Source of the DNA: Anaerorhabdus furcosa
Lineage (GTDB): Bacteria > Bacillota_I > Bacilli_A > Erysipelotrichales > Erysipelotrichaceae
Assembly (NCBI RefSeq): GCF_900167375.1
Contig: NZ_FUWY01000001.1
Location: 558,001-622,000 of the forward strand
Direction: 5' to 3'
Length of the DNA stretch: 64,000 bases
Of the stretch, positions 1 through 64,000 are shown one piece after another. Below the pieces are notes generated by a model that searched no databases, was not told the DNA's origin, and saw only the letters and a list, made by a program, of their open reading frames with translations. Both the position numbers and the translations under genes were made by a program. Numbering within the stretch: position 1 is the stretch's first letter; each line of letters starts with the position of its first letter.

Positions 1-184
1 TCGAAGAGGGATCTTTCAAATTGTCAATTTGCTTTGTATATTCAGTTTGTTCTTGTTGGATTTTCTCAACCATATTTTCAAAAATAGCTAATCTCTCGAT
101 TGCTTCACCATAAAATTTTCCATTTTCTTCATTTAAATTTTCTACTGCATATTTACCATTTATTTTCTTTGTTAAGCGCTCCAT
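1..184 (-). CDS. Hypothetical protein, 5' part only (runs off the window)
   Basis: An open frame on the reverse strand starts at the ATG at 184 and runs without a stop to the window edge, giving about 61 residues beginning MERLTKKING. An AGAGGT ribosome site lies just upstream of the start. The visible part is charged and probably helical or coiled-coil (rich in E, K, Q and N), with no membrane segment. I do not recognise a family. It diverges from the DUF1836 gene at 295. No function can be given from this fragment. Confidence 0.6.
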   Translation of the reverse strand, partial: MERLTKKINGKYAVENLNEENGKFYGEAIERLAIFENMVEKIQQEQTEYTKQIDNLKDPSS

Positions 185-241
185 GGATTACCTCTTTTCT
201 TCATTTACTATACACCTTTTCTATTATTTTCCCAACTGGGT

Positions 242-271
242 TTGACTATAATTCAAGTTGTTTTATATAAT
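242..271 (+). promoter_or_regulatory. Sigma-A type promoter for the DUF1836 gene
   Basis: TTGACT at 242-247 and TATAAT at 266-271 are separated by 18 bp. The gene begins 24 bp further on, with an AGGAGAAC ribosome site near 281. This is a close match to the vegetative consensus. Confidence 0.7.
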
Positions 272-294
272 AGTTAGTAAAGGAGAACAAAACC

Positions 295-819
295 ATGTAC
301 TTAAATGAACAAGAAATCAAAGATTTGCATTTACCTCGTTGGAATGAATTGCCAAGTTTAAACTTATATATGGATCAAGTAGTTGATTATCTTCAACAAG
401 TACTTGGTGTATTGATGATTTCAGGACAAGAAAGTTTTATTACAAAAACAATGATAAATAATTATGTTAATCAAGGAATTATTCATGCACCTGAAAATAA
501 AAGATATTCAAATAAACATTTAGCTTATCTCGTTGTTGTTTGTATTATGAAACAAGTCTTCAGTCTTCAAGAGATTTCATCTTTATTTAAATATCAAATT
601 TCAATGTATCCAGATGAGCAAGCTTATAATTATTTCATTACCGAGTTTGAATCATGTTTTAAAAACTTATGTTTAAGACAACCTATTAAACATACACCAA
701 GTCTTGATGAAGGAAGAGATGCGGTTTATATTATTCGCAATTTAGTTATGAGTATTTGCACAAAATTAAGTGTTCAAAATGATTTGCAAAATCCTGAACT
801 TAGACAAAAAAAGAGTTAA
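295..819 (+). CDS. DUF1836 domain-containing protein (MerR-like helix-turn-helix)
   Basis: This 174-residue protein matches the DUF1836 family as I know it (B. subtilis YkrK type). These are small cytoplasmic proteins with a MerR-like winged-helix fold and no known ligand. The N-terminal part (about residues 10-90) carries the family pattern: LPRWNELP, then a segment with TKTMINNYV and KRYSNKHLAYL resembling a MerR recognition region. The rest is helical. The start is supported by a good ribosome site and a consensus promoter. It is a single-gene unit ending at a two-sided terminator. A regulatory role is inferred from the fold, and the target is unknown. Confidence 0.7.
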   Translation: MYLNEQEIKDLHLPRWNELPSLNLYMDQVVDYLQQVLGVLMISGQESFITKTMINNYVNQGIIHAPENKRYSNKHLAYLVVVCIMKQVFSLQEISSLFKYQISMYPDEQAYNYFITEFESCFKNLCLRQPIKHTPSLDEGRDAVYIIRNLVMSICTKLSVQNDLQNPELRQKKS

Positions 820-826
820 TGATGAA

Positions 827-892
827 AAAGCTGTATTGACTTAGAATGTAATTATCATTTTGATAACGATTCTACTTTATACAGTTTTTTTT
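827..892. terminator. Bidirectional terminator between convergent genes
   Basis: Arms at 827-836 and 879-888 pair over 10 bp (one G-U pair), enclosing a second inner stem TAGAAT/ATTCTA. A run of eight T follows on the plus strand and AAAAA precedes on the other side. It sits between the stops of the DUF1836 gene and the surface-protein gene. Confidence 0.7.
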
Positions 893-897
893 ATGAG

Positions 898-3800
898 TTA
901 CTTTAAATTATGACTTGTTTCTTTTATTGCTTCTTTATTTATTTTTTCATCCTCGTACCATCTTCTTCCTAAATAGAAAATTACAATATTAAATAGCATG
1001 AATACAATCATGATGAGTGTGTACTTATCAACATATACCATTGGTAAGAATATATTTTCAGTAAGTACAAATAGAATACATGCAAATAATGTAATAAGTA
1101 TGCCCAGAACTTTATAGATGCGTTTTCTATACCATTCTTTTCTTTCCTCTAATTGCTCTCCGTTTTCATCAACTTCATCCACATCTTTCTTCTTTGAGAA
1201 GATTAAAAGTAGTGTGAACAAAAGTCCAATCAGTGTTACTATTAAATTAACTAATGCCCAACTGCGCCCATTACCAAGAATACCCATTGTCGGCATACCA
1301 TTTTCACCAATAATCATTAAGTTATTATTACCACCACTTGTAGGTGGGTTTTGTGGTTTAACAATAACCGCTACTTCATCTTTAGTTTCAGGTGATGCCA
1401 CAACCTCTAAAGATGGTGTTTTCTCTACTGGTGGATTTTTAGGATTTGTTGTTGCATTAGGTGTTGGTGTCTTTGTTGGAATTGGTGTTGCCGTTGGATT
1501 GGGTGTTGGATCATCTGGTTGTGTTGTCGGTGTTGGTACTATTGTTGAATTTTTTATATAAAACAATTTGATAACTTTATTGTTATTAATTAAGTCACCT
1601 GCTTTTAATGCTGGTTCCATATTTGAATAGGAATATCCCGTAAATTTCTTTGGTAAAATAGAATCACTTGTAATTAACAATTGATCTTGATCATTGATCC
1701 AAACATTAATTTCAACTACATCCGTTGAACTCGCTACTGAGTTTCCTTCTAACCAATGCTCTACGACATATTTAATTGGTTTTGTTATTGCATCATCTTT
1801 AACATACTTTGCAATTAAACTAGTTCCTGATGTAATTTCATCTCCTAAATTAACTGGGTTAACTCCATCATAAAATCCTTCTAGTTTATATCCGATTTTC
1901 GCTTTGTCTTCAAGCCTTCCAATTGAAATCACTTGTTGATTAATCCAAGCATTATTGGTATAAATTTCTTCTAAATTAGAATCTATATTTCCTTCATAGG
2001 AATATTCAACTTTATAATTCACTTCTACTAAGATTTTTTTGTAGGCTATCGTAATTTCTGTTCCATTGATTACGATATCATTAGCGTGAATCTCATTTCC
2101 AAGGATATCCTGAATTGTATTAATTTCATATCCGTCATAATCAGCTGTCGTTAATGAATTAAGTGAATTGGTTGATACTTCTAAACTTTTATCTAATGTC
2201 CCTTGCCATATTTCTTTTTCATAAATTTTTGATTCTATATGATTTTCAGTTACATGATGGACTGTATATTGAATCGTCTCCATATTTCGATCATAGTAAA
2301 GTCTTAAAGTATTATCTCCACTATCCATTTGAATGGAGTTGATTGCATCTTGATGATTTGGAGTATATGTATAGAATTGAAAATTCTTTACATGATTACT
2401 TGCCAATACCTCTGCACCAGCAATGTAAGGTACATCAACATTTTCTGTTGGTTCTTGTAAAGTATATGTTCCATCTTCATTTTGTAAATAATATTCTACA
2501 ATATAATCAAATGTAAGTGGTGCTAATCTCTCTTTATATCCATAATATAAACTATATTGTTTATTACTTGCATCAACTGAATAAATTGTTGCCATACTTG
2601 CCCCTATGGCATTTGGAACATACTCATAATATTTACCCCAAACTTCAATTGTTTGTGGAGGTATTACTGAGTAACTATTAAAACTCAAATCAGGGCTATT
2701 GTTTTCAAGATAGTATTTATTTTGCAGTGTCACTCTCTTTGAAAATTCTGTAATTATTTTATTTGATTGATCAATAAGTTTTCCTGAATCATTTACTAAA
2801 TAGAAATTCATATGAATCGATCCAGTATTACCTATATTCAACGTTGGATTTTCATAATCTCTTGTTTGACTATCATTGTTATAATCCGTGTATGTTAATG
2901 ACGCAGATTTATTTGTTTCAAATAATCCACTTTCTTTAAAATCATCTTTAACTTTAATATAAATTGATAGTGTTTCTTTCTCTTCTGAAATATTCCCCAC
3001 ATTCCAAACTACTTCGTGGGTAGTAAGATTATACGATGCATCTCCTGTAGAAGTGCTCAAACGAGGCTCTCCCCCAGCATCAACCATCACTTCAAATACT
3101 TCATCATTTATAATGTCTCGAATAACCGCATCGGTACCAGCTATACGAATTTCATTTGCGATTTTTGTATATACCGCAGATAAATCATTTTTATTTGCTA
3201 CATTTATTGCAAAGCTTGGTTCAGAAGCTAGAGACACTAAATTATCATTAAATGCTTTCTCACCAACCTCAAGTCCAATGGAATAGACTGTTGCAACACT
3301 TTTAAGTTGGTTTGATCTTGATTCAATTAGTCCTACATCTTTATTAGGTACACCATCACTCAAAAATATCGCATAGACAAGCCTATTTTTTTCTGACTCT
3401 GGTCTTGATTGGATTAATTTATAAGCATACTCCATACCAGCTGCATAGTTCGTTTCTCCTTCAAACCTAATCCTGCTCCATATTACATTGGTGTAAAAAT
3501 CTACGGTTTCATAATAATCTTTCGTTCCTTGCAAGAAATTGGATATTTCAATTTTTTGTTCTGGTCCATATCCACCAAAGTTATCTGCTAAATAACCTGC
3601 CTGACTATCAAAATCAACTACCCCTATCCGAATATTGGATTCAGGTGTAATTACAATGTCTGCTAAATCTTTAACTGCTTCTTTTAATGCATCAACCCGA
3701 TATGTATCGGCTGCTGCCATACTTCCAGATGTATCCAAAATAAGTACAACATCTGAAGGGGCTTGAATTGAATTACCAAAGACAGAAAAATCAATTCTAG

Positions 3801-4323
3801 CTTCTCCTTTACTCTCATCTACCCAATAAGCTTCTTTCGTACTAAAAACAGCTCCTGGATCTGCATTGGATGCATGGATACTTACTAAATTATCTACCAT
3901 TTCTTCTTCAAATTCTTCTAAATCAGTTGCTTCTTCTGTTGGAATTATATATAAATACTTAAAAATAACTGCATTTCCAGTTTCTTTTATTTCTATTTCT
4001 TCTTGATCTTTTTCAATCAATTGGTACCCTTCTTTAAGTTGAACATAGTCATTCGTATTAATCATCTCACCAATAGGTAGATCATCGATAACAACTTCTT
4101 CTTCCTCTTGGGTATCACCATCAATATAAATATGAATCACTTTCAGAGATGCTGTTGATTCTTGTTTTACATCTTCCTCTGGTGTTTTTTCTTCTTCAAG
4201 CATATCTACGATTGTATCTTCAGTTTGATTTATTGTCCTAGCAAAAACAGAAAAGCTATTTACAGGAAGTAATGCTGCCATTAAAGCTAATGACAAGAAA
4301 ATTTTTAATATTTTATTACGCAT
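898..4323 (-). CDS. Large von Willebrand A-domain surface protein with membrane-spanning C-terminus
   Basis: This predicted exported protein has about 1141 residues. I choose the ATG at 4323, with GGAG 8 bp upstream; the in-frame GTG at 4332 sits on the ribosome site. A signal peptide (about residues 1-30, ending near VFA) is followed by a vWA domain whose MIDAS motif DTSGSM lies near residue 200. Later come several MucBP-like modules (repeated pattern of VEYYLQNEDG, VEHWLEGNS and similar). Near the C-terminus is a Pro/Thr-rich linker of the PTPT/PNPTATP kind. The end holds three hydrophobic helices with basic flanks, not an LPxTG sorting signal. vWA and MucBP modules usually mediate adhesion, so a cell-surface adhesin anchored by membrane helices is the likely role. 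It is a single-gene unit. Confidence 0.75.
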   Translation of the reverse strand: MRNKILKIFLSLALMAALLPVNSFSVFARTINQTEDTIVDMLEEEKTPEEDVKQESTASLKVIHIYIDGDTQEEEEVVIDDLPIGEMINTNDYVQLKEGYQLIEKDQEEIEIKETGNAVIFKYLYIIPTEEATDLEEFEEEMVDNLVSIHASNADPGAVFSTKEAYWVDESKGEARIDFSVFGNSIQAPSDVVLILDTSGSMAAADTYRVDALKEAVKDLADIVITPESNIRIGVVDFDSQAGYLADNFGGYGPEQKIEISNFLQGTKDYYETVDFYTNVIWSRIRFEGETNYAAGMEYAYKLIQSRPESEKNRLVYAIFLSDGVPNKDVGLIESRSNQLKSVATVYSIGLEVGEKAFNDNLVSLASEPSFAINVANKNDLSAVYTKIANEIRIAGTDAVIRDIINDEVFEVMVDAGGEPRLSTSTGDASYNLTTHEVVWNVGNISEEKETLSIYIKVKDDFKESGLFETNKSASLTYTDYNNDSQTRDYENPTLNIGNTGSIHMNFYLVNDSGKLIDQSNKIITEFSKRVTLQNKYYLENNSPDLSFNSYSVIPPQTIEVWGKYYEYVPNAIGASMATIYSVDASNKQYSLYYGYKERLAPLTFDYIVEYYLQNEDGTYTLQEPTENVDVPYIAGAEVLASNHVKNFQFYTYTPNHQDAINSIQMDSGDNTLRLYYDRNMETIQYTVHHVTENHIESKIYEKEIWQGTLDKSLEVSTNSLNSLTTADYDGYEINTIQDILGNEIHANDIVINGTEITIAYKKILVEVNYKVEYSYEGNIDSNLEEIYTNNAWINQQVISIGRLEDKAKIGYKLEGFYDGVNPVNLGDEITSGTSLIAKYVKDDAITKPIKYVVEHWLEGNSVASSTDVVEINVWINDQDQLLITSDSILPKKFTGYSYSNMEPALKAGDLINNNKVIKLFYIKNSTIVPTPTTQPDDPTPNPTATPIPTKTPTPNATTNPKNPPVEKTPSLEVVASPETKDEVAVIVKPQNPPTSGGNNNLMIIGENGMPTMGILGNGRSWALVNLIVTLIGLLFTLLLIFSKKKDVDEVDENGEQLEERKEWYRKRIYKVLGILITLFACILFVLTENIFLPMVYVDKYTLIMIVFMLFNIVIFYLGRRWYEDEKINKEAIKETSHNLK

Positions 4324-4451
4324 TTGGCTCACTCCAGTCTTGGTCTATTGACTCTATATTTTCCCAGTAGGGATTATACATGATGATATCTCTAACATCT
4401 TCTAATATGACTAGAATAAGACAGAAAATGTGCCAACATTTGAAAAATAAT

Positions 4452-4482
4452 CGAAAAAAACTAGATTTTTAGTCTAGTTTTG
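4452..4482 (-). terminator. Terminator at the end of the fatty-acid operon
   Basis: A 9-bp perfect stem (AAAACTAGA at 4457-4465 with TCTAGTTTT at 4473-4481) is followed on the reverse strand by a T run. It lies just after the plsC stop. Confidence 0.75.
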
Positions 4483-4493
4483 ATTAAATATCC

Positions 4494-5189
4494 TTATATT
4501 TCTACACCACTTTGTATAATTACTTTCTTTATAGTTTCATCAATATTATCATGCAAAAATGTTGCAAGTTCTGTTAAACTTTTGTCTTTATAGTCATCAT
4601 AACAAATTGCTTCTCCAATCGTTATGCGATAGGGTGTTTTATTTTTGATGTTTTTGAAGTCGCCATAAACATTGTGCAGAGTAATCGGTACTATATTTGC
4701 TTTTGCAAGATATGCAGGTTTCAATGATGCTTCATGAAAATTATTTACAACGCTAGATTTTGAACGAGTTCCCTCTGGGAATACTAAAACCGAGTTACCT
4801 GCTTTCATCCAACGGGTTGCTTCTCTTAACATCTTGATGGCACTTGCTTGATCATCTCGATCAAAATAAATTAAATCTAATATTTCAGCCCAAGTACTTA
4901 TCACTGGAATTTTTTTATTTTCTTTCTTTGATATAAATGTTGTTGGTTTATTCAATGCTGCAACAATGACCAGTGGATCAATTGTCCCTTGATGATTTGA
5001 CACAAAAAGAGTTGGACCTTCTGGTAATTCAATATCATTTACTTCAACAGGAGTTTTTACAATCTTCAAAAACTTTAAACAAGCTTGTCGTGCTTCAAAA
5101 TAACGTACATCAAATGATGCATTTTTGACATTTTTAGCTTTAGGATAACTGCATAAAACATAAATAGCACCTAATATTAATCTAAACAT
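4494..5189 (-). CDS. plsC: 1-acyl-sn-glycerol-3-phosphate acyltransferase
   Basis: The protein acylates lysophosphatidic acid to phosphatidic acid at the membrane. It has the acyltransferase motifs NHQGTID (NHx4D catalytic pair) and FPEGTRS (glycerol-phosphate binding), and a hydrophobic N-terminus (FRLILGAIYVL). The frame opens at 5228. I prefer the ATG at 5189 (about 231 residues), which overlaps the acpS stop by 8 bp and removes a Trp-rich stretch (QWQWWW) that is really acpS sequence read in another frame. It is the last gene of the fatty-acid operon, linking acyl-ACP supply to phospholipid synthesis. Confidence 0.85.
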   Translation of the reverse strand: MFRLILGAIYVLCSYPKAKNVKNASFDVRYFEARQACLKFLKIVKTPVEVNDIELPEGPTLFVSNHQGTIDPLVIVAALNKPTTFISKKENKKIPVISTWAEILDLIYFDRDDQASAIKMLREATRWMKAGNSVLVFPEGTRSKSSVVNNFHEASLKPAYLAKANIVPITLHNVYGDFKNIKNKTPYRITIGEAICYDDYKDKSLTELATFLHDNIDETIKKVIIQSGVEI

Positions 5190-5499
5190 CTTCAGCCACC
5201 ACCATTGCCATTGCATATTCACCATCATGACTAATTGATAAATTAATTTTATAATAATCCATTAAACAGATTGGTTTTCCTTCACTTGTTGTTTGAATTT
5301 CGATAACTTTCATCGTTTGTATTACTGTTGCTTTAATAATCGCTTCTTTTGCTGCAAATCGACCTGCTAGCCATTCTTTTTGTCTTGTTTTTGAAAGATT
5401 TTGAAATTCATTGTACTCATTCTCTGTTAAGATTTTTTGTGCAATCTTTTCATCAATTCTTTCTATTTTACATAAATCGCATCCAATACCAACTATCAT
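5182..5499 (-). CDS. acpS: Holo-[acyl-carrier-protein] synthase
   Basis: AcpS transfers 4'-phosphopantetheine from CoA to the serine of acyl carrier protein. The 105-residue length, the start MIVGIGCDLCKIERI with metal-binding Asp8, and the RFAAKEAIIKA motif with Glu52 are diagnostic of the family, as is the C-terminal SISHDGEYAMAMVV segment. It is 9 bp downstream of fabZ and overlaps plsC by 8 bp, so the three are probably translated from one message. Its substrate AcpP is encoded at the head of the same operon. Confidence 0.95.
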   Translation of the reverse strand: MIVGIGCDLCKIERIDEKIAQKILTENEYNEFQNLSKTRQKEWLAGRFAAKEAIIKATVIQTMKVIEIQTTSEGKPICLMDYYKINLSISHDGEYAMAMVVAEDV

Positions 5500-5508
5500 T
5501 TTTTACCT

Positions 5509-5940
5509 CTATTTAGAATTGTCAATCGCAAACATTAATTCAGCTTCACAAGCTAATTCACCATCAACAAGTGCTTTTGCATTTGCAAAACCGATTCCCA
5601 TTCGTACTTTTACTAATTCTACTTCTAATGTCAAAACATCACCAGGTACAACTTGGCGTTTAAATCTAGCTTTGTTTATGCCCGCAAATAACGCAATCTT
5701 TCCTTTATTTTCTGGTATTGAAAGCAAAAGAACTGCTCCTGTTTGAGCTAGCGATTCTAAAATTAGAACCCCTGGCATCACTTGCTTTTCTGGAAAGTGA
5801 CCCACAAAATGCATTTCATTCGCACTTACACATTTTTTGCCAGTTATTTTTTCTCCTTCAATAGCTTCAATTGTATCCACTAATAAAAATGGATAACGAT
5901 GAGGAATAATTTTTTTTATATCATCACTACTATAAATCAT
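5509..5940 (-). CDS. fabZ: 3-hydroxyacyl-ACP dehydratase FabZ
   Basis: FabZ removes water from 3-hydroxyacyl-ACP in the elongation cycle. The 143-residue hot-dog protein has [12 protein letters not shown], the catalytic His48 in [12 protein letters not shown] and Glu62 in LESLAQ. One bp separates it from fabF. No fabA, fabM or fabN homologue is visible in the operon, so how unsaturated fatty acids are made cannot be read from this window. Confidence 0.95.
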
Positions 5941-5941
5941 A

Positions 5942-7168
5942 TTAATCCTCCCACTTTTTGAACACTACTGAAGCATTGTGTCCACCAAACCCAAATGAGT
6001 TAGACATTGCATAATTTAACTCAGCTTGAATACCTTTGTTTAAAACTAAATTCACATTGCATTCCTCATCAATATTTTGATGATTAATTGTTGGTGGAAC
6101 AAATTGGTTTGCTAATGCTAATACACTAATGATTCCTTCAATTGCACCACTTGCACCAAGCAAATGTCCAGTCATTGATTTTGTTGAAGATACATAAGGT
6201 TTATGCTCACCAAAACAATGATTCATGGCTTTGCTTTCAGTTTTATCATTTAGATTTGTTGATGTCCCATGTGCATTGACATAGTTTATATCACTTGGAT
6301 TAATCTTTGCATCCTCTATTGCCTTGCGCATTGCTTTGGTTGCAAATTCTCCTTGCTCTGCGGGTGCAGTAATATGATTTGCATCACATGTGTTTCCATA
6401 CCCTACAACTTCACCAAGTATTTTAGCACCACGTTTTTGTGCACTCTCAAGTTCTTCTAACACTAAGATTCCTGCACCCTCTCCCATGACAAATCCATTT
6501 CTTTCTTTATCAAAAGGAATACTTGCACGATTAGGGTCAGTACTTTCACACAATGCTCGCATTGCCATAAATCCACCAATTCCTACAGGAGTAATACTTG
6601 CTTCACATCCACCTGCAACAACCACATCTTCATATCCATCACGAATGCGTTGATATGCCAAACCAATTGAATCTGTTGCTGATGAACATGCTGTTACGAT
6701 GCATTGAACATTACCATGTATTTGATGATCAATTGCTATTTCACCTGCAGCCAAGTTAATCAATGACATCGGTATGAAATAAGGAGAGATACGTGTTGGT
6801 CCACGACTTTCCAAAGTTTTTGTTGCGTTTTCAATTGATGATAACCCACCAATTCCTGAACCTAAAATAATACCAATACGATCTTTATCTAGTTCATCAA
6901 TTTTTGCTTCACCAATTGCTTGCTTTGCAGCTATTCTTGCAAATTGTGTAAATCGATCATTAAACTTAAGTTCTCTAGCTGTAAAGTATTGATCCATATT
7001 TAAGTCCTTTACTTCAGCTGCAAGCTTTACTCGATAATCTGTTGTATCAAATGCTGTTATTGGACCAATTCCACACTTGCCATCCATGATTGCTTGCTTT
7101 ACTTCTTCAACTGTATTTCCAATCGGTGATACAACACCCATTCCTGTAATAACAACTCTACGTTTCAT
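5942..7168 (-). CDS. fabF: 3-oxoacyl-ACP synthase II
   Basis: FabF condenses malonyl-ACP with the growing acyl-ACP. The 408-residue thiolase-fold protein shows the complete Cys-His-His triad: Cys161 in [11 protein letters not shown], His300 in NAHGTSTN and His335 in [12 protein letters not shown]. It lies between fabG (adjacent, no gap) and fabZ. Length and motifs are normal for the family. Confidence 0.96.
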
Positions 7169-7897
7169 TTACATCACCATCCCGCCATCGATTACAATTA
7201 CTTGTCCTGTAATATAATCTGCATCTTTACTTGCTAGAAACTTTGCGACACCTGCAACTTCTTCTGCATGTCCAAATCGTTTCAAAGGAATAACATCCAT
7301 CATTTTATTTTTAAGATTTTCATTTAATACTTGTGTCATTTCTGTTTCAATAAACCCCGGAGCTATAGCATTCACTTGGATATTACGCGAACCTAATTCT
7401 TTAGCACTTGCTTTTGTCATTGCAATGATAGCACCTTTACTAGCTGCATAATTTACTTGACCAATATTTCCAATCAATCCAATAACACTAGCAATGTTGA
7501 TAATCTTACCTTCTCTTTGTTTCATCATGATACGACTTACTGTTTGTATACAATTGAAACAACCTTTTGTGTTGATTGCCATGACTTTATCAAAATCTTC
7601 ATCACTCATTTTTAGCATTAAATTATCGCGAGTAACTCCTGCATTATTTACTAACACATCGATTCTTCCGTATTTCTCAACTAATGATTTCATCATTTCT
7701 TTTACTGCTTCATGATCTTGAACATCACATTTATAAATAGAATGATTACCAGTAGGTAATGTATTCAATACTTGGAGTGCTTGTTCTTCTCTACTTGCAA
7801 AATTAATTATTACATCATGATCTGCGGCTAAGCATTTCGCAATTGCTGCACCAATACCACGACTTGCCCCTGTTACTAAAGCAACTTTTCTTGTCAT
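7169..7897 (-). CDS. fabG: 3-oxoacyl-ACP reductase
   Basis: FabG is an NADPH-dependent short-chain dehydrogenase that reduces 3-ketoacyl-ACP. The 242-residue protein has the Rossmann motif TGASRGIG (9-16), the NNAG motif near 84-87 and the catalytic Ser137, Tyr150 and Lys154 (YAASK). It overlaps fabD by 4 bp (ATGA type), suggesting coupled translation. Confidence 0.95.
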   Translation of the reverse strand: MTRKVALVTGASRGIGAAIAKCLAADHDVIINFASREEQALQVLNTLPTGNHSIYKCDVQDHEAVKEMMKSLVEKYGRIDVLVNNAGVTRDNLMLKMSDEDFDKVMAINTKGCFNCIQTVSRIMMKQREGKIINIASVIGLIGNIGQVNYAASKGAIIAMTKASAKELGSRNIQVNAIAPGFIETEMTQVLNENLKNKMMDVIPLKRFGHAEEVAGVAKFLASKDADYITGQVIVIDGGMVM

Positions 7898-8829
7898 ACT
7901 TGACCTCCTTGAATCATCTCTTTTGTTTTTTCAAAACTCTTCACATCATCCACATTGCAAATTGTTACTATCTTTTCATTTGCTTGTGCAATCTTCTTAA
8001 TGAAACTTGAGCATGTTGTTTTAGGACCAATTTCTATAAATGTATCGAATCCATCTTCCATCATTTTCTCAATTCCTTTTTGAAATCTTACTGGTGATAC
8101 AAGTTGTTCTGTTAAACTATCTACAATATTGTCAGTAACCTCACCAGTTAGATTTGTATAAACTGGTAGTTGTGGTTTATTCCACTTTACTTCATTGAGT
8201 GCTTTTCTCAATTCATCTTTTGCTAAGTTTAAAAGAGTACTATGGAATGCTCCACTAACTTGTAGACGAATTGCACGTCTTGCACCTAAATCAATACAAT
8301 TTTGAATTGCTTTTTCAAGTGCTGCTTCTTCACCAGTAATTACAATTTGATCTGGTGCATTGTAATTCGCAACACTTACAATGCCCACATCACTTGCATC
8401 AAGACAAGCTTGCTCAATCTTATCCGCACTTAGTGATAGAATTGCAGCCATACCACTTGTTGTCTTTTCAATTGTTTCTTGCATTAATGCACCTCTTTTT
8501 TTAGTTAGTGCAATACCCTCTTCAATTGAATATGCTCCAGCGCATCCATATGCACTGTATTCACCCAAACTTAATCCAATACAACCTTCGGGATGTATTC
8601 CTTCATTTTTAAGCATATTTACTGCAGCCATAGAAATACTATAAATAGCCCATTGTGCATCTCTTGTTGTATTTAATCTTTCACTATTTTCAAAACAAAC
8701 ATGTACTAAGTCATTATTCTTATTGCATACGTCAAATACTTCTTTAAAACTATTAGAATTCTCTAAACAATCTTTACCCATTCCTAGGTATTGTGATCCT
8801 TGCCCTGCAAATACAAATGCTATTTTCAT
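7894..8829 (-). CDS. fabD: Malonyl-CoA:ACP transacylase
   Basis: FabD loads malonate onto ACP. The 311-residue protein has the GQGSQ motif (9-13), the nucleophile Ser87 in GLSLGE and His196 in GAFHST. The usual GHSxGE has Leu in place of the first His here, a variant that I recall in other anaerobic Bacillota. It overlaps the upstream flavoprotein gene and fabG by 4 bp each. Confidence 0.94.
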   Translation of the reverse strand: MKIAFVFAGQGSQYLGMGKDCLENSNSFKEVFDVCNKNNDLVHVCFENSERLNTTRDAQWAIYSISMAAVNMLKNEGIHPEGCIGLSLGEYSAYGCAGAYSIEEGIALTKKRGALMQETIEKTTSGMAAILSLSADKIEQACLDASDVGIVSVANYNAPDQIVITGEEAALEKAIQNCIDLGARRAIRLQVSGAFHSTLLNLAKDELRKALNEVKWNKPQLPVYTNLTGEVTDNIVDSLTEQLVSPVRFQKGIEKMMEDGFDTFIEIGPKTTCSSFIKKIAQANEKIVTICNVDDVKSFEKTKEMIQGGQV

Positions 8830-9890
8830 TTTATATCTCCCATCAAGTCATGAATAACTTCTTTTACATAACGTAATTTTGTTTGAGTTGGAATCGTTAT
8901 TCCACTAAATATCAATCCATCTGTTGTATTTCCTTTTGCTGCTTGAATTAATGCTTCTGTAATACAAAATGGTGTCACTTTGAAATCACAAGGCTTAATA
9001 CAATTTACACAATAAGTAGGTGCTACTCTTCCTTTTTCAAGTTGTTTAGATAATGGATTAGCTATTGCTCTACCATAATAGCCAACTGGACTTTTAATTA
9101 ATGTTAATTCTTGTTGATCATGATTCAAAAACATTTCTTTGAATTTAATATCTGCATCACATTCAATAGTTGGAATAAATGATGTTGCAACTTGTACACC
9201 CTTTGCACCTTTGTTTATTGCCTCTTGAATTTTTTCTTTTGTATTCATTCCACCTGCAACATAAATAGGAATTATGCAATTATATTTTTCTTCATATTCA
9301 CGTACAACTGGTTTTGTTTCTTCTAAAATATCTAAAACATTTTTTGCACTATGTTCTAATAACTCTTCGGGTTTAAATCCCAAATGTCCTCCTGCATCAG
9401 GACCTTCAATTACAATGAAATCTGCTGTGCAGTTATAATGTCGATCCCAACTCTTTAATAAAAGTTGTGCAGCTTTAGCGCTTGAAACAATTGGTGCTAC
9501 AAGCAAATCTCTATCTTTTGTTAGTGATGGTAAAGATAAAGGTAATCCAGCACCACTGATAATGACATCCACTCCTGCATCAATTGCTGCTTGTACATAT
9601 TCGTCATAACGATTAATTGCACACATTGCATTGATCGCAAGTAATCCTTTTCCCTCGCTAATTGCTCTTGCTTTATTTACTTCTTCCTTTAATGCTTTTA
9701 CGTTTGCACTAAATGGATCTTTCATAAAATCTGGATCACGATAACCTGGATGTGCTAACGAGATTACTCCCATTCCACCTTCCTTCATCACTGCTCCCGC
9801 TAAGCTTCCTAGTGATATACCTACTCCCATTCCACCTTGAATTAATGGGATTTCTAATTTATTCAAAGTTAAATCGAAAGTTCTTGCCAT
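8826..9890 (-). CDS. FMN-dependent nitronate monooxygenase / FabK-like flavoprotein
   Basis: This is a TIM-barrel flavoprotein of the 2-nitropropane dioxygenase (NMO) family, 354 residues. It starts with PLIQGGMGVGIS, has GPDAGGHLGF with the family His, and has the phosphate-binding segments AGGMNTKEK and KGVQVATSF. It follows fabK with a 22-bp overlap but is longer and clearly distinct from it. Near the C-terminus are four cysteines spaced C-x2-C-x3-C-x7-C (residues 294, 297, 301 and 309), which could bind metal. Position suggests a role in fatty-acid synthesis, for example a second enoyl reductase or a detoxifying oxidase. The exact substrate is unknown. Confidence 0.8.
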   Translation of the reverse strand: MARTFDLTLNKLEIPLIQGGMGVGISLGSLAGAVMKEGGMGVISLAHPGYRDPDFMKDPFSANVKALKEEVNKARAISEGKGLLAINAMCAINRYDEYVQAAIDAGVDVIISGAGLPLSLPSLTKDRDLLVAPIVSSAKAAQLLLKSWDRHYNCTADFIVIEGPDAGGHLGFKPEELLEHSAKNVLDILEETKPVVREYEEKYNCIIPIYVAGGMNTKEKIQEAINKGAKGVQVATSFIPTIECDADIKFKEMFLNHDQQELTLIKSPVGYYGRAIANPLSKQLEKGRVAPTYCVNCIKPCDFKVTPFCITEALIQAAKGNTTDGLIFSGITIPTQTKLRYVKEVIHDLMGDIK

Positions 9891-10816
9891 ATGTTACTTA
9901 ACTCTTCTTTGTTTGTTTTTGCTTCATGCATTAGTTCATCAAGGATTTCTTTAATTGGTTGAATTTTTTTACACATACCTGCAACTTGTCCCATCATGAC
10001 AGATCCATGTTTCATATCACCATCAAATACTGCACGACGTAATGCACCTAAAGTAATAACTTCTAATTCTTCTTTTTCTGCATTTGCTTGTTCAAGTTTA
10101 CGATATTGAAGTGCCATTTGATTCTTTAGAATTCTTACTGGTGCCCCTAGATTTCTTCCAGTTACAATAGTATCTAAGTCTTTTGCCTTAATTACTGCTT
10201 GTTGATAATTCTTGTGAACTGGACATTCTTCACTCACAAGGAATCTTGTGCCAATTTGCACACCAACTGCCCCTAGTGCTAAACATGCATTAAGTTGTGC
10301 ACCACTTGCAATTCCTCCTGCTGCAATAACTGGAACATGAACAGCTTGAACAATTTGTGGAACAAGTGCCATTGTTGTTAATTCACCTACATGTCCGCCA
10401 GATTCTGTGCCTTCTGCAATAATGCCATCAACACCTGAGTCTACTAAACGTTTTGCAAGTGCCACACTATTTACTACAGGATAAATTTTTATACCTGCTT
10501 CTTTTAATCGTGCACAATATTTACCAGGATTTCCAGCACCCGTTGTTACAAAAGCAACTTTATCTTCTAAGATGATATCTACAATTTCATCAGAATATGG
10601 ATTCATTAACATTAGATTTACACCAAATGGTTTAGCTGTTAATTGTTTGCATTTCTTAATTGCTTCTTTTACTTCTTCTGGTTTCATTGCACCTGTTGCA
10701 ATAATTCCGAGTGCTCCTGCATTTGATACTGCTGCTGCAAATTCAGGTGTTGCAATATGAGCCATTGCTCCTTGTAAAATTGGATATTCTACATTAAATA
10801 TTTCTTTGATATTCAT
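9869..10816 (-). CDS. fabK: Enoyl-ACP reductase II (FMN type)
   Basis: FabK performs the last reduction of the elongation cycle using FMN and NAD(P)H, and replaces the triclosan-sensitive FabI in many Bacillota. The 315-residue TIM-barrel protein starts IKEIFNVEYPILQGAMAHIA and has TESGGHVGE and GGIASGAQLNACLALGA with VQIGTRF for FMN phosphate. Its start overlaps the fabH stop by 1 bp (TAATG). No fabI or fabL is visible in this window. Confidence 0.92.
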   Translation of the reverse strand: MNIKEIFNVEYPILQGAMAHIATPEFAAAVSNAGALGIIATGAMKPEEVKEAIKKCKQLTAKPFGVNLMLMNPYSDEIVDIILEDKVAFVTTGAGNPGKYCARLKEAGIKIYPVVNSVALAKRLVDSGVDGIIAEGTESGGHVGELTTMALVPQIVQAVHVPVIAAGGIASGAQLNACLALGAVGVQIGTRFLVSEECPVHKNYQQAVIKAKDLDTIVTGRNLGAPVRILKNQMALQYRKLEQANAEKEELEVITLGALRRAVFDGDMKHGSVMMGQVAGMCKKIQPIKEILDELMHEAKTNKEELSNIWQELSI

Positions 10817-11760
10817 TATTTAATTTCTCCTTCTAACTTCCAAAGGCAACTGCTATAAGTTAACCCTGAACCAAATGCTACAAATAATATCGTTTGGTCT
10901 TTTTGAATTAATTTTTTATCTACCATTTCCGCAAGAACCAATGGAACACTTGCACTTGAGGTATTTCCATACTCCTGAATGTTTTTATAAAATTTATCTT
11001 CGCTTATTCCTAACTGTTTACTAGCTAGACTTATAATCCTTACATTTGCTTGATGTGCAACAATATAATCTACTTGATCAATTGTAATTTGTGCATCATC
11101 TAATTCTTTTTTTATACATGTTGTAAGTGCGTTCACCGCAAACTTAAACACGTCTGTACCCTTCATAGATAGTCTTGTTTTTTCATCATAGATTGAATTG
11201 GTTTTCAAACTATCAGTTATATCATGCTCAGTAAAACTATGAAACTTTGGTTCATAATCACTTTGTGTTAAGACAACAGCACCTGCTCCATCACCAAAGA
11301 GAATACAAGTCCCACGATCAGTCCAATCAATAATGCGACTCATTGTATCACTCGCAACAATTAAAATATTCTTGTAGCTACTTAGTAAGTGATGTGCAGT
11401 TTCTAATGCAACCACAAATCCACTACACGCTGCATTAATATCAAACGCCAATAAATTTTTACGATCAATATCTAGTCTTCTTTTTAATTGACAAGCCATT
11501 GAGGGTGTAAATAAATCTGGTGTGATTGTAGCGAATAAAATAACATCAATTTCTTCTTTATCTAACCCTGATTTAAGTATTGCTTTTTTTGCAGCTTCTG
11601 TTGCAATATCCAAATTGGTTTCATTTTCGACAACATGTCTTCTTTGTATTCCTGTTCGTTGAACAATCCATTCATCATTTGTATCAACCATCTTACTTAA
11701 ATCATCATTAGTTAATACTTTATTGGGTGCATAACTTGCAACTGACAAAATTTTACTCAT
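10816..11760 (-). CDS. fabH: 3-oxoacyl-ACP synthase III
   Basis: FabH starts fatty-acid synthesis by condensing acyl-CoA with malonyl-ACP. Numbered from the ATG at 11760, it is 314 residues with the triad Cys112 (AACSGF), His236 (VAHQAN) and Asn266 (YGNTSSAS). A GTG three codons upstream is possible, but AGGTG with 6-bp spacing favours the ATG. The gene overlaps the accA 3' end by 8 bp. Confidence 0.94.
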   Translation of the reverse strand: MSKILSVASYAPNKVLTNDDLSKMVDTNDEWIVQRTGIQRRHVVENETNLDIATEAAKKAILKSGLDKEEIDVILFATITPDLFTPSMACQLKRRLDIDRKNLLAFDINAACSGFVVALETAHHLLSSYKNILIVASDTMSRIIDWTDRGTCILFGDGAGAVVLTQSDYEPKFHSFTEHDITDSLKTNSIYDEKTRLSMKGTDVFKFAVNALTTCIKKELDDAQITIDQVDYIVAHQANVRIISLASKQLGISEDKFYKNIQEYGNTSSASVPLVLAEMVDKKLIQKDQTILFVAFGSGLTYSSCLWKLEGEIK

Positions 11761-12673
11761 GGCATGCACCTAACTTTCTAAATTTCTCATAGCGATTTTT
11801 ACTTCTTACTTTTTCATTTTGAGTTTGAAGTTTATTTAATTGTTCATATAATCCTTGTCTAACTTGTTCAATGCAGTAATTTGGATTTTCTTGTATCCCA
11901 CCTAAAGGTTCTTTGATGATTTGATCAACGATACCTTTTAAATATAAATCCTTTGATGTTAACTCCATCATTTTTGCTGCTTCTTTAACTCTTGTTTCAT
12001 CTTTCCATAGAATACTTGCAAATCCTTCTGGTGACAAAATAGAATAAATTGCATTTTCAAACATCATGATGTGATCAGAAACACTAAGTGCTAATGCTCC
12101 TCCACTACCACCTTCAGATAATACAATCGTGATTACTGGAACATTTAATGTCATAAATTGTTTAAGACATTGAGCAATTGCTTCAGCTTGTCCTCTTTCT
12201 TCAGCACCTTTACCAGGATATGCTCCTGATGTATCTACGATTGTAATAATTGGACGGTTGAATTTCTCTGCTTGCTTTGCTAAACGTAATGCTTTTCTAT
12301 ATCCTTCAGGATTCATCATCCCAAAATTGCATTCCATATTTTCTTGTAATGTTTTTCCTTTTCTTTGCGCAAGAATTGTTACTGGCTTCCCTAAGAAACT
12401 ACCAATTCCTCCCCAAAGTGCTCCATCTTCTCCATAAAGTCGATCACCTTTTTGTTCGAATAAATCAGTAAATAAACTCTCAACTAAATCCATTGATTTA
12501 ATTCGTTTTGGATGACGAGCTAAACACACAATATCCCAAGCATCTAAATGAGAATACGCTTCTTTTTTTAGTTGCTCAATTTCTTTTTTTATTAAACTTG
12601 CTTCTTCTTTAGAACAGTTTTCTAACTTTTCTCTTAGAAGTAGTATTTTTTCTTCTGTTTTTGACCAACTCAT
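11753..12673 (-). CDS. accA: Acetyl-CoA carboxylase carboxyltransferase subunit alpha
   Basis: AccA forms, with AccD, the carboxyltransferase that moves CO2 from biotin to acetyl-CoA. At 306 residues it is near the normal length. It shows the helical N-terminus, the segment AWDIVCLARHPKRI, the glycine-rich EGGSGGALAL oxyanion region and the LSPEGFASILWKD motif. It overlaps accD by 4 bp, as expected for stoichiometric subunits. Confidence 0.95.
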   Translation of the reverse strand: MSWSKTEEKILLLREKLENCSKEEASLIKKEIEQLKKEAYSHLDAWDIVCLARHPKRIKSMDLVESLFTDLFEQKGDRLYGEDGALWGGIGSFLGKPVTILAQRKGKTLQENMECNFGMMNPEGYRKALRLAKQAEKFNRPIITIVDTSGAYPGKGAEERGQAEAIAQCLKQFMTLNVPVITIVLSEGGSGGALALSVSDHIMMFENAIYSILSPEGFASILWKDETRVKEAAKMMELTSKDLYLKGIVDQIIKEPLGGIQENPNYCIEQVRQGLYEQLNKLQTQNEKVRSKNRYEKFRKLGACHE

Positions 12674-13542
12674 TTTTTACCTCTTTCATGAATCTTCAGT
12701 AATTGAATACATGTTGATCTCATATTTTCGCGTTCAACAATTTGATCTAAGAATCCTTTTTTCTCCAAAAATTCTGCAGTTTGAAAATCATCTGGTAATT
12801 TCTCATTTACAGTTGATTGAATAACACGTTTACCTGCAAAGCCAATTAAACATTGTGGTTCACTTAATTGAATATCACCAAGCATTGCAAAACTTGCACT
12901 CACGCCTCCTGTTGTCGGGTGTGTTAAATAAGAGATGTAGAGTAATCCTGCTTCATCATGTTTGGCTAATGCTGCACTTGTCTTTGCCATTTGCATTAAT
13001 GAAAGTATTCCTTCTTGCATACGTGCTCCACCTGAGCAACTGAAGATAATTAGTGGTAACTTTTTCTTTGTTGCATACTCAATATGGCGAGTAATTTTTT
13101 CTCCAACAACTTCACCCATGCTACCCATCAAAAATCGATTATCCATCACGCATAATGCTACGCGGTAAGTTCCAATTTTCGCAACTCCTGAAACAACTGC
13201 TTCATTCATATTTAGAGTTTCTTGTAGTTTTAAAATTTTATTTTCGTAGCCTGGGAAATTACTTTTCTTTACTCTTTTTAACGAATGAAATGTTTCGATA
13301 AAACTGTTCTCATCACAGATATAATCTAATCTTTGTTGCGCAGTTAAGGCATGAACATGTTGGCAATGAGGACAAACAAAATAATGTTTACTTATCTCTT
13401 GATAATTAAATACACTCTCGCATTTATTGCATTGCCATGTATCTGGATGATTCATCTTTTTTATAGGTTTGGAAAGTAACTTTTCTCGATAGTCTCTAAA
13501 TACTTGTAGTCTATCTTTTCTTTCCTTAAAGGCTGAGTTCAT
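12670..13542 (-). CDS. accD: Acetyl-CoA carboxylase carboxyltransferase subunit beta
   Basis: AccD is the zinc-containing partner of AccA. The 290-residue protein has the N-terminal four-cysteine zinc ribbon (Cys38, 41, 57 and 60: CNKC and CPHC), the SCSGGARMQEG motif and HPTTGGVSASFAMLGD. It overlaps accC by 17 bp. The zinc ribbon of this subunit can bind nucleic acid in E. coli; whether it does so here is unknown. Confidence 0.95.
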   Translation of the reverse strand: MNSAFKERKDRLQVFRDYREKLLSKPIKKMNHPDTWQCNKCESVFNYQEISKHYFVCPHCQHVHALTAQQRLDYICDENSFIETFHSLKRVKKSNFPGYENKILKLQETLNMNEAVVSGVAKIGTYRVALCVMDNRFLMGSMGEVVGEKITRHIEYATKKKLPLIIFSCSGGARMQEGILSLMQMAKTSAALAKHDEAGLLYISYLTHPTTGGVSASFAMLGDIQLSEPQCLIGFAGKRVIQSTVNEKLPDDFQTAEFLEKKGFLDQIVERENMRSTCIQLLKIHERGKK

Positions 13543-14893
13543 TTTTCTTTACCTCTTCAATGAATTTAGTAAGAGATGATGTATCATATCGTCCACTTAC
13601 AAAAATCGGATCATGGAATAATAAATATTGAAATTCTATGTTTGTCTCTACTCCTTCAATTAGCAATTCTTCTAATGCAACTCGCATTCTCTTGATTGCC
13701 TCTAATCGTGTAGGTGCATGAACAATTAATTTAAGAATCATTGAGTCATAGAAAGGCGGAATTGTATAACCTGCATAAACTGCACTATCAATACGTATTC
13801 CTTGTCCTCCTGGTACATGGAAAGTTTTAATTGTCCCTGGGTTGGGTGCAAAGTTTGCTTTCACATTTTCAGCGTTAATCCTACATTCAATGGCATGTCC
13901 TTGTAACGTGATTTCATCTTGTGTAAATTCCAGTGGTTTTCCTTCTGCAACACGAATTTGTTGTTTAATCAAATCCAACCCCGTGATCATTTCACTAATT
14001 GTATGTTCCACTTGAATCCGTGTATTCATTTCCATGAAGTAATGATTTTGTTGATGATCTACCAAAAATTCAATGGTACCAACGCTATCATAATTTACAT
14101 ATTTTGCTGCTTTAATTGCATCTGCATATAATCTTTCTTTTGCTTCTTGTGTTAGGACATCACAAGGCGCTTCTTCTACCGTTTTTTGATTACGTCTTTG
14201 CATTGAGCAATCACGTTCAAAAAGATGAACAACATTTCCATGTTTATCACCAAGTAGTTGTACTTCAATATGTTTTGGGTTAACTAAGTATTTTTCCATA
14301 TAAACACTATCATCACCAAAAGAGATTAGCGCTTCACTACGGGCTTGTTCATACGCAGTAACACAGTCTGATTCTTCATATACGATACGCATACCACGAC
14401 CACCGCCACCACTGCTGGCTTTGATGATAACTGGATATCCTATTTTATTTGCCATCTCGATACAATCATCTTTTGTTGCGATGCATTCTTTTGATCCTGG
14501 TACTACAGATACACCTGCTGCAATCATTGATGCTCTCGCATTGGACTTATCACCCATGCGATCAATAACTTCTGGTTCTGGTCCAATAAAGATAATACCA
14601 GCATCAATAACTTTTCTAGCAAAAGTACTATTCTCACTCAAAAATCCAAAGCCTGGATGAATAGCATCTGCTCCTGTTCCTTTTGCTGCTTCAATAATTG
14701 AGTCCATATTAAGATAACTATTCTTACTTGGAGCATCTCCTATACATATACTTTCATCTGCAAGTTGTGTATGATATGCTTCCTTATCTGCTGTTGAATA
14801 TACCGCTACAGTATTAATATTCAACAGTTTACAAGTACGAATAATTCTTACTGCTATTTCACCACGATTCGCTATTAAAATCTTTTTAATCAT
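13526..14893 (-). CDS. accC: Acetyl-CoA carboxylase biotin carboxylase subunit
   Basis: AccC carboxylates the biotin carried by AccB using ATP and bicarbonate. The 455-residue protein has the N-terminal fold start KKILIANRGEIAVRIIR, the glycine-rich ATP-grasp loop SSGGGGRGMR, the MEKYLVNPKHIEVQ segment and MNTRIQVEH. Its start overlaps the accB stop by 1 bp (TAATG). All features are typical of the family. Confidence 0.96.
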   Translation of the reverse strand: MIKKILIANRGEIAVRIIRTCKLLNINTVAVYSTADKEAYHTQLADESICIGDAPSKNSYLNMDSIIEAAKGTGADAIHPGFGFLSENSTFARKVIDAGIIFIGPEPEVIDRMGDKSNARASMIAAGVSVVPGSKECIATKDDCIEMANKIGYPVIIKASSGGGGRGMRIVYEESDCVTAYEQARSEALISFGDDSVYMEKYLVNPKHIEVQLLGDKHGNVVHLFERDCSMQRRNQKTVEEAPCDVLTQEAKERLYADAIKAAKYVNYDSVGTIEFLVDHQQNHYFMEMNTRIQVEHTISEMITGLDLIKQQIRVAEGKPLEFTQDEITLQGHAIECRINAENVKANFAPNPGTIKTFHVPGGQGIRIDSAVYAGYTIPPFYDSMILKLIVHAPTRLEAIKRMRVALEELLIEGVETNIEFQYLLFHDPIFVSGRYDTSSLTKFIEEVKKNELSL

Positions 14894-15315
14894 TATTCGA
14901 TTTCAAGTAGCGGTTGGTCAAACTCAACAAGTTTACCTGATGGTGCAAGAATTGCTTTTACAATTCCTTCTTTATCAGCTTGGATTTCATTCATGACTTT
15001 CATTGCTTCAATGATACCGACAGTATCACCAATATTTATTTTTTGTCCTACAGTAACTAACGCTTTACTTTCAGGTGAACGCGTTAAATAAAATGTACCT
15101 ACTAGTGGTGCATTAATTGTTTTCATTTGTTTCTTAACTTCTGGTTTATTTTCAATTGGAGTCGCATGCACTTGTGGTTCGTTGGCATAAACAACTGGTG
15201 CATTCCCCATGTTTTTTTCTAAGCATACTTTGAAGTCTTTTTCTTCAATACTCAATTTAGTAAGTGAAGTTCCTTCAAATTCGCGTATTAGTTCTTTTAA
15301 ATCTTCTTTTTTCAT
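14893..15315 (-). CDS. accB: Acetyl-CoA carboxylase biotin carboxyl carrier protein
   Basis: AccB carries the covalently bound biotin of acetyl-CoA carboxylase. The 140-residue protein has a helical N-terminus, a Pro/Lys-rich linker and a biotinyl domain with EAMKVMNE, Lys106 being the biotinylated residue. The ribosome site is weak (ACAAAG before the ATG), and the gene lies directly behind a terminator that follows acpP. Its expression therefore probably depends on read-through. Confidence 0.94.
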
Positions 15316-15325
15316 CTTTGTTAGT

Positions 15326-15348
15326 AAAAAAGGGAGTTAATCCCTTTT
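15326..15348 (-). terminator. Intra-operon terminator between acpP and accB
   Basis: On the reverse strand AAAAGGGA pairs perfectly with TCCCTTTT (15328-15335 and 15341-15348), with a five-base loop and a T run continuing to 15326. The acpP stop codon abuts the stem. It should end most transcripts after acpP and let a fraction continue into accB. Confidence 0.75.
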
Positions 15349-15568
15349 ATTTCCCCGCTAATAGTTTTTCGATATCGCCAACAGTTTTTAATTGAACAAG
15401 TTCTTCATCTTCAATTTTGATGTCAAAATTGCTTTCTAATTCCAATGACAATTCAACAGCTGCCAATGAATCAATTCCCAAATCATCTTTTAATGAAGCT
15501 TCAGGTGTGATTAAGTCAGCATCTACATTTAGGGTTTCTACTAATACATCTCTAATTTTTTCAAACAT
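15347..15568 (-). CDS. acpP: Acyl carrier protein
   Basis: AcpP carries acyl chains on 4'-phosphopantetheine attached to Ser34, seen here in GIDSLAAVEL. It has 73 residues and is acidic, as expected. It is the first gene of the operon behind a consensus promoter, and is followed at once by a terminator hairpin. That fits ACP needing far higher expression than the enzymes. Confidence 0.96.
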   Translation of the reverse strand: MFEKIRDVLVETLNVDADLITPEASLKDDLGIDSLAAVELSLELESNFDIKIEDEELVQLKTVGDIEKLLAGK

Positions 15569-15598
15569 AAATAATCTCCATTTCTTTTGAGCATATTG

Positions 15599-15627
15599 AT
15601 TATAGCATTCACGATTTTACTTGTAAA
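15599..15627 (-). promoter_or_regulatory. Promoter of the acpP-plsC fatty-acid operon
   Basis: On the reverse strand TTTACA (15622-15627) and TATAAT (15599-15604) are exactly 17 bp apart, a near-consensus vegetative promoter about 30 bp upstream of acpP. I found no clear FapR or FabT operator next to it. Confidence 0.8.
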
Positions 15628-15674
15628 CATCATCTCTTATTAAAAAATAGATGACAATCTATGCGATATTACTT

Positions 15675-15688
15675 TGAAAGCGCTATTT
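15675..15688 (+). promoter_or_regulatory. Possible catabolite-responsive element (cre-like half palindrome)
   Basis: TGAAAGCGCTATTT shares the core of the CcpA cre consensus (TGWAANCGNTNWCA), but its right half is imperfect. It lies between the divergent acpP and GDPD promoters, just upstream of the GDPD -35 box. The same core, TGAAAGCGCT, occurs upstream of the alpha/beta hydrolase gene at 22934-22947. Sequence resemblance only. Confidence 0.3.
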
Positions 15689-15691
15689 TCG

Positions 15692-15720
15692 TTGTAAAAC
15701 CCTTTATTTAAAGGTATAAT
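15692..15720 (+). promoter_or_regulatory. Promoter of the GDPD gene
   Basis: TTGTAA (15692-15697) and TATAAT (15715-15720) are 17 bp apart. An AAAGAGG ribosome site follows before the ATG at 15758. Confidence 0.65.
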
Positions 15721-15757
15721 CTCATTTGTGATAGAATGATGAAAAAAGAGGTTTGAG

Positions 15758-16693
15758 ATGAAAAAGAAGATATTTTTTACTGTTTTAGTTGTATTTATCG
15801 TGGTTTATGTCATATTACAGGTAATCCCTTTTGGTAAGAATAAGGTGGATAATCCCTTTAAAATAGAACCTGGATCAAGACCTTTAGTTATTGCACATGG
15901 TGGAGCTAAACTAATGAATCCTGAGAATACTTGGATGGCTTATGATTATGCCTACAATCTTGGTGTTGATGTACTAGAGATGGATCTACAAATCACAAAA
16001 GACAATCAACTAGTAACCTATCATAATGATGCTTTACAAGACTTTTCAAATGCACAGGGTCTAGTATCTGAACATAACTATGTTGATTTAAAACAATATA
16101 ATTTTGGTGAAAACTTTGAAGATTTAGAGGGTAATCTTCCTTATAAAACATTAACCGAACAAGAAAGAATTACTTATGGTGATGCTTTAACTCCTGCTAA
16201 TTTAGAAGAAATGTTTCAAAAATATGGAAAAGATGTCTTATATATTTGTGAGTTAAAGAACTATGGTGAACTTGGTCAAAAATCTGCACAAAGAATTCTA
16301 GAATTAATCAAACAATATGATATGGAGAATTATGTTTGTGTTGCATCCTTTGATAAAGCTACTTTAGATTATTTTATTTCCATTGCTCCTAAAACAATAA
16401 TTACCTCTTTTGACATGGGAACAGCAACTAGCTTTGTAATAGCGAATTATTTGGGGTATGGTATTTTTATGAATTATCCACAATCTGGATTTCAGTTGCC
16501 TATGAACAAGTTTGGAATTCCTTTAGATACGTCTTATCTTGTTTACAAAATACATAAAAATGATATGTTTGTACACTATTGGACAATCAATGAAATTGGC
16601 GATATGAAAAAATGTATTCAAGTTGGAGCCGATGGAATAATTACAGATCGTCCTGATTTACTCATTAATTTACTCAATGATATGGGCTATTAA
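15758..16693 (+). CDS. Glycerophosphodiester phosphodiesterase (membrane-anchored)
   Basis: This enzyme hydrolyses glycerophosphodiesters to glycerol 3-phosphate and an alcohol. The 311-residue protein has an N-terminal membrane anchor (about residues 4-24) followed by the GDPD domain. Domain motifs are IAHGGAKLMNPENTW (the usual HRG is HGG here), the metal-binding EMDLQ pair and TYHND, with ITDRPDLL at the C-terminal end. The catalytic domain should face outside. It is divergent from the fatty-acid operon, and a role in recycling phospholipid head groups or teichoic acid parts is plausible. Confidence 0.88.
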   Translation: MKKKIFFTVLVVFIVVYVILQVIPFGKNKVDNPFKIEPGSRPLVIAHGGAKLMNPENTWMAYDYAYNLGVDVLEMDLQITKDNQLVTYHNDALQDFSNAQGLVSEHNYVDLKQYNFGENFEDLEGNLPYKTLTEQERITYGDALTPANLEEMFQKYGKDVLYICELKNYGELGQKSAQRILELIKQYDMENYVCVASFDKATLDYFISIAPKTIITSFDMGTATSFVIANYLGYGIFMNYPQSGFQLPMNKFGIPLDTSYLVYKIHKNDMFVHYWTINEIGDMKKCIQVGADGIITDRPDLLINLLNDMGY

Positions 16694-16720
16694 AGTTAAC
16701 TTCTTGTTAACTTTTTCTTT
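16692..16720 (+). terminator. Terminator after the GDPD gene
   Basis: AAAGTTAAC (16692-16700) pairs with GTTAACTTT (16706-16714) and a T-rich tail follows. The stem begins inside the stop codon. Confidence 0.8.
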
Positions 16721-16784
16721 TATTCTTAATAAGAGTTGAAACATATTCAAGTTTTGTTGTATAAATAGTTTAGAGGAATAATGT

Positions 16785-17426
16785 ATGTACTTTAAATATG
16801 GAAACAAAGAAAAAGATTATCTAATAAACAAAGATGAAAAACTAGCTCAGGTGATTCACCAAGTTGGACATATTCAACGATCAGTTAATCATGATTTATT
16901 TTCTTGTATTGTGAATAGTATTGTTGGGCAACAAATTTCAACTAAAGCACAACAAACGATATGCGAAAGAATGAATCTCTTACTTGGAGATATTCATGCG
17001 GATACCATTTTATCTGTGACTATCGATGAATTACAATCACTCGGTATGAGTTATCGCAAGGTTCAATACATTGTTGATTTTGCAGATAAGGTTAAAAACA
17101 ATGAAATTAATTTGGATTTATTACCCACCTTATCTGATCAAGAAATCATCAATCAACTATCAAGTCTAAAAGGCATAGGGGAATGGACTGCAGAAATGAT
17201 GTTACTTTTTAGTTTAGAACGCCCTAATGTGTTTAGCTACAACGATTTAGCAATTCTACGTGGTTTACGTATGGTTTATCATCATCGCAAAATTGATCGT
17301 AAATTATTTGAATCATATCGAAGAAAATTTACTCCTTATTGCAGTGTCGCAAGTCTTTATTTTTGGGCCATTGCAAGTGGTAAATACGAAGGCTATAAAG
17401 ACTATGCACCCAAGAAAAGAAAGTAG
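16785..17426 (+). CDS. DNA-3-methyladenine glycosylase II (HhH-GPD family)
   Basis: This AlkA-type base-excision glycosylase removes alkylated bases from DNA. The 213-residue protein begins with a helical domain containing SIVGQQISTKAQ. It has the helix-hairpin-helix LKGIGEWTAEMMLL, followed by the catalytic Asp in NDLAILRGL. The N-terminal beta domain of E. coli AlkA is absent, as in many shorter bacterial homologues. It lies 8 bp upstream of ogt, forming a small alkylation-repair unit. Confidence 0.87.
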   Translation: MYFKYGNKEKDYLINKDEKLAQVIHQVGHIQRSVNHDLFSCIVNSIVGQQISTKAQQTICERMNLLLGDIHADTILSVTIDELQSLGMSYRKVQYIVDFADKVKNNEINLDLLPTLSDQEIINQLSSLKGIGEWTAEMMLLFSLERPNVFSYNDLAILRGLRMVYHHRKIDRKLFESYRRKFTPYCSVASLYFWAIASGKYEGYKDYAPKKRK

Positions 17427-17434
17427 GTATTCTT

Positions 17435-17968
17435 ATGGAATATACAACGCTTTATAAGTCGCCTTTAGGTAATATTACGCTTGCTAGTGATGGCGTGGCA
17501 ATTACTGGTTTGTGGTTTGAAAACCAAAAATACTTTGCTCGTACATTATCAAAAGAAACCTCGCAAAAAAATCTTTCTATTTTTAATGATGCTAAAAAAT
17601 GGTTAGACATTTATTTTGTTGGAGAACAACCTGATTTTGATTTACCCCTTGCAACAAAGGGTACTCAGTTTCAAGAGGATGTATGGAAGGTTCTTCTTGA
17701 TATCCCTTACGGAACAACTTGTACCTATGGTGATATTGCTAAGAAAATTGCACAAAGACATAATAAAAAGACCATGTCTGCACAAGCTGTTGGCGGAGCT
17801 GTTGGTCATAATCCAATTTCTATCATTATACCTTGCCATCGTGTTGTTGGAGCAAACAAGAGTCTAACTGGCTATGCTGGAGGTATTCATCTCAAAGTGA
17901 GTTTATTAGAATTAGAAAAAATTAATATTAATCAATACAAGCTTCCCACTAAAGGAACTGCATTGTAA
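17435..17968 (+). CDS. ogt: Methylated-DNA--protein-cysteine methyltransferase
   Basis: Ogt removes methyl groups from O6-methylguanine onto its own cysteine and is consumed in the reaction. The 177-residue protein has Cys134 in the invariant IIPCHRVVGA and GTxFQEDVWKVLLDIPYG in the DNA-binding domain. It has no Ada-like regulatory domain. It is cotranscribed with the preceding alkyl-base glycosylase, so the pair handles both removable and directly reversible alkylation damage. Confidence 0.93.
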   Translation: MEYTTLYKSPLGNITLASDGVAITGLWFENQKYFARTLSKETSQKNLSIFNDAKKWLDIYFVGEQPDFDLPLATKGTQFQEDVWKVLLDIPYGTTCTYGDIAKKIAQRHNKKTMSAQAVGGAVGHNPISIIIPCHRVVGANKSLTGYAGGIHLKVSLLELEKININQYKLPTKGTAL

Positions 17969-17970
17969 TT

Positions 17971-18003
17971 AAAATAAAATCACTTTATTTGTGATTTTAT
18001 TTT
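17971..18003. terminator. Bidirectional terminator between ogt and murB
   Basis: A 13-bp perfect stem (17971-17983 with 17991-18003) has A- and T-rich flanks on both sides. The murB stop lies inside the right arm. It can serve both convergent genes. Confidence 0.85.
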
Positions 18004-18914
18004 TTCTTATTCGCAATAATTTTCACTTCGCATTCAAGTTCATATCCAGTTTTATTTTTAACATCTTGTTGAACATATTCAATAAGATCAATGAAATCAT
18101 TACTTGTTGCTTGATTATAATTAATTAGAAACCCTGCGTGTTTTTCAGATACCATAGCACCACCACACATCTTTCCCTTCAATCCACACTGATCAATAAG
18201 TGCACTTGCATAATTTCCTTCAGGTCTTTTAAAGACGGATCCTGCACTTGGATATTCTAATGGTTGTCTATCTTTTCTTCTTTGTAAGTAACGATCCATG
18301 AGTGATCTTATTTCAGTAAAATCACCCTGTTCTAATTCTAGAACAACACTTAGAATAATTTTATGAGTATCTGTAAACATACTTTTACGATAAGAGAAAT
18401 CTGTTGGTGTTACTTGGATTTTATGAAAAGTTCCATCTTCATCCAAATATTCTATCTCTTTTACAACATCCTTAATTTCTCCTTCGAATGCACCTGCATT
18501 CATATAGATTGCTCCACCAATAGTTCCTGGAATCCCATATGCAAATTCAAGTCCTGTTAAACTATGTTCACATACAACCTCGCAAACATCCATTAGGTTT
18601 GCTCCTGCTTGCGCAACTACTTTATTTCCCTTTACTTCTACATATTTAAAATTCCTAGCTAAAACTAATACTACTCCTTCATACACTTTATCCTTAAATA
18701 AAACATTCGATCCATTTCCCAAGATAAGCATAGGTAGTTCTATTCTTTCTACTTCTTTTTTAATTAGTTGTATTTCTTCGATATTATTTATTTCAATTAC
18801 GTACCAAGCCGGTCCACCTAATTTTAGTGTCGTATAATTCGACATTTCTAAATCCTTAAAAGTTGAAATTTCATGCTGAACACAAAAGTTTTCAAACTCT
18901 ATTCTCTTATTCAT
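17997..18914 (-). CDS. murB: UDP-N-acetylenolpyruvoylglucosamine reductase
   Basis: MurB is the FAD enzyme that makes UDP-N-acetylmuramic acid for peptidoglycan. The 305-residue protein has the FAD-binding segments LKLGGPAWYVIE and ILGNGSNVLF, plus AYGIPGTIGGAIYMNAGAFE. It carries the catalytic serine region PSAGSVFKRP and the C-terminal SEKHAGFLIN. The length fits the shorter type II MurB found in Gram-positives. It is a single-gene unit. Confidence 0.95.
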   Translation of the reverse strand: MNKRIEFENFCVQHEISTFKDLEMSNYTTLKLGGPAWYVIEINNIEEIQLIKKEVERIELPMLILGNGSNVLFKDKVYEGVVLVLARNFKYVEVKGNKVVAQAGANLMDVCEVVCEHSLTGLEFAYGIPGTIGGAIYMNAGAFEGEIKDVVKEIEYLDEDGTFHKIQVTPTDFSYRKSMFTDTHKIILSVVLELEQGDFTEIRSLMDRYLQRRKDRQPLEYPSAGSVFKRPEGNYASALIDQCGLKGKMCGGAMVSEKHAGFLINYNQATSNDFIDLIEYVQQDVKNKTGYELECEVKIIANKKK

Positions 18915-18981
18915 AATAAACCTCGTCTATATTGATATTTTAAACTGAAAACTACTTTTTTAAAATAGAGATGCATAACAT

Positions 18982-19007
18982 AAAAAAGTTGGTGTTACAC
19001 ACCAACT
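18982..19007 (-). terminator. Terminator of the glutathione peroxidase gene
   Basis: A 9-bp perfect stem (18987-18995 with 18999-19007) has a three-base loop and a T run on the reverse strand. It lies just after the stop at 19012. Confidence 0.85.
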
Positions 19008-19011
19008 CTAA

Positions 19012-19557
19012 TTATAATAATTCTTTAATCTTTTCTTCAACAACCGCTAAATCTTCTGTAGGTTCAAAACGAGCAACTACATTTCCTTGACGATCAATTA
19101 AGAATTTTGTAAAGTTCCATTTAATATCTGGACTTTCTTTGTATTTAGGATTTACTTTCATTAAAATTTCTTCAAGTTTTGCTGTGATTTTATGTTTTGG
19201 ATTAAATCCTGCAAATCCTTTTTCATGTTTTAAATAAGTATACAATTCATGTTCATTTTCACCATTAACTTCAATTTTCGAAAAACGTGGAAATGTTGTT
19301 CCATAATTTAAACTACAGAATTCTTGTATTTCTTCATCAGTTCCTGGTGCTTGATTATGAAATTGATTACAAGGGAAATCTAAGATTTCAAATCCTTGAT
19401 CATGATATTTTTTATAGATTGATTCTAGTTCTTCATATTGTGGTGTGAATCCACATTTAGTTGCAGTATTTACAATTAGTAAAACTTGTCCTTCGTATTG
19501 TCCTATTGAAATTGTTTCACCTTTTGGTGTCATTACATTAAATTCGTAAATTTTCAT
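19012..19557 (-). CDS. Glutathione peroxidase family thiol peroxidase
   Basis: This thioredoxin-fold peroxidase reduces hydroperoxides. The 181-residue protein has the peroxidatic Cys35 in NTATKCGFTPQY, the segment LDFPCNQF with Cys63, and KWNFTKFL with the active-site Trp and Asn. The active residue is an ordinary cysteine codon, so it is not a selenoprotein. Bacterial enzymes of this type usually use thioredoxin instead of glutathione. It is transcribed after the ferritin-VIT1 gene, with an 83-bp gap holding a dyad, which points to metal and oxidative stress defence. Confidence 0.92.
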   Translation of the reverse strand: MKIYEFNVMTPKGETISIGQYEGQVLLIVNTATKCGFTPQYEELESIYKKYHDQGFEILDFPCNQFHNQAPGTDEEIQEFCSLNYGTTFPRFSKIEVNGENEHELYTYLKHEKGFAGFNPKHKITAKLEEILMKVNPKYKESPDIKWNFTKFLIDRQGNVVARFEPTEDLAVVEEKIKELL

Positions 19558-19568
19558 TTTTCCTCCAT

Positions 19569-19586
19569 GTTAAGGCACTCCTTAAC
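19569..19586. repeat. Dyad symmetry just upstream of the peroxidase ribosome site
   Basis: GTTAAGG and CCTTAAC form a perfect 7-bp inverted repeat with a 4-base spacer, ending 5 bp from the GGAGG ribosome site. It could be an operator, a processing hairpin in a ferritin-VIT1/peroxidase transcript, or a weak terminator, although it lacks a good T run. The role is inferred. Confidence 0.45.
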
Positions 19587-19640
19587 TTCTATCTTCATCC
19601 TATCAAGGAAAAACACTTTATTCAAAACATATGCTTCTTA

Positions 19641-20522
19641 CTACAATGTATCAATTCCTAAGAATTGTTTTGCTAGCAATCCAATGACGAATGAAATTGC
19701 TGCAACAGATAATGAAATGATTGCCATTTCTAAGAATCTCTTAACAAATGGTTCATCTTTAGCAACAGATATATAATAGTTAAAAAATAAAATGATAAAG
19801 AGTACAGTCGCAATCATACATGCAAAAGCTGTACCATACATTTCAGATGGTAATAATAGATATGGTAATACCATTAATCCTACCGCAACAATGTAAGCTA
19901 CTCCAGTATAAAAACTTGATTTGATCGCATTCTCATTTCCATTCGCTCTTTCTGCTAGATAATTGGATGCAGCCATTGAAAGGGTTGCAGAAATTCCAGT
20001 TATTATTCCTGTCATCGCAACTAATTTTGTATCTTGTAGCGCAAATGTAACACCCGCAATTGCTCCTGTTAATTCCACAAGTGCATCATTCAATCCTAAA
20101 ACCATTGCGCCTACATAGTGAAGTCTTTCTTCATCCAACATGGCATATAATTCTTTTTCATGTCGTCTTTCATCTTCTACAATTCTTGCAGTATGTTCAA
20201 ACTCTTTCGCAAGTAAATCATATCCTTCTATTGTAAGTTGTTCATTCCTTTGCATTTTTTTAACCATAAAAGTAAACCCTAATAAAATTGTTACTAGTTT
20301 CATAAACCCAATCTTTATTGGATTTGGTTTTATCTTTTCATTTGATATTGATTCCCATACTTTCGCATGCATCTTTTCATCACTCGACATTTTTTCTAGT
20401 ATTGCTTTGTTTTTTTCATCTTTTTGTCTTTTTGCCATAAAAGCATACATTAATACGCCTTCTTCTTCATCCAACTGAGATGACTTTACCAGCTTCATTA
20501 CTTCATTATTAATTGATGTCAT
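19641..20522 (-). CDS. Membrane-bound ferritin-like/VIT1 iron transporter (MbfA type)
   Basis: The 293-residue fusion has an N-terminal ferritin-like (rubrerythrin) domain, about residues 1-130. Its metal ligands appear as DEEEG, DEKMHAKVWE and EFEHTARIVEDERRHEKEL, a four-helix di-iron pattern. A C-terminal VIT1/CCC1 domain of about five membrane helices follows, from residue 135 (LGLNDALVELTGAIAGVTFAL). In the MbfA family this arrangement senses and exports iron, protecting against peroxide. The neighbouring peroxidase gene fits that role. No PerR or Fur box was obvious upstream. Confidence 0.85.
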   Translation of the reverse strand: MTSINNEVMKLVKSSQLDEEEGVLMYAFMAKRQKDEKNKAILEKMSSDEKMHAKVWESISNEKIKPNPIKIGFMKLVTILLGFTFMVKKMQRNEQLTIEGYDLLAKEFEHTARIVEDERRHEKELYAMLDEERLHYVGAMVLGLNDALVELTGAIAGVTFALQDTKLVAMTGIITGISATLSMAASNYLAERANGNENAIKSSFYTGVAYIVAVGLMVLPYLLLPSEMYGTAFACMIATVLFIILFFNYYISVAKDEPFVKRFLEMAIISLSVAAISFVIGLLAKQFLGIDTL

Positions 20523-20631
20523 TTTCTTCCTCCTTATTAGTACGTGGTATCATTATACCTTTTTCTATCTTTTCATACAAATCATATACTACTTCGTGTA
20601 TGATATCTATTAGAGTTTGGAGGAATACTGA

Positions 20632-21003
20632 ATGGACTATACATTAGATGACTACAATGCTGCAATTTACGCTATTACTTCATCATTAAACAAAAGTCAA
20701 AAAGCAATTACCAAATTAAAAGAAACCACTTTTCAGTATCGCTTACTTGAACAGGGAATCAAGTCATATCATATGGCACTAAATTTGATTCAACACGAAC
20801 TTGAACAGTCCAGTATTGATTTCTATTCCTCTGAAGAACTAGATCGTGCTATTGATTTTTATTCTACATCGATACAAAGAGTAGAAAAGGTGATGCCTAA
20901 GTTTAATGTTGGCACATCGCAACATACTTTAGGCATTCGAAGAATTAAAGCTTTTGAAATTGCTCTTGAATTAATAAACCAAATAAAAAATCTCACTGAT
21001 TAA
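20632..21003 (+). CDS. Hypothetical helical protein
   Basis: I do not recognise this 123-residue protein. It has no signal peptide or membrane segment and looks fully helical: LDDYNAAIYAITSSLNKSQKAITKLKE, then a second amphipathic half ending ELINQIKNL. A TGGAGGAA ribosome site precedes the ATG and a strong terminator follows the stop, so it is very likely a real single gene. It diverges from the ferritin-VIT1 gene. Confidence 0.75.
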   Translation: MDYTLDDYNAAIYAITSSLNKSQKAITKLKETTFQYRLLEQGIKSYHMALNLIQHELEQSSIDFYSSEELDRAIDFYSTSIQRVEKVMPKFNVGTSQHTLGIRRIKAFEIALELINQIKNLTD

Positions 21004-21019
21004 AAATTAGTGAGATTTT
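20987..21019. terminator. Bidirectional terminator
   Basis: An 11-bp stem (20987-20997 with 21009-21019) is flanked by A and T runs. It lies between the convergent hypothetical gene and the membrane hydrolase gene. Confidence 0.8.
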
Positions 21020-21038
21020 ATTATACTTCAATTACTTT

Positions 21039-22904
21039 CTAGAAACGCATCATCATTTCTACATGAACTGTAAATACAGATGCTACTTGCATATAACACA
21101 ATAATGCACCCACAATAATTCCTGGAATGTATGGATTGTTACAAAATTTGAAGATTCTTCGAAGTACGATGACTGCTACTGGGAACACTGGAATAGCATT
21201 AATCATATATGTGAATGTAAATGGTGCACCAAATATATTAGCTTGTACACCTGTTTTGTTGAAAATCCAATACCCAATAACTGTAATAGCTAAAGCTGGA
21301 ATCATATTCATAATTGCAAAGAATAGATCATTTGCCCATGTTGGTTCTTTACCAATTTTTGAATAATAAGCTGAATTAAGTGCAATACTCACTGCTAATC
21401 CAAAAATCAAATAGAATGGTAAATATGTAAAGAATAAGTAATAGTTTTCTAATCGCATATCACGAATTCCCCATAGATAATAACGTAGATCCATTTGGAA
21501 AACATACCCAGCAATATAAACCACTGTCAATGTACTTAATACTGCAATAATTGCTAAAAGAATAGATTTAAGAATATCTTTTATCGGAATGATTAAACCC
21601 CAATCTTTTAAACTTTGTCCTTGTTTCTTTCCATATAAGAAATAAGAACCAAATGAAGTAATCAACATAAATATTCCATTTGCACATGCCCACAAAGCGT
21701 AAATATTGGTTGTTTGTTGTGGTAATATCATCGTTCTAAAGAACCCATATCCATTCGCAAAAATGAGTGAAACACTTATAAACGCGAAGGCACAGTTAGC
21801 GATTGTTAAAATCCAAAAACATATTTTACCCTGTTTGTTTGGTGCTGGTCTTAATTGTTTGTTATCTTCTGCTTTTAAGCTTGCAAAGAATTTAGTTTTA
21901 ACTAATGTTGCAACCGTAAATATACAAATTGCTAATGCTCCAAACAATGCTGTTAAAGAAAGAGCGCTATAAAACTTCCAAATTTGAAGAGTTCCCACGA
22001 TATAATGCGGTGCTTCAAAAGTATCTTGGAAGAAATCTACTGACGCTGCTAATGCACCACTTCCCCCTTGTGGATGGGGATGAATTTCTTCCGCTTTATT
22101 GATAATACGAATTACTTCTTTACCATCAATTACTGTCTTATAAGTATGTCCTACTCTTACTTGTTCATCTTTTGGATTACTTGCTCCAAATTGAACAAAT
22201 GATTTTGCTTCATTCGATGTTAAATATTGTTGCGCATTCATTGGTGCACCATTTTCATCTTTTGTAGCAAAATAAACATGATCATATAGTGTGTAATACA
22301 ACCCTACACTACGATCACCATATAAATTGTCAAATTCACCTTCTGCATTTCTATACAATGGGTCGCTAGAAACTAAGTAAACTGCCGAAACTAAGTGATT
22401 TCCTGCTGCATCATCCGCAATTACACTACTGTTTGCTGCATTTCCTCCCATTGAATGTCCTGCTACACCAATTTGGTTTAAATCTACATAATCTAAAGTA
22501 TCTAAATAACGTACTGCTGCATAAGATCCATCCGCCTCTGAATTTGGATCCATAAAGAAAGTTTCATACGAAGTAATATCTGAACCACCATGATTAAGCA
22601 TATCAGGTGTGATTACCACAAACCCTCTTCTTGCTAATTCCAAGGCATATTGTGCATAGCACTCTTTTGTTGTCCCTAATCCATGAGTGAATACAACTGC
22701 CGGAGCTTTTGATGTACTTGTAGCTGTTTTAGGACTATAAACACGAATGCTTACATTATCACCAGACAATGTTTGAACTGTTGTAGTTTCAATCTTAACT
22801 TTTCCAAAGTCACTTAAGATTAAATTCGCACCAATAAGGCACAATAACGTAACTACAATCGAGATAATAAGTCCTTTTTTAGCTGTAAAATTTATTTTTT
22901 TCAT
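21039..22904 (-). CDS. Membrane alpha/beta hydrolase with polytopic C-terminal domain
   Basis: The 621-residue protein has an N-terminal membrane anchor (about residues 9-30). An extracytoplasmic alpha/beta hydrolase domain follows, with the nucleophile motif GHSMGG and the oxyanion segment VFTHGLG. From about residue 315 a second half has roughly eight hydrophobic helices. The hydrolase half resembles dienelactone-hydrolase or X-Pro peptidase folds. I do not recognise the membrane half. The substrate is unknown; a cell-envelope ester or peptide is plausible. It is divergent from an AraC regulator that may control it, and a cre-like half-site lies upstream. Confidence 0.72.
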   Translation of the reverse strand: MKKINFTAKKGLIISIVVTLLCLIGANLILSDFGKVKIETTTVQTLSGDNVSIRVYSPKTATSTSKAPAVVFTHGLGTTKECYAQYALELARRGFVVITPDMLNHGGSDITSYETFFMDPNSEADGSYAAVRYLDTLDYVDLNQIGVAGHSMGGNAANSSVIADDAAGNHLVSAVYLVSSDPLYRNAEGEFDNLYGDRSVGLYYTLYDHVYFATKDENGAPMNAQQYLTSNEAKSFVQFGASNPKDEQVRVGHTYKTVIDGKEVIRIINKAEEIHPHPQGGSGALAASVDFFQDTFEAPHYIVGTLQIWKFYSALSLTALFGALAICIFTVATLVKTKFFASLKAEDNKQLRPAPNKQGKICFWILTIANCAFAFISVSLIFANGYGFFRTMILPQQTTNIYALWACANGIFMLITSFGSYFLYGKKQGQSLKDWGLIIPIKDILKSILLAIIAVLSTLTVVYIAGYVFQMDLRYYLWGIRDMRLENYYLFFTYLPFYLIFGLAVSIALNSAYYSKIGKEPTWANDLFFAIMNMIPALAITVIGYWIFNKTGVQANIFGAPFTFTYMINAIPVFPVAVIVLRRIFKFCNNPYIPGIIVGALLCYMQVASVFTVHVEMMMRF

Positions 22905-22933
22905 TTCCTACCTCCTCATACTTGAATCATATA

Positions 22934-22947
22934 GTGAAGCGCTTTCA
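22934..22947 (-). promoter_or_regulatory. Possible cre-like site between hydrolase and AraC genes
   Basis: On the reverse strand TGAAAGCGCTTCAC matches the left half and centre of the CcpA cre consensus, with mismatches at the right end. It lies 30 bp upstream of the hydrolase start. Confidence 0.3.
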
Positions 22948-23009
22948 TTTTCCTTGTCAATTTTGTTGTATTTATATGACAAATATGCTGTACTTCTATA
23001 TACATGTCT

Positions 23010-23028
23010 TATAATATAGGTAAGGAGG
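23010..23028 (+). promoter_or_regulatory. -10 box and ribosome site of the AraC-family gene
   Basis: TATAAT at 23010-23015 is followed by TAAGGAGG at 23021-23028, 6 bp before the ATG. No good -35 is visible, so the promoter may need an activator. The close spacing implies a very short leader. Confidence 0.5.
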
Positions 23029-23034
23029 TATTTT

Positions 23035-23970
23035 ATGGATTACGAATTTATTCAATATTCTGACATCTCTTGTGTCAAATTATTTATTGTGGATATCAAT
23101 TTTCGTTCAAGTCATTTACACCCTGAAATTGAGTGTCTTTATATTCTAAAGGGAGAATTAAACATAATTATCGGTGGCAAGACCTCCCACTACAAACCAA
23201 GAGATCTTATTATTGTAAACTCTAATGAAGCTCATGAATTAGTTGCTACATCAGAAACTGTTACAATCGCAATTCTTCAATTATCTTTGTCTTTCTTTGA
23301 TTCATATTATTCAAAAATTCATCAAACTGTATTTAGACATTACAATGTCAATTTAAAAGATCATAAAATTGTTGAACTAACTTTCCTTCATTTAGCTTAT
23401 ATTTACTTTACGACTCCCCCTTACTATGAAGTTCGAATTGCAGGATATATAAATATTCTTTTTAATTATTTTCTTTTGCATTTTTCTAGTTATCAATTAT
23501 CATCATCAAAATACAATGACTTACAATTACGCAATAAACGTTTAAAAAGAATCGTTCATTACATTGAATCTAACTTCGCAAACAAAATTACGCTTCAAGA
23601 ACTTGCAAAAAGCGAAAATCTTTCTACTTCTTTTTTATCTCACTTTATAAGTGAGAATTTACAACATAATTTTCAAGATTACTTGACGATAACAAGATTA
23701 AATCACGCTAAAATATTGATTCAAACAACCTCATTATCTATGTTGGATATTTCTTTGCTCTGTGGATTTTCTGATTATCGTTACATGACTAAGGCTTTTC
23801 GTTTATATTGTGATTGCACACCTAATCAATATCGTTCTCTTCAAAAAACAACACTTCTTAATCACCCAAATCGAAAATCAGATGAATATTTTTTAACCTT
23901 ACCTGAATGCAGTCGCTTAGTTGAAGATACTCTAAATCTACTTGGATTCAACAAAGACTTTATGTATTAG
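23035..23970 (+). CDS. AraC-family transcriptional regulator (cupin sensor)
   Basis: The 311-residue protein has an N-terminal cupin-like sensor. It contains HLHPEIECLYILKGELNIIIGG and YKPRDLIIVNSNEAHEL (about residues 20-75). A C-terminal AraC DNA-binding domain with two helix-turn-helix units follows (about 180-280: ITLQELAKSENLSTSFLSHFI and MLDISLLCGFSDYRYMTKAF). The ligand is unknown; sugars are common for this architecture. It is divergent from the membrane hydrolase, its most likely target. Confidence 0.88.
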   Translation: MDYEFIQYSDISCVKLFIVDINFRSSHLHPEIECLYILKGELNIIIGGKTSHYKPRDLIIVNSNEAHELVATSETVTIAILQLSLSFFDSYYSKIHQTVFRHYNVNLKDHKIVELTFLHLAYIYFTTPPYYEVRIAGYINILFNYFLLHFSSYQLSSSKYNDLQLRNKRLKRIVHYIESNFANKITLQELAKSENLSTSFLSHFISENLQHNFQDYLTITRLNHAKILIQTTSLSMLDISLLCGFSDYRYMTKAFRLYCDCTPNQYRSLQKTTLLNHPNRKSDEYFLTLPECSRLVEDTLNLLGFNKDFMY

Positions 23971-24001
23971 AAAAGAGTTTGTTTTAAAAACAAACTCTTT
24001 T
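23971..24001. terminator. Terminator after the AraC-family gene
   Basis: A 14-bp perfect stem (23971-23984 with 23988-24001) is rich in A on one side and T on the other. It serves the AraC gene and possibly the convergent trmO. Confidence 0.85.
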
Positions 24002-24040
24002 GATAAAACTTGAATTATTGATAAACTGTAGAATCAACGA

Positions 24041-24520
24041 TTAAAAGTTAAATTCTTCTTCCCAATTAAAATCACCACTGCTTTCTACATTTTCTGGCCA
24101 ATGTTTACTCCACTTTGGTGAGGTTACTTCTTCAACTCGATCCAAGCTGGGGATGTATGGTTTTATATCAAGTAGAGGAGTATTATCATTTGCATCAATA
24201 TAAGTTAATCCAACAATCCCTTTCTCTCTATCAACATATGTTATACAACTACAAGACAAGGCAATTGGATTTGGTCTTTGTGGAGAACGTGTTGCGAAAA
24301 TACCTAATTTTTCTGGTCCTTTGTGATATGGCTTTTCTTCAACTAAATTATTTCTATCTGTTATGTTATCACTCTTTGAAAACCACCACATAACGTTAAT
24401 GTACTTGTAATCCTCAATGCCAATTAAGGCATCTCTAAATTCTTCTTTTACTTTTAAATAGAATCCCTCTTCATTGGCATGAATTACACCGATTTGATTC
24501 ATTACAAAATTTTTATTCAT
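24041..24520 (-). CDS. trmO: tRNA (N6-threonylcarbamoyladenosine(37)-N6)-methyltransferase-like protein (TrmO/UPF0066)
   Basis: TrmO methylates t6A37 in some tRNAs using S-adenosylmethionine. The 159-residue protein has the family signature GIFATRSPQRPNPIALS and the DANDNTPLLDIKPYIP motif of the core beta-barrel. It lacks the C-terminal domain of the 230-residue E. coli enzyme, as do many short archaeal and Bacillota members. Short homologues may have other methylation targets. A striking palindrome lies at its promoter. Confidence 0.8.
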   Translation of the reverse strand: MNKNFVMNQIGVIHANEEGFYLKVKEEFRDALIGIEDYKYINVMWWFSKSDNITDRNNLVEEKPYHKGPEKLGIFATRSPQRPNPIALSCSCITYVDREKGIVGLTYIDANDNTPLLDIKPYIPSLDRVEEVTSPKWSKHWPENVESSGDFNWEEEFNF

Positions 24521-24544
24521 CGTTTTCTCCTTTAATTTTGTGTT

Positions 24545-24590
24545 TTACGGCGCCGTAATCCCAGTATAGCATTTCAAAATTACACTACAA
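24545..24590 (-). promoter_or_regulatory. trmO promoter with a 14-bp palindromic operator
   Basis: On the reverse strand TTGTAG (24585-24590) and TATACT (24563-24568) are 16 bp apart. Just downstream, where transcription should start, is the perfect palindrome TTACGGCGCCGTAA (24545-24558). Its GC core stands out in an AT-rich intergenic stretch. The position suggests a repressor site. Confidence 0.6.
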
Positions 24591-24595
24591 GACAG

Positions 24596-24634
24596 AAAAA
24601 AAAGAATATCAATAATTACTGATATTCTTTTAGT
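24596..24634. terminator. Bidirectional terminator between trmO promoter and gpmI
   Basis: An 11-bp perfect stem (24601-24611 with 24620-24630) has A and T runs. It lies just after the gpmI stop on the reverse strand. Confidence 0.8.
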
Positions 24635-24650
24635 TAGCATAAATTTTCGC

Positions 24651-26219
24651 TTATTTAATTAAGCTTTCATCCCAACCCTCAGGTGCTTTAAATCCTAATA
24701 ATTCAACAACTGTTGCTGCAACATTACTTAATCCAAAATGTCCTTCTTTTAATTGTACATCACTATTGTATACAATAAATGGTACTGGATTTAGTGTATG
24801 AGCTGTTTTTGGTTTAGGTGCATCTTCTGGATTTTTTCTCTTTTCATACATTTCATCAGCGTTCCCATGGTCAGCTGTAACTAATAAAGTATATCCTGCT
24901 TTATCACAAGCATTCATAATTCTCTTTAACATTAAGTCAACTGATTCAACACCAATCAATGTAGCTTCATAGTTTCCTGTATGTCCAACCATGTCTCCAT
25001 TTGGATAGTTAACACGTAAGAAATCATATTCTTTTGATGTAATTGCATCAACAAGTAAATCAGTGATTTCAGCTGCTTTCATCCAAGGTCTTTGTTCAAA
25101 TGGTATAACATCACTTGGTACTTCAACCCAAGTTTCTAATTTGTCATCGAATTTTTCTGAACGATTTCCATTCCAGAAATAAGTTACATGACCAAATTTT
25201 TGTGTTTCACTAATTGCATATGATTTAACACCTTGTTTTACAAGGAATTCACTCATTGTATTTGTAATATGTGGTGGAGCTACTAAGAATTTGTTAGGTA
25301 TCTTTAAGTCTCCATCATATTGAAGCATTCCAGCGTAGAATACTTTAGGGAAACGTACACGATCAAACTCAGTAAAGTTTTCATTCCCAAATGCTTTAGA
25401 GATTTCAATTGCACGGTCACCACGGAAGTTATAAAGAATAACGCTATCGCCATCTTCAATTGTTCCTACTGGTTTACCATTTTCTTCAATAACAAATCCT
25501 GGTAAATCTTGGTCAGATACACCAAGTTCTTTACGATAAGTTTCAATTGCTTCTTTCATTGAAGCAAATTTTCTTCCTTCTCCAAGAACATGGATATGCC
25601 ATCCTTCTTCAACCATTTTCCAGTTTGCTTCATAACGGTCCATTGTAATTTTCATACGTCCACCACCTGAAGCAACTTTAATGTCAAAGTTTTCATCATT
25701 TAATTCATGAATCAAGTTTTCAATTTGATCTACATACTGTAGTGCACTTGTTTCAGGAACATCACGACCATCCAATAATGCATGGATACGTACTTTCTTT
25801 ACTCCATCTGCTTTTGCTTGTTTAAGCATAGCTTCTAAATGTGCGATATTTGAGTGAACATTTCCATCAGATAATAATCCTAAGAAATGCAAAGTTCCAC
25901 TCTTACAAGAATCAAGTGCTTCTTTCCAAGTTTCTGATTTGAAAATTGCTCCTGTTTCAATACTTTCATTTACAAGTTTTGCCCCTTGGCTATATACTTG
26001 GCCACAACCTAATGCATTGTGCCCAACTTCAGAGTTACCCATATCATCATCACTAGGCAATCCTACTGCAAGCCCATGAGCTTTAATTTGAATATTTGGA
26101 CATGTTTTGATAAGTGTATCTAATTGTGGTTTGTAAGCATGCATAACTGCATTACCGTTGTCTTTTTCAGTACATCCGATACCATCCATAACCACTAATA
26201 CTACTGGTTTTTTATTCAT
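24651..26219 (-). CDS. gpmI: 2,3-bisphosphoglycerate-independent phosphoglycerate mutase
   Basis: GpmI interconverts 3- and 2-phosphoglycerate in glycolysis, using two Mn ions and a phosphoserine. Numbered from the ATG at 26219 (522 residues), it has metal and nucleophile motifs MDGIG and MGNSEVGH with Ser63, then HIHVLGEGRK, FRGDRAIE and TADHGNADEMYE near the C-terminus. The frame extends seven codons upstream, but AGGAAGG lies directly before this ATG. It stands alone here, not in a gap-pgk-tpi operon. Confidence 0.95.
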   Translation of the reverse strand: MNKKPVVLVVMDGIGCTEKDNGNAVMHAYKPQLDTLIKTCPNIQIKAHGLAVGLPSDDDMGNSEVGHNALGCGQVYSQGAKLVNESIETGAIFKSETWKEALDSCKSGTLHFLGLLSDGNVHSNIAHLEAMLKQAKADGVKKVRIHALLDGRDVPETSALQYVDQIENLIHELNDENFDIKVASGGGRMKITMDRYEANWKMVEEGWHIHVLGEGRKFASMKEAIETYRKELGVSDQDLPGFVIEENGKPVGTIEDGDSVILYNFRGDRAIEISKAFGNENFTEFDRVRFPKVFYAGMLQYDGDLKIPNKFLVAPPHITNTMSEFLVKQGVKSYAISETQKFGHVTYFWNGNRSEKFDDKLETWVEVPSDVIPFEQRPWMKAAEITDLLVDAITSKEYDFLRVNYPNGDMVGHTGNYEATLIGVESVDLMLKRIMNACDKAGYTLLVTADHGNADEMYEKRKNPEDAPKPKTAHTLNPVPFIVYNSDVQLKEGHFGLSNVAATVVELLGFKAPEGWDESLIK

Positions 26220-26365
26220 AAATCCTTCCTCTACTTTCATGTATTAGTTTAGCACGATTTGTTTGTTTTTTCACTAGAATAGCATTAATTAAAACAAATC
26301 GTATCGCTATTTTTTACTACTTTGCTATTAATCAATTTATTTTCACAATATAAGCCTTTTAGACA

Positions 26366-26389
26366 GAAAAGAGCCTACAATTGAGGCTC
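26366..26389 (-). terminator. Terminator overlapping the end of the YbaK-family gene
   Basis: GAGCCT (26371-26376) pairs with AGGCTC (26384-26389), and a short T run follows on the reverse strand. The left arm and loop include the last codons and the stop. Confidence 0.65.
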
Positions 26390-26863
26390 CCTTGGTGCTT
26401 GCACATACAATATATGATTTGAAATTGTTTGATAGATCTTTTTTAAGTCAGCTGTATGAATTACCATACTTTGAGTTGGAGATCCTGCAGAACAAATAAG
26501 TTTCTCATGATTGAAAATCTCGGCATCCACAATAAAAACGACATCTGCATCATATCCAAAATTTGTAGCACAACCTACTTTGTATCCTGTTTTTTCTTCT
26601 AACTCTTCAGCTGAAGTAATTGATAATTTTTCACCTGTTACTTCTTTTAAGAATGCTCGATTAAATCGTATACCCTCTTCAGTTATAAACACATAATATG
26701 TGCCATTTTTATCTTTAAGGAATAAGTTCTTGCTTTCTGTCCCTTCAAGATTGTATTCTTCATCAACCTTTTTAGCAATTTCATAATTTGTCATTGGTTC
26801 ATGTTCAACATATTGATACTGAATTCCTAGATCATCCATAATCTTTAATAAATCATATTTCAT
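26375..26863 (-). CDS. YbaK/ProX-type aminoacyl-tRNA deacylase
   Basis: Proteins of this family hydrolyse mischarged Cys- or Ala-tRNA(Pro) in trans. I use the ATG at 26863 (162 residues), which has GAGGTG 8 bp upstream; the frame opens 24 codons earlier. Family features are the YVEHEPMTNYEIA start, KNLFLKDKNGTYYVFIT, the GCATNF segment and CSAGSPTQSMVIHTADLKKI at the end. It is closer to the ProX/PrdX branch than to EbsC. It is a single-gene unit. Confidence 0.85.
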   Translation of the reverse strand: MKYDLLKIMDDLGIQYQYVEHEPMTNYEIAKKVDEEYNLEGTESKNLFLKDKNGTYYVFITEEGIRFNRAFLKEVTGEKLSITSAEELEEKTGYKVGCATNFGYDADVVFIVDAEIFNHEKLICSAGSPTQSMVIHTADLKKIYQTISNHILYVQAPREPQL

Positions 26864-27009
26864 CTTATTCACCTCAATGTATATATTATAACATTGAAAA
26901 CTTTTATCTGACTTACTTTTGCCTTTTCTTAACATTCATTTTGACTATATTTTACAAGCCTTGTTTTTATTTTAGTGTTAGAATATGACCAATCAGTGAG
27001 GTGCTCATT

Positions 27010-27840
27010 ATGGAAAATGAATCAAGAATTGTAATTTATGATGAACAACTAAAAATAGAAGCTTATATCTTACAAGGCATTGTTCAACCTTTTCCTAATC
27101 ATTTTCATGAATTTTATGTAATTGGTTTGATGGACCAAGGACAACGATATCTTAAATGCAAGAATTCAGAATATGCCTTAAAGAAAAATGATATGATTAT
27201 TTTCAATCCAAATGATAACCATGGATGTGCACAACTTGGAGATGAACTCTTAACTTATTACGGACTAAATGTTCCAAAAGATGTTTTACTTAAACTCGTT
27301 GAAGAAATTACAGGAGAGCGATCTCTACCAGTCTTCTTTACCAATGTCATTCAAGATGATGAGGCTATCGCAATTTACCGTCCTTTGCATCATATGATAA
27401 TGGAAAGAACTACAGAGTTTGAAAAAGAAGAACACTTATTTTTACTTATCTCTCATTTATTACAAAACTACAATCAACAATTTGATACTACTTCAGTTAA
27501 TTGTGATAATGAAATCGAAAAAGCGTGTCGTTATATAGAAGACAATTACAATCAACACTTATCTTTAGATGAAATCTGTAAAACTGTTGGACTTAGTAAA
27601 TCATCATTACTTCGAGGATTTACCAAATCAAAAGGAGTTACACCTTATCGCTACTTGGAAACGATTCGCATAAGTAAAGCTAGAAAATATTTAGAAGAGG
27701 GCCTTCTTCCAATCGAAGTAGCACATTTAACTGGATTCTCTGATCAAAGTCATTTCACAAATTATTTTAGTCAATTCATTGGTCTATCTCCAGGAATTTA
27801 CCGTGATATATTTAATCACAAGGATCTACCTGATGAGTAA
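27010..27840 (+). CDS. AraC-family transcriptional regulator
   Basis: A 276-residue regulator. I prefer the ATG at 27010, with GAGGTG 6 bp upstream, over the GTG at 27001. The N-terminal cupin part has FPNHFHEFYVIGLMDQG and KKNDMIIFNPNDNHGCAQ. The C-terminal AraC domain has LSLDEICKTVGLSKSSLLRGF and PIEVAHLTGFSDQSHFTNYF. The pattern is typical of amino-acid exporter regulators of the AraC type. Its stop overlaps the start of a small membrane protein gene, so the two are likely coupled. Confidence 0.87.
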   Translation: MENESRIVIYDEQLKIEAYILQGIVQPFPNHFHEFYVIGLMDQGQRYLKCKNSEYALKKNDMIIFNPNDNHGCAQLGDELLTYYGLNVPKDVLLKLVEEITGERSLPVFFTNVIQDDEAIAIYRPLHHMIMERTTEFEKEEHLFLLISHLLQNYNQQFDTTSVNCDNEIEKACRYIEDNYNQHLSLDEICKTVGLSKSSLLRGFTKSKGVTPYRYLETIRISKARKYLEEGLLPIEVAHLTGFSDQSHFTNYFSQFIGLSPGIYRDIFNHKDLPDE

Positions 27841-27994
27841 GAACAATTACTTTGGATTGCTTTATATTCTAATTGGAATTATTTATATCTTTCTTAATAA
27901 AAATATTTATACGCTTAATGTAAATTCAATCGGTGCAATTCTACTCTTTGTATTTGGTTTATGTATCTACAATAAAAATAATTTAAATGATTAA
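27833..27994 (+). CDS. Small two-helix membrane protein coupled to the AraC gene
   Basis: An ATG overlapping the AraC stop (ATGAGTAA) opens a 53-residue frame. An AAGGAT site lies 7 bp upstream. Residues 7-21 and 28-46 are hydrophobic helices (YFGLLYILIGIIYIF and SIGAILLFVFGLCI). A terminator begins just after the stop. I recognise no family. Its overlap and the two clean membrane helices make it likely to be real. A role with the AraC regulator is inferred only from position. Confidence 0.55.
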   Translation: MSKNNYFGLLYILIGIIYIFLNKNIYTLNVNSIGAILLFVFGLCIYNKNNLND

Positions 27995-27996
27995 AA

Positions 27997-28020
27997 AAAC
28001 AGAAGATTTTTCTTCTGTTT
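27997..28020. terminator. Bidirectional terminator
   Basis: A 10-bp perfect stem (27997-28006 with 28011-28020) has a TTTT loop and A/T flanks. It separates the small membrane gene from the convergent DUF2871 gene. Confidence 0.85.
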
Positions 28021-28432
28021 ATTCTGTTGCAGCTTTTTTTAGTTTTAAGAAGATAAGTACAATCCCTACACCAAGAATAATATGGCCGATTCCTGCTATC
28101 CCTGAAATTGCAGCACTCATTCCTGAAGATAGTGGTGTATTTAATACTTCTGTAATTCCACGCACTAACATCATCACTACCATCCAACATAAACCCACAT
28201 TGTAAGTAATAAGTGCTTTATTAAATCCTTTTTGGTTTTGAACTTTTGTACGATCACAATATAATCCTAAAATAAGAAAGAAAATTGTTCCCAGTACAAG
28301 TAAATGCACATGCATCTTGCCTAGTGACGTTACTCCTACAAAACCATTTAATTTTGTAAATTCGCGATAGAATACACCTGCAACCATCGCAACAATACTA
28401 TAAATAAAAGCTAGATTAATCATTTTTTTCAT
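28019..28432 (-). CDS. DUF2871 family membrane protein
   Basis: This 137-residue protein has four membrane helices and matches the DUF2871 family as I know it: FYREFTKLNGF, MHVHLLVLGTIFFLI and GIGHIILGVGIVLIFL. The conserved His-rich helix (MHVH) resembles haem- or quinone-binding helices, but no function is established to my knowledge. It lies 2 bp downstream of a second membrane gene, in a unit headed by a TetR regulator. Confidence 0.78.
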   Translation of the reverse strand: MKKMINLAFIYSIVAMVAGVFYREFTKLNGFVGVTSLGKMHVHLLVLGTIFFLILGLYCDRTKVQNQKGFNKALITYNVGLCWMVVMMLVRGITEVLNTPLSSGMSAAISGIAGIGHIILGVGIVLIFLKLKKAATE

Positions 28433-28434
28433 TT

Positions 28435-29097
28435 TTATTTACCACCCTTCTTCATATCTTGATATCCAATCCATACTGTCCATACATAAGCACAAGTCTT
28501 TGGAATCATCAACATTCCTACTAAAGGTATTGTATCTGCAAACAAGACTACTGGGATATAGAACGCAAAACTCAAGACAATTGTAAGATACATATATTTA
28601 AATGATGTATCATGATGTTCTTTAGCACTCTTATAAAATAAGACAATTATCAATAACCCCATTAGTGCAAAAGGAATATTACGATAGATTCCCCAGCTTA
28701 ATGGTGCAGCTGCACTAGTCCACATGTTTTGTGGGAAAAGACACAAAGCTATACGTGCGATTGCTAAAACATAAATACTAATTGTTAATCCATTTTTGCC
28801 TTCAACTTTATAACGCAAACGCCATACATAATAAAGTAAAATGTAGAAAACTGTCATTGTGATTGAAGTAATGAATTTACCTATACCCAATGCTACTGTA
28901 AAACTCTCTAAACCTGTTGTACATAAAGCTAATGCTCTTGGAACTAAATGAAATGAATCACCTAAACCAAGTGTAATTGCCATAATTCCGAATAATTTTG
29001 TTTCTTTACTTTTTCCTTTTAGAACCATGATGATTCCAAGGGTCACAACTGTAACTAAATAGACTACATCAAACCCTGTTTCCATAATTGCTTGCAT
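28435..29097 (-). CDS. Integral membrane protein of unknown function
   Basis: A 220-residue protein with six or seven predicted membrane helices, including the conserved-looking LGLGDSFHLVPRALAL and IPKTCAYVWTVWIGYQDM. I do not recognise a named family. It sits between a TetR regulator (11 bp) and a DUF2871 gene (2 bp), so the three form one operon. TetR control suggests a stress- or compound-induced membrane function. Confidence 0.75.
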   Translation of the reverse strand: MQAIMETGFDVVYLVTVVTLGIIMVLKGKSKETKLFGIMAITLGLGDSFHLVPRALALCTTGLESFTVALGIGKFITSITMTVFYILLYYVWRLRYKVEGKNGLTISIYVLAIARIALCLFPQNMWTSAAAPLSWGIYRNIPFALMGLLIIVLFYKSAKEHHDTSFKYMYLTIVLSFAFYIPVVLFADTIPLVGMLMIPKTCAYVWTVWIGYQDMKKGGK

Positions 29098-29108
29098 ACA
29101 TTTTCCTC

Positions 29109-29660
29109 CTAATTCATTGCATGAATCATTTTAAATAAGACATCTGTACTTCGCTTGTTGGTAATACAATCAATCAAACTCCATACAACATAGTCTATAA
29201 ATTCTTTTTCGTTTATATTCTGACTTTTTAAAGATTTACACAATCTCTCTTCTTTTTGTAAGGAGAATAAAATTCCTCTTTGCATATGTACAAAATATTC
29301 ACTCATTTGTTTTTTACCAGCTTGGACTTCTTTACCACTGAAGTATTGGTTGTGTTTTGATAAGAAATCTGGAAATTCTCTTATTCCTTTTCTTATACAA
29401 GTTTCAAACCATGCTAAAACTTCAAAGAAACTACTATTCTCATAATCACACACTTGATTATGAAAAACTTTTCTCCAAATCATTTCTACCGTTTCTACAA
29501 GTAATTCTTGTTTTGATGGAAAGTAGTTATAAATAGTTCCTACAGAAACATTACACTGACTGGCAAGACAACGAATACTTAGTTCTTTAAATCCTTTAGT
29601 CTTTACTAAGTCAATTGCTTCAAGTAGAATGTCTTCTTTTGATTCTAGTTTCTTATACAT
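29109..29660 (-). CDS. TetR-family transcriptional regulator
   Basis: The 183-residue protein has a classical TetR N-terminus: helix-turn-helix in LSIRCLASQCNVSVGTIYNYFPSKQELL (about residues 25-52), then a helical ligand domain. GGAGGG precedes the ATG. The promoter upstream carries a perfect palindrome, so it probably represses its own operon with the two membrane genes behind it. Confidence 0.9.
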   Translation of the reverse strand: MYKKLESKEDILLEAIDLVKTKGFKELSIRCLASQCNVSVGTIYNYFPSKQELLVETVEMIWRKVFHNQVCDYENSSFFEVLAWFETCIRKGIREFPDFLSKHNQYFSGKEVQAGKKQMSEYFVHMQRGILFSLQKEERLCKSLKSQNINEKEFIDYVVWSLIDCITNKRSTDVLFKMIHAMN

Positions 29661-29675
29661 CTTATCCCTCCAAAC

Positions 29676-29716
29676 TGAACACTGTTCATTTTAAACCTAT
29701 ATTACTCAATTGTCAA
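29676..29716 (-). promoter_or_regulatory. Promoter and palindromic operator of the TetR operon
   Basis: On the reverse strand TTGACA (29711-29716) and TAAAAT (29688-29693) are 17 bp apart. The perfect palindrome TGAACAGTGTTCA (29676-29688) directly abuts the -10 box and covers the probable start point. That is a typical TetR-family repressor arrangement. Confidence 0.75.
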
Positions 29717-29791
29717 TAATCATTATCAATAAGTTATTTATATACCTAAATAAACTAAAAGAAGATATATACTTATATCCTCTTTTACTTA

Positions 29792-30133
29792 TTATCTTAA
29801 TGTAAAATCAATTGCTTTTTGAATATCTTCGATTGGCCACTCATCTTTATCTTTAATGTTTACACAACCAACTTTTGTTTGAATTTTAGGATTTCTTTCT
29901 CCTATAATCTTTGTTGCTCCATATCGACCAAAATGAATTGAGATATAGTTCTTCACGCTTGCTAGTGCAACATAATTATCTCCTGTTTTAAATGTTGGAT
30001 AATTCCATTTTGGCGATAAACTACAACTTTCTTCTACATGTGGGTACTTTGTTCTTATGTAATCGACCACTTCTTCAAGTCGGTTTTTTCTAATACCTTT
30101 AAGTGATTCTAGGTAATGATCAACTGTATGCAT
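29792..30133 (-). CDS. DUF1801 (YdhG-like) protein
   Basis: The 113-residue protein matches the DUF1801/YdhG fold seen in frataxin-like Fra proteins of B. subtilis: DHYLESLKGIRKNRLEEVVDYI at the start, then WNYPTFKTGDNYVALASVKNYISIHF. The role in this organism is not established; iron handling has been proposed for some relatives. It follows the DUF3052-like gene by 1 bp, so the two are cotranscribed. Confidence 0.75.
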   Translation of the reverse strand: MHTVDHYLESLKGIRKNRLEEVVDYIRTKYPHVEESCSLSPKWNYPTFKTGDNYVALASVKNYISIHFGRYGATKIIGERNPKIQTKVGCVNIKDKDEWPIEDIQKAIDFTLR

Positions 30134-30134
30134 A

Positions 30135-30512
30135 CTATTCCTTAATTTCTCTAAATCTCATCATAGACCAATTATCATTTAGAGCTACCATTGCGCAAGG
30201 TTCTATGCCATCTTTGTTTGAGTGTCGATATAAAATATCACGATTTACATCATATTTAATTTTACCCTTTGATTTTGGATAGTTTATCCACAAAATTCCT
30301 GTTGAATTTAGCTTTGATAACGCTGATTTAATCTTTGCATCATACTCTTGTAAACTTGATACAAACATAATGACATAGTCTGCTTTTCCTGTTTTGATTA
30401 GTTTTATAGATGAGTGATCTGTAACTAGTTCAAAAAACTCTTGTGGTGCATTTATGCATATCATTGAAGCATCATCTTTTAAATGCATTTTTTTGAATAT
30501 TGTATTTTCCAT
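30135..30512 (-). CDS. DUF3052-like protein
   Basis: The 125-residue soluble protein resembles DUF3052 and related uncharacterised families: TGKADYVIMFVSSLQEYDAKI, then GILWINYPKSKGKIKYDVNRDIL and a final VALNDNWSMMRFREI. No catalytic motif is apparent. It is paired with the DUF1801 gene, a pairing I recall from other genomes. Function unknown. Confidence 0.65.
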   Translation of the reverse strand: MENTIFKKMHLKDDASMICINAPQEFFELVTDHSSIKLIKTGKADYVIMFVSSLQEYDAKIKSALSKLNSTGILWINYPKSKGKIKYDVNRDILYRHSNKDGIEPCAMVALNDNWSMMRFREIKE

Positions 30513-30565
30513 AGATTTGCCTTCCTATACAATATTCTTATATCATGGCCAATCTCTATACTCAA

Positions 30566-31273
30566 TTAATATGATTTATTAGCTTTTACAAAACTAATCA
30601 CTAAAGCTACAATTGAAATAATCACTAAGAATAGTACTGGCTCAATGGTTATGTTGGATGAATTCATTAATTGAAATCCCCATGTCCCAGGCAATACTTT
30701 GTTTATTACTGTAATTGCATTGGGTAACATAGTTTCAGGAATCATGATTCCTGATAACATGACAGTTGGTAGAAAAACACATTGTCCAAGCATTGTTGCC
30801 TTTGAATTTTCTTTTACAAATACACCAATTAATGTTGCTATACTTAAACTTGAAATTAAGAATAATATAAGACCTACCCAATATGCACCCGATGTTGGTA
30901 ATGTGGCTCTAAAAATAATTGGGGCTGAGAATGTGATGATGCAACACATAATAAAGATGTGTAAAAATGCAGATAAGAAATTTGTAATAATTACTGAAGA
31001 CAACGGAATATTCCCTGTAATATATGATTTCTTTATATCTGATGCAAAGACATCGATAAGTGGAGATGGACTTCCTAGAATTGTACCCATTGTTCCTCCG
31101 AAAACAACCATGGATGGAATCAGTGTTTCTTCCATACCTGGCATAATATTCATAAAGATACCACTCATGAATAAGTAGAAAACTAATGGTACCAAATAAT
31201 AAACTGTGATAATTTCTTTATCTCTAAAATTTAATTTCCATTGTAATCCAATGCTATATAATAGTCCACTCAT
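30566..31273 (-). CDS. ABC-2 type transporter permease
   Basis: A 235-residue membrane protein with about six helices, of the ABC-2 family that moves drugs or lipids outward. It contains the ABC-2 features LVPLVFYLFMSGIFMNIMPG, VFVKENSKATMLGQ and SGIMIPETMLP. It overlaps the ATPase gene by 4 bp and belongs to a MerR-controlled unit, which suggests drug or peptide export. Confidence 0.85.
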   Translation of the reverse strand: MSGLLYSIGLQWKLNFRDKEIITVYYLVPLVFYLFMSGIFMNIMPGMEETLIPSMVVFGGTMGTILGSPSPLIDVFASDIKKSYITGNIPLSSVIITNFLSAFLHIFIMCCIITFSAPIIFRATLPTSGAYWVGLILFLISSLSIATLIGVFVKENSKATMLGQCVFLPTVMLSGIMIPETMLPNAITVINKVLPGTWGFQLMNSSNITIEPVLFLVIISIVALVISFVKANKSY

Positions 31274-32136
31274 GCGTTTTTCTCCTTGGCGATAGCCATA
31301 AATTGTTGTTCTAGTGTAGGCAAGTCAATTTTTATATCTCTTATTGAATTTCCTTGTTTATTTGTTTCAATGCAAATTTCTTCGATAGCGGTTGTAATGT
31401 TATTTGTTTCAAATACATAATAATGATGATCTTCATCTGTGTATTTACTCTTAAGTAAATTCGAACTAATAAACTCTTTCTCGAATTTAACTTTTATATT
31501 TAATTTTTTTTGAACTATTTTTGATAATTCTTGTGGTACACCAATAAATGCAATCTCACCATCTTTCAAAATTGCGATACGATCACATAAGTCTTCCACC
31601 TCAGCCATGTCATGACTCGCTAGTAAGATGGTTTTCCCTTGCTTTTTCAAATTACGAATTTCTTCGTGCAAAGCAATTCTTCCTTCTACATCCAAGCCCG
31701 CTGTTGGCTCATCCAAGATAACAATATCCGGATTCCCTAATAAAGCGATTGCAAGGTGAAGTCTTCTTTTTTGTCCAGTTGAACAATCTTTGTATTGTTT
31801 CTTTTTAAATTCCAATACACCTAGATTTTCAACACTTTTCATATCGATTTGTACTTTATTCCATTTTGCGAAAAATTCAATTGCTTCTAAGCATTGAATG
31901 TTCTTTGGCAAAGAGGAAACTTGTAGCTGGACACCTAATTTACCATTAACAAAGATTTCCCCTTCGTTATATTTAGTAATACCTTCTAAACAACTCAATG
32001 TTGTCGTTTTTCCTGCGCCATTTACTCCTAACAATCCAAATATTTCTCCCTTATTTACAGTAAATGAAATTCCATGCAAAATTTCATTTTTGCCATAACT
32101 TTTCTTTAATTGTTTAACTTCAACTATATTATTCAT
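31270..32136 (-). CDS. ABC transporter ATP-binding protein
   Basis: The nucleotide-binding half of the exporter, 288 residues from the ATG at 32136. It shows Walker A GVNGAGKTT, signature STGQKRRLHLA, Walker B VILDEPTAGLD and the switch His in LLASHD. A C-terminal extension of about 80 residues is typical of drug-resistance ATPases. The frame opens 14 codons earlier inside the MerR gene, but the family start is this ATG. It overlaps merR by 8 bp. Confidence 0.9.
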   Translation of the reverse strand: MNNIVEVKQLKKSYGKNEILHGISFTVNKGEIFGLLGVNGAGKTTTLSCLEGITKYNEGEIFVNGKLGVQLQVSSLPKNIQCLEAIEFFAKWNKVQIDMKSVENLGVLEFKKKQYKDCSTGQKRRLHLAIALLGNPDIVILDEPTAGLDVEGRIALHEEIRNLKKQGKTILLASHDMAEVEDLCDRIAILKDGEIAFIGVPQELSKIVQKKLNIKVKFEKEFISSNLLKSKYTDEDHHYYVFETNNITTAIEEICIETNKQGNSIRDIKIDLPTLEQQFMAIAKEKNA

Positions 32137-32929
32137 TTTCCTTATCCTCCTGTGGAAATGACGCTCCTTGTTTTGCAAAGTAAGCTTCTAATGCTTTCCC
32201 TATAAATTCATCAATCTGTTCTTGTTTTTCAGCTATTTCTGGATTCCAGATTTGTTTATTATCGTTAAATTCCATTAATTTTGGTAAAAGTGACATATCC
32301 CCCTTGGTGAAATCCATAATCATTGCCCACCATCTACCTGCTAATTCAATTGCTTGGTCACTTGTATTTGAAATATTCATCTTTTTCATTTCAAGTGTTT
32401 CTTCCAATACCTTTTTATAGAAAAGGAACAACTCTTCACCCTTTTTAAAATCATTTTGAAGCGTTTCTCTTAAATGATCTATGACTGTATCATCCATAGC
32501 TTTAATTACCCAATACTCTTTGCTATTCAATCTGATTAATTCTATGATTGTGGCATATTTATCAAAATTAACATCTTGCATTTGAATTACTTCATCCTTA
32601 AATGTTTTAAGTGATTTTAGTGCTTTTGATAGGTTATTGATTTGCATTTCCATGATACTTTCTTGTTGACTTAATGCTTCCACAACCTCTTCTGTTGTAT
32701 CAAACTTGAAGATTTTTTCTTTGATATCATCTAGCGAAAATCCTAGATATTTAAATGATAATATTTGATTCAATTTAACAATATCCTTTGATGAGTATAG
32801 TCTTCTACCACCTTCACTCATCTTTGATGGACATAATATTCCCTCTTTATCATAATATTGCAACGTTCTTACCGTAACATTCATAATTTTTGATAATTCC
32901 CCAACTGTTAAGTATTCTTTTTTACTCAT
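32129..32929 (-). CDS. MerR-family regulator with TipAS-like effector domain
   Basis: Read from the ATG at 32929 (266 residues), it begins with the MerR winged helix: YLTVGELSKIMNVTVRTLQYYDKEGILCPSKM. A dimerisation helix and a C-terminal helical domain with ELAGRWWAMIMDFTKGD follow, like the antibiotic-binding TipAS domain. AGGTGATG precedes the ATG; the frame's first 34 codons cover the promoter and are not translated. It probably senses a drug and activates itself and the ABC exporter behind it. The promoter at 32950-32980 has the MerR-type 19-bp spacer. Confidence 0.88.
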   Translation of the reverse strand: MSKKEYLTVGELSKIMNVTVRTLQYYDKEGILCPSKMSEGGRRLYSSKDIVKLNQILSFKYLGFSLDDIKEKIFKFDTTEEVVEALSQQESIMEMQINNLSKALKSLKTFKDEVIQMQDVNFDKYATIIELIRLNSKEYWVIKAMDDTVIDHLRETLQNDFKKGEELFLFYKKVLEETLEMKKMNISNTSDQAIELAGRWWAMIMDFTKGDMSLLPKLMEFNDNKQIWNPEIAEKQEQIDEFIGKALEAYFAKQGASFPQEDKENE

Positions 32930-32949
32930 TGTCATCACCTCATACTTTG

Positions 32950-32980
32950 AGTATAAAACATTACGTAACGTAACAAGCAA
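32950..32980 (-). promoter_or_regulatory. MerR-type promoter with 19-bp spacer and dyad
   Basis: On the reverse strand TTGCTT (32975-32980) and TATACT (32950-32955) are 19 bp apart, 2 bp longer than optimal. Inside the spacer the arms TTACGT and ACGTAA flank one base (32961-32973). Over-long spacers with a central dyad are the hallmark of MerR-activated promoters. Confidence 0.75.
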
Positions 32981-33031
32981 GCAAAAATTAAAAGTTTTTT
33001 CATTTTCATAATAAAAAGTGGATTTCTCCAC

Positions 33032-33562
33032 TTAATTGCTTTTCATTAATTCAAATGTTTTAACTTCTGTATAAGGATTACACTGAACAATACTTAGTTT
33101 TTCACAAGTGACTCTACCTGCTTCAAACAATTCTACTAATTTAGCTAATCCTTCTTTTGCCTTGGTATCTGTTATATTAATTGTAATATGGGGCATCCAC
33201 TTAAATGGTCTAAAATATCCATTATCCCCTGGTGTTGCAATTTCATGTAAATAATCAAAGAAAGCTTCACATGAGTCTTGTAAGAATTCATTTAATTGAG
33301 GTGCAACAAAAAGTACATTAGGTTTAAAAGTACCTACAACTCCCACATAGATTTGTTGACTCACGATATTTTTAAGAGCACTTTCTACTAAATCGATCAA
33401 TACTTCTTCATTTTCAGTCTCAAAACACCCAACCACAATATGTGGTGGAATCTTATTATCCAACATCATTGTATTTCCTGTAACAGCTGCAACTTCCTTA
33501 ATATATCGATTTAATTTCTCTTCTGATTCACAATCAAATGTATAGCATAATGCATATTCCAT
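33032..33562 (-). CDS. 2'-5' RNA ligase / cyclic phosphodiesterase-like protein
   Basis: The 176-residue protein has the two HxT/HxV-type motifs of the 2H phosphoesterase superfamily: PPHIVVG (about residue 40) and MPHITINIT (about 127). Members open or form 2',5' or cyclic phosphodiester bonds in RNA or nucleotides. The first motif reads HIV here, not HxT/S, so activity is less certain. It lies about 100 bp downstream of merR, on the same strand. Confidence 0.72.
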   Translation of the reverse strand: MEYALCYTFDCESEEKLNRYIKEVAAVTGNTMMLDNKIPPHIVVGCFETENEEVLIDLVESALKNIVSQQIYVGVVGTFKPNVLFVAPQLNEFLQDSCEAFFDYLHEIATPGDNGYFRPFKWMPHITINITDTKAKEGLAKLVELFEAGRVTCEKLSIVQCNPYTEVKTFELMKSN

Positions 33563-33663
33563 AATTTATTCCTCACTAGAAATTTATTATAACATAACCC
33601 ATTTCAAGTATTCATTGGCTTTCTATATTTTTATATCTTTTATTCTATTTCATAGAGTATGCT

Positions 33664-34560
33664 ATGATAATTACAAAAGGGATGGAACTGGAAATGCTTA
33701 ATGAAAAGAAAATGATGGATTTAATTCTTACCCTAGCTTCTTTGCGTGACGATGTTCGTCTTGTTTATATGAATGGCTCTAGAGTAAATCCAATGATCAA
33801 AAAAGATAAATACCAAGATTATGATCTTGTTTTTGGTGTTACTACCACCGAATATTTCCTTCAGCATCAAGACTGGATTAAACTGTTTGGTGAAGTCTGT
33901 ATGATTCAAGAACCAGATTATATTGATTGTAAAACTGGACTAAAGGAGAATGCAGATTTTTCTAAATCCTATACTTGGTTAATTTTATATAAAGATGGAA
34001 ATCGAATTGATTTGCATATTGAGCTTGTGAGTGAATCCAAAAAAAATATACACAACTCCAGTTTAACTAAAATTTTGTTGGATAAAGATCACTGTCTTGA
34101 TTCTATTCCACCTTCCTCTGACATTGACTATCACATACATAAGCCTTCCCAAGAATTATTTGATGCTTGTTCAAATGAATTTTGGTGGTGTCTAAATAAT
34201 GTTGCGAAGGGATTGGCGAGAAATGAAATACCTTATGCACTGTCAATGTTTCATGTTTATGTAAGAGAAGTATTTCACCAAATGATTGATTGGCATATTG
34301 GTTGCCAAACTAATTTTTCTATTTCTAGTGGGAAGATGGGTAAATTTTATAAGAATTTCCTAAGTCCTTCAGATTACAAAAAATACCTAGCTACCTATTC
34401 AGATGCTTCAATTGAAAACATATGGACAGCTGTTTTTACTTGTTGTAGCCTCTTTAGTGACTATGCACTACAAGTATCCAATCAGTTGAACTTTAGGTAT
34501 AACCTAAATGATGAAAACAATATGTTAGAATACTTAAGAAAGTGTCGTGATGATAAATAA
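33664..34560 (+). CDS. Aminoglycoside 6-adenylyltransferase-like protein
   Basis: This nucleotidyltransferase of the AadE/AAD(6) family has up to 298 residues. It has the Pol-beta-type active site MNGSRVNP with DYDLVFGV (Asp pair) and a C-terminal helical domain. Members adenylylate streptomycin, though many chromosomal copies have unproven activity. The start is uncertain: the ATG at 33694 (MLNEKKMMD) is closer to where family members begin, but no strong ribosome site decides. Base composition is like the neighbours, so recent transfer is not evident. Confidence 0.8.
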   Translation: MIITKGMELEMLNEKKMMDLILTLASLRDDVRLVYMNGSRVNPMIKKDKYQDYDLVFGVTTTEYFLQHQDWIKLFGEVCMIQEPDYIDCKTGLKENADFSKSYTWLILYKDGNRIDLHIELVSESKKNIHNSSLTKILLDKDHCLDSIPPSSDIDYHIHKPSQELFDACSNEFWWCLNNVAKGLARNEIPYALSMFHVYVREVFHQMIDWHIGCQTNFSISSGKMGKFYKNFLSPSDYKKYLATYSDASIENIWTAVFTCCSLFSDYALQVSNQLNFRYNLNDENNMLEYLRKCRDDK

Positions 34561-34590
34561 AGGACTTTGCAATTAATGCAAAATCCTTTT
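34560..34590. terminator. Bidirectional terminator
   Basis: Arms at 34560-34571 and 34777-style pairing at 34577-34588 form a 12-bp stem with one mismatch, and a T run follows. It lies between the convergent adenylyltransferase and divIC genes. Confidence 0.7.
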
Positions 34591-34594
34591 TCAT

Positions 34595-34930
34595 TTATTT
34601 ATCTTTTGATGGCAAGTAATAAATCTTTTCTCCATCTTTTGTCATCATATAGTTACCACGTGCATAACTTTGAACATAATTTGGATCAGCTAATTTATCT
34701 CGTTGAGATACCAGATATTCATTTTCATCTTTTACTGTTTCTAGTTTTACTTTAACTTCTTTCAGTTGTTTTTGTAGTGCGATGGTTGTTCCAATTTCTT
34801 CTACTACACCATAAATTAACCAACCTGAAAAGAGAATGACCGCTATACACAATAGTTTTGTAAGAGGACGTAATGTTCTTTTTGGTTTTTTGCGTTTGAC
34901 TACTTTTCTTCGAACAGTTTGTTGTGTCAT
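34595..34930 (-). CDS. divIC: Septum formation initiator, DivIC/FtsB family
   Basis: The 111-residue bitopic protein has a basic cytoplasmic tail (RRKVVKRKKPKRTLRP), one membrane helix (about 28-48) and an extracellular coiled coil (LQKQLKEVKVKLETVKDENEYL). It ends in the typical YVQSYARGNYMMTKDGEKIYYLP. DivIC works with FtsL and DivIB in the divisome. It follows rqcP, the usual Gram-positive order mfd-rqcP-divIC. Confidence 0.88.
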   Translation of the reverse strand: MTQQTVRRKVVKRKKPKRTLRPLTKLLCIAVILFSGWLIYGVVEEIGTTIALQKQLKEVKVKLETVKDENEYLVSQRDKLADPNYVQSYARGNYMMTKDGEKIYYLPSKDK

Positions 34931-34959
34931 TACCTTTCTCCTTTCTTCGGATACCTCTA

Positions 34960-35250
34960 TTATAGTGATTGATTACTTTCTTCGCAAGTTGTATCCTCTA
35001 ACCATTTTTCATCGACAACTTCATACATCATCGGTGCATCTGCTTTTTTAGTAAAGTTAGTCGTTTCTAAAATCTTTACTGTCATTTGTCTTTGTCCAAA
35101 AGTAATCGTTACGACATCACCAACTTTTACATCATAGGATGGTTTTACTAACTTCCCATTGACTTCAATTCTTTGATGAAGTGCTAATTCTTTTGACACT
35201 GTTCTTCGTTTTAATATGCGAGATACTTTTAAATATTTATCAATTCTCAT
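34960..35250 (-). CDS. rqcP: Ribosome quality control protein RqcP (S4 domain, YabO)
   Basis: RqcP binds stalled 50S subunits with RqcH and helps make alanine tails. The 96-residue protein is mostly an S4 RNA-binding domain: MRIDKYLKVSRILKRRTVSKEL and VNGKLVKPSYDVKVGDVVTI. It overlaps mfd by 11 bp and precedes divIC, the conserved context of yabO in B. subtilis. Confidence 0.92.
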   Translation of the reverse strand: MRIDKYLKVSRILKRRTVSKELALHQRIEVNGKLVKPSYDVKVGDVVTITFGQRQMTVKILETTNFTKKADAPMMYEVVDEKWLEDTTCEESNQSL

Positions 35251-38200
35251 TTTTCTTTGCCTCTTTACTTCGAATCAGTACTTCGATTGCTAGTTTCAAA
35301 CCATCATTTACTTTCGGTAATCTTACAATGATTTTTTGATCTGTATAGCGTAAAGTGATATCTTTTGAAATTGTAGTAAAAATTTCAAATAACTTTACTC
35401 CATCCACATGTGCACTAAACATTTGTGAAAATACGATTTCGATTTGCCCTTTTACTTCTCTATACTTTTCAACATCTTCTGAATTTATTAAAATCTCAAG
35501 ACGTTTTTTCTCAAATAAAACTTTTACTGATTTTGGAAGTTGTCCAAATTCATCTAAGATTTTATCTTCATAAATTTCAAGTTCTTCTTCCGTTTCAATT
35601 GCATCAATTTTTTGATACATACTGATTTTATCAAAATCATCAGGTGCAAATATTTCAGGAATATAACTATCAACCGATATATTTGGTTTGACTGTTTCTT
35701 TTCTTTCTTTCTTTTTAATTCCTTTTTTCTCTTGAATTGCTTCTTCTAGCATTTCTATATACATATCAATACCTACTGTATCAATAAAGCCAGATTGTTC
35801 TGGTCCAAGTAAATCTCCTGCACCACGTATCGTTAAATCTCGCATCGCAATTTTATAACCACTACCTAATTGTGCAAAATCTTTAATTGCTTGTAGTCGC
35901 TTTGATGCAATTTCAGATAGTTGTTTTTTGCTTGGTATCATCAGGTAAGCATAGGCTAAGCGATTTGATCTCCCTACCCTTCCCTTTATTTGATAAAGTT
36001 GAGATAACCCAAAGTTTTCTGCGTGCTCAACTAAAATAGTATTTGCATTTGGAATATCAATTCCTGTTTCGATGATTGTGGTACAGACAAGGACATTGGT
36101 CTCTCCACTTGTAAATCCTAACATAACATCTTCAATCTCTTCTTTACCCATTTGTCCATGAGCTACCGCTACTTTAGCATCCGGTATTAATTCCTGTATC
36201 TTTCTTGCAGTATGATAAATTTCTTCTACATTGTTATGAAGATAAAAAGCTTGTCCATCTCGAGCTAATTCTCTTTCAATTACTTCTTTTATTAAAGAAA
36301 AATTCTTTTCTACCACATACGTTTGTACCGATATTCGATTGTTTGGTGGTGTTTCAAGTTGAGACAATTGTCTTATACCAATTAAAGACATTTGAAGAGT
36401 TCTTGGTATTGGTGTTGCCGATAAAGATAATACATCAACTGATTCTTTTAACTCTTTTATCTTTTCCTTATGCTCTACTCCAAAGCGTTGTTCCTCATCA
36501 ATAATAAGTAGTCCCAAATCTTTGAACTTAATATCCTTACCTAATAAACGATGGGTTCCAATGAGGATGTCTACTTTACCTTCTTTACACCCTTGTATTA
36601 CTTCTCTTTGTTTTCCAGGTGATACAAAGCGATTCATTAACTCAATGTTTACAGGATAATTCCTAAATCGCTTTGTGAATGTTTTTGCGTGTTGTCTTGC
36701 GAGGATTGTTGTTGGGCATAAAAACGCTACTTGCTTATCTTCACTTACTGCTTTGAATGCAGCACGTATTGCCACTTCTGTCTTTCCAAAGCCAACATCA
36801 CCACACAATAATCGATCCATTGGTTTTGGTTTCATCATATCTTGCTTTACTTCATTAATCGCTATTTGTTGATCTTGTGTTAATTCATATTCAAAATCAT
36901 TTTCAAATTCTTTTTGATAAATACTATCTTCGCCATATGCATAGCCAATATGTTCTTCACGATGTGAATAAAGTTGAATTAATCGTTCCGCAATGTTATT
37001 TACATTTTCTTTTAGTTTTGCTTTTGTTGTAGTCCATTCATTTGAACCTAATTTATGTAATTTGGGTACAACACCTTCTCTTGAGACAAATTTACGTACT
37101 AATCTAAATTGTTCTAAAGGCACAAGTAATACATCGTTTCCTTTATAAACTACTTTTAGAAAATCTTTATGAACTCCTAAAATATCTTTTGTTTCAAGAC
37201 CCATGTATTGCCCAACACCATGTTGATTGTGTACAACATAATCTCCTGGTTTTAAATCTTGATAACTTTTCAATACCTCAGCATTTTTAAATTTGTTTGT
37301 AAATTTTGATTGTGTTCTTCTTGTCTCGAATAATTCAGCTGAAGTAATGACAATCAAGTTTTCAAATCCTGCTTCAAACCCTTCATAAATTGATGCAAAT
37401 GTGATATTAATTCCTAACCCTGCAGGCTCATTTTCTTGAAGAAAATGATATTCCACACCCTGTTCAATACAAGCATCCATTACTTGTTTAATTTCAGAAT
37501 CTCTTAAACAGAAATAATAGCGTTTGTGTTCAATATGTTTTTTTAGTAATCCAATTTGAACTGACATGGATTCTTTTGGTAAATTTACTTCTTGAATTCT
37601 AGATGTATTATCATCGAATCGATCAACATTTTGAATAGTATATAAGTCAAGAATACGATTAAAATCATGCATTACACTAAATTTTGGTAACACCTTATTT
37701 TCTTGTACCATTTCTTGAAGATAGCTTGTATTCTCTTCCAGTGCATGGTGTAATACTTCATTGCATTCTTCCACTGTCGATACAATCACACTTGGATGAT
37801 CCACGTACTCTAATAAATGACTCGTTTTATCTAAGAAACTCATGTATGTATATAAACTATGATCTTGTATATGATTTTGTAGATATTGTAAATCCATTTC
37901 TACCTTACCTCTTAATTGATCATTATGTAATGAATCAAGAAGTACGGTTACCTTTTGAGTAATTAGTTTTACATCCTCATCACTGAATAAAATATCTGTT
38001 GCAGGAATACAAGTAACTTCATTTATATTTTCTACAGTGCGTTGTGTTTCGATATCAAAGTAACAAAGTCGTTCAATTTCTGTATCAAAAAATTCAATAC
38101 GTACAGGCATTGGGTTATTCATTGAATAGAAATCTAAGACGCCCCCTCTTGATGCAAAGCATAAGGGTGTATCAATATGTGATACTTGAGAATAACCACT

Positions 38201-38662
38201 TTGAATTAGTTTTCGTTTTAATTCATCCATGGTAATCGTTTGACCTATTTTTAAATGAATACAACTATCTTTAAATAAGGTTGGACTTGGTAACTGCCTT
38301 ACACATGCCGAAGCATGAGTAATCACAATTCGATTTGGATTATCTAAAAGTAGCGAAAGTGCTTCTACTTTGTTAGCCATGTTTTCAGGACTTGCTGCTA
38401 TTGCTTCTACTCGAAGAGATTCTTCAACGCTAAAAATGACACATTGCTCTTGAGGGAGGAGGGTGCTTAATCTCTCATAAAGGCGTTGTGCCGAATATAA
38501 ATTCTTTTCTATAACTACGATGGGTCTTGGTTTTTTTTGATAGCTACTCGCTAAGATGAGTGCTTCTTGAATAAAAGAGGTAAATGTTATTGGTGATAAT
38601 CCATTGGTACAATCAAGAACTGCCGGATTACTTTCTAATTCTTTTAATAACCATGATTTCAT
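35240..38662 (-). CDS. mfd: Transcription-repair coupling factor
   Basis: Mfd displaces RNA polymerase stalled at DNA damage and recruits UvrA. The 1140-residue protein has the UvrB-like N-terminal module and the RNA-polymerase interaction domain (LKPGDYVVHNQHGVGQYMGLE). The RecG-like motor follows with Walker A GDVGFGKTEVA, DEEQ box IIDEEQRFG and motif QIKGRVGRS. The C-terminal TRCF domain regulates UvrA binding. It overlaps pth by 4 bp; the order pth-mfd is conserved in Bacillota. Confidence 0.96.
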   Translation of the reverse strand: MKSWLLKELESNPAVLDCTNGLSPITFTSFIQEALILASSYQKKPRPIVVIEKNLYSAQRLYERLSTLLPQEQCVIFSVEESLRVEAIAASPENMANKVEALSLLLDNPNRIVITHASACVRQLPSPTLFKDSCIHLKIGQTITMDELKRKLIQSGYSQVSHIDTPLCFASRGGVLDFYSMNNPMPVRIEFFDTEIERLCYFDIETQRTVENINEVTCIPATDILFSDEDVKLITQKVTVLLDSLHNDQLRGKVEMDLQYLQNHIQDHSLYTYMSFLDKTSHLLEYVDHPSVIVSTVEECNEVLHHALEENTSYLQEMVQENKVLPKFSVMHDFNRILDLYTIQNVDRFDDNTSRIQEVNLPKESMSVQIGLLKKHIEHKRYYFCLRDSEIKQVMDACIEQGVEYHFLQENEPAGLGINITFASIYEGFEAGFENLIVITSAELFETRRTQSKFTNKFKNAEVLKSYQDLKPGDYVVHNQHGVGQYMGLETKDILGVHKDFLKVVYKGNDVLLVPLEQFRLVRKFVSREGVVPKLHKLGSNEWTTTKAKLKENVNNIAERLIQLYSHREEHIGYAYGEDSIYQKEFENDFEYELTQDQQIAINEVKQDMMKPKPMDRLLCGDVGFGKTEVAIRAAFKAVSEDKQVAFLCPTTILARQHAKTFTKRFRNYPVNIELMNRFVSPGKQREVIQGCKEGKVDILIGTHRLLGKDIKFKDLGLLIIDEEQRFGVEHKEKIKELKESVDVLSLSATPIPRTLQMSLIGIRQLSQLETPPNNRISVQTYVVEKNFSLIKEVIERELARDGQAFYLHNNVEEIYHTARKIQELIPDAKVAVAHGQMGKEEIEDVMLGFTSGETNVLVCTTIIETGIDIPNANTILVEHAENFGLSQLYQIKGRVGRSNRLAYAYLMIPSKKQLSEIASKRLQAIKDFAQLGSGYKIAMRDLTIRGAGDLLGPEQSGFIDTVGIDMYIEMLEEAIQEKKGIKKKERKETVKPNISVDSYIPEIFAPDDFDKISMYQKIDAIETEEELEIYEDKILDEFGQLPKSVKVLFEKKRLEILINSEDVEKYREVKGQIEIVFSQMFSAHVDGVKLFEIFTTISKDITLRYTDQKIIVRLPKVNDGLKLAIEVLIRSKEAKKNEN

Positions 38663-39219
38663 GATTTGTTATGTCGATTCATTACTTCACTAAATTCATG
38701 ATTTATACTCATGTAGGCAGCCTCTGCCGCTTTTTGAAGTGAAGCTTCGTAATCTTGTCTACTTTCTTTTGGAATCTTACCTAACACATAGTCTACAACT
38801 GGAATTAATGGATTTTTATCAATTCCCACTCTTATTCTTTGTATTTCTTGCGTATGCAAGTGATTCATAATACTTTGCATACCCTTTTGTCCACCAGAAC
38901 TACCTTGCGTCCTTAATCTTAATTTTCCTATTGGTAAATCCAAATCATCATGAATAACCAAAATATCTTTTGGATCAATCTTATAGAAATTAACAGCTTG
39001 GATAACTGCCTCTCCAGAAGCATTCATGTAAGTTTGTGGTTTCATTAGAATCACTTGTTCACTTCCAACACGAACTTGTGCAACTAGAGCATTAAACTTC
39101 TTTTGATCAATAGAAGTGTGACAAAGCTTTGCGAGTTCGTCCATCACATCAAAACCAGCGTTGTGACGTGTGTGTTCATATTCTTTTCCAGGATTACCTA
39201 GTCCTACAATTAATTTCAT
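38659..39219 (-). CDS. pth: Peptidyl-tRNA hydrolase
   Basis: Pth recycles tRNA from prematurely released peptidyl-tRNA. From the ATG at 39219 (186 residues) it starts MKLIVGLGNPGKEYEHTRHN with the catalytic His, and has VIHDDLDLPIGKLRLR and GSSGGQKGMQSI. GGAGG lies 7 bp upstream. The longer frame from 39273 has no support. It is the first gene of the pth-mfd-rqcP-divIC unit. Confidence 0.95.
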   Translation of the reverse strand: MKLIVGLGNPGKEYEHTRHNAGFDVMDELAKLCHTSIDQKKFNALVAQVRVGSEQVILMKPQTYMNASGEAVIQAVNFYKIDPKDILVIHDDLDLPIGKLRLRTQGSSGGQKGMQSIMNHLHTQEIQRIRVGIDKNPLIPVVDYVLGKIPKESRQDYEASLQKAAEAAYMSINHEFSEVMNRHNKS

Positions 39220-39279
39220 TGTCATCCTCCTTCTATGCTCAATTATTTTATCACGACTTGTACAAAATACCAAAGAAAA

Positions 39280-39302
39280 ACAAGAAGGTTTTCCCCTCTT
39301 GT
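39280..39302 (-). terminator. Terminator after the SH3 lipoprotein gene
   Basis: On the reverse strand a stem of about eight pairs (ACAAGAGG with CCTTCTTGT, one bulge) is followed by TTTTT. It lies between the lipoprotein stop and the pth start. Confidence 0.65.
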
Positions 39303-39320
39303 CTTTACATACTTTATTAA

Positions 39321-40967
39321 TTAGTACATTACTTTTCCATTCATGTCTGTATCTGTTTTAACAGCTTTTGAATAGAAGATATTCCCAGTAGCACCTTTTG
39401 AACCATCTGGACATACTTTAATACGTGCTCCTTGATCAATTGTTCCTGATTCTGTTTCTATTGTTGTGTAATCGCCATAATAGAATGTTAACTCAGCTCC
39501 ATCAGGTGTACAAATTGTAAATGTATTTTGCGTTGTACCTATAACTGCACCCTTAAGGTGTGGGTTGTTATCATTTTCTGCATTATCAGTAATTGAAGAA
39601 ACCATTGTATTTGTAGTATCTTCGCCGCTAATATCTCCTGCATATTCAATATCAACTTTATTTCCTACCAACAAACCATTGGAATAATTTGTTGAAGCAT
39701 TCTCAGTATTAAATTGTAAATCTACTCCATCCACATCAATTGTAATTGATGAAGCATCTGTCGATACAACATAACCAGTGATTGTTTTATATACAACTGG
39801 TGCCGGTGTTGGTGTAGTAACTGGTGTTGGCTCTACTGTAGGCTCTGGTGTTGAAACAGGTGTAGCTTCAACTGTTGGCTCTGGTGTTGGTGCATCTTTG
39901 TGTGTATACACAACCGTAACTTCAACATCAGATTGTCCCATAACACCTTTTACTTCACCGATACTCACTACATAATCATTCGTTGTTGGACTTGTAATAT
40001 CATATGTTTGTCCTTCTTTAATTGAATCTACATAGTTTTTGAATAATGGTTTTTCGTCCGTATCTACATATTCAATATTTAATGTATGTTTAGGTGCTGG
40101 CGTTGGTGTTGGTGTCACTTTTGGTGCCTCTGTTGGTTTTGGTGTTGGTGTTGCAGGTACGGTAGACGTTAGCATATCGGAAGGAACAAATCCTGTAGTT
40201 CCATCAAGGAATACTCTTGTCCATCCATTGTCTGTCACACCAGTTACATCAATTCCTTGGTGTTGCCATAAGAATCCAACTTTTTTATATTCTTTTGAAT
40301 TTCCTGCATAAATGTTTGTATCCAATACACCATATAACCAATCCTTTTTCTCAGTTACTTTAATGTTCTCAACTGGAACAAGTGTTGGTTTTGGTGTTGC
40401 ACTTGCTTTTGGTTCTTCTGCTTTTGCATTTTCTTCATTGTCTACAATTTTAAGAACTTGTACACCCGTTGCATCCGTATCTTGAATTTGACCAATATAA
40501 GTAATGTAAATCATGTTACCTAATTTGATTCCATCTCTTATATCCATCTCTGCCATTGCGGTATTGAATACGATTTCTTTTCCATTTACTTTGATTGTTA
40601 TTGTATTCATTGATGAATCAACTACTTCTCCTGAAATAACTGTTTCTTCAACATTTGGGTCATCTTTTGTTTTATCAATGACACGTTTTACTACTGCTTT
40701 TGAAGTATCTTTATCTTTAATAGATCCTTCATATTGTAATAAAATATCATCTCCTGATAATAAGCCATGGGTAGTTTCGACTGTTGCTTGTGAGACATCA
40801 AAAATTAATTCATCTCCTTGGATTGTGTTAATTGTAAGTAGATTTCCACTGAAAGACTTTAATATTCCTTCTATTGAATTACTACTTGTTTTGTTTCCTC
40901 CAGATTGACATCCAGATAATGCAATAACACACATTATTGCTAGAAAACATTTTAAAACCTTTTTCAT
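39321..40967 (-). CDS. Lipoprotein with four internal beta repeats, SH3 and Pro/Thr linkers
   Basis: This 548-residue predicted lipoprotein has signal peptide and lipobox LSGC (Cys19). Two copies of a 60-65-residue repeat follow (LTINTIQGDELIFDVSQA; TITIKVNGKEIVFNTAMA). Then come a bacterial SH3 domain (TNIYAGNSKEYKKVGFLW...GWTRVFLDG), a MucBP-like module and long PTPEPT-type linkers. Two more repeats close the protein (SITIDVDGVDLQFNTENA; TFTICTPDGAELTFYYGD). Such a layout suggests a wall-spanning protein that displays modules outside. No catalytic domain was seen. It appears to be a single-gene unit. Confidence 0.7.
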   Translation of the reverse strand: MKKVLKCFLAIMCVIALSGCQSGGNKTSSNSIEGILKSFSGNLLTINTIQGDELIFDVSQATVETTHGLLSGDDILLQYEGSIKDKDTSKAVVKRVIDKTKDDPNVEETVISGEVVDSSMNTITIKVNGKEIVFNTAMAEMDIRDGIKLGNMIYITYIGQIQDTDATGVQVLKIVDNEENAKAEEPKASATPKPTLVPVENIKVTEKKDWLYGVLDTNIYAGNSKEYKKVGFLWQHQGIDVTGVTDNGWTRVFLDGTTGFVPSDMLTSTVPATPTPKPTEAPKVTPTPTPAPKHTLNIEYVDTDEKPLFKNYVDSIKEGQTYDITSPTTNDYVVSIGEVKGVMGQSDVEVTVVYTHKDAPTPEPTVEATPVSTPEPTVEPTPVTTPTPAPVVYKTITGYVVSTDASSITIDVDGVDLQFNTENASTNYSNGLLVGNKVDIEYAGDISGEDTTNTMVSSITDNAENDNNPHLKGAVIGTTQNTFTICTPDGAELTFYYGDYTTIETESGTIDQGARIKVCPDGSKGATGNIFYSKAVKTDTDMNGKVMY

Positions 40968-40979
40968 GTTTACTCTCCC

Positions 40980-41753
40980 TTAGTTATCTTTCTCAGTATG
41001 ATTTAACCACTCAAGATTAATGCCTAATTCTGTAAGATATCTTTTTCCAAGTTTTGTATCATAGAATCGTTGCACATCTTCTTTTATTAAATCAAAATCG
41101 TCTTTTCGATTTTGTACTGAATAAATTTTCACTAGATAGGCTTGACATAAATCTTTATACATTCCTATTAACTGTTTTGCATATTTATAACCTGAATAAT
41201 CACCATCTAAAATATCTTTGAAAAACTGTTCACCTAAATCTTCTTTTCCTTCATATAGTTTGAATGCATGTTGTGAAACATGATAAACCATCGTATCTTT
41301 TAAATATTCACAGTTCTCATTTATTTTTTCTTTGAATTTTTCTATTTTTTCAATATCTTTTCTACCATACAATGCATTAACACATGCTAAGCAAAGATAA
41401 TACAAACTATCTTCATTTAATTGTGCTGTATCACGTTTAAAAGGGCCTCTATTATCTACTAGTGGAAAGCATTGTACTTTATCTAATAACGGTAGTATTT
41501 CATCATCGTGTCGATAGAATACTGAACCCCACAAATTCAATACAATTCCTTTCATATAAAATTCTGGATCTGTTGTTGTTTTTAAATAATCCTCTAATTT
41601 TTCAAAAAATATTTTTTCTTCATCAAATGAAGTAATACAATCTACGATTTTCTTATTCTTTTTATTTCTCTTAATTAAAAAAACAAATGAGATTGAAAAG
41701 AAAACAATTAATCCCAACATAATGATGTTGAGTGCTAGACTTATAAATTCCAT
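40980..41753 (-). CDS. Membrane-anchored protein of unknown function
   Basis: I do not recognise this 257-residue protein. It has one N-terminal membrane helix (about residues 5-27) followed by a cytoplasmic, Lys/Glu-rich helical domain with repeats resembling TPR-like packing (YLCLACVNALYG, HAFKLYEGKEDLGEQFF, KDLCQAYLVKIYS). It lies 12 bp upstream of the SH3 lipoprotein gene on the same strand, so the two are probably cotranscribed. A scaffold role is possible but only inferred. Confidence 0.6.
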   Translation of the reverse strand: MEFISLALNIIMLGLIVFFSISFVFLIKRNKKNKKIVDCITSFDEEKIFFEKLEDYLKTTTDPEFYMKGIVLNLWGSVFYRHDDEILPLLDKVQCFPLVDNRGPFKRDTAQLNEDSLYYLCLACVNALYGRKDIEKIEKFKEKINENCEYLKDTMVYHVSQHAFKLYEGKEDLGEQFFKDILDGDYSGYKYAKQLIGMYKDLCQAYLVKIYSVQNRKDDFDLIKEDVQRFYDTKLGKRYLTELGINLEWLNHTEKDN

Positions 41754-41820
41754 ATTTTCACCTTACTTTAAATTAATTTTAACATAATGTATAAAAATAA
41801 AACAGTTCTTATGAACTGTC

Positions 41821-42579
41821 TTATTCAATCTCAATTTTCTTATTAATCACGAAGATTGTTATAATGTAGAAGAATGCTATCTCAATACAACTATATAATA
41901 CTGCCATCCAATTAATATTAAGATGGAAATTACCATAACTGTTAAATTCCATAAATAATTCATTATTATTTATTGGTAACATATCCCCGATAATAGCTGT
42001 TACAAATGCATAGAGTACAAAGATAATAAAGCCCAATGCTGTTTTGTGATTTCTTGTATATTTTGTTTGTAGTATTGTTGTTAAAGCAAAGAAACCAAGA
42101 ATTGTCACAATACTTTGAACAGTAAGTTGGAAAAGAAGTGAGAATAGGGATGCAAAATCAAATTTACTAAAATTTTTGAATATTTCATTAATAATTTCAA
42201 ATAAGTTGACTTGATATCCTTCCACAACCATAACCGCCATAACTAGAATTATAAGTCCTAAGAATAAAATTACTGATGTAATAAACAACCAAATCAATGC
42301 AGATAATACTTTTGAGATAACTAGCTCATGTGTACTTACTGGTAAGGTCAGTGTTAAGTATCCCGGTTTTTTAAACATCGATGTGTTGTAGTTTCTTATA
42401 ATTGTTACAAAGACTGCAATTGATATTCCAAAGAATGCAAACATAATTAATGTAGCTCCAATAATACTTATATCGTATGGTAAAAATGGTACCAATACAC
42501 AAGCAAGCAAGAAAACTCCAAAGATAATCGCAAAGCTTCTATAGCTGTGAATCATTTCATATTTAATTAGTTTTAGCAT
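41821..42579 (-). CDS. ABC-2 type transporter permease
   Basis: A 252-residue protein with six predicted membrane helices. It has the soluble segment RNYNTSMFKKPGYLTLTLPVSTHELVISKVLSALIW, typical of YtrC/YtrD or bacitracin-like ABC-2 permeases. It overlaps the ATPase gene by 7 bp in a GntR-ATPase-permease operon, a common cell-wall-stress arrangement. Confidence 0.8.
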   Translation of the reverse strand: MLKLIKYEMIHSYRSFAIIFGVFLLACVLVPFLPYDISIIGATLIMFAFFGISIAVFVTIIRNYNTSMFKKPGYLTLTLPVSTHELVISKVLSALIWLFITSVILFLGLIILVMAVMVVEGYQVNLFEIINEIFKNFSKFDFASLFSLLFQLTVQSIVTILGFFALTTILQTKYTRNHKTALGFIIFVLYAFVTAIIGDMLPINNNELFMEFNSYGNFHLNINWMAVLYSCIEIAFFYIITIFVINKKIEIE

Positions 42580-43277
42580 TTGAATACCTCTCTGAAAATT
42601 TCATCAATTGATTGACCTCTTTCGTGTCTTAATTCTTCTGCGTTACCACTGATTACTAATTCACCATCTTTAATGAAAATAACTTCTTCAAAGATTTTTT
42701 CTATATCACTAATTAAGTGTGTTGAAATTAGTACTAAACTATCTTCTGAATAGTTATTTAAAATAATTTCAAGTATTAGTTCTCTTGCAGCTGGATCTAC
42801 ACCGCCAATTGGTTCATCTAAGATATAGATTTTTGCTTTTCTGCTCATTACTAATGCAAGTTGGAATTTTTCTTTCATCCCTTTTGACATTGATTTAATA
42901 CGCATGTCTGGATGTAAATCCATACGTTTCATCAGTGTTAAACATTTTTCTAAATCAAAATCTTTGTATAAATCATGAAACATTGATAAAGCGTCTCTTG
43001 CTTTCATCCAGTCTTCCAAATAGGTTTCATCTGGTAGATATGAAATAATACTTTTTGTATGGGTATTTGGTTTTTGCCCATCAATCAATACTGTTCCTTG
43101 GTAATCCTTTAGTAAACCATTTAGAATCTTTATTAGTGTTGTTTTTCCACTACCATTTGGGCCAAGTAATCCTACGATTCTTCCACCCTTTAATGAACAA
43201 CTGAAGTTACATAGTGCAACTTTCTTACCGTATGTTTTCGTACATTGTTCAATTTTAATTAATTCTTTCTCACTCAT
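42573..43277 (-). CDS. ABC transporter ATP-binding protein
   Basis: The 234-residue ATPase has Walker A GPNGSGKTT, signature MSKGMKEKFQLAL, Walker B IYILDEPIGGVDP and the His switch ISTHL. It lacks an extension, like YtrB-type ATPases. It overlaps both the GntR gene upstream and the permease downstream, so the three proteins are likely made together. Confidence 0.9.
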   Translation of the reverse strand: MSEKELIKIEQCTKTYGKKVALCNFSCSLKGGRIVGLLGPNGSGKTTLIKILNGLLKDYQGTVLIDGQKPNTHTKSIISYLPDETYLEDWMKARDALSMFHDLYKDFDLEKCLTLMKRMDLHPDMRIKSMSKGMKEKFQLALVMSRKAKIYILDEPIGGVDPAARELILEIILNNYSEDSLVLISTHLISDIEKIFEEVIFIKDGELVISGNAEELRHERGQSIDEIFREVFKC

Positions 43278-43648
43278 TCGTTATCCCCTTTCGATTCCTT
43301 TACAAGGTTTACCGTTTCTTCTTTTGTAAATCCAAGTGACTTCATTTCAATTACATATCTTGTTGTTTTTTCATGTCCTTGATGAAGTTTTAATTCTTGA
43401 ATCGTTTCACTTGTAGCACTTATAAATCTTCCTGATGTTCTTTCTGACTTAAGAAGTCCTTCTCTCTCTAATTCTTGTAATGCTCTTTGAATGGTATTTG
43501 GATTTACACCAAAGAAGATTGCCATCTCTCTTACTGTATCCACTTGGTCACCTGATTTCAGTTTACCCGATACAATTTCTTTTTTTATATAATCCATTAC
43601 TTGAATATAGATAGGTATATTCGAATCAAAGTTAATCATATGTATCAT
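43274..43648 (-). CDS. GntR-family regulator (YtrA type)
   Basis: The 124-residue protein has an N-terminal GntR winged helix (IPIYIQVMDYIKKEIVSGKLKSGDQVDTVREMAIFFGVNPNTIQRALQELEREGLL) and only a short helical tail. That size is the hallmark of the YtrA subfamily, which represses the adjacent ABC transporter genes and responds to cell-wall antibiotics. It overlaps the ATPase gene by 4 bp. Its promoter is divergent from the VanY-like gene. Confidence 0.9.
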   Translation of the reverse strand: MIHMINFDSNIPIYIQVMDYIKKEIVSGKLKSGDQVDTVREMAIFFGVNPNTIQRALQELEREGLLKSERTSGRFISATSETIQELKLHQGHEKTTRYVIEMKSLGFTKEETVNLVKESKGDNE

Positions 43649-43665
43649 CTCCTTGTATTAATCAA

Positions 43666-43695
43666 ATAGTACAGTAACACAATAACTTTTGTCAA
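43666..43695 (-). promoter_or_regulatory. Promoter of the GntR-ABC operon
   Basis: On the reverse strand TTGACA (43690-43695) and TACTAT (43666-43671) are 18 bp apart. The -35 box overlaps the region used by the divergent VanY-like gene, whose -10 (TATAAT) is at 43710-43715. Confidence 0.65.
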
Positions 43696-43745
43696 CACTT
43701 ATTTCGTGTTATAATTCTTTTCATGAAAGATTTGAGGTAGTATTA

Positions 43746-44447
43746 ATGAAAAAATTGATTGCTTTATTGCTTGTTGGCTTAGTTCTTGTTGGATGTTCAG
43801 ATAAGAAAAAACCAGAATCGACAACAACACCTATCCCAACTCCTATTAGTACAGTTGAGCCAACACCTATCCCTTTAGATCATGATACTTATGATAGTTT
43901 ATACGTTATTATAAATAAGAATCACCCATTACCGGAGGATTTTGAGCCAAGTGATCTTGTAGTACCTAATGTCCTTGCCACAAAAGATGGATTGCAAATC
44001 CGTCAAGAGGCAGCCACTGCACTAGAAGATATGTTTAATGCTGCAAAAGAGGAAGGTATTACACTTCGATTAGGTAGTGGATATCGTTCATATAGCACTC
44101 AAAATCGCCTTTTTAATAATTATGTAGCAAAAGATGGTGAAGAAGCCGCAAATCGCTATAGCGCTCGTCCTGGGCAATCTGAGCATCAAACAGGTTGGGC
44201 AGTGGATATAAGTGATGGAAGTATGAACAACTGGTTAAAAAACAGTTTTAAAAATACCCCTGAAGGGATTTGGTTAGCTGAAAACTCATATAAATATGGT
44301 TTTGTCCTACGTTATACAGAAGAAAAAGAAGAAGTTACAGGTTATATCTATGAACCTTGGCATTTCCGTTATATAGGCTTAGAAGAAGCTCAAAAAATAA
44401 CTGAAAGTGGATTGACTCTAGAAGAATTCTATAATTATATGAATTAA
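43746..44447 (+). CDS. VanY-like D-alanyl-D-alanine carboxypeptidase lipoprotein
   Basis: This predicted lipoprotein (233 residues from the ATG at 43746) has signal peptide LIALLLVGLVLVGCSDKK with the lipid-bearing Cys17. A short Thr/Pro linker leads to a VanY zinc peptidase domain. Metal motifs are SEHQTGWAVDIS (HxxxxxxD) and EPWHFRY. It trims the terminal D-Ala of peptidoglycan stem peptides. The frame opens at 43689, but GAGGTAG lies 7 bp before this ATG. It is the first gene of the rightward block that includes rpmH. Confidence 0.88.
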   Translation: MKKLIALLLVGLVLVGCSDKKKPESTTTPIPTPISTVEPTPIPLDHDTYDSLYVIINKNHPLPEDFEPSDLVVPNVLATKDGLQIRQEAATALEDMFNAAKEEGITLRLGSGYRSYSTQNRLFNNYVAKDGEEAANRYSARPGQSEHQTGWAVDISDGSMNNWLKNSFKNTPEGIWLAENSYKYGFVLRYTEEKEEVTGYIYEPWHFRYIGLEEAQKITESGLTLEEFYNYMN

Positions 44448-44473
44448 TCTCTTTGAACTTATTATGGTTTTTA

Positions 44474-44502
44474 TTGACTTTTAAATAACTGTCCCTTATG
44501 AT
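44474..44502 (+). promoter_or_regulatory. rpmH promoter
   Basis: TTGACT (44474-44479) and TATGAT (44497-44502) are 17 bp apart. GGAGGTG follows, 8 bp before the rpmH ATG. Confidence 0.7.
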
Positions 44503-44550
44503 TATAAAGCAATTGTTCTATTTATTATAGTAAAAATGGAGGTGGATTTG

Positions 44551-44685
44551 ATGAAAAGAACATATCAACCAAGCAAAAGAAAACACCAAAAAGTCCACGG
44601 ATTTAGAGCCCGCATGAAAACGGTTGGTGGCCGTAAGGTACTAGCACGCCGTCGCAGTAAAGGTAGAAAGATCTTATCGGCTTAA
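44551..44685 (+). CDS. rpmH: 50S ribosomal protein L34
   Basis: The 44-residue, strongly basic protein reads [18 protein letters not shown] and ends GRKILSA, the usual L34 pattern. It is too short for the supplied gene set but unmistakable, with GGAGGTG upstream and a good promoter. A terminator hairpin directly follows its stop. It heads the rpmH-rnpA-yidC-jag cluster, which here points toward dnaA. Confidence 0.97.
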
Positions 44686-44686
44686 G

Positions 44687-44713
44687 AAAAGTCACCAGAT
44701 GGTGACTTTTTTT
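44687..44713 (+). terminator. Terminator/attenuator between rpmH and rnpA
   Basis: A 10-bp perfect stem (44687-44696 with 44701-44710) has a four-base loop and seven T. It is a textbook intrinsic terminator placed inside the operon, 10 bp before the rnpA ATG. Confidence 0.85.
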
Positions 44714-44722
44714 CAAAATTTT

Positions 44723-45064
44723 ATGAAGATACAATATCGCATTAAGAAACAAGAAGAATTTCAAACCATAATAGGTAAGAAAAAATCAATTGCGAACGCT
44801 ACTTTTGTCCTATACTATCAACCTAAACAAGAGCTTTGGTCTAGAATAGGTATCTCTGTGGGTAAAAAGATTGGAAATGCCGTTTACCGTAATAAATACA
44901 AAAGACAATGTCGAATGATTTTACAAGAAACTGTAGATTTTAACAGTTATCCTTGTGATTTAATCATTATTGTTAGAAATAAATTTACTAAGCAGTCTTA
45001 TCTAGATAACAAAAAAGACTTGGAAAGCTTATTAAATAAAGTTACAATTATAAAGCATATATGA
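44723..45064 (+). CDS. rnpA: Ribonuclease P protein component
   Basis: RnpA binds the RNase P RNA and helps process tRNA 5' ends. Read from the ATG at 44723, the 113-residue basic protein has RIGISVGKKIGNAVYRNKYKRQCR, the RNR-type motif in a variant form. No ribosome site is visible before the ATG, only TTCAAAATTTT after the terminator. Translation may depend on coupling or on the read-through transcript. It sits 14 bp upstream of yidC. Confidence 0.92.
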   Translation: MKIQYRIKKQEEFQTIIGKKKSIANATFVLYYQPKQELWSRIGISVGKKIGNAVYRNKYKRQCRMILQETVDFNSYPCDLIIIVRNKFTKQSYLDNKKDLESLLNKVTIIKHI

Positions 45065-45077
45065 TGAGGAGATTTAA

Positions 45078-45965
45078 ATGAAAAGAAAAACAAAAAAAAT
45101 TATTCTCTTAGTAGGAATCTTTGCAGCACTATTTCTATTAAGTGGATGTACTACTCCCATGGTCAAAGATCCTGAGACAGGAAAAGAAGTCGTAAAATTA
45201 ATTACAACTTCAACAACTTTCCAAGACATATTTAATTCTGAGAGTTGGTTCAGTGCATTAATTGTTTTCCCATTATCACAATTAATGAATTACTTAACAC
45301 CAATCATTGGTGTTGTTGCGGCAATCGCTATTGTTACTGTTGGAGTTAACGTATTTACAATGTTACTTACTGTTAAGTCAACTGTAGCTTCTCAAAGAAT
45401 GCAACAACTACAACCAGAGATGGATAAAATTACAAAGAAGTATGAAGGTAAAACAGATGATCGTTCTCGTATGGCACAAGCACAAGAAATGCAAAACCTA
45501 TACAAGAAGTTCAATATCAATCCATTCTCAATGATTTTAGTAACATTCTTGCAATTACCAATTATCTTAGCTATCTATCAATCTGTTCAACGTTCTGAAG
45601 CTGTTGCACATGGTCATTTCTTAGGATTAAGTTTAGAACAAACTCCTTGGAATGGATTACTAGAAGGTCAATACATGTATATCGTCTTATTCGTGTTGAT
45701 GCTTGCATGTCAATTCGGTTCAATGTACTTACCACAATTCTTAGCAAAACAAAAAGCGAAGAAGGAAGCTGAAGCTGCAGGTAAGAGATATACACCAACA
45801 ACTAACAAAGCAAACAACATGATGTATTATATGATGGTTCCTGTTATGGTTTTATCTGTAATGTGGCCATCTGCTATGACAATCTACTGGGCTATTTCAT
45901 CTTTAACAATGATTGCGAAAACACTTATTGTACAAAAATTCTTTATTGACAAGAAAGAAGGTTAA
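45078..45965 (+). CDS. yidC: Membrane protein insertase YidC
   Basis: YidC inserts and folds membrane proteins. The 295-residue Gram-positive type has a lipoprotein signal with Cys24 (LLSGCTTP) and the conserved insertase core of five helices: FSALIVFPLSQLMNYLTP, then PEMDKITKKYEGK, NPFSMILVTFLQLPI and the C-terminal hairpin helices. yidD, often between rnpA and yidC, is absent here. It is followed by jag after 2 bp. Confidence 0.95.
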   Translation: MKRKTKKIILLVGIFAALFLLSGCTTPMVKDPETGKEVVKLITTSTTFQDIFNSESWFSALIVFPLSQLMNYLTPIIGVVAAIAIVTVGVNVFTMLLTVKSTVASQRMQQLQPEMDKITKKYEGKTDDRSRMAQAQEMQNLYKKFNINPFSMILVTFLQLPIILAIYQSVQRSEAVAHGHFLGLSLEQTPWNGLLEGQYMYIVLFVLMLACQFGSMYLPQFLAKQKAKKEAEAAGKRYTPTTNKANNMMYYMMVPVMVLSVMWPSAMTIYWAISSLTMIAKTLIVQKFFIDKKEG

Positions 45966-45967
45966 TT

Positions 45968-46594
45968 ATGAAAAAATATACTGCTAAAACATTAGATGAA
46001 CTTTTAAAAAATGCCGCAAATGATAAGCATGTAGAAATTAATGATTTAACTTATTTTGTAACAGAAGAAAAAAAAGGTATTCTTGGAATTGGAACTTCAG
46101 TTAGTGCTGATGTTTACTGTATGGATGATGTGAAAGAATTTATCTTTAATTATTTAGGCGAATTCTTTACTGAATTAAACCAAGAAATTGAAGTTGAAAT
46201 TGTAAGACAAAATGACGGATTCAAAGTCATGTTGAATGCTGAAAACAATGCAATTCTCATTGGTAAGAATGGTCAAACACTTCAAGCAATGAATACAGTA
46301 TTACGTGGTGCAGTAAATAGTACATTTAAAAAACGTATTCCTACATTAATTGATATCAACAACTACAAAACAGATCGTTATGCTAAAGTAAAAGCTATGG
46401 CTAAGCGTATCGCAAGAACTGTACAAAAAACAAAAGTTGAAGCAGTTCTAGATCCAATGCCTAACGATGAACGTAAAGTAATTCATCAATTCTTAGGAGA
46501 AATGGATCATATCAAAACAGAATCTGAAGGTGAAGGTAATCATCGTCACTTAAAGATTATGTATGATGAAAATAAAAAAGGAACTACAAATTAA
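45968..46594 (+). CDS. jag: RNA-binding protein Jag/KhpB
   Basis: The 208-residue protein has the Jag N-terminal domain (about 1-45, TAKTLDELLKNAAND), a KH domain (LIGKNGQTLQAMNTVLRG) and a C-terminal R3H domain (DPMPNDERKVIHQFLGE). KhpB with KhpA binds many RNAs and affects cell elongation. It is the last gene of the rpmH cluster. mnmE/trmE, mnmG and rsmG, which often follow, are not in this window. Confidence 0.93.
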   Translation: MKKYTAKTLDELLKNAANDKHVEINDLTYFVTEEKKGILGIGTSVSADVYCMDDVKEFIFNYLGEFFTELNQEIEVEIVRQNDGFKVMLNAENNAILIGKNGQTLQAMNTVLRGAVNSTFKKRIPTLIDINNYKTDRYAKVKAMAKRIARTVQKTKVEAVLDPMPNDERKVIHQFLGEMDHIKTESEGEGNHRHLKIMYDENKKGTTN

Positions 46595-46596
46595 TT

Positions 46597-46632
46597 AGAA
46601 GGGACAGAATGATAAATTTTGTCCCTTTTTTT
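46597..46632 (+). terminator. Terminator after jag
   Basis: AGGGACA pairs with TGTCCCT (about 46600-46606 and 46620-46626), with further A-T pairs inside, and seven or more T follow. The next gene starts at 46660, after this hairpin. Confidence 0.8.
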
Positions 46633-46659
46633 GTTATACTTTGTATTGAGGTATACATA

Positions 46660-47457
46660 ATGAAAATTACTGCTTTAGTTGAGAATATTTCTCACACAGA
46701 TTTAAAACCGATTCATGGATTATCTTTATTTATTGAAACAAAGCATCACAACATACTATTTGATTTAGGACCAGATTCAACTTTATTTGAGAATGCAGAA
46801 AAATTGAATATTGATCTTCGTATGATTGATGTCGTTTTCATATCTCATGGTCATTATGATCACGGAGGAGCTCTAAAAAGATTTCTAGATATAAATAATA
46901 CCGCAAAAATTTATGTGCAAAGAAAAGCATTTGAGAAGCATTATAATAAAATTAGTCTATTTAAAATTAGTGTTGGAATTGATCAGCATTTAGAAAATCA
47001 TCCTCAAGTTATTCTTGTGGATGGTGATTTAAAAATTGATGATGAATTAACTTTATTTGTAGTAAGCAATATAAGCAAATGTCGATCTATTGAAAATGAT
47101 CATCTTTATACAAAAGAGGGGAAAGATAATTTTCTTCATGAACAAAATTTAATCATCAATGAAAATACAACTGCCCTTATTATGGGATGTGGACATGCAG
47201 GTTTAATTAATATTCTCGAAAAAGCTAAAGAAGTAAATCCTCATATTTGTGTTGGTGGATATCATTTAGCTTATCCAGCAACAAAGAAACAAATTAATTA
47301 TCCACTACTTGATCAAATCATTTTGGAGTTAGAAAATTATCCAAATATAGAATTTTACACTTGCCATTGCACTGGCATAAAGAGTTATGAATATTTAGCA
47401 TCTAAGCTAGATTGTATGCACTATTTATCGTGTGGTGAAACCTATAGATTTGACTAG
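46660..47457 (+). CDS. MBL-fold metallo-hydrolase
   Basis: This metallo-beta-lactamase-fold hydrolase has 265 residues. The ATG at 46660 has GAGGTATA upstream; the frame's earlier part lies inside the jag terminator. It has the metal motif SHGHYDHGG and HxH-type motifs GCGHAG and GGYHL, and ends in TCHCTG, resembling the COG1237 branch (dihydropterin-related enzymes). The substrate is unknown. It is co-oriented with the rpmH operon and ends just left of the origin. Confidence 0.82.
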   Translation: MKITALVENISHTDLKPIHGLSLFIETKHHNILFDLGPDSTLFENAEKLNIDLRMIDVVFISHGHYDHGGALKRFLDINNTAKIYVQRKAFEKHYNKISLFKISVGIDQHLENHPQVILVDGDLKIDDELTLFVVSNISKCRSIENDHLYTKEGKDNFLHEQNLIINENTTALIMGCGHAGLINILEKAKEVNPHICVGGYHLAYPATKKQINYPLLDQIILELENYPNIEFYTCHCTGIKSYEYLASKLDCMHYLSCGETYRFD

Positions 47458-47565
47458 AATTAAAATTCTAATTTAACTTCATTTTAAGACGTGATAGAGC
47501 ATTTGATTCAAAATACATTCTACTACATTAAATTAGCTTGAAACCGCTTTATAACGCTTTAATTC

Positions 47566-47608
47566 TCATCGGTTATGTGGAAAACTAACATATAACCGAT
47601 GATTTTTT
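47566..47608 (+). terminator. Terminator at the left edge of the origin region, with a DnaA box in its loop
   Basis: An 11-bp stem (47566-47576 with 47592-47602) is followed by seven T. The loop contains TGTGGAAAA (47576-47584), a reverse DnaA box. Confidence 0.75.
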
Positions 47609-47955
47609 TAATTGTTGAAAAAATTAACTTCGAATCATATGAGAAATCCACAATATTTTAGAGTTTTCAACAATGAAATCACAATCCACAATCATTAGTT
47701 TTCCACAATTGTGGAAAACTGTTGAAAACACTAAAATACCCTTTATTTATCGCGTATTTTGATTGTTGATAAATGGAGATAACTTCAAGGCACATTCGAT
47801 TTTCCCACATTTTCCACAATCTATATCTATGTGGTAAACTTTTCCACGATTTATCCCCTTTTTAAAGTTGTGGAAAATTGTGGAAAACTCAAAAATAGTT
47901 AGTAATTATCACTCTTTATTTATTTTTCTGTTGTGGATAAAAAAAGTTTTCCACA
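47576..47955. other. Replication origin, DnaA-box field upstream of dnaA (oriC left part)
   Basis: The 592-bp gap 47458-48049 has no gene. It holds many DnaA boxes. Forward TTTTCCACA lies at 47699, 47810 and 47947. Reverse TGTGGAAAA lies at 47576, 47710, 47869 and 47879. A perfect reverse TTATCCACA lies at 47932-47940, with near-matches at 47644, 47682, 47801, 47830 and 47840. A dense cluster just upstream of dnaA is the normal signature of a Bacillota origin. Confidence 0.88.
47697..47720. repeat. 24-bp perfect palindrome made of two opposed DnaA boxes
   Basis: TTTTCCACA (47699-47707) and TGTGGAAAA (47710-47718) face each other, two bases (AT) apart, and the symmetry extends two bases further on each side without a mismatch. 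Such symmetric pairs are rarer than tandem boxes. Confidence 0.85.
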
Positions 47956-47983
47956 ATTTGCTGTTTTTTACCTAGATTTAACA

Positions 47984-48038
47984 TGCTATAATGTTCCTAC
48001 AACTTATATTTATTTAGTGAAAATTTATAAGGAAGGGG
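47984..48038 (+). promoter_or_regulatory. dnaA promoter (extended -10) and ribosome site
   Basis: TGCTATAAT at 47984-47992 is an extended -10 box. GGAAGGGG at 48031-48038 is the ribosome site, 11 bp before the ATG. Two DnaA boxes (47932 and 47947) lie directly upstream, fitting repression of dnaA by its own product. Confidence 0.65.
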
Positions 48039-48049
48039 CAACTATTTTT

Positions 48050-49426
48050 ATGACTAACAATTCTTTTTATTTGAATGAAATTTGGTCGAGAACTCTTGAA
48101 TCAATTGGGACTTCTGGACGTGTAGATAACTTCGTATTTGATAATTTTTATAAGGAATCAAACCTTGTTGATTTAAATGAGAAGAAAGCTCTTATTTCTG
48201 TTGCTTCGTTTATTCATAAAACTTTATTAATGAATGAAATTGATTTAATTTCTACTACATTAGAAGATATATTAAACGCACCTACAAAATTGCAATGCGA
48301 TATTATATTAGAAAAAGATTTAACACGCTTTGTTGATAATACAAATGAAGTCAATATTATTGAATCAATGGATGAATCATTTGATAGTAGCCCTTTAAGA
48401 GAAGATAGAACCTTTGAGAATTTCATTGTTGGTGATTGTAATCGGGAAAGTCACTCTGCAGCACTAGCTTGTGCATATAATCCTGGTAACTTGTTTAATC
48501 CTTTGTTTATTTATGGTAATTCTGGATTAGGTAAAAGTCATTTGCTTTGTGCTATTGGTAATTATGTAAAGAAAAATGAACCTAGTAAAAAAGTATATTA
48601 TACAGATTCAAATAAATTTGTAGATAATGTTGTTAATTCTATCAAATTAGGTAAAATCGATGCCTTTAAGAAGTATATGTATTCAATTGATGTTTTATTG
48701 ATTGATGATATTCAATTTATTGCTGGTAAAGAGAAATCACATGAGATATTTTTCTCTATATTTAATGAATTAGTTAATAATCGTAAGCAAATTTGTATCG
48801 TTTCTGATCGTTTACCTACTGAAATTAAAGGACTTGAAGATCGTTTGATTAGTAGATTCTCTTCAGGTTTATCTGTTGGTATTGATTCTCCTGAATTTGA
48901 GACATCTTTAGCAATTCTAAAATTAAAGATGAGTAATTCTGCATTTGAATCAAGAAATATAGATGAAGAAGCTTTATCTTTTATAGCATCTAACTTCAAT
49001 CGTGACGTAAGACAGTTAGAAGGGGCTTTAAATCGAGTTCTATTCTATGCGATTGAGTTTCAAAAAGATGATGGAAAGATTCGTTTTGATACGGCTACCA
49101 ACGCTTTAAGAGGTCAAGTGCTTGTTTCTGATAAGTCGGGTATAACCGTTCGAAAAATTATAAAATGTGTATCTGAATATTATGGATTAACAAAGCAACA
49201 ACTAACAAGTAAGACACGGACTAAAAACATTTCAACCGCTAGACAGATTGCTATGTTCATGTGTCGTAAGTTACTTGATTTACCTTACATTAAAATTGGT
49301 GAAGAATTTGGTGGTAGAGATCATTCTACAGTAATGAGTTCTTGTGAGAAAGTTGAAAAACAAAGTAAAGCTAGTGGTGCTTATTTACAAGCTTTAAATG
49401 AAATTGAAAAAATTATTAAGTCTTGA
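48050..49426 (+). CDS. dnaA: Chromosomal replication initiator protein DnaA
   Basis: DnaA opens the origin and loads the helicase. Read from the ATG at 48050 it has 458 residues. Domain I/II form about residues 1-115. AAA+ domain III has Walker A GNSGLGKSH (156-164) and Walker B LLIDDIQFI. C-terminal domain IV has the DnaA signature GEEFGGRDHSTVMSS. The frame opens 39 codons earlier inside the origin, but that part covers DnaA boxes and the promoter. Confidence 0.97.
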   Translation: MTNNSFYLNEIWSRTLESIGTSGRVDNFVFDNFYKESNLVDLNEKKALISVASFIHKTLLMNEIDLISTTLEDILNAPTKLQCDIILEKDLTRFVDNTNEVNIIESMDESFDSSPLREDRTFENFIVGDCNRESHSAALACAYNPGNLFNPLFIYGNSGLGKSHLLCAIGNYVKKNEPSKKVYYTDSNKFVDNVVNSIKLGKIDAFKKYMYSIDVLLIDDIQFIAGKEKSHEIFFSIFNELVNNRKQICIVSDRLPTEIKGLEDRLISRFSSGLSVGIDSPEFETSLAILKLKMSNSAFESRNIDEEALSFIASNFNRDVRQLEGALNRVLFYAIEFQKDDGKIRFDTATNALRGQVLVSDKSGITVRKIIKCVSEYYGLTKQQLTSKTRTKNISTARQIAMFMCRKLLDLPYIKIGEEFGGRDHSTVMSSCEKVEKQSKASGAYLQALNEIEKIIKS

Positions 49427-49502
49427 ACTTTACACACTTTTACGCTTTTATTTCACATAGAAAAGTGTTAAAATATACTTATAAAATAAGGCGATTTGGA
49501 AG

Positions 49503-49557
49503 TTTTCCACTTTTCCACAGTCTTAATAGTAATAATTCTTTAAAAACTATTTATATA
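49503..49557 (+). other. Candidate origin unwinding region between dnaA and dnaN
   Basis: Two abutting DnaA boxes (TTTTCCACT 49503-49511 and TTTTCCACA 49511-49519) are followed 4 bp later by TAATAGTAATAA (49524-49535). That reads as four consecutive 3-base repeats of the DnaA-trio type (TAA/TAG). An A/T-only run to about 49557 comes next. B. subtilis has its unwinding element in the same gene gap. Assignment is inferred from pattern and position. Confidence 0.6.
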
Positions 49558-49572
49558 TACTAGGAGGCCACT

Positions 49573-50694
49573 ATGAATTTCAAAGTATCGAAGAGAATTT
49601 TCTACAATGCATTACAAGTAGTTTCAAGAGCAATCTCTGCAAATTCTCCATTACCTTCTTTATCAGGAATTAAAATTGAAGTAAATGATGATCATATTAT
49701 TTTAACAGGAAGTGATTCAGATATTTCTATTCAAAAGATTTTGAATAATGATGATGAAGATTTAAACTTAATTGTAAAAGAAACAGGATCGATTGTTATT
49801 GAAGCTAAATACATTTTAGAAATCGTTAGAAAAATTGATGCTGATGAAATTAATTTTGAAATCGTTGATGGATCATTAACAAAAATTAGTGGACTTTCTG
49901 CAGAATACAAAATTAATGGTATGAGAAGCAGTGATTATCCTGCAATTGATTTTTCAAAACCAAGTCAACAATTTGATATGGATGCAGATGTTTTAATGAA
50001 AGTTATTAATCAAACAAGTTTTGCTACAAGTGATAAAGAAACAAGACCAGTATTAACTGGTGTTAACTTTAGATGCAAAGGTGGTAAGCTTGAATGTGTT
50101 GCAACAGATAGCTATCGTTTAGCTAGAAAAGAAATTGAATTAGAAGGTGATAATAATTTTAATATTACTATTCCTGCTAAGAGTTTAAATGAAATTGTGA
50201 AGACAATTGATAAAGATGGTAAAGTTAATGTTTGTGTTTCTGATAAGAAAGCACAATTTTGGATTAGTAATACATTAATTCAAACACGCTTAATTGATGG
50301 TTCATATCCTGAAACTGAAAGATTAGTACCTACTGAATTTTTACATGAAATGATTGTTGATAGTCGTGATATTCTTAATGCTATTGATCGTGCATCATTT
50401 ATTAAAAATGAAGGGATTTCAATTGTAAAATTGAGTGCTGATTCTAAAGAAGTTGTTATTTCAAGTAAATCGCAAGAAGTTGGTTCATCTACAGAAAGAT
50501 TGAATGTAATTTCTTATACTGGCGATCCAATAGAAATAAGTTTTAGTGGAAGATATGTATTTGAAGCTATTCGTACTTTATCTACTACAACAGTTAAAAT
50601 TCAATTTAGTGGTGAAATGAAACCATTTGTTATTAAGAACAATGAAGATGATTCAATTCTTCAATTGGTATTACCAGTAAGAACTTATTCATAA
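49573..50694 (+). CDS. dnaN: DNA polymerase III beta subunit (sliding clamp)
   Basis: DnaN is the ring that tethers polymerase to DNA. The 373-residue protein has the three clamp domains and typical segments NFKVSKRIFYNALQVVSRAI, TDSYRLARKEI near the middle, and the C-terminal peptide LQLVLPVRTYS, which matches the conserved MxLxxPVRxY end. AGGAGG precedes the start. A terminator follows, so it is not directly joined to recF. Confidence 0.97.
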   Translation: MNFKVSKRIFYNALQVVSRAISANSPLPSLSGIKIEVNDDHIILTGSDSDISIQKILNNDDEDLNLIVKETGSIVIEAKYILEIVRKIDADEINFEIVDGSLTKISGLSAEYKINGMRSSDYPAIDFSKPSQQFDMDADVLMKVINQTSFATSDKETRPVLTGVNFRCKGGKLECVATDSYRLARKEIELEGDNNFNITIPAKSLNEIVKTIDKDGKVNVCVSDKKAQFWISNTLIQTRLIDGSYPETERLVPTEFLHEMIVDSRDILNAIDRASFIKNEGISIVKLSADSKEVVISSKSQEVGSSTERLNVISYTGDPIEISFSGRYVFEAIRTLSTTTVKIQFSGEMKPFVIKNNEDDSILQLVLPVRTYS

Positions 50695-50721
50695 AAAACA
50701 ACGATAATTAATCGTTGTTTT
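50695..50721. terminator. Terminator after dnaN, shared with the convergent GNAT gene
   Basis: An 11-bp perfect stem (50695-50705 with 50711-50721) has a five-base loop containing the end of the GNAT stop. A and T runs flank it. Confidence 0.8.
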
Positions 50722-51157
50722 CTTTTCTATCATTTACCATTTGCATATAAGGTAGTACTTTGTATCCTAAGCGTTCATATAGAGCTATAGCTCGTTGGTT
50801 GTCTTCTTCTACCTCTAGACGATAGCGGGCTGCTTTTATATTCGCATTTACATAGGCAAAGACTTCTTTACCTAATCCTTTACCTTGGTAATTAGGTCTT
50901 ACATAAATTTCTTCAAACCAGATACTTGGGCCACCAACTTCTGGTGAAAATGATTTACTTAGTAAAGCATATCCGGCTGGTTCATTATTAAATTCTAATA
51001 TAAAGCATTCTAGATAGTCTTTTGAGCGAATAATTTCATTAAATGTATCTTGTATATAAGATACTGGAATTGGTTCTAAAACGGCATCAGAATGATAAAA
51101 TTCATCACACAGTTCCATAAACAAAGATTCATCTTTTTTTTCTACATGTCTTAACAT
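50708..51157 (-). CDS. GNAT-family N-acetyltransferase
   Basis: The 149-residue protein has the GNAT core: EPAGYALLSKSF, then IWFEEIYVRPNYQGKGLGKEVFAYV (acetyl-CoA loop R/QxxGxG/A) and RLEVEEDNQRAIALYERLGYKVL. The substrate is unknown. It lies on the reverse strand between dnaN and rlbA and breaks the usual dnaA-dnaN-rlbA-recF run. AAAGGAGAG and TATAAT lie upstream of its start. Confidence 0.9.
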   Translation of the reverse strand: MLRHVEKKDESLFMELCDEFYHSDAVLEPIPVSYIQDTFNEIIRSKDYLECFILEFNNEPAGYALLSKSFSPEVGGPSIWFEEIYVRPNYQGKGLGKEVFAYVNANIKAARYRLEVEEDNQRAIALYERLGYKVLPYMQMVNDRKENND

Positions 51158-51379
51158 AAATAACTCTCCTTTCTTACGATTATAACAAAACGTAATGAAT
51201 TAATCCAATTAGCTTATTTATTCTAGACAAAGTAAGAATAAGTGAAGTAAAAACAATCAAGAAATTTGAATAAGTATTAGGAAATAAATGAAATAAAAGT
51301 AAAGACTTTTTTGATTCATTTTAAATTAGTAAAAAGTGTAAAAAAAGCTTGATAAAATGCACATATTTTGATGTTTTTG

Positions 51380-51388
51380 TGGTATAAT
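51380..51388 (+). promoter_or_regulatory. Extended -10 promoter for the rlbA-recF-gyrB-gyrA run
   Basis: TGGTATAAT at 51380-51388 is an extended -10 box 37 bp before the rlbA start. No good -35 is visible. The rest of the 51158-51425 gap is AT-rich and shows no gene. Confidence 0.55.
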
Positions 51389-51425
51389 TTAATAGGGTTT
51401 TTGTGCCTAAAAAAGAGGAATATTT

Positions 51426-51625
51426 ATGACAAAAATTAATACTGATTTTATTACTTTATCACAGTTATTGAAAATGGAAGATTTAGTTAGTTCAGGAGGA
51501 GAAGTTAAGTACTTTTTAGCTAACGAAAAAGTTTTAGTAAATGATCAAGAAGAAAATCGTAGAGGAAAAAAATTATATCCAAATGATGTCATAAAGATTC
51601 ATGGTAAAAAGTTTATTATTGAAAA

Positions 51626-51629
<4 letters not shown>
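51426..51629 (+). CDS. yaaA: S4 domain-containing protein YaaA (RlbA)
   Basis: The 67-residue protein is a small S4 RNA-binding domain: DFITLSQLLKMEDLVSSGGEVKYFLANEKVLVNDQEENRRGKKLYPNDVI. In B. subtilis, yaaA (rlbA) sits between dnaN and recF, and its product is linked to 50S assembly. Here it overlaps recF by 4 bp, the conserved context. Confidence 0.93.
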
Positions 51630-54662
<3,033 letters not shown>

Positions 54663-54680
54663 GGAAGGGGGAATCATTAA

Positions 54681-57203
54681 ATGGAAGACAACAAATATAA
54701 TCCAGATACGTTTAATCATGGCAAAATAAAATCTACCGATGTATCACATGAAATGAGAAACTCTTTTCTAGATTATTCCATGTCAGTAATTGTAGCACGT
54801 GCACTTCCAGATGTACGTGACGGAATGAAACCTGTTCACCGTCGTATTTTATATGCGATGAATGATTTAGGTATGACACCGGATAAACCACACAAAAAAT
54901 CAGCACGTATCGTTGGGGAAGTTATTGGTAAATATCATCCGCATGGTGATACTGCTGTTTATGAAACAATGGTTCGTATGGCACAAGAATTTAGTTATCG
55001 CTATCCACTTGTAGATGGTCATGGAAACTTTGGATCAATCGATGGTGATGGTGCAGCTGCGATGCGTTATACTGAAGCACGTATGTCAAAAATTTCAACT
55101 GAGTTATTAAAAGATATTCAAAAAGAAACAGTGAACTGGGTTGATAACTATGATGGTGAGGAAAGAGAACCAGAAGTACTTCCAAGTCGCTTTCCAAATT
55201 TATTAGTTAATGGTACTACAGGTATCGCGGTTGGTATGGCAACAAACATGGCTCCACATAACTTGGTGGAATCAATTGATGCAGCAATTGCGTTAATGGA
55301 AAATCCAGATATTACAGTTCAAGAATTAATGGAAAACTATATCACAGGACCAGACTTTCCTACAGGGGCATATATCTTAGGACGCTCTGGAATTAAACAA
55401 GCTTATGAAACAGGACGTGGTAGTATCATTATGCGTTCTAAAACTGAAGTTGATGAACTACAAAATGGTAAACCAAGAATCGTTGTTTCTGAAATTCCAT
55501 ACATGGTTAATAAAGCAAATCTTGTTGAAAAGATTGCCTCTCTTGTAAGAGAAAAATTAATTGATGGAATTACAGATTTACGTGATGAATCAAATCGTGA
55601 AGGTATTCGTGTTGTAATTGAACTTAGAAAAGATGTGCAAGCAGATGTTATTCTAAATCAACTATTTAGAATGACAGCGTTACAATCTTCTTTTGGTGTA
55701 AACAATATAGTGTTAGTAAACAATGAACCTAAGCAATTAGGAATTCGCGATATATTAAAATATTACATTGAACATCAAATTGAAGTAACTGTAAGAAGAA
55801 CAAAATTTGAATTAAAGAAAGCAGAAGATCGTGCGCATATTTTAGAAGGATTAAAAATTGCATTAGATCATATTGATGAAATAATAAGTACAATTAGAAA
55901 TTCTAAAGATGCAACAGAAGCTATGCCAAGATTAATGGAAAATTTTGGTTTATCTGAAATTCAAGCTAAAGCAATTCTTGATATGCAATTTAGACGTTTA
56001 ACTGGATTGGAAAGAGAAAAGATTGAAGGAGAATACAACGACTTAATGGCATTCATTATGGATTGTAAAGACATCCTTGCGAATCATTCTCGTGTAGTAG
56101 ATATAATCAAAACAGAACTTACAGAAATCAAAGAAAAATATGGTGATAAACGTCGTTCTGAAATCATTGAAGGTGATATCGATATGGAAGATGAAGACTT
56201 AATTCCAGTTGAAGATATTGTAATTACGATGACAATCAATGGTTACATTAAACGAATTCCTGCAGATACTTACCGCGTACAAAACCGTGGGGGTAAAGGT
56301 GTAAAAGGAATGGCAGTAAATGAAGATGATATCATTGATCAGTTCTTATCAATGTCTACACATGATTTCCTAATGGCATTTACAAATAAAGGAAAAGTAT
56401 ATCGCTTAAAAGGTTATCATGTTCCTTCATCAAGTAGAACATCAAAAGGAATTCCAGTTGTTAATTTATTGAATTTAGATAAAGAAGAAAAAGTAAAAGC
56501 ATTAGTCGCAATTAAAAAACAAGATAATGAAAATAAATTCTTGTTCTTCGTAACACAAAATGGAATTGTAAAACGTGTATCAGTTGATGAGTTTGAAAAT
56601 ATTCGACAATCAGGAAAAATTGCAATTACATTAAAAGAAGACGATGAACTAATTGGTGTTAAACCAACAACAGGAGACGATGAAATTATTATTGCAGGAA
56701 GCAATGGTAAAGCTATCCGATTCAAAGAAACAGATATTCGTGCAATGGGAAGAACTGCTTCTGGTGTTAGAGGATTTAATGTCGATGGTTCAAAAGTTAT
56801 TGGTATGTCAACAAATCATGAGGGAAATTATATCTTAGTTATTTCAGAAAAAGGATATGGAAAAAAATCTCCTCTTGAAGATTACCGTATGACTAAGCGT
56901 GGAGCAAAAGGTGTCATGACGTTGAAGATTACAGAAAAGAATGGAGCACTTGTTTCACTCAAAGCTGTAAATGGTGATGAAGATTGTATGATCATGACTG
57001 ACGATGGAATTGTAATTAGAATTCGACTTGAACAAGTTTCGACATATGGTCGAGGAGCTCAAGGTGTACGATTAATTTCAACAAGTGATGCAAGTAAAGT
57101 ATCTACAATTGCTATCGTAGAAAAATCAGAAGAAGTAGAAGAAAATGCAGATTTGGATGCGGTAGAAAATATTAGTGAAAATAGTGAAAATAGCGAGGAA
57201 TAA
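54681..57203 (+). CDS. gyrA: DNA gyrase subunit A
   Basis: GyrA cuts and rejoins DNA. The 840-residue protein has catalytic Tyr130 in [11 protein letters not shown], the quinolone-determining region [17 protein letters not shown] (Thr91 and Glu95 at the E. coli 83/87 positions) and the gyrase-specific GyrA box QNRGGKG. Thr at the first position is common in some Bacillota and is not by itself proof of resistance. The C-terminus ends in a Glu/Asn-rich tail. Confidence 0.97.
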
Positions 57204-57216
57204 TCGCTATTTTTTA
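57188..57216 (+). terminator. gyrA terminator
   Basis: AAATAGCGA (57188-57196) pairs with TCGCTATTT (57204-57212) and T continues. The stop codon is in the loop. Confidence 0.8.
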
Positions 57217-57232
57217 CGTTTTTAAAGCAAAT

Positions 57233-57310
57233 AAAAACCCTCTTATTTGCATCGAAATTATTTTTGTGGACAGTAACCCACGAAAATACGAAATGAGAGG
57301 GTATTTTTTT
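57233..57310. repeat. Long imperfect stem-loop between gyrA and a convergent lipoprotein gene
   Basis: The outer arms (57237-57248 with 57291-57302) and inner arms (about 57259-57269 with 57278-57288) form a stem of more than 20 pairs with a small bulge. T-rich tails lie on both sides. It can act as a bidirectional terminator, but it is far longer than the other terminators here and follows a complete gyrA terminator, so it may be a small mobile palindrome. Confidence 0.55.
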
Positions 57311-57336
57311 GTAATAAAACTTGAAATTAAATCAAG

Positions 57337-58209
57337 TTAATATAAACCACCTAAGCGATAACCATTTTCTGTTTTTGTGATAATTATTCGTTTTAGTTCA
57401 GGATCAATAATATCACCATAAGATGAAACGATATCAACTAAAATCTGATTTTCAATTTCTTTTGAACTAATAATTAATGAAGTATTAAAAACTTGTTCAT
57501 CAGTTATACTTGGAACATTTTGTATACAATAAAGTACACCGTTATCTTCAATATAAATAGGAGACTCAGATTCAAATACTTCAGCATAGAATTGTGAAAT
57601 GAAATTTATATCAAAAACTTGTTCAACATAATTTTTAATTTGGTCAATTGAAGTTGGATTTTCAATTTCTGCTGTATTAATGACTTGATAGTAACCAGGA
57701 TATTTTTCACTTTCTTGATTTGCTAATTCAACACCAATTCCGTATAAATAATCAAATGCTTTGCGATCTTTTGCGAGCAATTCATCTAGTATAGTTTTTG
57801 TACTAGCAAGTTTTGGGTTATCTGGATAAATTGTATCTATATCTACTTCAAAACTTGCTTCTCCACATGCCCAAAAACTGTCGCATTCTCCATAAATATG
57901 AAATACCATTTTGTATGGATTTAAATCAAGTTCAGCTATATATTTTGCATTGCTATGATCATCTTCTCTAGTTTTTAGATCTTTAAGAGATTCTATTTGA
58001 GTAATAGTTTCAATTTCTACTGGTAGAGGAGGGGTATCAAGTGTGTGAATTATTGAATCTGCTGCCACACTTGTATTGTAATCAGAAATGCACTCTTGGA
58101 TTAGCATTAACATTCTTTCATCAAAAGTCATTTCTTTTGGTTCATTTGTTTTTGTTGAACAACCTGTAACTAGGAGGAATATGGATAAGATTACTATTAA
58201 TTTCTTCAT
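57337..58209 (-). CDS. Lipoprotein of unknown function
   Basis: A predicted lipoprotein of 290 residues from the ATG at 58209 (GGTGA upstream), with signal peptide LIVILSIFLLVTGCSTK and Cys at the lipobox. The mature part is acidic and soluble, with no recognised domain. It has WACGEASFEVDIDTIYPD and a C-terminal VSSYGDIIDPELKRIIITKTENGYRLGGLY that looks like a small beta domain. The frame's first six codons are optional. It stands alone, convergent with gyrA and divergent from serS. Confidence 0.7.
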   Translation of the reverse strand: MKKLIVILSIFLLVTGCSTKTNEPKEMTFDERMLMLIQECISDYNTSVAADSIIHTLDTPPLPVEIETITQIESLKDLKTREDDHSNAKYIAELDLNPYKMVFHIYGECDSFWACGEASFEVDIDTIYPDNPKLASTKTILDELLAKDRKAFDYLYGIGVELANQESEKYPGYYQVINTAEIENPTSIDQIKNYVEQVFDINFISQFYAEVFESESPIYIEDNGVLYCIQNVPSITDEQVFNTSLIISSKEIENQILVDIVSSYGDIIDPELKRIIITKTENGYRLGGLY

Positions 58210-58255
58210 ATGTTCACCGTCTTTCATTAAATATTATAACACTGTTAAACAAGCC

Positions 58256-58284
58256 TTGACAAACCTAAGTGAGGGTGATTAAAT
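58256..58284 (+). promoter_or_regulatory. serS T-box leader promoter
   Basis: TTGACA (58256-58261) and TTAAAT (58279-58284) are 17 bp apart, with TGA directly before the -10 as an extension. Transcription should begin near 58291. Confidence 0.7.
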
Positions 58285-58290
58285 GGTATT

Positions 58291-58510
58291 ACAAATCGTT
58301 GAGAAGGATAAGTAAATTCTAATATGGTTGTAGAGAAATAGCGGTTGGTGAAAGCTATTGCATCTGGGATTGAAATCTACCTTTGAGTTAAAGTAAAACT
58401 TTACGGGGCATCGTTAAATGCATTGAGTGGTAATTGTTTCACGTGAAACAATTACAACGAGGGTGGCAACACGAGATATCGTCCCTTGATGGAAGATATC
58501 TTTTTATTTT
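58291..58510 (+). ncRNA. T-box riboswitch leader of serS (tRNA-Ser sensing)
   Basis: The leader has the T-box AACGAGGGTGGCAACACG (58456-58473), a stem I with AGAGAA and the GGTTGGTGAAA loop, and a terminator (58474-58480 with 58495-58501, then TTTTTATTTT). TCT at 58376-58378, just before ACCTTTGAG, fits a UCU serine specifier. The TGGC at 58464-58467 can pair with the GCCA end of tRNA-Ser. Uncharged tRNA would favour antitermination and serS expression. A parS palindrome lies inside the leader. Confidence 0.9.
58435..58450. promoter_or_regulatory. parS site 1, inside the serS T-box leader
   Basis: TGTTTCACGTGAAACA matches the ParB/Spo0J parS consensus TGTTNCACGTGAAACA at every position. The symmetry continues five bases on each side to a 26-bp perfect palindrome (58430-58455). 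It ends next to the T-box sequence. parS sites cluster near the origin in Bacillota; this one is about 10 kb from it. Confidence 0.85.
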
Positions 58511-58524
58511 GAGGAGGAAAGAAT

Positions 58525-59805
58525 ATGTTAGATATTAAATTGATTAGAGAAAATGCTGATTTGGTAAAAGAAAATATCAAAAAGAAGTTTCAAGATGGGA
58601 AATTGGTATTAGTTGATGAAGTTATTCAATTGGATAAGGAATTTAGAGAAATAAAGACTAAAGCTGATGATTTGCGTGCGTTAAGAAATACCAAATCAAA
58701 AGAAATTGGTTCTTTGATGCAACAAGGACTTAAAGATAAAGCTCAAGAGGTTAAAGAGGCTATCGCTCATATTGGAGACGAAATTAAAATATTAGAAGAA
58801 AGAGAAATAGAATTAGAGGCTAGTATTAAAAAAATCATGCTTACTATTCCAAATATTATCGATCCAAGTGTACCTTTAGGAAAAGATGATTCTGAAAATG
58901 TAGAAATAGAAAAATTTGGAGAACCTATTGTACCTGACTTTGAAATACCATATCATGCTGAGATAATGGAAGCATTATCTGGTGTGGATCTTGATAGTGC
59001 TAGAAAAACAAGTGGAAATGGCTTCTATTACTTAATGGGGGATATTGCACGTTTACAATCAGCTATTCTTTCCTATGCAAGAGATTTTATGATTGATAAA
59101 GGATTTACATACTGTATTCCTCCATTTATGATTCGTAGTGATGTTGTTACAGGTGTAATGAGCTTTGCTGAGATGGAAAATATGATGTATAAAATAGAAG
59201 GTGAAGATCTGTATTTAATTGGTACATCTGAACATTCAATGATTGGTAAGTTTATTGATACAATTTTAGATGAAAAATCACTACCTCACACATTAACAAG
59301 TTATTCTCCTTGTTTTAGAAAAGAAGTAGGAGCACACGGTCTTGAAGAAAGAGGTGTGTATCGTGTTCATCAATTTGAGAAACAAGAGATGATTGTTGTA
59401 TGCAAACCAGAAGAAAGTATGGAATGGTATGATAAAATGTGGAAGTATACGGTTGAATTCTTCAGAACATTGGATATTCCAGTAAGAACATTAGAGTGTT
59501 GTTCGGGAGATTTAGCTGATTTAAAAGTAAAGAGTTGTGATGTTGAAGCTTGGTCGCCAAGACAAAAGAAATACTTTGAAGTAGGAAGCTGTTCGAATTT
59601 AGGTGATGCACAAGCAAGACGATTGGGTATAAGGGTAAACGGTGAGAATGGCAAGTATTTCGCGCATACACTTAATAATACGGTAGTAGCACCTCCAAGA
59701 ACGTTGATTGCTTTCTTAGAGAATAATCTAATGGAAGATGGTGGTGTAAAAATTCCGGTGGCACTTAGAATGTACATGGGTGGAAAAGAAATCATTAAGA
59801 AGTAG
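58525..59805 (+). CDS. serS: Serine--tRNA ligase
   Basis: SerS charges tRNA-Ser. The 426-residue class II synthetase has the N-terminal antiparallel coiled coil that contacts the long variable arm (about 1-110: RENADLVKENIKKK...), then motif 2 YSPCFRKEVGAHG with GVYRVHQFEKQE and motif 3 NGTVVAPPRTLIAFLE-like (here NNTVVAPPRTLIAFLE). GGAGGAAA precedes the ATG. It is controlled by a T-box and bracketed by two parS sites. Confidence 0.96.
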   Translation: MLDIKLIRENADLVKENIKKKFQDGKLVLVDEVIQLDKEFREIKTKADDLRALRNTKSKEIGSLMQQGLKDKAQEVKEAIAHIGDEIKILEEREIELEASIKKIMLTIPNIIDPSVPLGKDDSENVEIEKFGEPIVPDFEIPYHAEIMEALSGVDLDSARKTSGNGFYYLMGDIARLQSAILSYARDFMIDKGFTYCIPPFMIRSDVVTGVMSFAEMENMMYKIEGEDLYLIGTSEHSMIGKFIDTILDEKSLPHTLTSYSPCFRKEVGAHGLEERGVYRVHQFEKQEMIVVCKPEESMEWYDKMWKYTVEFFRTLDIPVRTLECCSGDLADLKVKSCDVEAWSPRQKKYFEVGSCSNLGDAQARRLGIRVNGENGKYFAHTLNNTVVAPPRTLIAFLENNLMEDGGVKIPVALRMYMGGKEIIKK

Positions 59806-59821
59806 GAAACTACTTCTTTTT
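59797..59821 (+). terminator. serS terminator
   Basis: A 9-bp perfect stem (59797-59805 with 59810-59818), GAAA loop and five T. The last T is also the first base of the second parS site. Confidence 0.85.
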
Positions 59822-59836
59822 GTTTCACGTGAAACA
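59821..59836. promoter_or_regulatory. parS site 2, directly behind the serS terminator
   Basis: A second TGTTTCACGTGAAACA, identical to site 1 in all 16 positions, lies 1386 bp from it. It abuts the serS terminator and precedes the GNAT gene. Confidence 0.85.
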
Positions 59837-59865
59837 TATTATAATATATTTAAGGAGAAATTGTT

Positions 59866-60357
59866 ATGGAAATAAGAAAATTAACAAAGGAAAATGTAGA
59901 GGATATATATAATTGCCTACTGTCCAATGATGAATATAATAAAATGTCCAACGATGAAGTATCAAGAAAAGTAGCAGAAGATATGTTGAGTTGTAGGCCA
60001 CCGGGCATAATGGAAGAAAATAAAACTCTTTATGGGGCGTTTGAAGAGGATAAATGTATTGGGATATCAGATGTTATATTTGGTTATCCTGATAAAGAAA
60101 CATCATTTATCGGATTACTAATGATTGACGGAGAGCACCATAAACAGGGGTATGGTAAAAGGTTTTATGAACTGATAGAAAAAGTAATTGATTCAAATGC
60201 ATATAAAAAAATAGCGTTGGGTGTTTTGATGAATAATATGAAAGGTTATACTTTCTGGCAAAAACAAGGCTATGTATTGAAAGAAATAAGAAAAAGAAAA
60301 GATACCAGTGAAGAAACTGATATCAAATACATGGAGAAAGAAATTAAAAACACTTGA
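59866..60357 (+). CDS. GNAT-family N-acetyltransferase
   Basis: The 163-residue protein has IRKLTKENVEDIYNCLLSN at the start and the acetyl-CoA loop GLLMIDGEHHKQGYGKRFYELIE, followed by GVLMNNMKGYTFWQKQGYV. The substrate is not known. It has a weak ribosome site (AAGGAGAAATTG) 7 bp before the ATG and ends at its own terminator, so it is probably a single-gene unit. Confidence 0.88.
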   Translation: MEIRKLTKENVEDIYNCLLSNDEYNKMSNDEVSRKVAEDMLSCRPPGIMEENKTLYGAFEEDKCIGISDVIFGYPDKETSFIGLLMIDGEHHKQGYGKRFYELIEKVIDSNAYKKIALGVLMNNMKGYTFWQKQGYVLKEIRKRKDTSEETDIKYMEKEIKNT

Positions 60358-60376
60358 ATATATATCAAGTGTTTTT
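60346..60376. terminator. Bidirectional terminator
   Basis: A 12-bp perfect stem (60346-60357 with 60365-60376) has A and T runs on its outer ends and overlaps both gene ends. Confidence 0.85.
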
Positions 60377-61532
60377 AATTGTTTGATAGATCTTTTATTA
60401 AATCGAATAGTGCGTGTTTTGTAGCAGGTGTAAGAGTATCAGTAAATTTTTCGTAAGTTATAAAGTTTTCGTTAATACCAGTTACATAAGGTGAATAGCC
60501 ATTTGAATAACAGATAAGCATTGAATCATCTTCGTTAATAGCTTTAGTATAATAACTGAATAATTCATTAGGGGAGAAAATCAATTTGATTTCACCAAGC
60601 TTAACTCTAGAAATTCGTACTTCTTTATTTAGTTGCTCAGGATTCTTTAATAGTTCTTCCCTTACTTTGATACCAATGTTTATTGTTTCTTTCTCTCTAT
60701 CTGTTAAACCATCTGGAATTAATGATAAATCAATAGGGGTAAAGTCATGTTCAAGTGGTAAATCCTTCGCAGTAAAATCTATTGAATCAAAAGATTTAAA
60801 ATTCTTTTCATTGAACAACATTGTGTTTACTTCATTAACAAGGATATTACCTAGATATTCAACTCCTGCATAGTCTTGAGAAATACGAGTGAATCGAGAA
60901 CTGATATCACCACTAGCTCCTTGAAAGAAAGTGAAGAAAGTTTCTTTGTACATGTCACTAAGATGTTGAAGAGTGTATCCAGGATATTCGCTTGAAAAGA
61001 ATGGAGTATCACCATTTAAAATTGTAGGGTGACAGTTGTGTGTAATACAAGTAATAACTCTCTTATCACCATCGTAAATAGATAATGTTTGAAGAACAAC
61101 ATTAGCAGTATGATTTGATATACGACTTCTGCCAACTTTATCAAATTTTTCATGTTGATAACACATAAATAAATTTGATTCAGTATATTCTAACGAAATA
61201 CATGCTTGAACTATTTTATCGATGAAAAAAGCTTGGTATTTTTCATCATGAGGATCAGGTGCAAAATGAGTATGTGTTGATGAAAGAATAACATGACATT
61301 GTTTTTCTTTTCTTAATGTAAGTTGTCTTTCTATTTCATCTTGTACATGAATTCTAAATCCTAGATTATCACAAGATAATAGAAAAAGAATTTTATCATT
61401 ATCTTCGAAAGAAAGGATACGTGCATGTAAATCGTCGTGAACTTGACTAATTGGATTAACTTGTTGGATAAATCCAGATTGTTTAATTGGAAATGGTGAG
61501 TCAATAGTTATTGTTTTTATAGAATATTTCAT
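60375..61532 (-). CDS. Neutral/alkaline ceramidase-like (COG3356) protein
   Basis: From the ATG at 61532 (385 residues, GAGGAG 8 bp upstream) the protein resembles the N-terminal domain of neutral ceramidases and related bacterial hydrolases. It has GFIQQVNPISQVHDDLHARIL, then SSTHTHFAPDPHD with metal-type His residues, THNCHPTIL, and QGASGDISSRFT. It has no signal peptide, so it is cytoplasmic here. Sphingolipid cleavage is not implied; the substrate is unknown. The frame opens 66 codons earlier inside the murQ promoter and 5' end. It is divergent from murQ, sharing an operator. Confidence 0.7.
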   Translation of the reverse strand: MKYSIKTITIDSPFPIKQSGFIQQVNPISQVHDDLHARILSFEDNDKILFLLSCDNLGFRIHVQDEIERQLTLRKEKQCHVILSSTHTHFAPDPHDEKYQAFFIDKIVQACISLEYTESNLFMCYQHEKFDKVGRSRISNHTANVVLQTLSIYDGDKRVITCITHNCHPTILNGDTPFFSSEYPGYTLQHLSDMYKETFFTFFQGASGDISSRFTRISQDYAGVEYLGNILVNEVNTMLFNEKNFKSFDSIDFTAKDLPLEHDFTPIDLSLIPDGLTDREKETINIGIKVREELLKNPEQLNKEVRISRVKLGEIKLIFSPNELFSYYTKAINEDDSMLICYSNGYSPYVTGINENFITYEKFTDTLTPATKHALFDLIKDLSNN

Positions 61533-61562
61533 AGCTTTATCTCCTCGCAAGTATTTGTAATC

Positions 61563-61617
61563 ATTATACATCAATATACACCAATGTATATAATTTTGTA
61601 TATTGATATGATATAAT
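61563..61617. promoter_or_regulatory. Divergent promoter region with nested inverted repeats (murQ / ceramidase-like gene)
   Basis: ATCAATATACA (61570-61580) and TGTATATTGAT (61597-61607) form a perfect 11-bp inverted repeat. TATACA-CCAA-TGTATA is a second one inside. The -10 boxes of both genes flank it: TATAAT at 61612-61617 forward and 61563-61568 reverse. One regulator could control both directions. Confidence 0.65.
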
Positions 61618-61638
61618 AATTTAAAATGGAGGAAATTT

Positions 61639-62538
61639 ATGCTAGATTTAACGAAATTAACTACAGAAACACGTAATCCAAAAACAATGGAATTGGATTG
61701 TAAAACACCATTGGAAATTGTAACAATCATGAATGAAGAAGATCTAAATGTTGTGAAAGGGGTAAAGGAAGTTTTACCTCAAGTTGCACAAACTATTGAA
61801 TGGTGCGCTAATGCAATTGAAAATGGAGGAAGAATTATTTATATAGGAGCTGGAACAAGTGGACGACTAGGATTGTTAGATTCAGTTGAGTGTCCACCTA
61901 CATTTGGTGTGTCTCCAGATCTTGTTGTTGGTTTAATTGCAGGTGGGGAAAAAGCTTTCATTAAAGCTGTTGAAGGTGCTGAAGATAAACCTGAATTAGG
62001 GGTAGAGGATTTAAAGAATATTAATTGCACAAACAAGGATGTCGTTATTGGTTTGGCTGCAAGTGGAAGAACACCATATGTAATTGGTGCTTTAGAATAT
62101 GCGAATAATCTTGGTTGCAAGACTGTTGCGGTTGCGTGCAATAAAAACTCAAAAGTTGGTCAAGTAGCGCAAGTAGCGATTGAACCAGATAATGGACCAG
62201 AAGTATTAACAGGATCAACAAGATTAAAATCTGGAACATCTCAAAAAATGATTTGCAACATGATCTCAACAGGAACAATGGTTCGCTGTGGTAAAGTTTA
62301 TCAAAACTTGATGGTAGATGTAATGCAAACAAATGAAAAATTAGTAGCACGTGCTGAGAAGATAATTATGGAAGCTACCGGATGTACAAAAGAAGAAGCG
62401 CAAAAAGCTAGAATAGATTCAAATGGAAAAGTGAAAACAGCAATCGCAATGATTTTACTGAATTGTAATTTTGAAGAAGCTAGTAAAAAATTAGAAGCAG
62501 CAAAAGGACATATACGAGAGGCTATTGAATGCAAGTAA
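61639..62538 (+). CDS. murQ: N-acetylmuramic acid 6-phosphate etherase
   Basis: MurQ cleaves the lactyl ether of MurNAc-6-phosphate, giving GlcNAc-6-phosphate for peptidoglycan recycling. The 299-residue SIS-domain protein has GAGTSGRLGLLDSVECPPTFG with catalytic Glu84, and GAEDKPELG with Glu115. The C-terminal part carries GSTRLKSGTSQKMICNMIST. It overlaps the downstream HAD phosphatase gene by 10 bp. Confidence 0.95.
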   Translation: MLDLTKLTTETRNPKTMELDCKTPLEIVTIMNEEDLNVVKGVKEVLPQVAQTIEWCANAIENGGRIIYIGAGTSGRLGLLDSVECPPTFGVSPDLVVGLIAGGEKAFIKAVEGAEDKPELGVEDLKNINCTNKDVVIGLAASGRTPYVIGALEYANNLGCKTVAVACNKNSKVGQVAQVAIEPDNGPEVLTGSTRLKSGTSQKMICNMISTGTMVRCGKVYQNLMVDVMQTNEKLVARAEKIIMEATGCTKEEAQKARIDSNGKVKTAIAMILLNCNFEEASKKLEAAKGHIREAIECK

Positions 62539-63335
62539 AGCTTCTTGTTTCTGATTTAGATGGAACGCTATTAAAAATTGGTGATCAATATTCTGCAGGT
62601 GTTAGTGAAGAGAATAAAACTGCTATTAAAGAATTTGTTAGAAGTGGAAATATTTTTGCGGTTGCCACTGCAAGAGGAATTGATTATAAAGAAGAACTTG
62701 AACAAGTACTTGGTTTTGAAATTGATTATGTTGGAAACAATGGAGCAGTTATCAAAATACAAGATCGACAAAGAAAACATATTATTCCAAATAAGTTGGT
62801 GAAAAAAGTTCAAGATATTGCAAAAGAAGAAAAACTGAACTTAACGGTTTCGATTAATGCAGATGAAGGTTTCTTTTATGTACCAACTAGTTGTTATCCC
62901 TTTGATGATAAAAACTCAAATCATAATGGAGAGTTCTTAGAAAAATTTGCAGAACGTTATAAAGAAGGACCAAACTATCATGTTACTAAAATCATGGCTC
63001 TAGTTAATCCAAATGAAGTAAATAAAGTAAAAGAAATTTTGAAAAAGTATTTGGGGAATGAATTAGAAATTGTATTGTCGGATGTCGATTTAATTGATAT
63101 GACTTTAAAGGGATGTAGTAAAGGAAATGGAGTAAAGGAACTTGCTGAAATGTATAATATTCCTGAGCACTTCGTAGGTGTAGTGGGTGATACAGAAAAT
63201 GATGTGAGTATGTTTGTTAATTTTAAAAATAGTTACTGCATGAATCATGCCACTGAGGAAGTAAAAAAGGAAGCGACAACGATTGTAAATTCAGTAAAAG
63301 AAGCATTGGATATTTTTCAAAAGATAGACGGATAA
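62529..63335 (+). CDS. Cof-type HAD-family hydrolase
   Basis: The 268-residue HAD phosphatase starts VKLLVSDLDGTLL with Asp9 and Asp11, has GNNGAVI, a C2 cap, and the closing VGVVGDTENDVSMF. Relatives dephosphorylate sugar phosphates and FMN. Its overlap with murQ suggests a role with amino-sugar phosphates, but the substrate is not established. Confidence 0.9.
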   Translation: MQVKLLVSDLDGTLLKIGDQYSAGVSEENKTAIKEFVRSGNIFAVATARGIDYKEELEQVLGFEIDYVGNNGAVIKIQDRQRKHIIPNKLVKKVQDIAKEEKLNLTVSINADEGFFYVPTSCYPFDDKNSNHNGEFLEKFAERYKEGPNYHVTKIMALVNPNEVNKVKEILKKYLGNELEIVLSDVDLIDMTLKGCSKGNGVKELAEMYNIPEHFVGVVGDTENDVSMFVNFKNSYCMNHATEEVKKEATTIVNSVKEALDIFQKIDG

Positions 63336-63355
63336 ATCTTTCTATCTTTTATTTT
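63319..63355 (+). terminator. Terminator after the HAD gene
   Basis: A 10-bp perfect stem (63319-63328 with 63341-63350) is followed by ATTTTT. Confidence 0.75.
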
Positions 63356-63365
63356 TAAAATAATA

Positions 63366-63404
63366 TACAATATTATGTACATTAAGATAATGTAATGCTA
63401 TACT
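63366..63404 (+). promoter_or_regulatory. Promoter and possible operator of the MFS gene
   Basis: TGCTATACT (63396-63404) is an extended -10 box. Upstream, TATACA and TGTACA face each other (about 63364-63369 and 63376-63381), similar to the half-sites at the murQ promoter. Confidence 0.4.
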
Positions 63405-63437
63405 GTCAATTAATAGGGAAAAGAAAAGTGAAATTTT

Positions 63438-64000
63438 ATGAGTAAAAATGAAAAACTAGTTTGTTTAATTTCGGGGTTATGGACGTTAGGAAACACCATG
63501 TCAGCAGTATTTGTCAATGTATATCTATATGCATATACAGGGTCACTTGTAGTCATGACAATATATTGTATGATTCGTATAGGACTCTTTCCATTGTTCT
63601 TTACAATAGGTGGTAAGTGGGCACAAAGAAAAAATTACAGTCAAACATTAATCATGGGATTATTTATTACCATCCTATCTTTAGTTTATGTTTTATCTGC
63701 AAACAATTTATTTGAAAGTAATCCAAATTTAGTTTTTATTGTAGCGGCTTTAGTTGGGTCGGGAGAAGGATTCTTTTGGCTCAGTGTAAATAGTTTAAAT
63801 CAAATTGTATCAACCGATAAATCACGTGCAGCATATGTAAGTAATTTAGGAATATTCAATAATGTTGCTAATCTATTTGCACCATTATTTGCAACCATCA
63901 TGATTGACATGGCAGCAACAGATGTTGATGGGTACATGAATATCTTTAAAATAGTTATAGTGGTTTATGTTGTGATGAGTGTAGCTGCATTTAAAATAAA
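63438..64000 (+). CDS. MFS transporter, N-terminal part (runs off the window)
   Basis: An open frame starts at the ATG at 63438 and runs to the window end, giving 187 residues and about six membrane helices. It reads MSKNEKLVCLISGLWTLGNT, then FVNVYLYAYTGSLVVM, and GSGEGFFWLSVNSLNQIVS in a cytoplasmic-side loop. The pattern fits the major facilitator superfamily. The ribosome site is weak (AAAAGTG). It follows murQ and the HAD gene, so amino-sugar or muropeptide uptake is possible, but the substrate cannot be read from this part. Confidence 0.75.
   Translation, partial: MSKNEKLVCLISGLWTLGNTMSAVFVNVYLYAYTGSLVVMTIYCMIRIGLFPLFFTIGGKWAQRKNYSQTLIMGLFITILSLVYVLSANNLFESNPNLVFIVAALVGSGEGFFWLSVNSLNQIVSTDKSRAAYVSNLGIFNNVANLFAPLFATIMIDMAATDVDGYMNIFKIVIVVYVVMSVAAFKI

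What the first reader, a model, noticed from the sequence alone, without database searches (positions are those of the whole stretch)
49503..49557. Bipartite origin with DnaA-trio-like repeats after dnaA
Two DnaA boxes are followed 4 bp later by TAATAGTAATAA and an A/T-only run in the dnaA-dnaN gap. This matches the basal unwinding layout of B. subtilis (boxes, then trios, then the unwinding element). Together with the upstream box field it implies a DNA loop across dnaA. The spacer between box and trios here is short and not GC-rich, which differs from the model.
Basis: partly seen in the sequence, partly recalled or inferred. Interest (0 to 1): 0.5.

Follow-up and report, generated by a model that had tools for sequence, protein, structure and literature searches.

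The report
Likely DNA-opening site of replication origin
Just after the dnaA gene this bacterium carries a short conserved stretch that very probably marks where its chromosome is first pulled open for copying, a known kind of site, but spelled in a way that leaves open which of the two DNA strands the initiator protein grips.

Summary
In the dnaA-dnaN gap two co-oriented DnaA boxes (49503-49511, 49511-49519) are followed by GTC and a period-3 A/T array (49523-49540), in the least stable 30-bp segment of 47000-50000. It is conserved: in 130 distinct gaps of the family and its order, T recurs at columns 5, 8 and 11 after box 2 in 275 of 390 cells (shuffle mean 156.7, sd 9.3); one locus per genus gives 141 of 201 (84.0, sd 6.7). 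Best reading: the Basal Unwinding System of a bipartite origin, as in Bacillus subtilis and Clostridioides difficile.

In the published polarity the units are 3'-AAT TAT CAT TAT TAA GAA-5': every centre is A, but the preferred G at position 1 appears only in the sixth. A 3-4 bp spacer is the published average.

New: TAA arrays are common in the sampled class. In four other families their substitutions spare the top-strand A; in this family they lean weakly to the bottom strand. Which strand is gripped is open and testable. Binding, opening and looping were not tested.

The parts
49503..49511 (+). upstream DnaA box TTTTCCACT (2 mismatches to TTATCCACA)
   Evidence: tandem partner conserved in relatives
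49511..49519 (+). downstream DnaA box TTTTCCACA (1 mismatch to TTATCCACA)
49520..49522 (+). spacer GTC
   Evidence: in 130 relatives column 3 is C in 62%
49523..49540 (-). six DnaA-trio-like units in the published polarity, 3'-AAT TAT CAT TAT TAA GAA-5' on the bottom strand
   Evidence: sequence; rule of PMC8287927; conservation
49524..49535 (+). TAA-TAG-TAA-TAA: the same array read on the top strand, letter-perfect but inverted relative to the boxes
   Evidence: substitution spectra
49524..49539 (+). five overlapping TnnT, a possible DnaD recognition element opposite the bottom-strand trios
   Evidence: T at 49524, 49527, 49530, 49533, 49536, 49539; motif from PMC10201434; binding untested
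49529..49559 (.). least stable 30-bp segment of 47000-50000, probable unwinding region
   Evidence: nearest-neighbour energies
47576..47955 (.). upstream DnaA box field (oriC1): 8 perfect TTWTCCACA, 15 with at most one mismatch, both orientations
   Evidence: 56 of 57 genus representatives have 4 or more boxes in the 600 nt before dnaA
48050..49426 (+). dnaA
   Evidence: TIGR00362 429.5 bits, cut-off 343.9
49573..50694 (+). dnaN
   Evidence: TIGR00663 304.9 bits, cut-off 137.65
49466..49474 (+). TGTTAAAAT, probable extended -10 of a dnaN promoter, upstream of the boxes
   Evidence: TGNTADAAT in 70 of 130 gaps, shuffle mean 4.5; consensus match only

Best explanation
The element is the basal unwinding module of this chromosome's bipartite origin. 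DnaA binds the two co-oriented boxes and is handed onto one strand of the adjacent period-3 array, capturing one A per three bases; this opens the weak duplex at about 49523-49560. The upstream box field, about 1.55 kb away across dnaA, raises the local supply of DnaA, probably through a loop. Helicase is then loaded by the genome's own DnaD-, DnaB- and DnaI-like proteins. Shown here: layout, conservation, low duplex stability at 30 bp, upstream box density, presence of the genes. Inferred from B. subtilis and C. difficile: binding, strand capture, opening, loop, helicase loading. The bottom strand is the more likely one gripped (published polarity), but that is not settled.
For: Only tandem box site of 8 in the window with more than 4 units. 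Conservation of T at columns 5, 8, 11 in 130 gaps and in 67 genus representatives. In 57 genus representatives with 600 nt of upstream DNA the best candidate lies in the gap, + strand, in 46 (8 of them ties), although that is about 10% of the bases searched. Position 1 of the box-proximal trio is a purine on the bottom strand in 71 of 78 register-3 loci, but in only 29, 26 and 32 of 78 for trios 2-4; T/C at position 3 in 69, 67, 66 and 49: the proximal unit keeps the canonical letters, as reported for other bacteria (PMC8287927). Outside the two families (f1, f2), 59 of 112 distinct gaps have 4 or more NTN units after the best tandem box, shuffles 7.6. Least stable 30-mer of 47000-50000. DnaA arginine finger R264 and K222 kept. 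DnaD-domain protein next to nth, and DnaB-like next to DnaI-like ORFs, in the same genome. C. difficile opens at oriC2 and needs both origin halves (PMC7561715 passages).
Against: No experiment. Strict letters fail in this window: of six bottom-strand units only the first fits 3'-[G/A]A[T/C]-5' and only the sixth has G at position 1. The downstream box is the better match here, whereas upstream is usual (PMC8287927). Run length alone is common in this AT-rich DNA. In 11 of 57 genus representatives the best candidate lies only upstream of dnaA. 22 of 130 gaps (10 of 67 genera) lack T at 5, 8, 11 and at 4, 7, 10, several through misplaced anchors. At 50 and 100 bp segments inside dnaA are less stable, and a simple superhelical model favours the site only at -0.045 and in two of three domains. 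The residues that contact the trio in B. subtilis differ here: E183N, N187D, I190V, N196G, R202K, E228I.
Confidence: 0.8

Rival explanations
1. Same unwinding site, but DnaA captures the top strand: 5'-TAA-TAG-TAA-TAA-3' is letter-perfect there, so the array is inverted relative to the boxes, or is fetched by DnaA bound at the distant upstream boxes (strand recruitment as proposed for Thermotoga).
For: TAA, TAG and CAA are reverse complements of the canonical top-strand TTA, CTA and TTG. In families f11, f14, f15, f22 internal units of TAA arrays show T1>C 13, A2>G 0, A3>G 1 (15 loci, 38 units; 10 loci, 8 genera with CAA), sparing the top-strand central A. In the window's family A3>G, which makes top-strand 3'-GAT-5', is the commonest change (16 of 87 units). 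T. maritima DnaA binds three TAG repeats through strand recruitment (PMC10316083 passages).
Against: In the window's own family T1>C is 0 and A2>G 6 (5 without the doubtful L002), which leans to the bottom strand, p 0.03 to 0.06; all T1 changes are 4 and all A2 changes 9 of 87. No box in the opposite orientation was found to the right of the array within the gap.
Confidence: 0.25
2. Opening happens upstream of dnaA (oriC1); the gap element only binds DnaA or helps.
For: Most boxes are upstream. Best candidate only upstream in 11 of 57 genus representatives.
Against: Upstream candidates in this window reach 4 units at most; 47888-47931 is not especially unstable.
Confidence: 0.1
3. The array is a dnaN promoter or 5'-leader element (a -10 or a translation signal) and the boxes only regulate dnaN.
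For: It lies in the presumed dnaN leader, box 2 end to dnaN a median of 52 nt.
Against: A promoter-like site lies upstream of the boxes (49466-49474; also TTCACA-16-TATACT 49452-49479). In L092 and L098 boxes and array stay together while roughly 90-120 nt more, with a promoter-like site, separate them from dnaN. No Rfam family in 44000-52000.
Confidence: 0.06
4. Chance resemblance in AT-rich DNA.
For: 68% A+T window; runs of 6-8 NTN units beside single boxes occur elsewhere by chance.
Against: Conserved at fixed distance from the boxes in 130 gaps; one genome hit.
Confidence: 0.02

Closest known systems
Basal Unwinding System (BUS) of Bacillus subtilis incC
   Same: Tandem co-oriented boxes, short spacer, period-3 units with A at the centre on the bottom strand, AT-rich DNA beyond, box field on the other side of dnaA (PMC6669920 introduction and discussion; PMC8287927 sections).
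   Different: B. subtilis units are CTA CTA TTA CTT CTA CTA on top (PMC10201434), five of six with bottom G at position 1; here one of six. Boxes overlap by a base and the downstream one is the better match. DnaA contact residues differ.
Bipartite origin of Clostridioides difficile (oriC2 opening)
   Same: Boxes on both sides of dnaA, array and opening region in the dnaA-dnaN gap (PMC7561715 passages).
   Different: Its array is CTACTACTATTACTACTA; opening was shown there, not here.
Thermotoga maritima oriC with TAG repeats (eTrio)
   Same: Three-base TAG-type repeats captured by box-bound DnaA (PMC10316083 passages).
   Different: Different box sequence and arrangement; strand recruitment by a DnaA oligomer on the box cluster.
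DnaD recognition element (DRE)
   Same: TnnT repeats opposite the trios; a DnaD-domain gene next to nth.
   Different: The DnaD-like protein is 195 aa and below the cut-off of the one full-length family matched (TIGR04548 34.6 bits, cut-off 100); binding untested.

Membership tests
BUS | DnaA box with at most 2 mismatches, second box at most 4 | tested here: met
   1 and 2 mismatches
BUS | spacer of at most 16 bp | tested here: met
   3 bp, GTC
BUS | at least three 3'-NAN-5' units on the bottom strand | tested here: met
   six after the spacer
BUS | preferred letters 3'-[G/A]A[T/C]-5' (typical, not required by the published search rule) | tested here: inconclusive
   one of six units fits; in relatives kept at the first unit only
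BUS | GC-rich gap between box and trios | tested here: inconclusive
   two of three bases here; column 3 is C in 62% of 130 gaps, columns 1-2 mixed
BUS | DnaA- and ATP-dependent strand separation that needs boxes and trios | not testable with these tools
   needs protein and DNA scaffolds
BUS | DnaA residues that contact the trio | tested here: inconclusive
   K222, I193 and R264 kept; 183, 187, 190, 196, 202, 228 changed; not universally conserved elsewhere either (PMC10721633)
bipartite origin | box clusters on both sides of dnaA | tested here: met
bipartite origin | DNA loop joining the two clusters; both halves needed | not testable with these tools
   inference only
DRE | at least two TnnT opposite the trios | tested here: met
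   five overlapping
DRE | DnaD that binds them through its C-terminal tail | not tested
   DnaD-domain gene present; tail and binding not examined

The most novel reading that the evidence does not exclude
In much of this bacterial class the trio array is inverted relative to the DnaA boxes (TAA/TAG/CAA on the top strand), so that DnaA grips the strand opposite to the one used in B. subtilis, or its pocket accepts another central base; and lineages of one class differ in which strand is captured. The opposite substitution spectra suggest this: window family T1>C 0, A2>G 6; families f11, f14, f15, f22 T1>C 13, A2>G 0; Fisher p 3.7e-5, 1.2e-4 without the doubtful L002, 0.002 when counted as 4 loci against 8 genera. 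Shared ancestry is not corrected for.
Probability: 0.22. Interest if true: 0.75.

Novelty: new variant of a known kind. Interest (0 to 1): 0.42.

Why it matters
It extends the basal unwinding module to a little-studied lineage with position-by-position conservation rather than a single look-alike, and shows that in this order the central base is kept while the first base is free beyond the box-proximal unit. If strand choice really differs between lineages, it bears directly on how DnaA decides which strand is opened and which receives the first helicase.

Tried and rejected
Covariation of array type (TAA or TTA) with an acidic residue at DnaA position 187 looked strong by eye: 48 of 50 acidic rows are TAA type among 121 typed of 141 rows, 20 ambiguous (some rows are near-copies). 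Rejected: on the tree, 7 independent pairs, b the same way 1.7, the other way 1.0, median p 1. In a wider class sample (156 typed of 197) 18 of 70 TTA-type rows are acidic and p is again 1. Residue 183 (E or G) also gave nothing. Such few pairs could not have reached significance, so this is absence of evidence, not disproof.

Residue 228 (E or other) against C at position 1 of trios 2-4: 5 of 31 against 12 of 112 loci, no clear link.

A one-run superhelical opening model was inconclusive. Rfam: no match in 44000-52000. Plasmid collection: no match. Literature: DnaA-trio, 43 papers, 30 listed; Erysipelotrichaceae with replication origin and DnaA box, 0; Erysipelothrix with oriC and dnaA, 1 listed, a phylogeny paper; DnaA-trio with inverted, 18 (15 listed), of which I looked inside PMC10721633, PMC10316083, PMC10201434 and PMC6669920; DnaA-trio with Mycoplasma and oriC, 6 (listing only). 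I met no description of this array in this family in what I saw, but the library holds open-licence papers only and the supplements of PMC8287927, which may list members, could not be opened.

One search read whole-genome loci on the minus strand the wrong way round; one search replaced it. Dropped rows: L042, L061 and L127 gave no gap; 149 gaps merged to 130 distinct. 10 of 67 genus representatives lacked 600 nt upstream. 75 of 243 gaps have no array under the strict rule.

Full report
What is there. Gene order: rnpA, yidC, jag-like, an MBL-fold ORF, dnaA, dnaN, a GNAT-like ORF on the minus strand, yaaA, recF, gyrB. Cumulative GC skew is lowest in the 43-44 kb bin and rises beyond, as expected near an origin. 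In the 146-nt dnaA-dnaN gap stand two co-oriented DnaA boxes, 49503-49511 and 49511-49519, GTC, and an array with T every third base on the top strand from 49524 to 49539.

Polarity. In B. subtilis the trios are on the bottom strand and the DnaD element is opposite (PMC10201434 passages); [quoted passage not shown] With the boxes pointing at the array, as here, the bottom strand gives 3'-AAT TAT CAT TAT TAA GAA-5'. The central A is present in all six; position 1 is G only in the sixth.

Chance. The composite pattern occurs once in the genome and not in the control. Within 47458-49600 the element has the longest run, 7 units against at most 4. Run length alone proves nothing: among 364 single boxes in the window 10 have 6 or more units, two of them this element, three others 8; among 8 tandem sites only this one exceeds 4. 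The case rests on conservation.

Conservation. Searches gave 152 loci; 149 have a dnaA-dnaN gap, 130 distinct. With an anchor that looks only at boxes, T at columns 5, 8 and 11 after box 2 is found in 275 of 390 cells against 156.7 (sd 9.3) in shuffles; for one locus in each of 67 genera 141 of 201 against 84.0 (sd 6.7). Columns 4, 7, 10 are also T-rich (204 of 390, z 5.1), a second register; columns 6, 9, 12 are T-poor (82 of 390, z -8.1). All three T are present in 78 of 130 loci (40 of 67 genera; shuffle mean 5.0 for the 67); 108 of 130 (57 of 67) if the earlier register counts; 22 and 10 fail. In the 78 register-3 loci position 1 is a purine on the bottom strand in 71 for the first trio and in 29, 26 and 32 for trios 2 to 4. 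The best candidate in 57 genus representatives lies in the gap in 46 (8 ties) and only upstream in 11. In L092 and L098 boxes and array are together but further from dnaN, with a promoter-like site between; in L130 the gap is 3,173 nt and the array stays beside dnaN.

Duplex stability and the rest of the origin. 49529-49559 is the least stable 30-bp segment of 47000-50000, with six lower windows in 64 kb; at 50 bp the site is second to 48224-48274 in dnaA, at 100 bp third. A simple superhelical model put the site first at -0.045 in two of three domains and gave it almost nothing at -0.055 and -0.06. The upstream region has 15 boxes, 8 perfect; 56 of 57 genus representatives have at least four there; box density is 16.7 per kb upstream against 0.7 in dnaA (medians). 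PF07261 finds two proteins: a DnaD-domain protein next to nth, and a DnaB-like protein (98 bits, far below that family's cut-off of 570) next to a DnaI-like one (212.9, cut-off 228).

DnaA pocket. Aligned to B. subtilis DnaA (8btg_A), where R202 and E228 bind the first base and N187 and E183 the central A (PMC10721633 passages and section 10), this DnaA has K, I, D and N. This agrees with a relaxed first base but does not show it. The idea that residue 187 sets the array type failed a tree-aware test.

Class-wide comparison. With 130 further loci, some overlapping, there are 243 distinct gaps; a strict rule finds TAA arrays in 96, TTA arrays in 72, neither in 75. Internal units of TTA arrays (72 loci, 148 units) change A3>G 22, T2>A 11, T1>A 4, T2>G 3, T1>C 3, other 4 and T2>C 0; the absence of T2>C fits bottom-strand trios, the 14 other T2 changes do not. 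TAA arrays differ by lineage: window family f1 (48 loci, 87 units) A3>G 16, A2>G 6, T1>C 0, with A3>T 4, A2>T 3, A3>C 2, T1>A 2, T1>G 2; families f11, f14, f15, f22 (15 loci, 38 units) T1>C 13, A2>G 0, with A3>G 1, T1>A 1, T1>G 1; the remaining families show few changes of either kind (T1>C 1, A2>G 1). One f1 A2>G (L002) is outside the real array. The second spectrum is what top-strand trios would give; the first leans to the bottom strand at p 0.03, or 0.06 without L002. Shared ancestry is not corrected for. This is the part a specialist may find new.

Verdict. A known kind of site in a new lineage, with a letter variant and an open question of strand. Papers: PMC8287927 sections 9, 13 and 14 read; PMC6669920 introduction and discussion; PMC10721633 section 10 and passages; PMC10201434, PMC7561715 and PMC10316083 passages only.

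Noticed in passing
L211, L213, L248, L256, L270, L271, L274, L275, L276, L278 (families f11, f14, f15, f22): TAA arrays beside DnaA boxes contain internal CAA units (13 in all), the reverse complement of TTG, sparing the top-strand A.
   Followed up: partly
L092 and L098 dnaA-dnaN gaps: Boxes and array sit roughly 90-120 nt further from dnaN than usual, with a promoter-like site between.
   Followed up: partly
L130 dnaA-dnaN gap: A 3,173-nt gap separates dnaA from dnaN; the array with degenerate boxes stays beside dnaN.
   Followed up: no
L133-L152 (family f2): Boxes of this family often read TTNTGCACA or TTATTCACA instead of TTWTCCACA, a possible shift in box specificity.
   Followed up: no
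window 46609-47457 (+): MBL-fold hydrolase-like ORF between jag and dnaA (weak NCBIfam matches).
   Followed up: no
window 50708-51157 (-): GNAT acetyltransferase-like ORF on the minus strand between dnaN and yaaA, head-on to a fork moving right (weak matches).
   Followed up: no
DnaA alignment around B. subtilis K222, e.g. L019, L027, L105: One branch of the family lacks K222 through a short deletion in the AGKE segment, although K222 contacts the DNA backbone in B. subtilis (PMC10721633).
   Followed up: no
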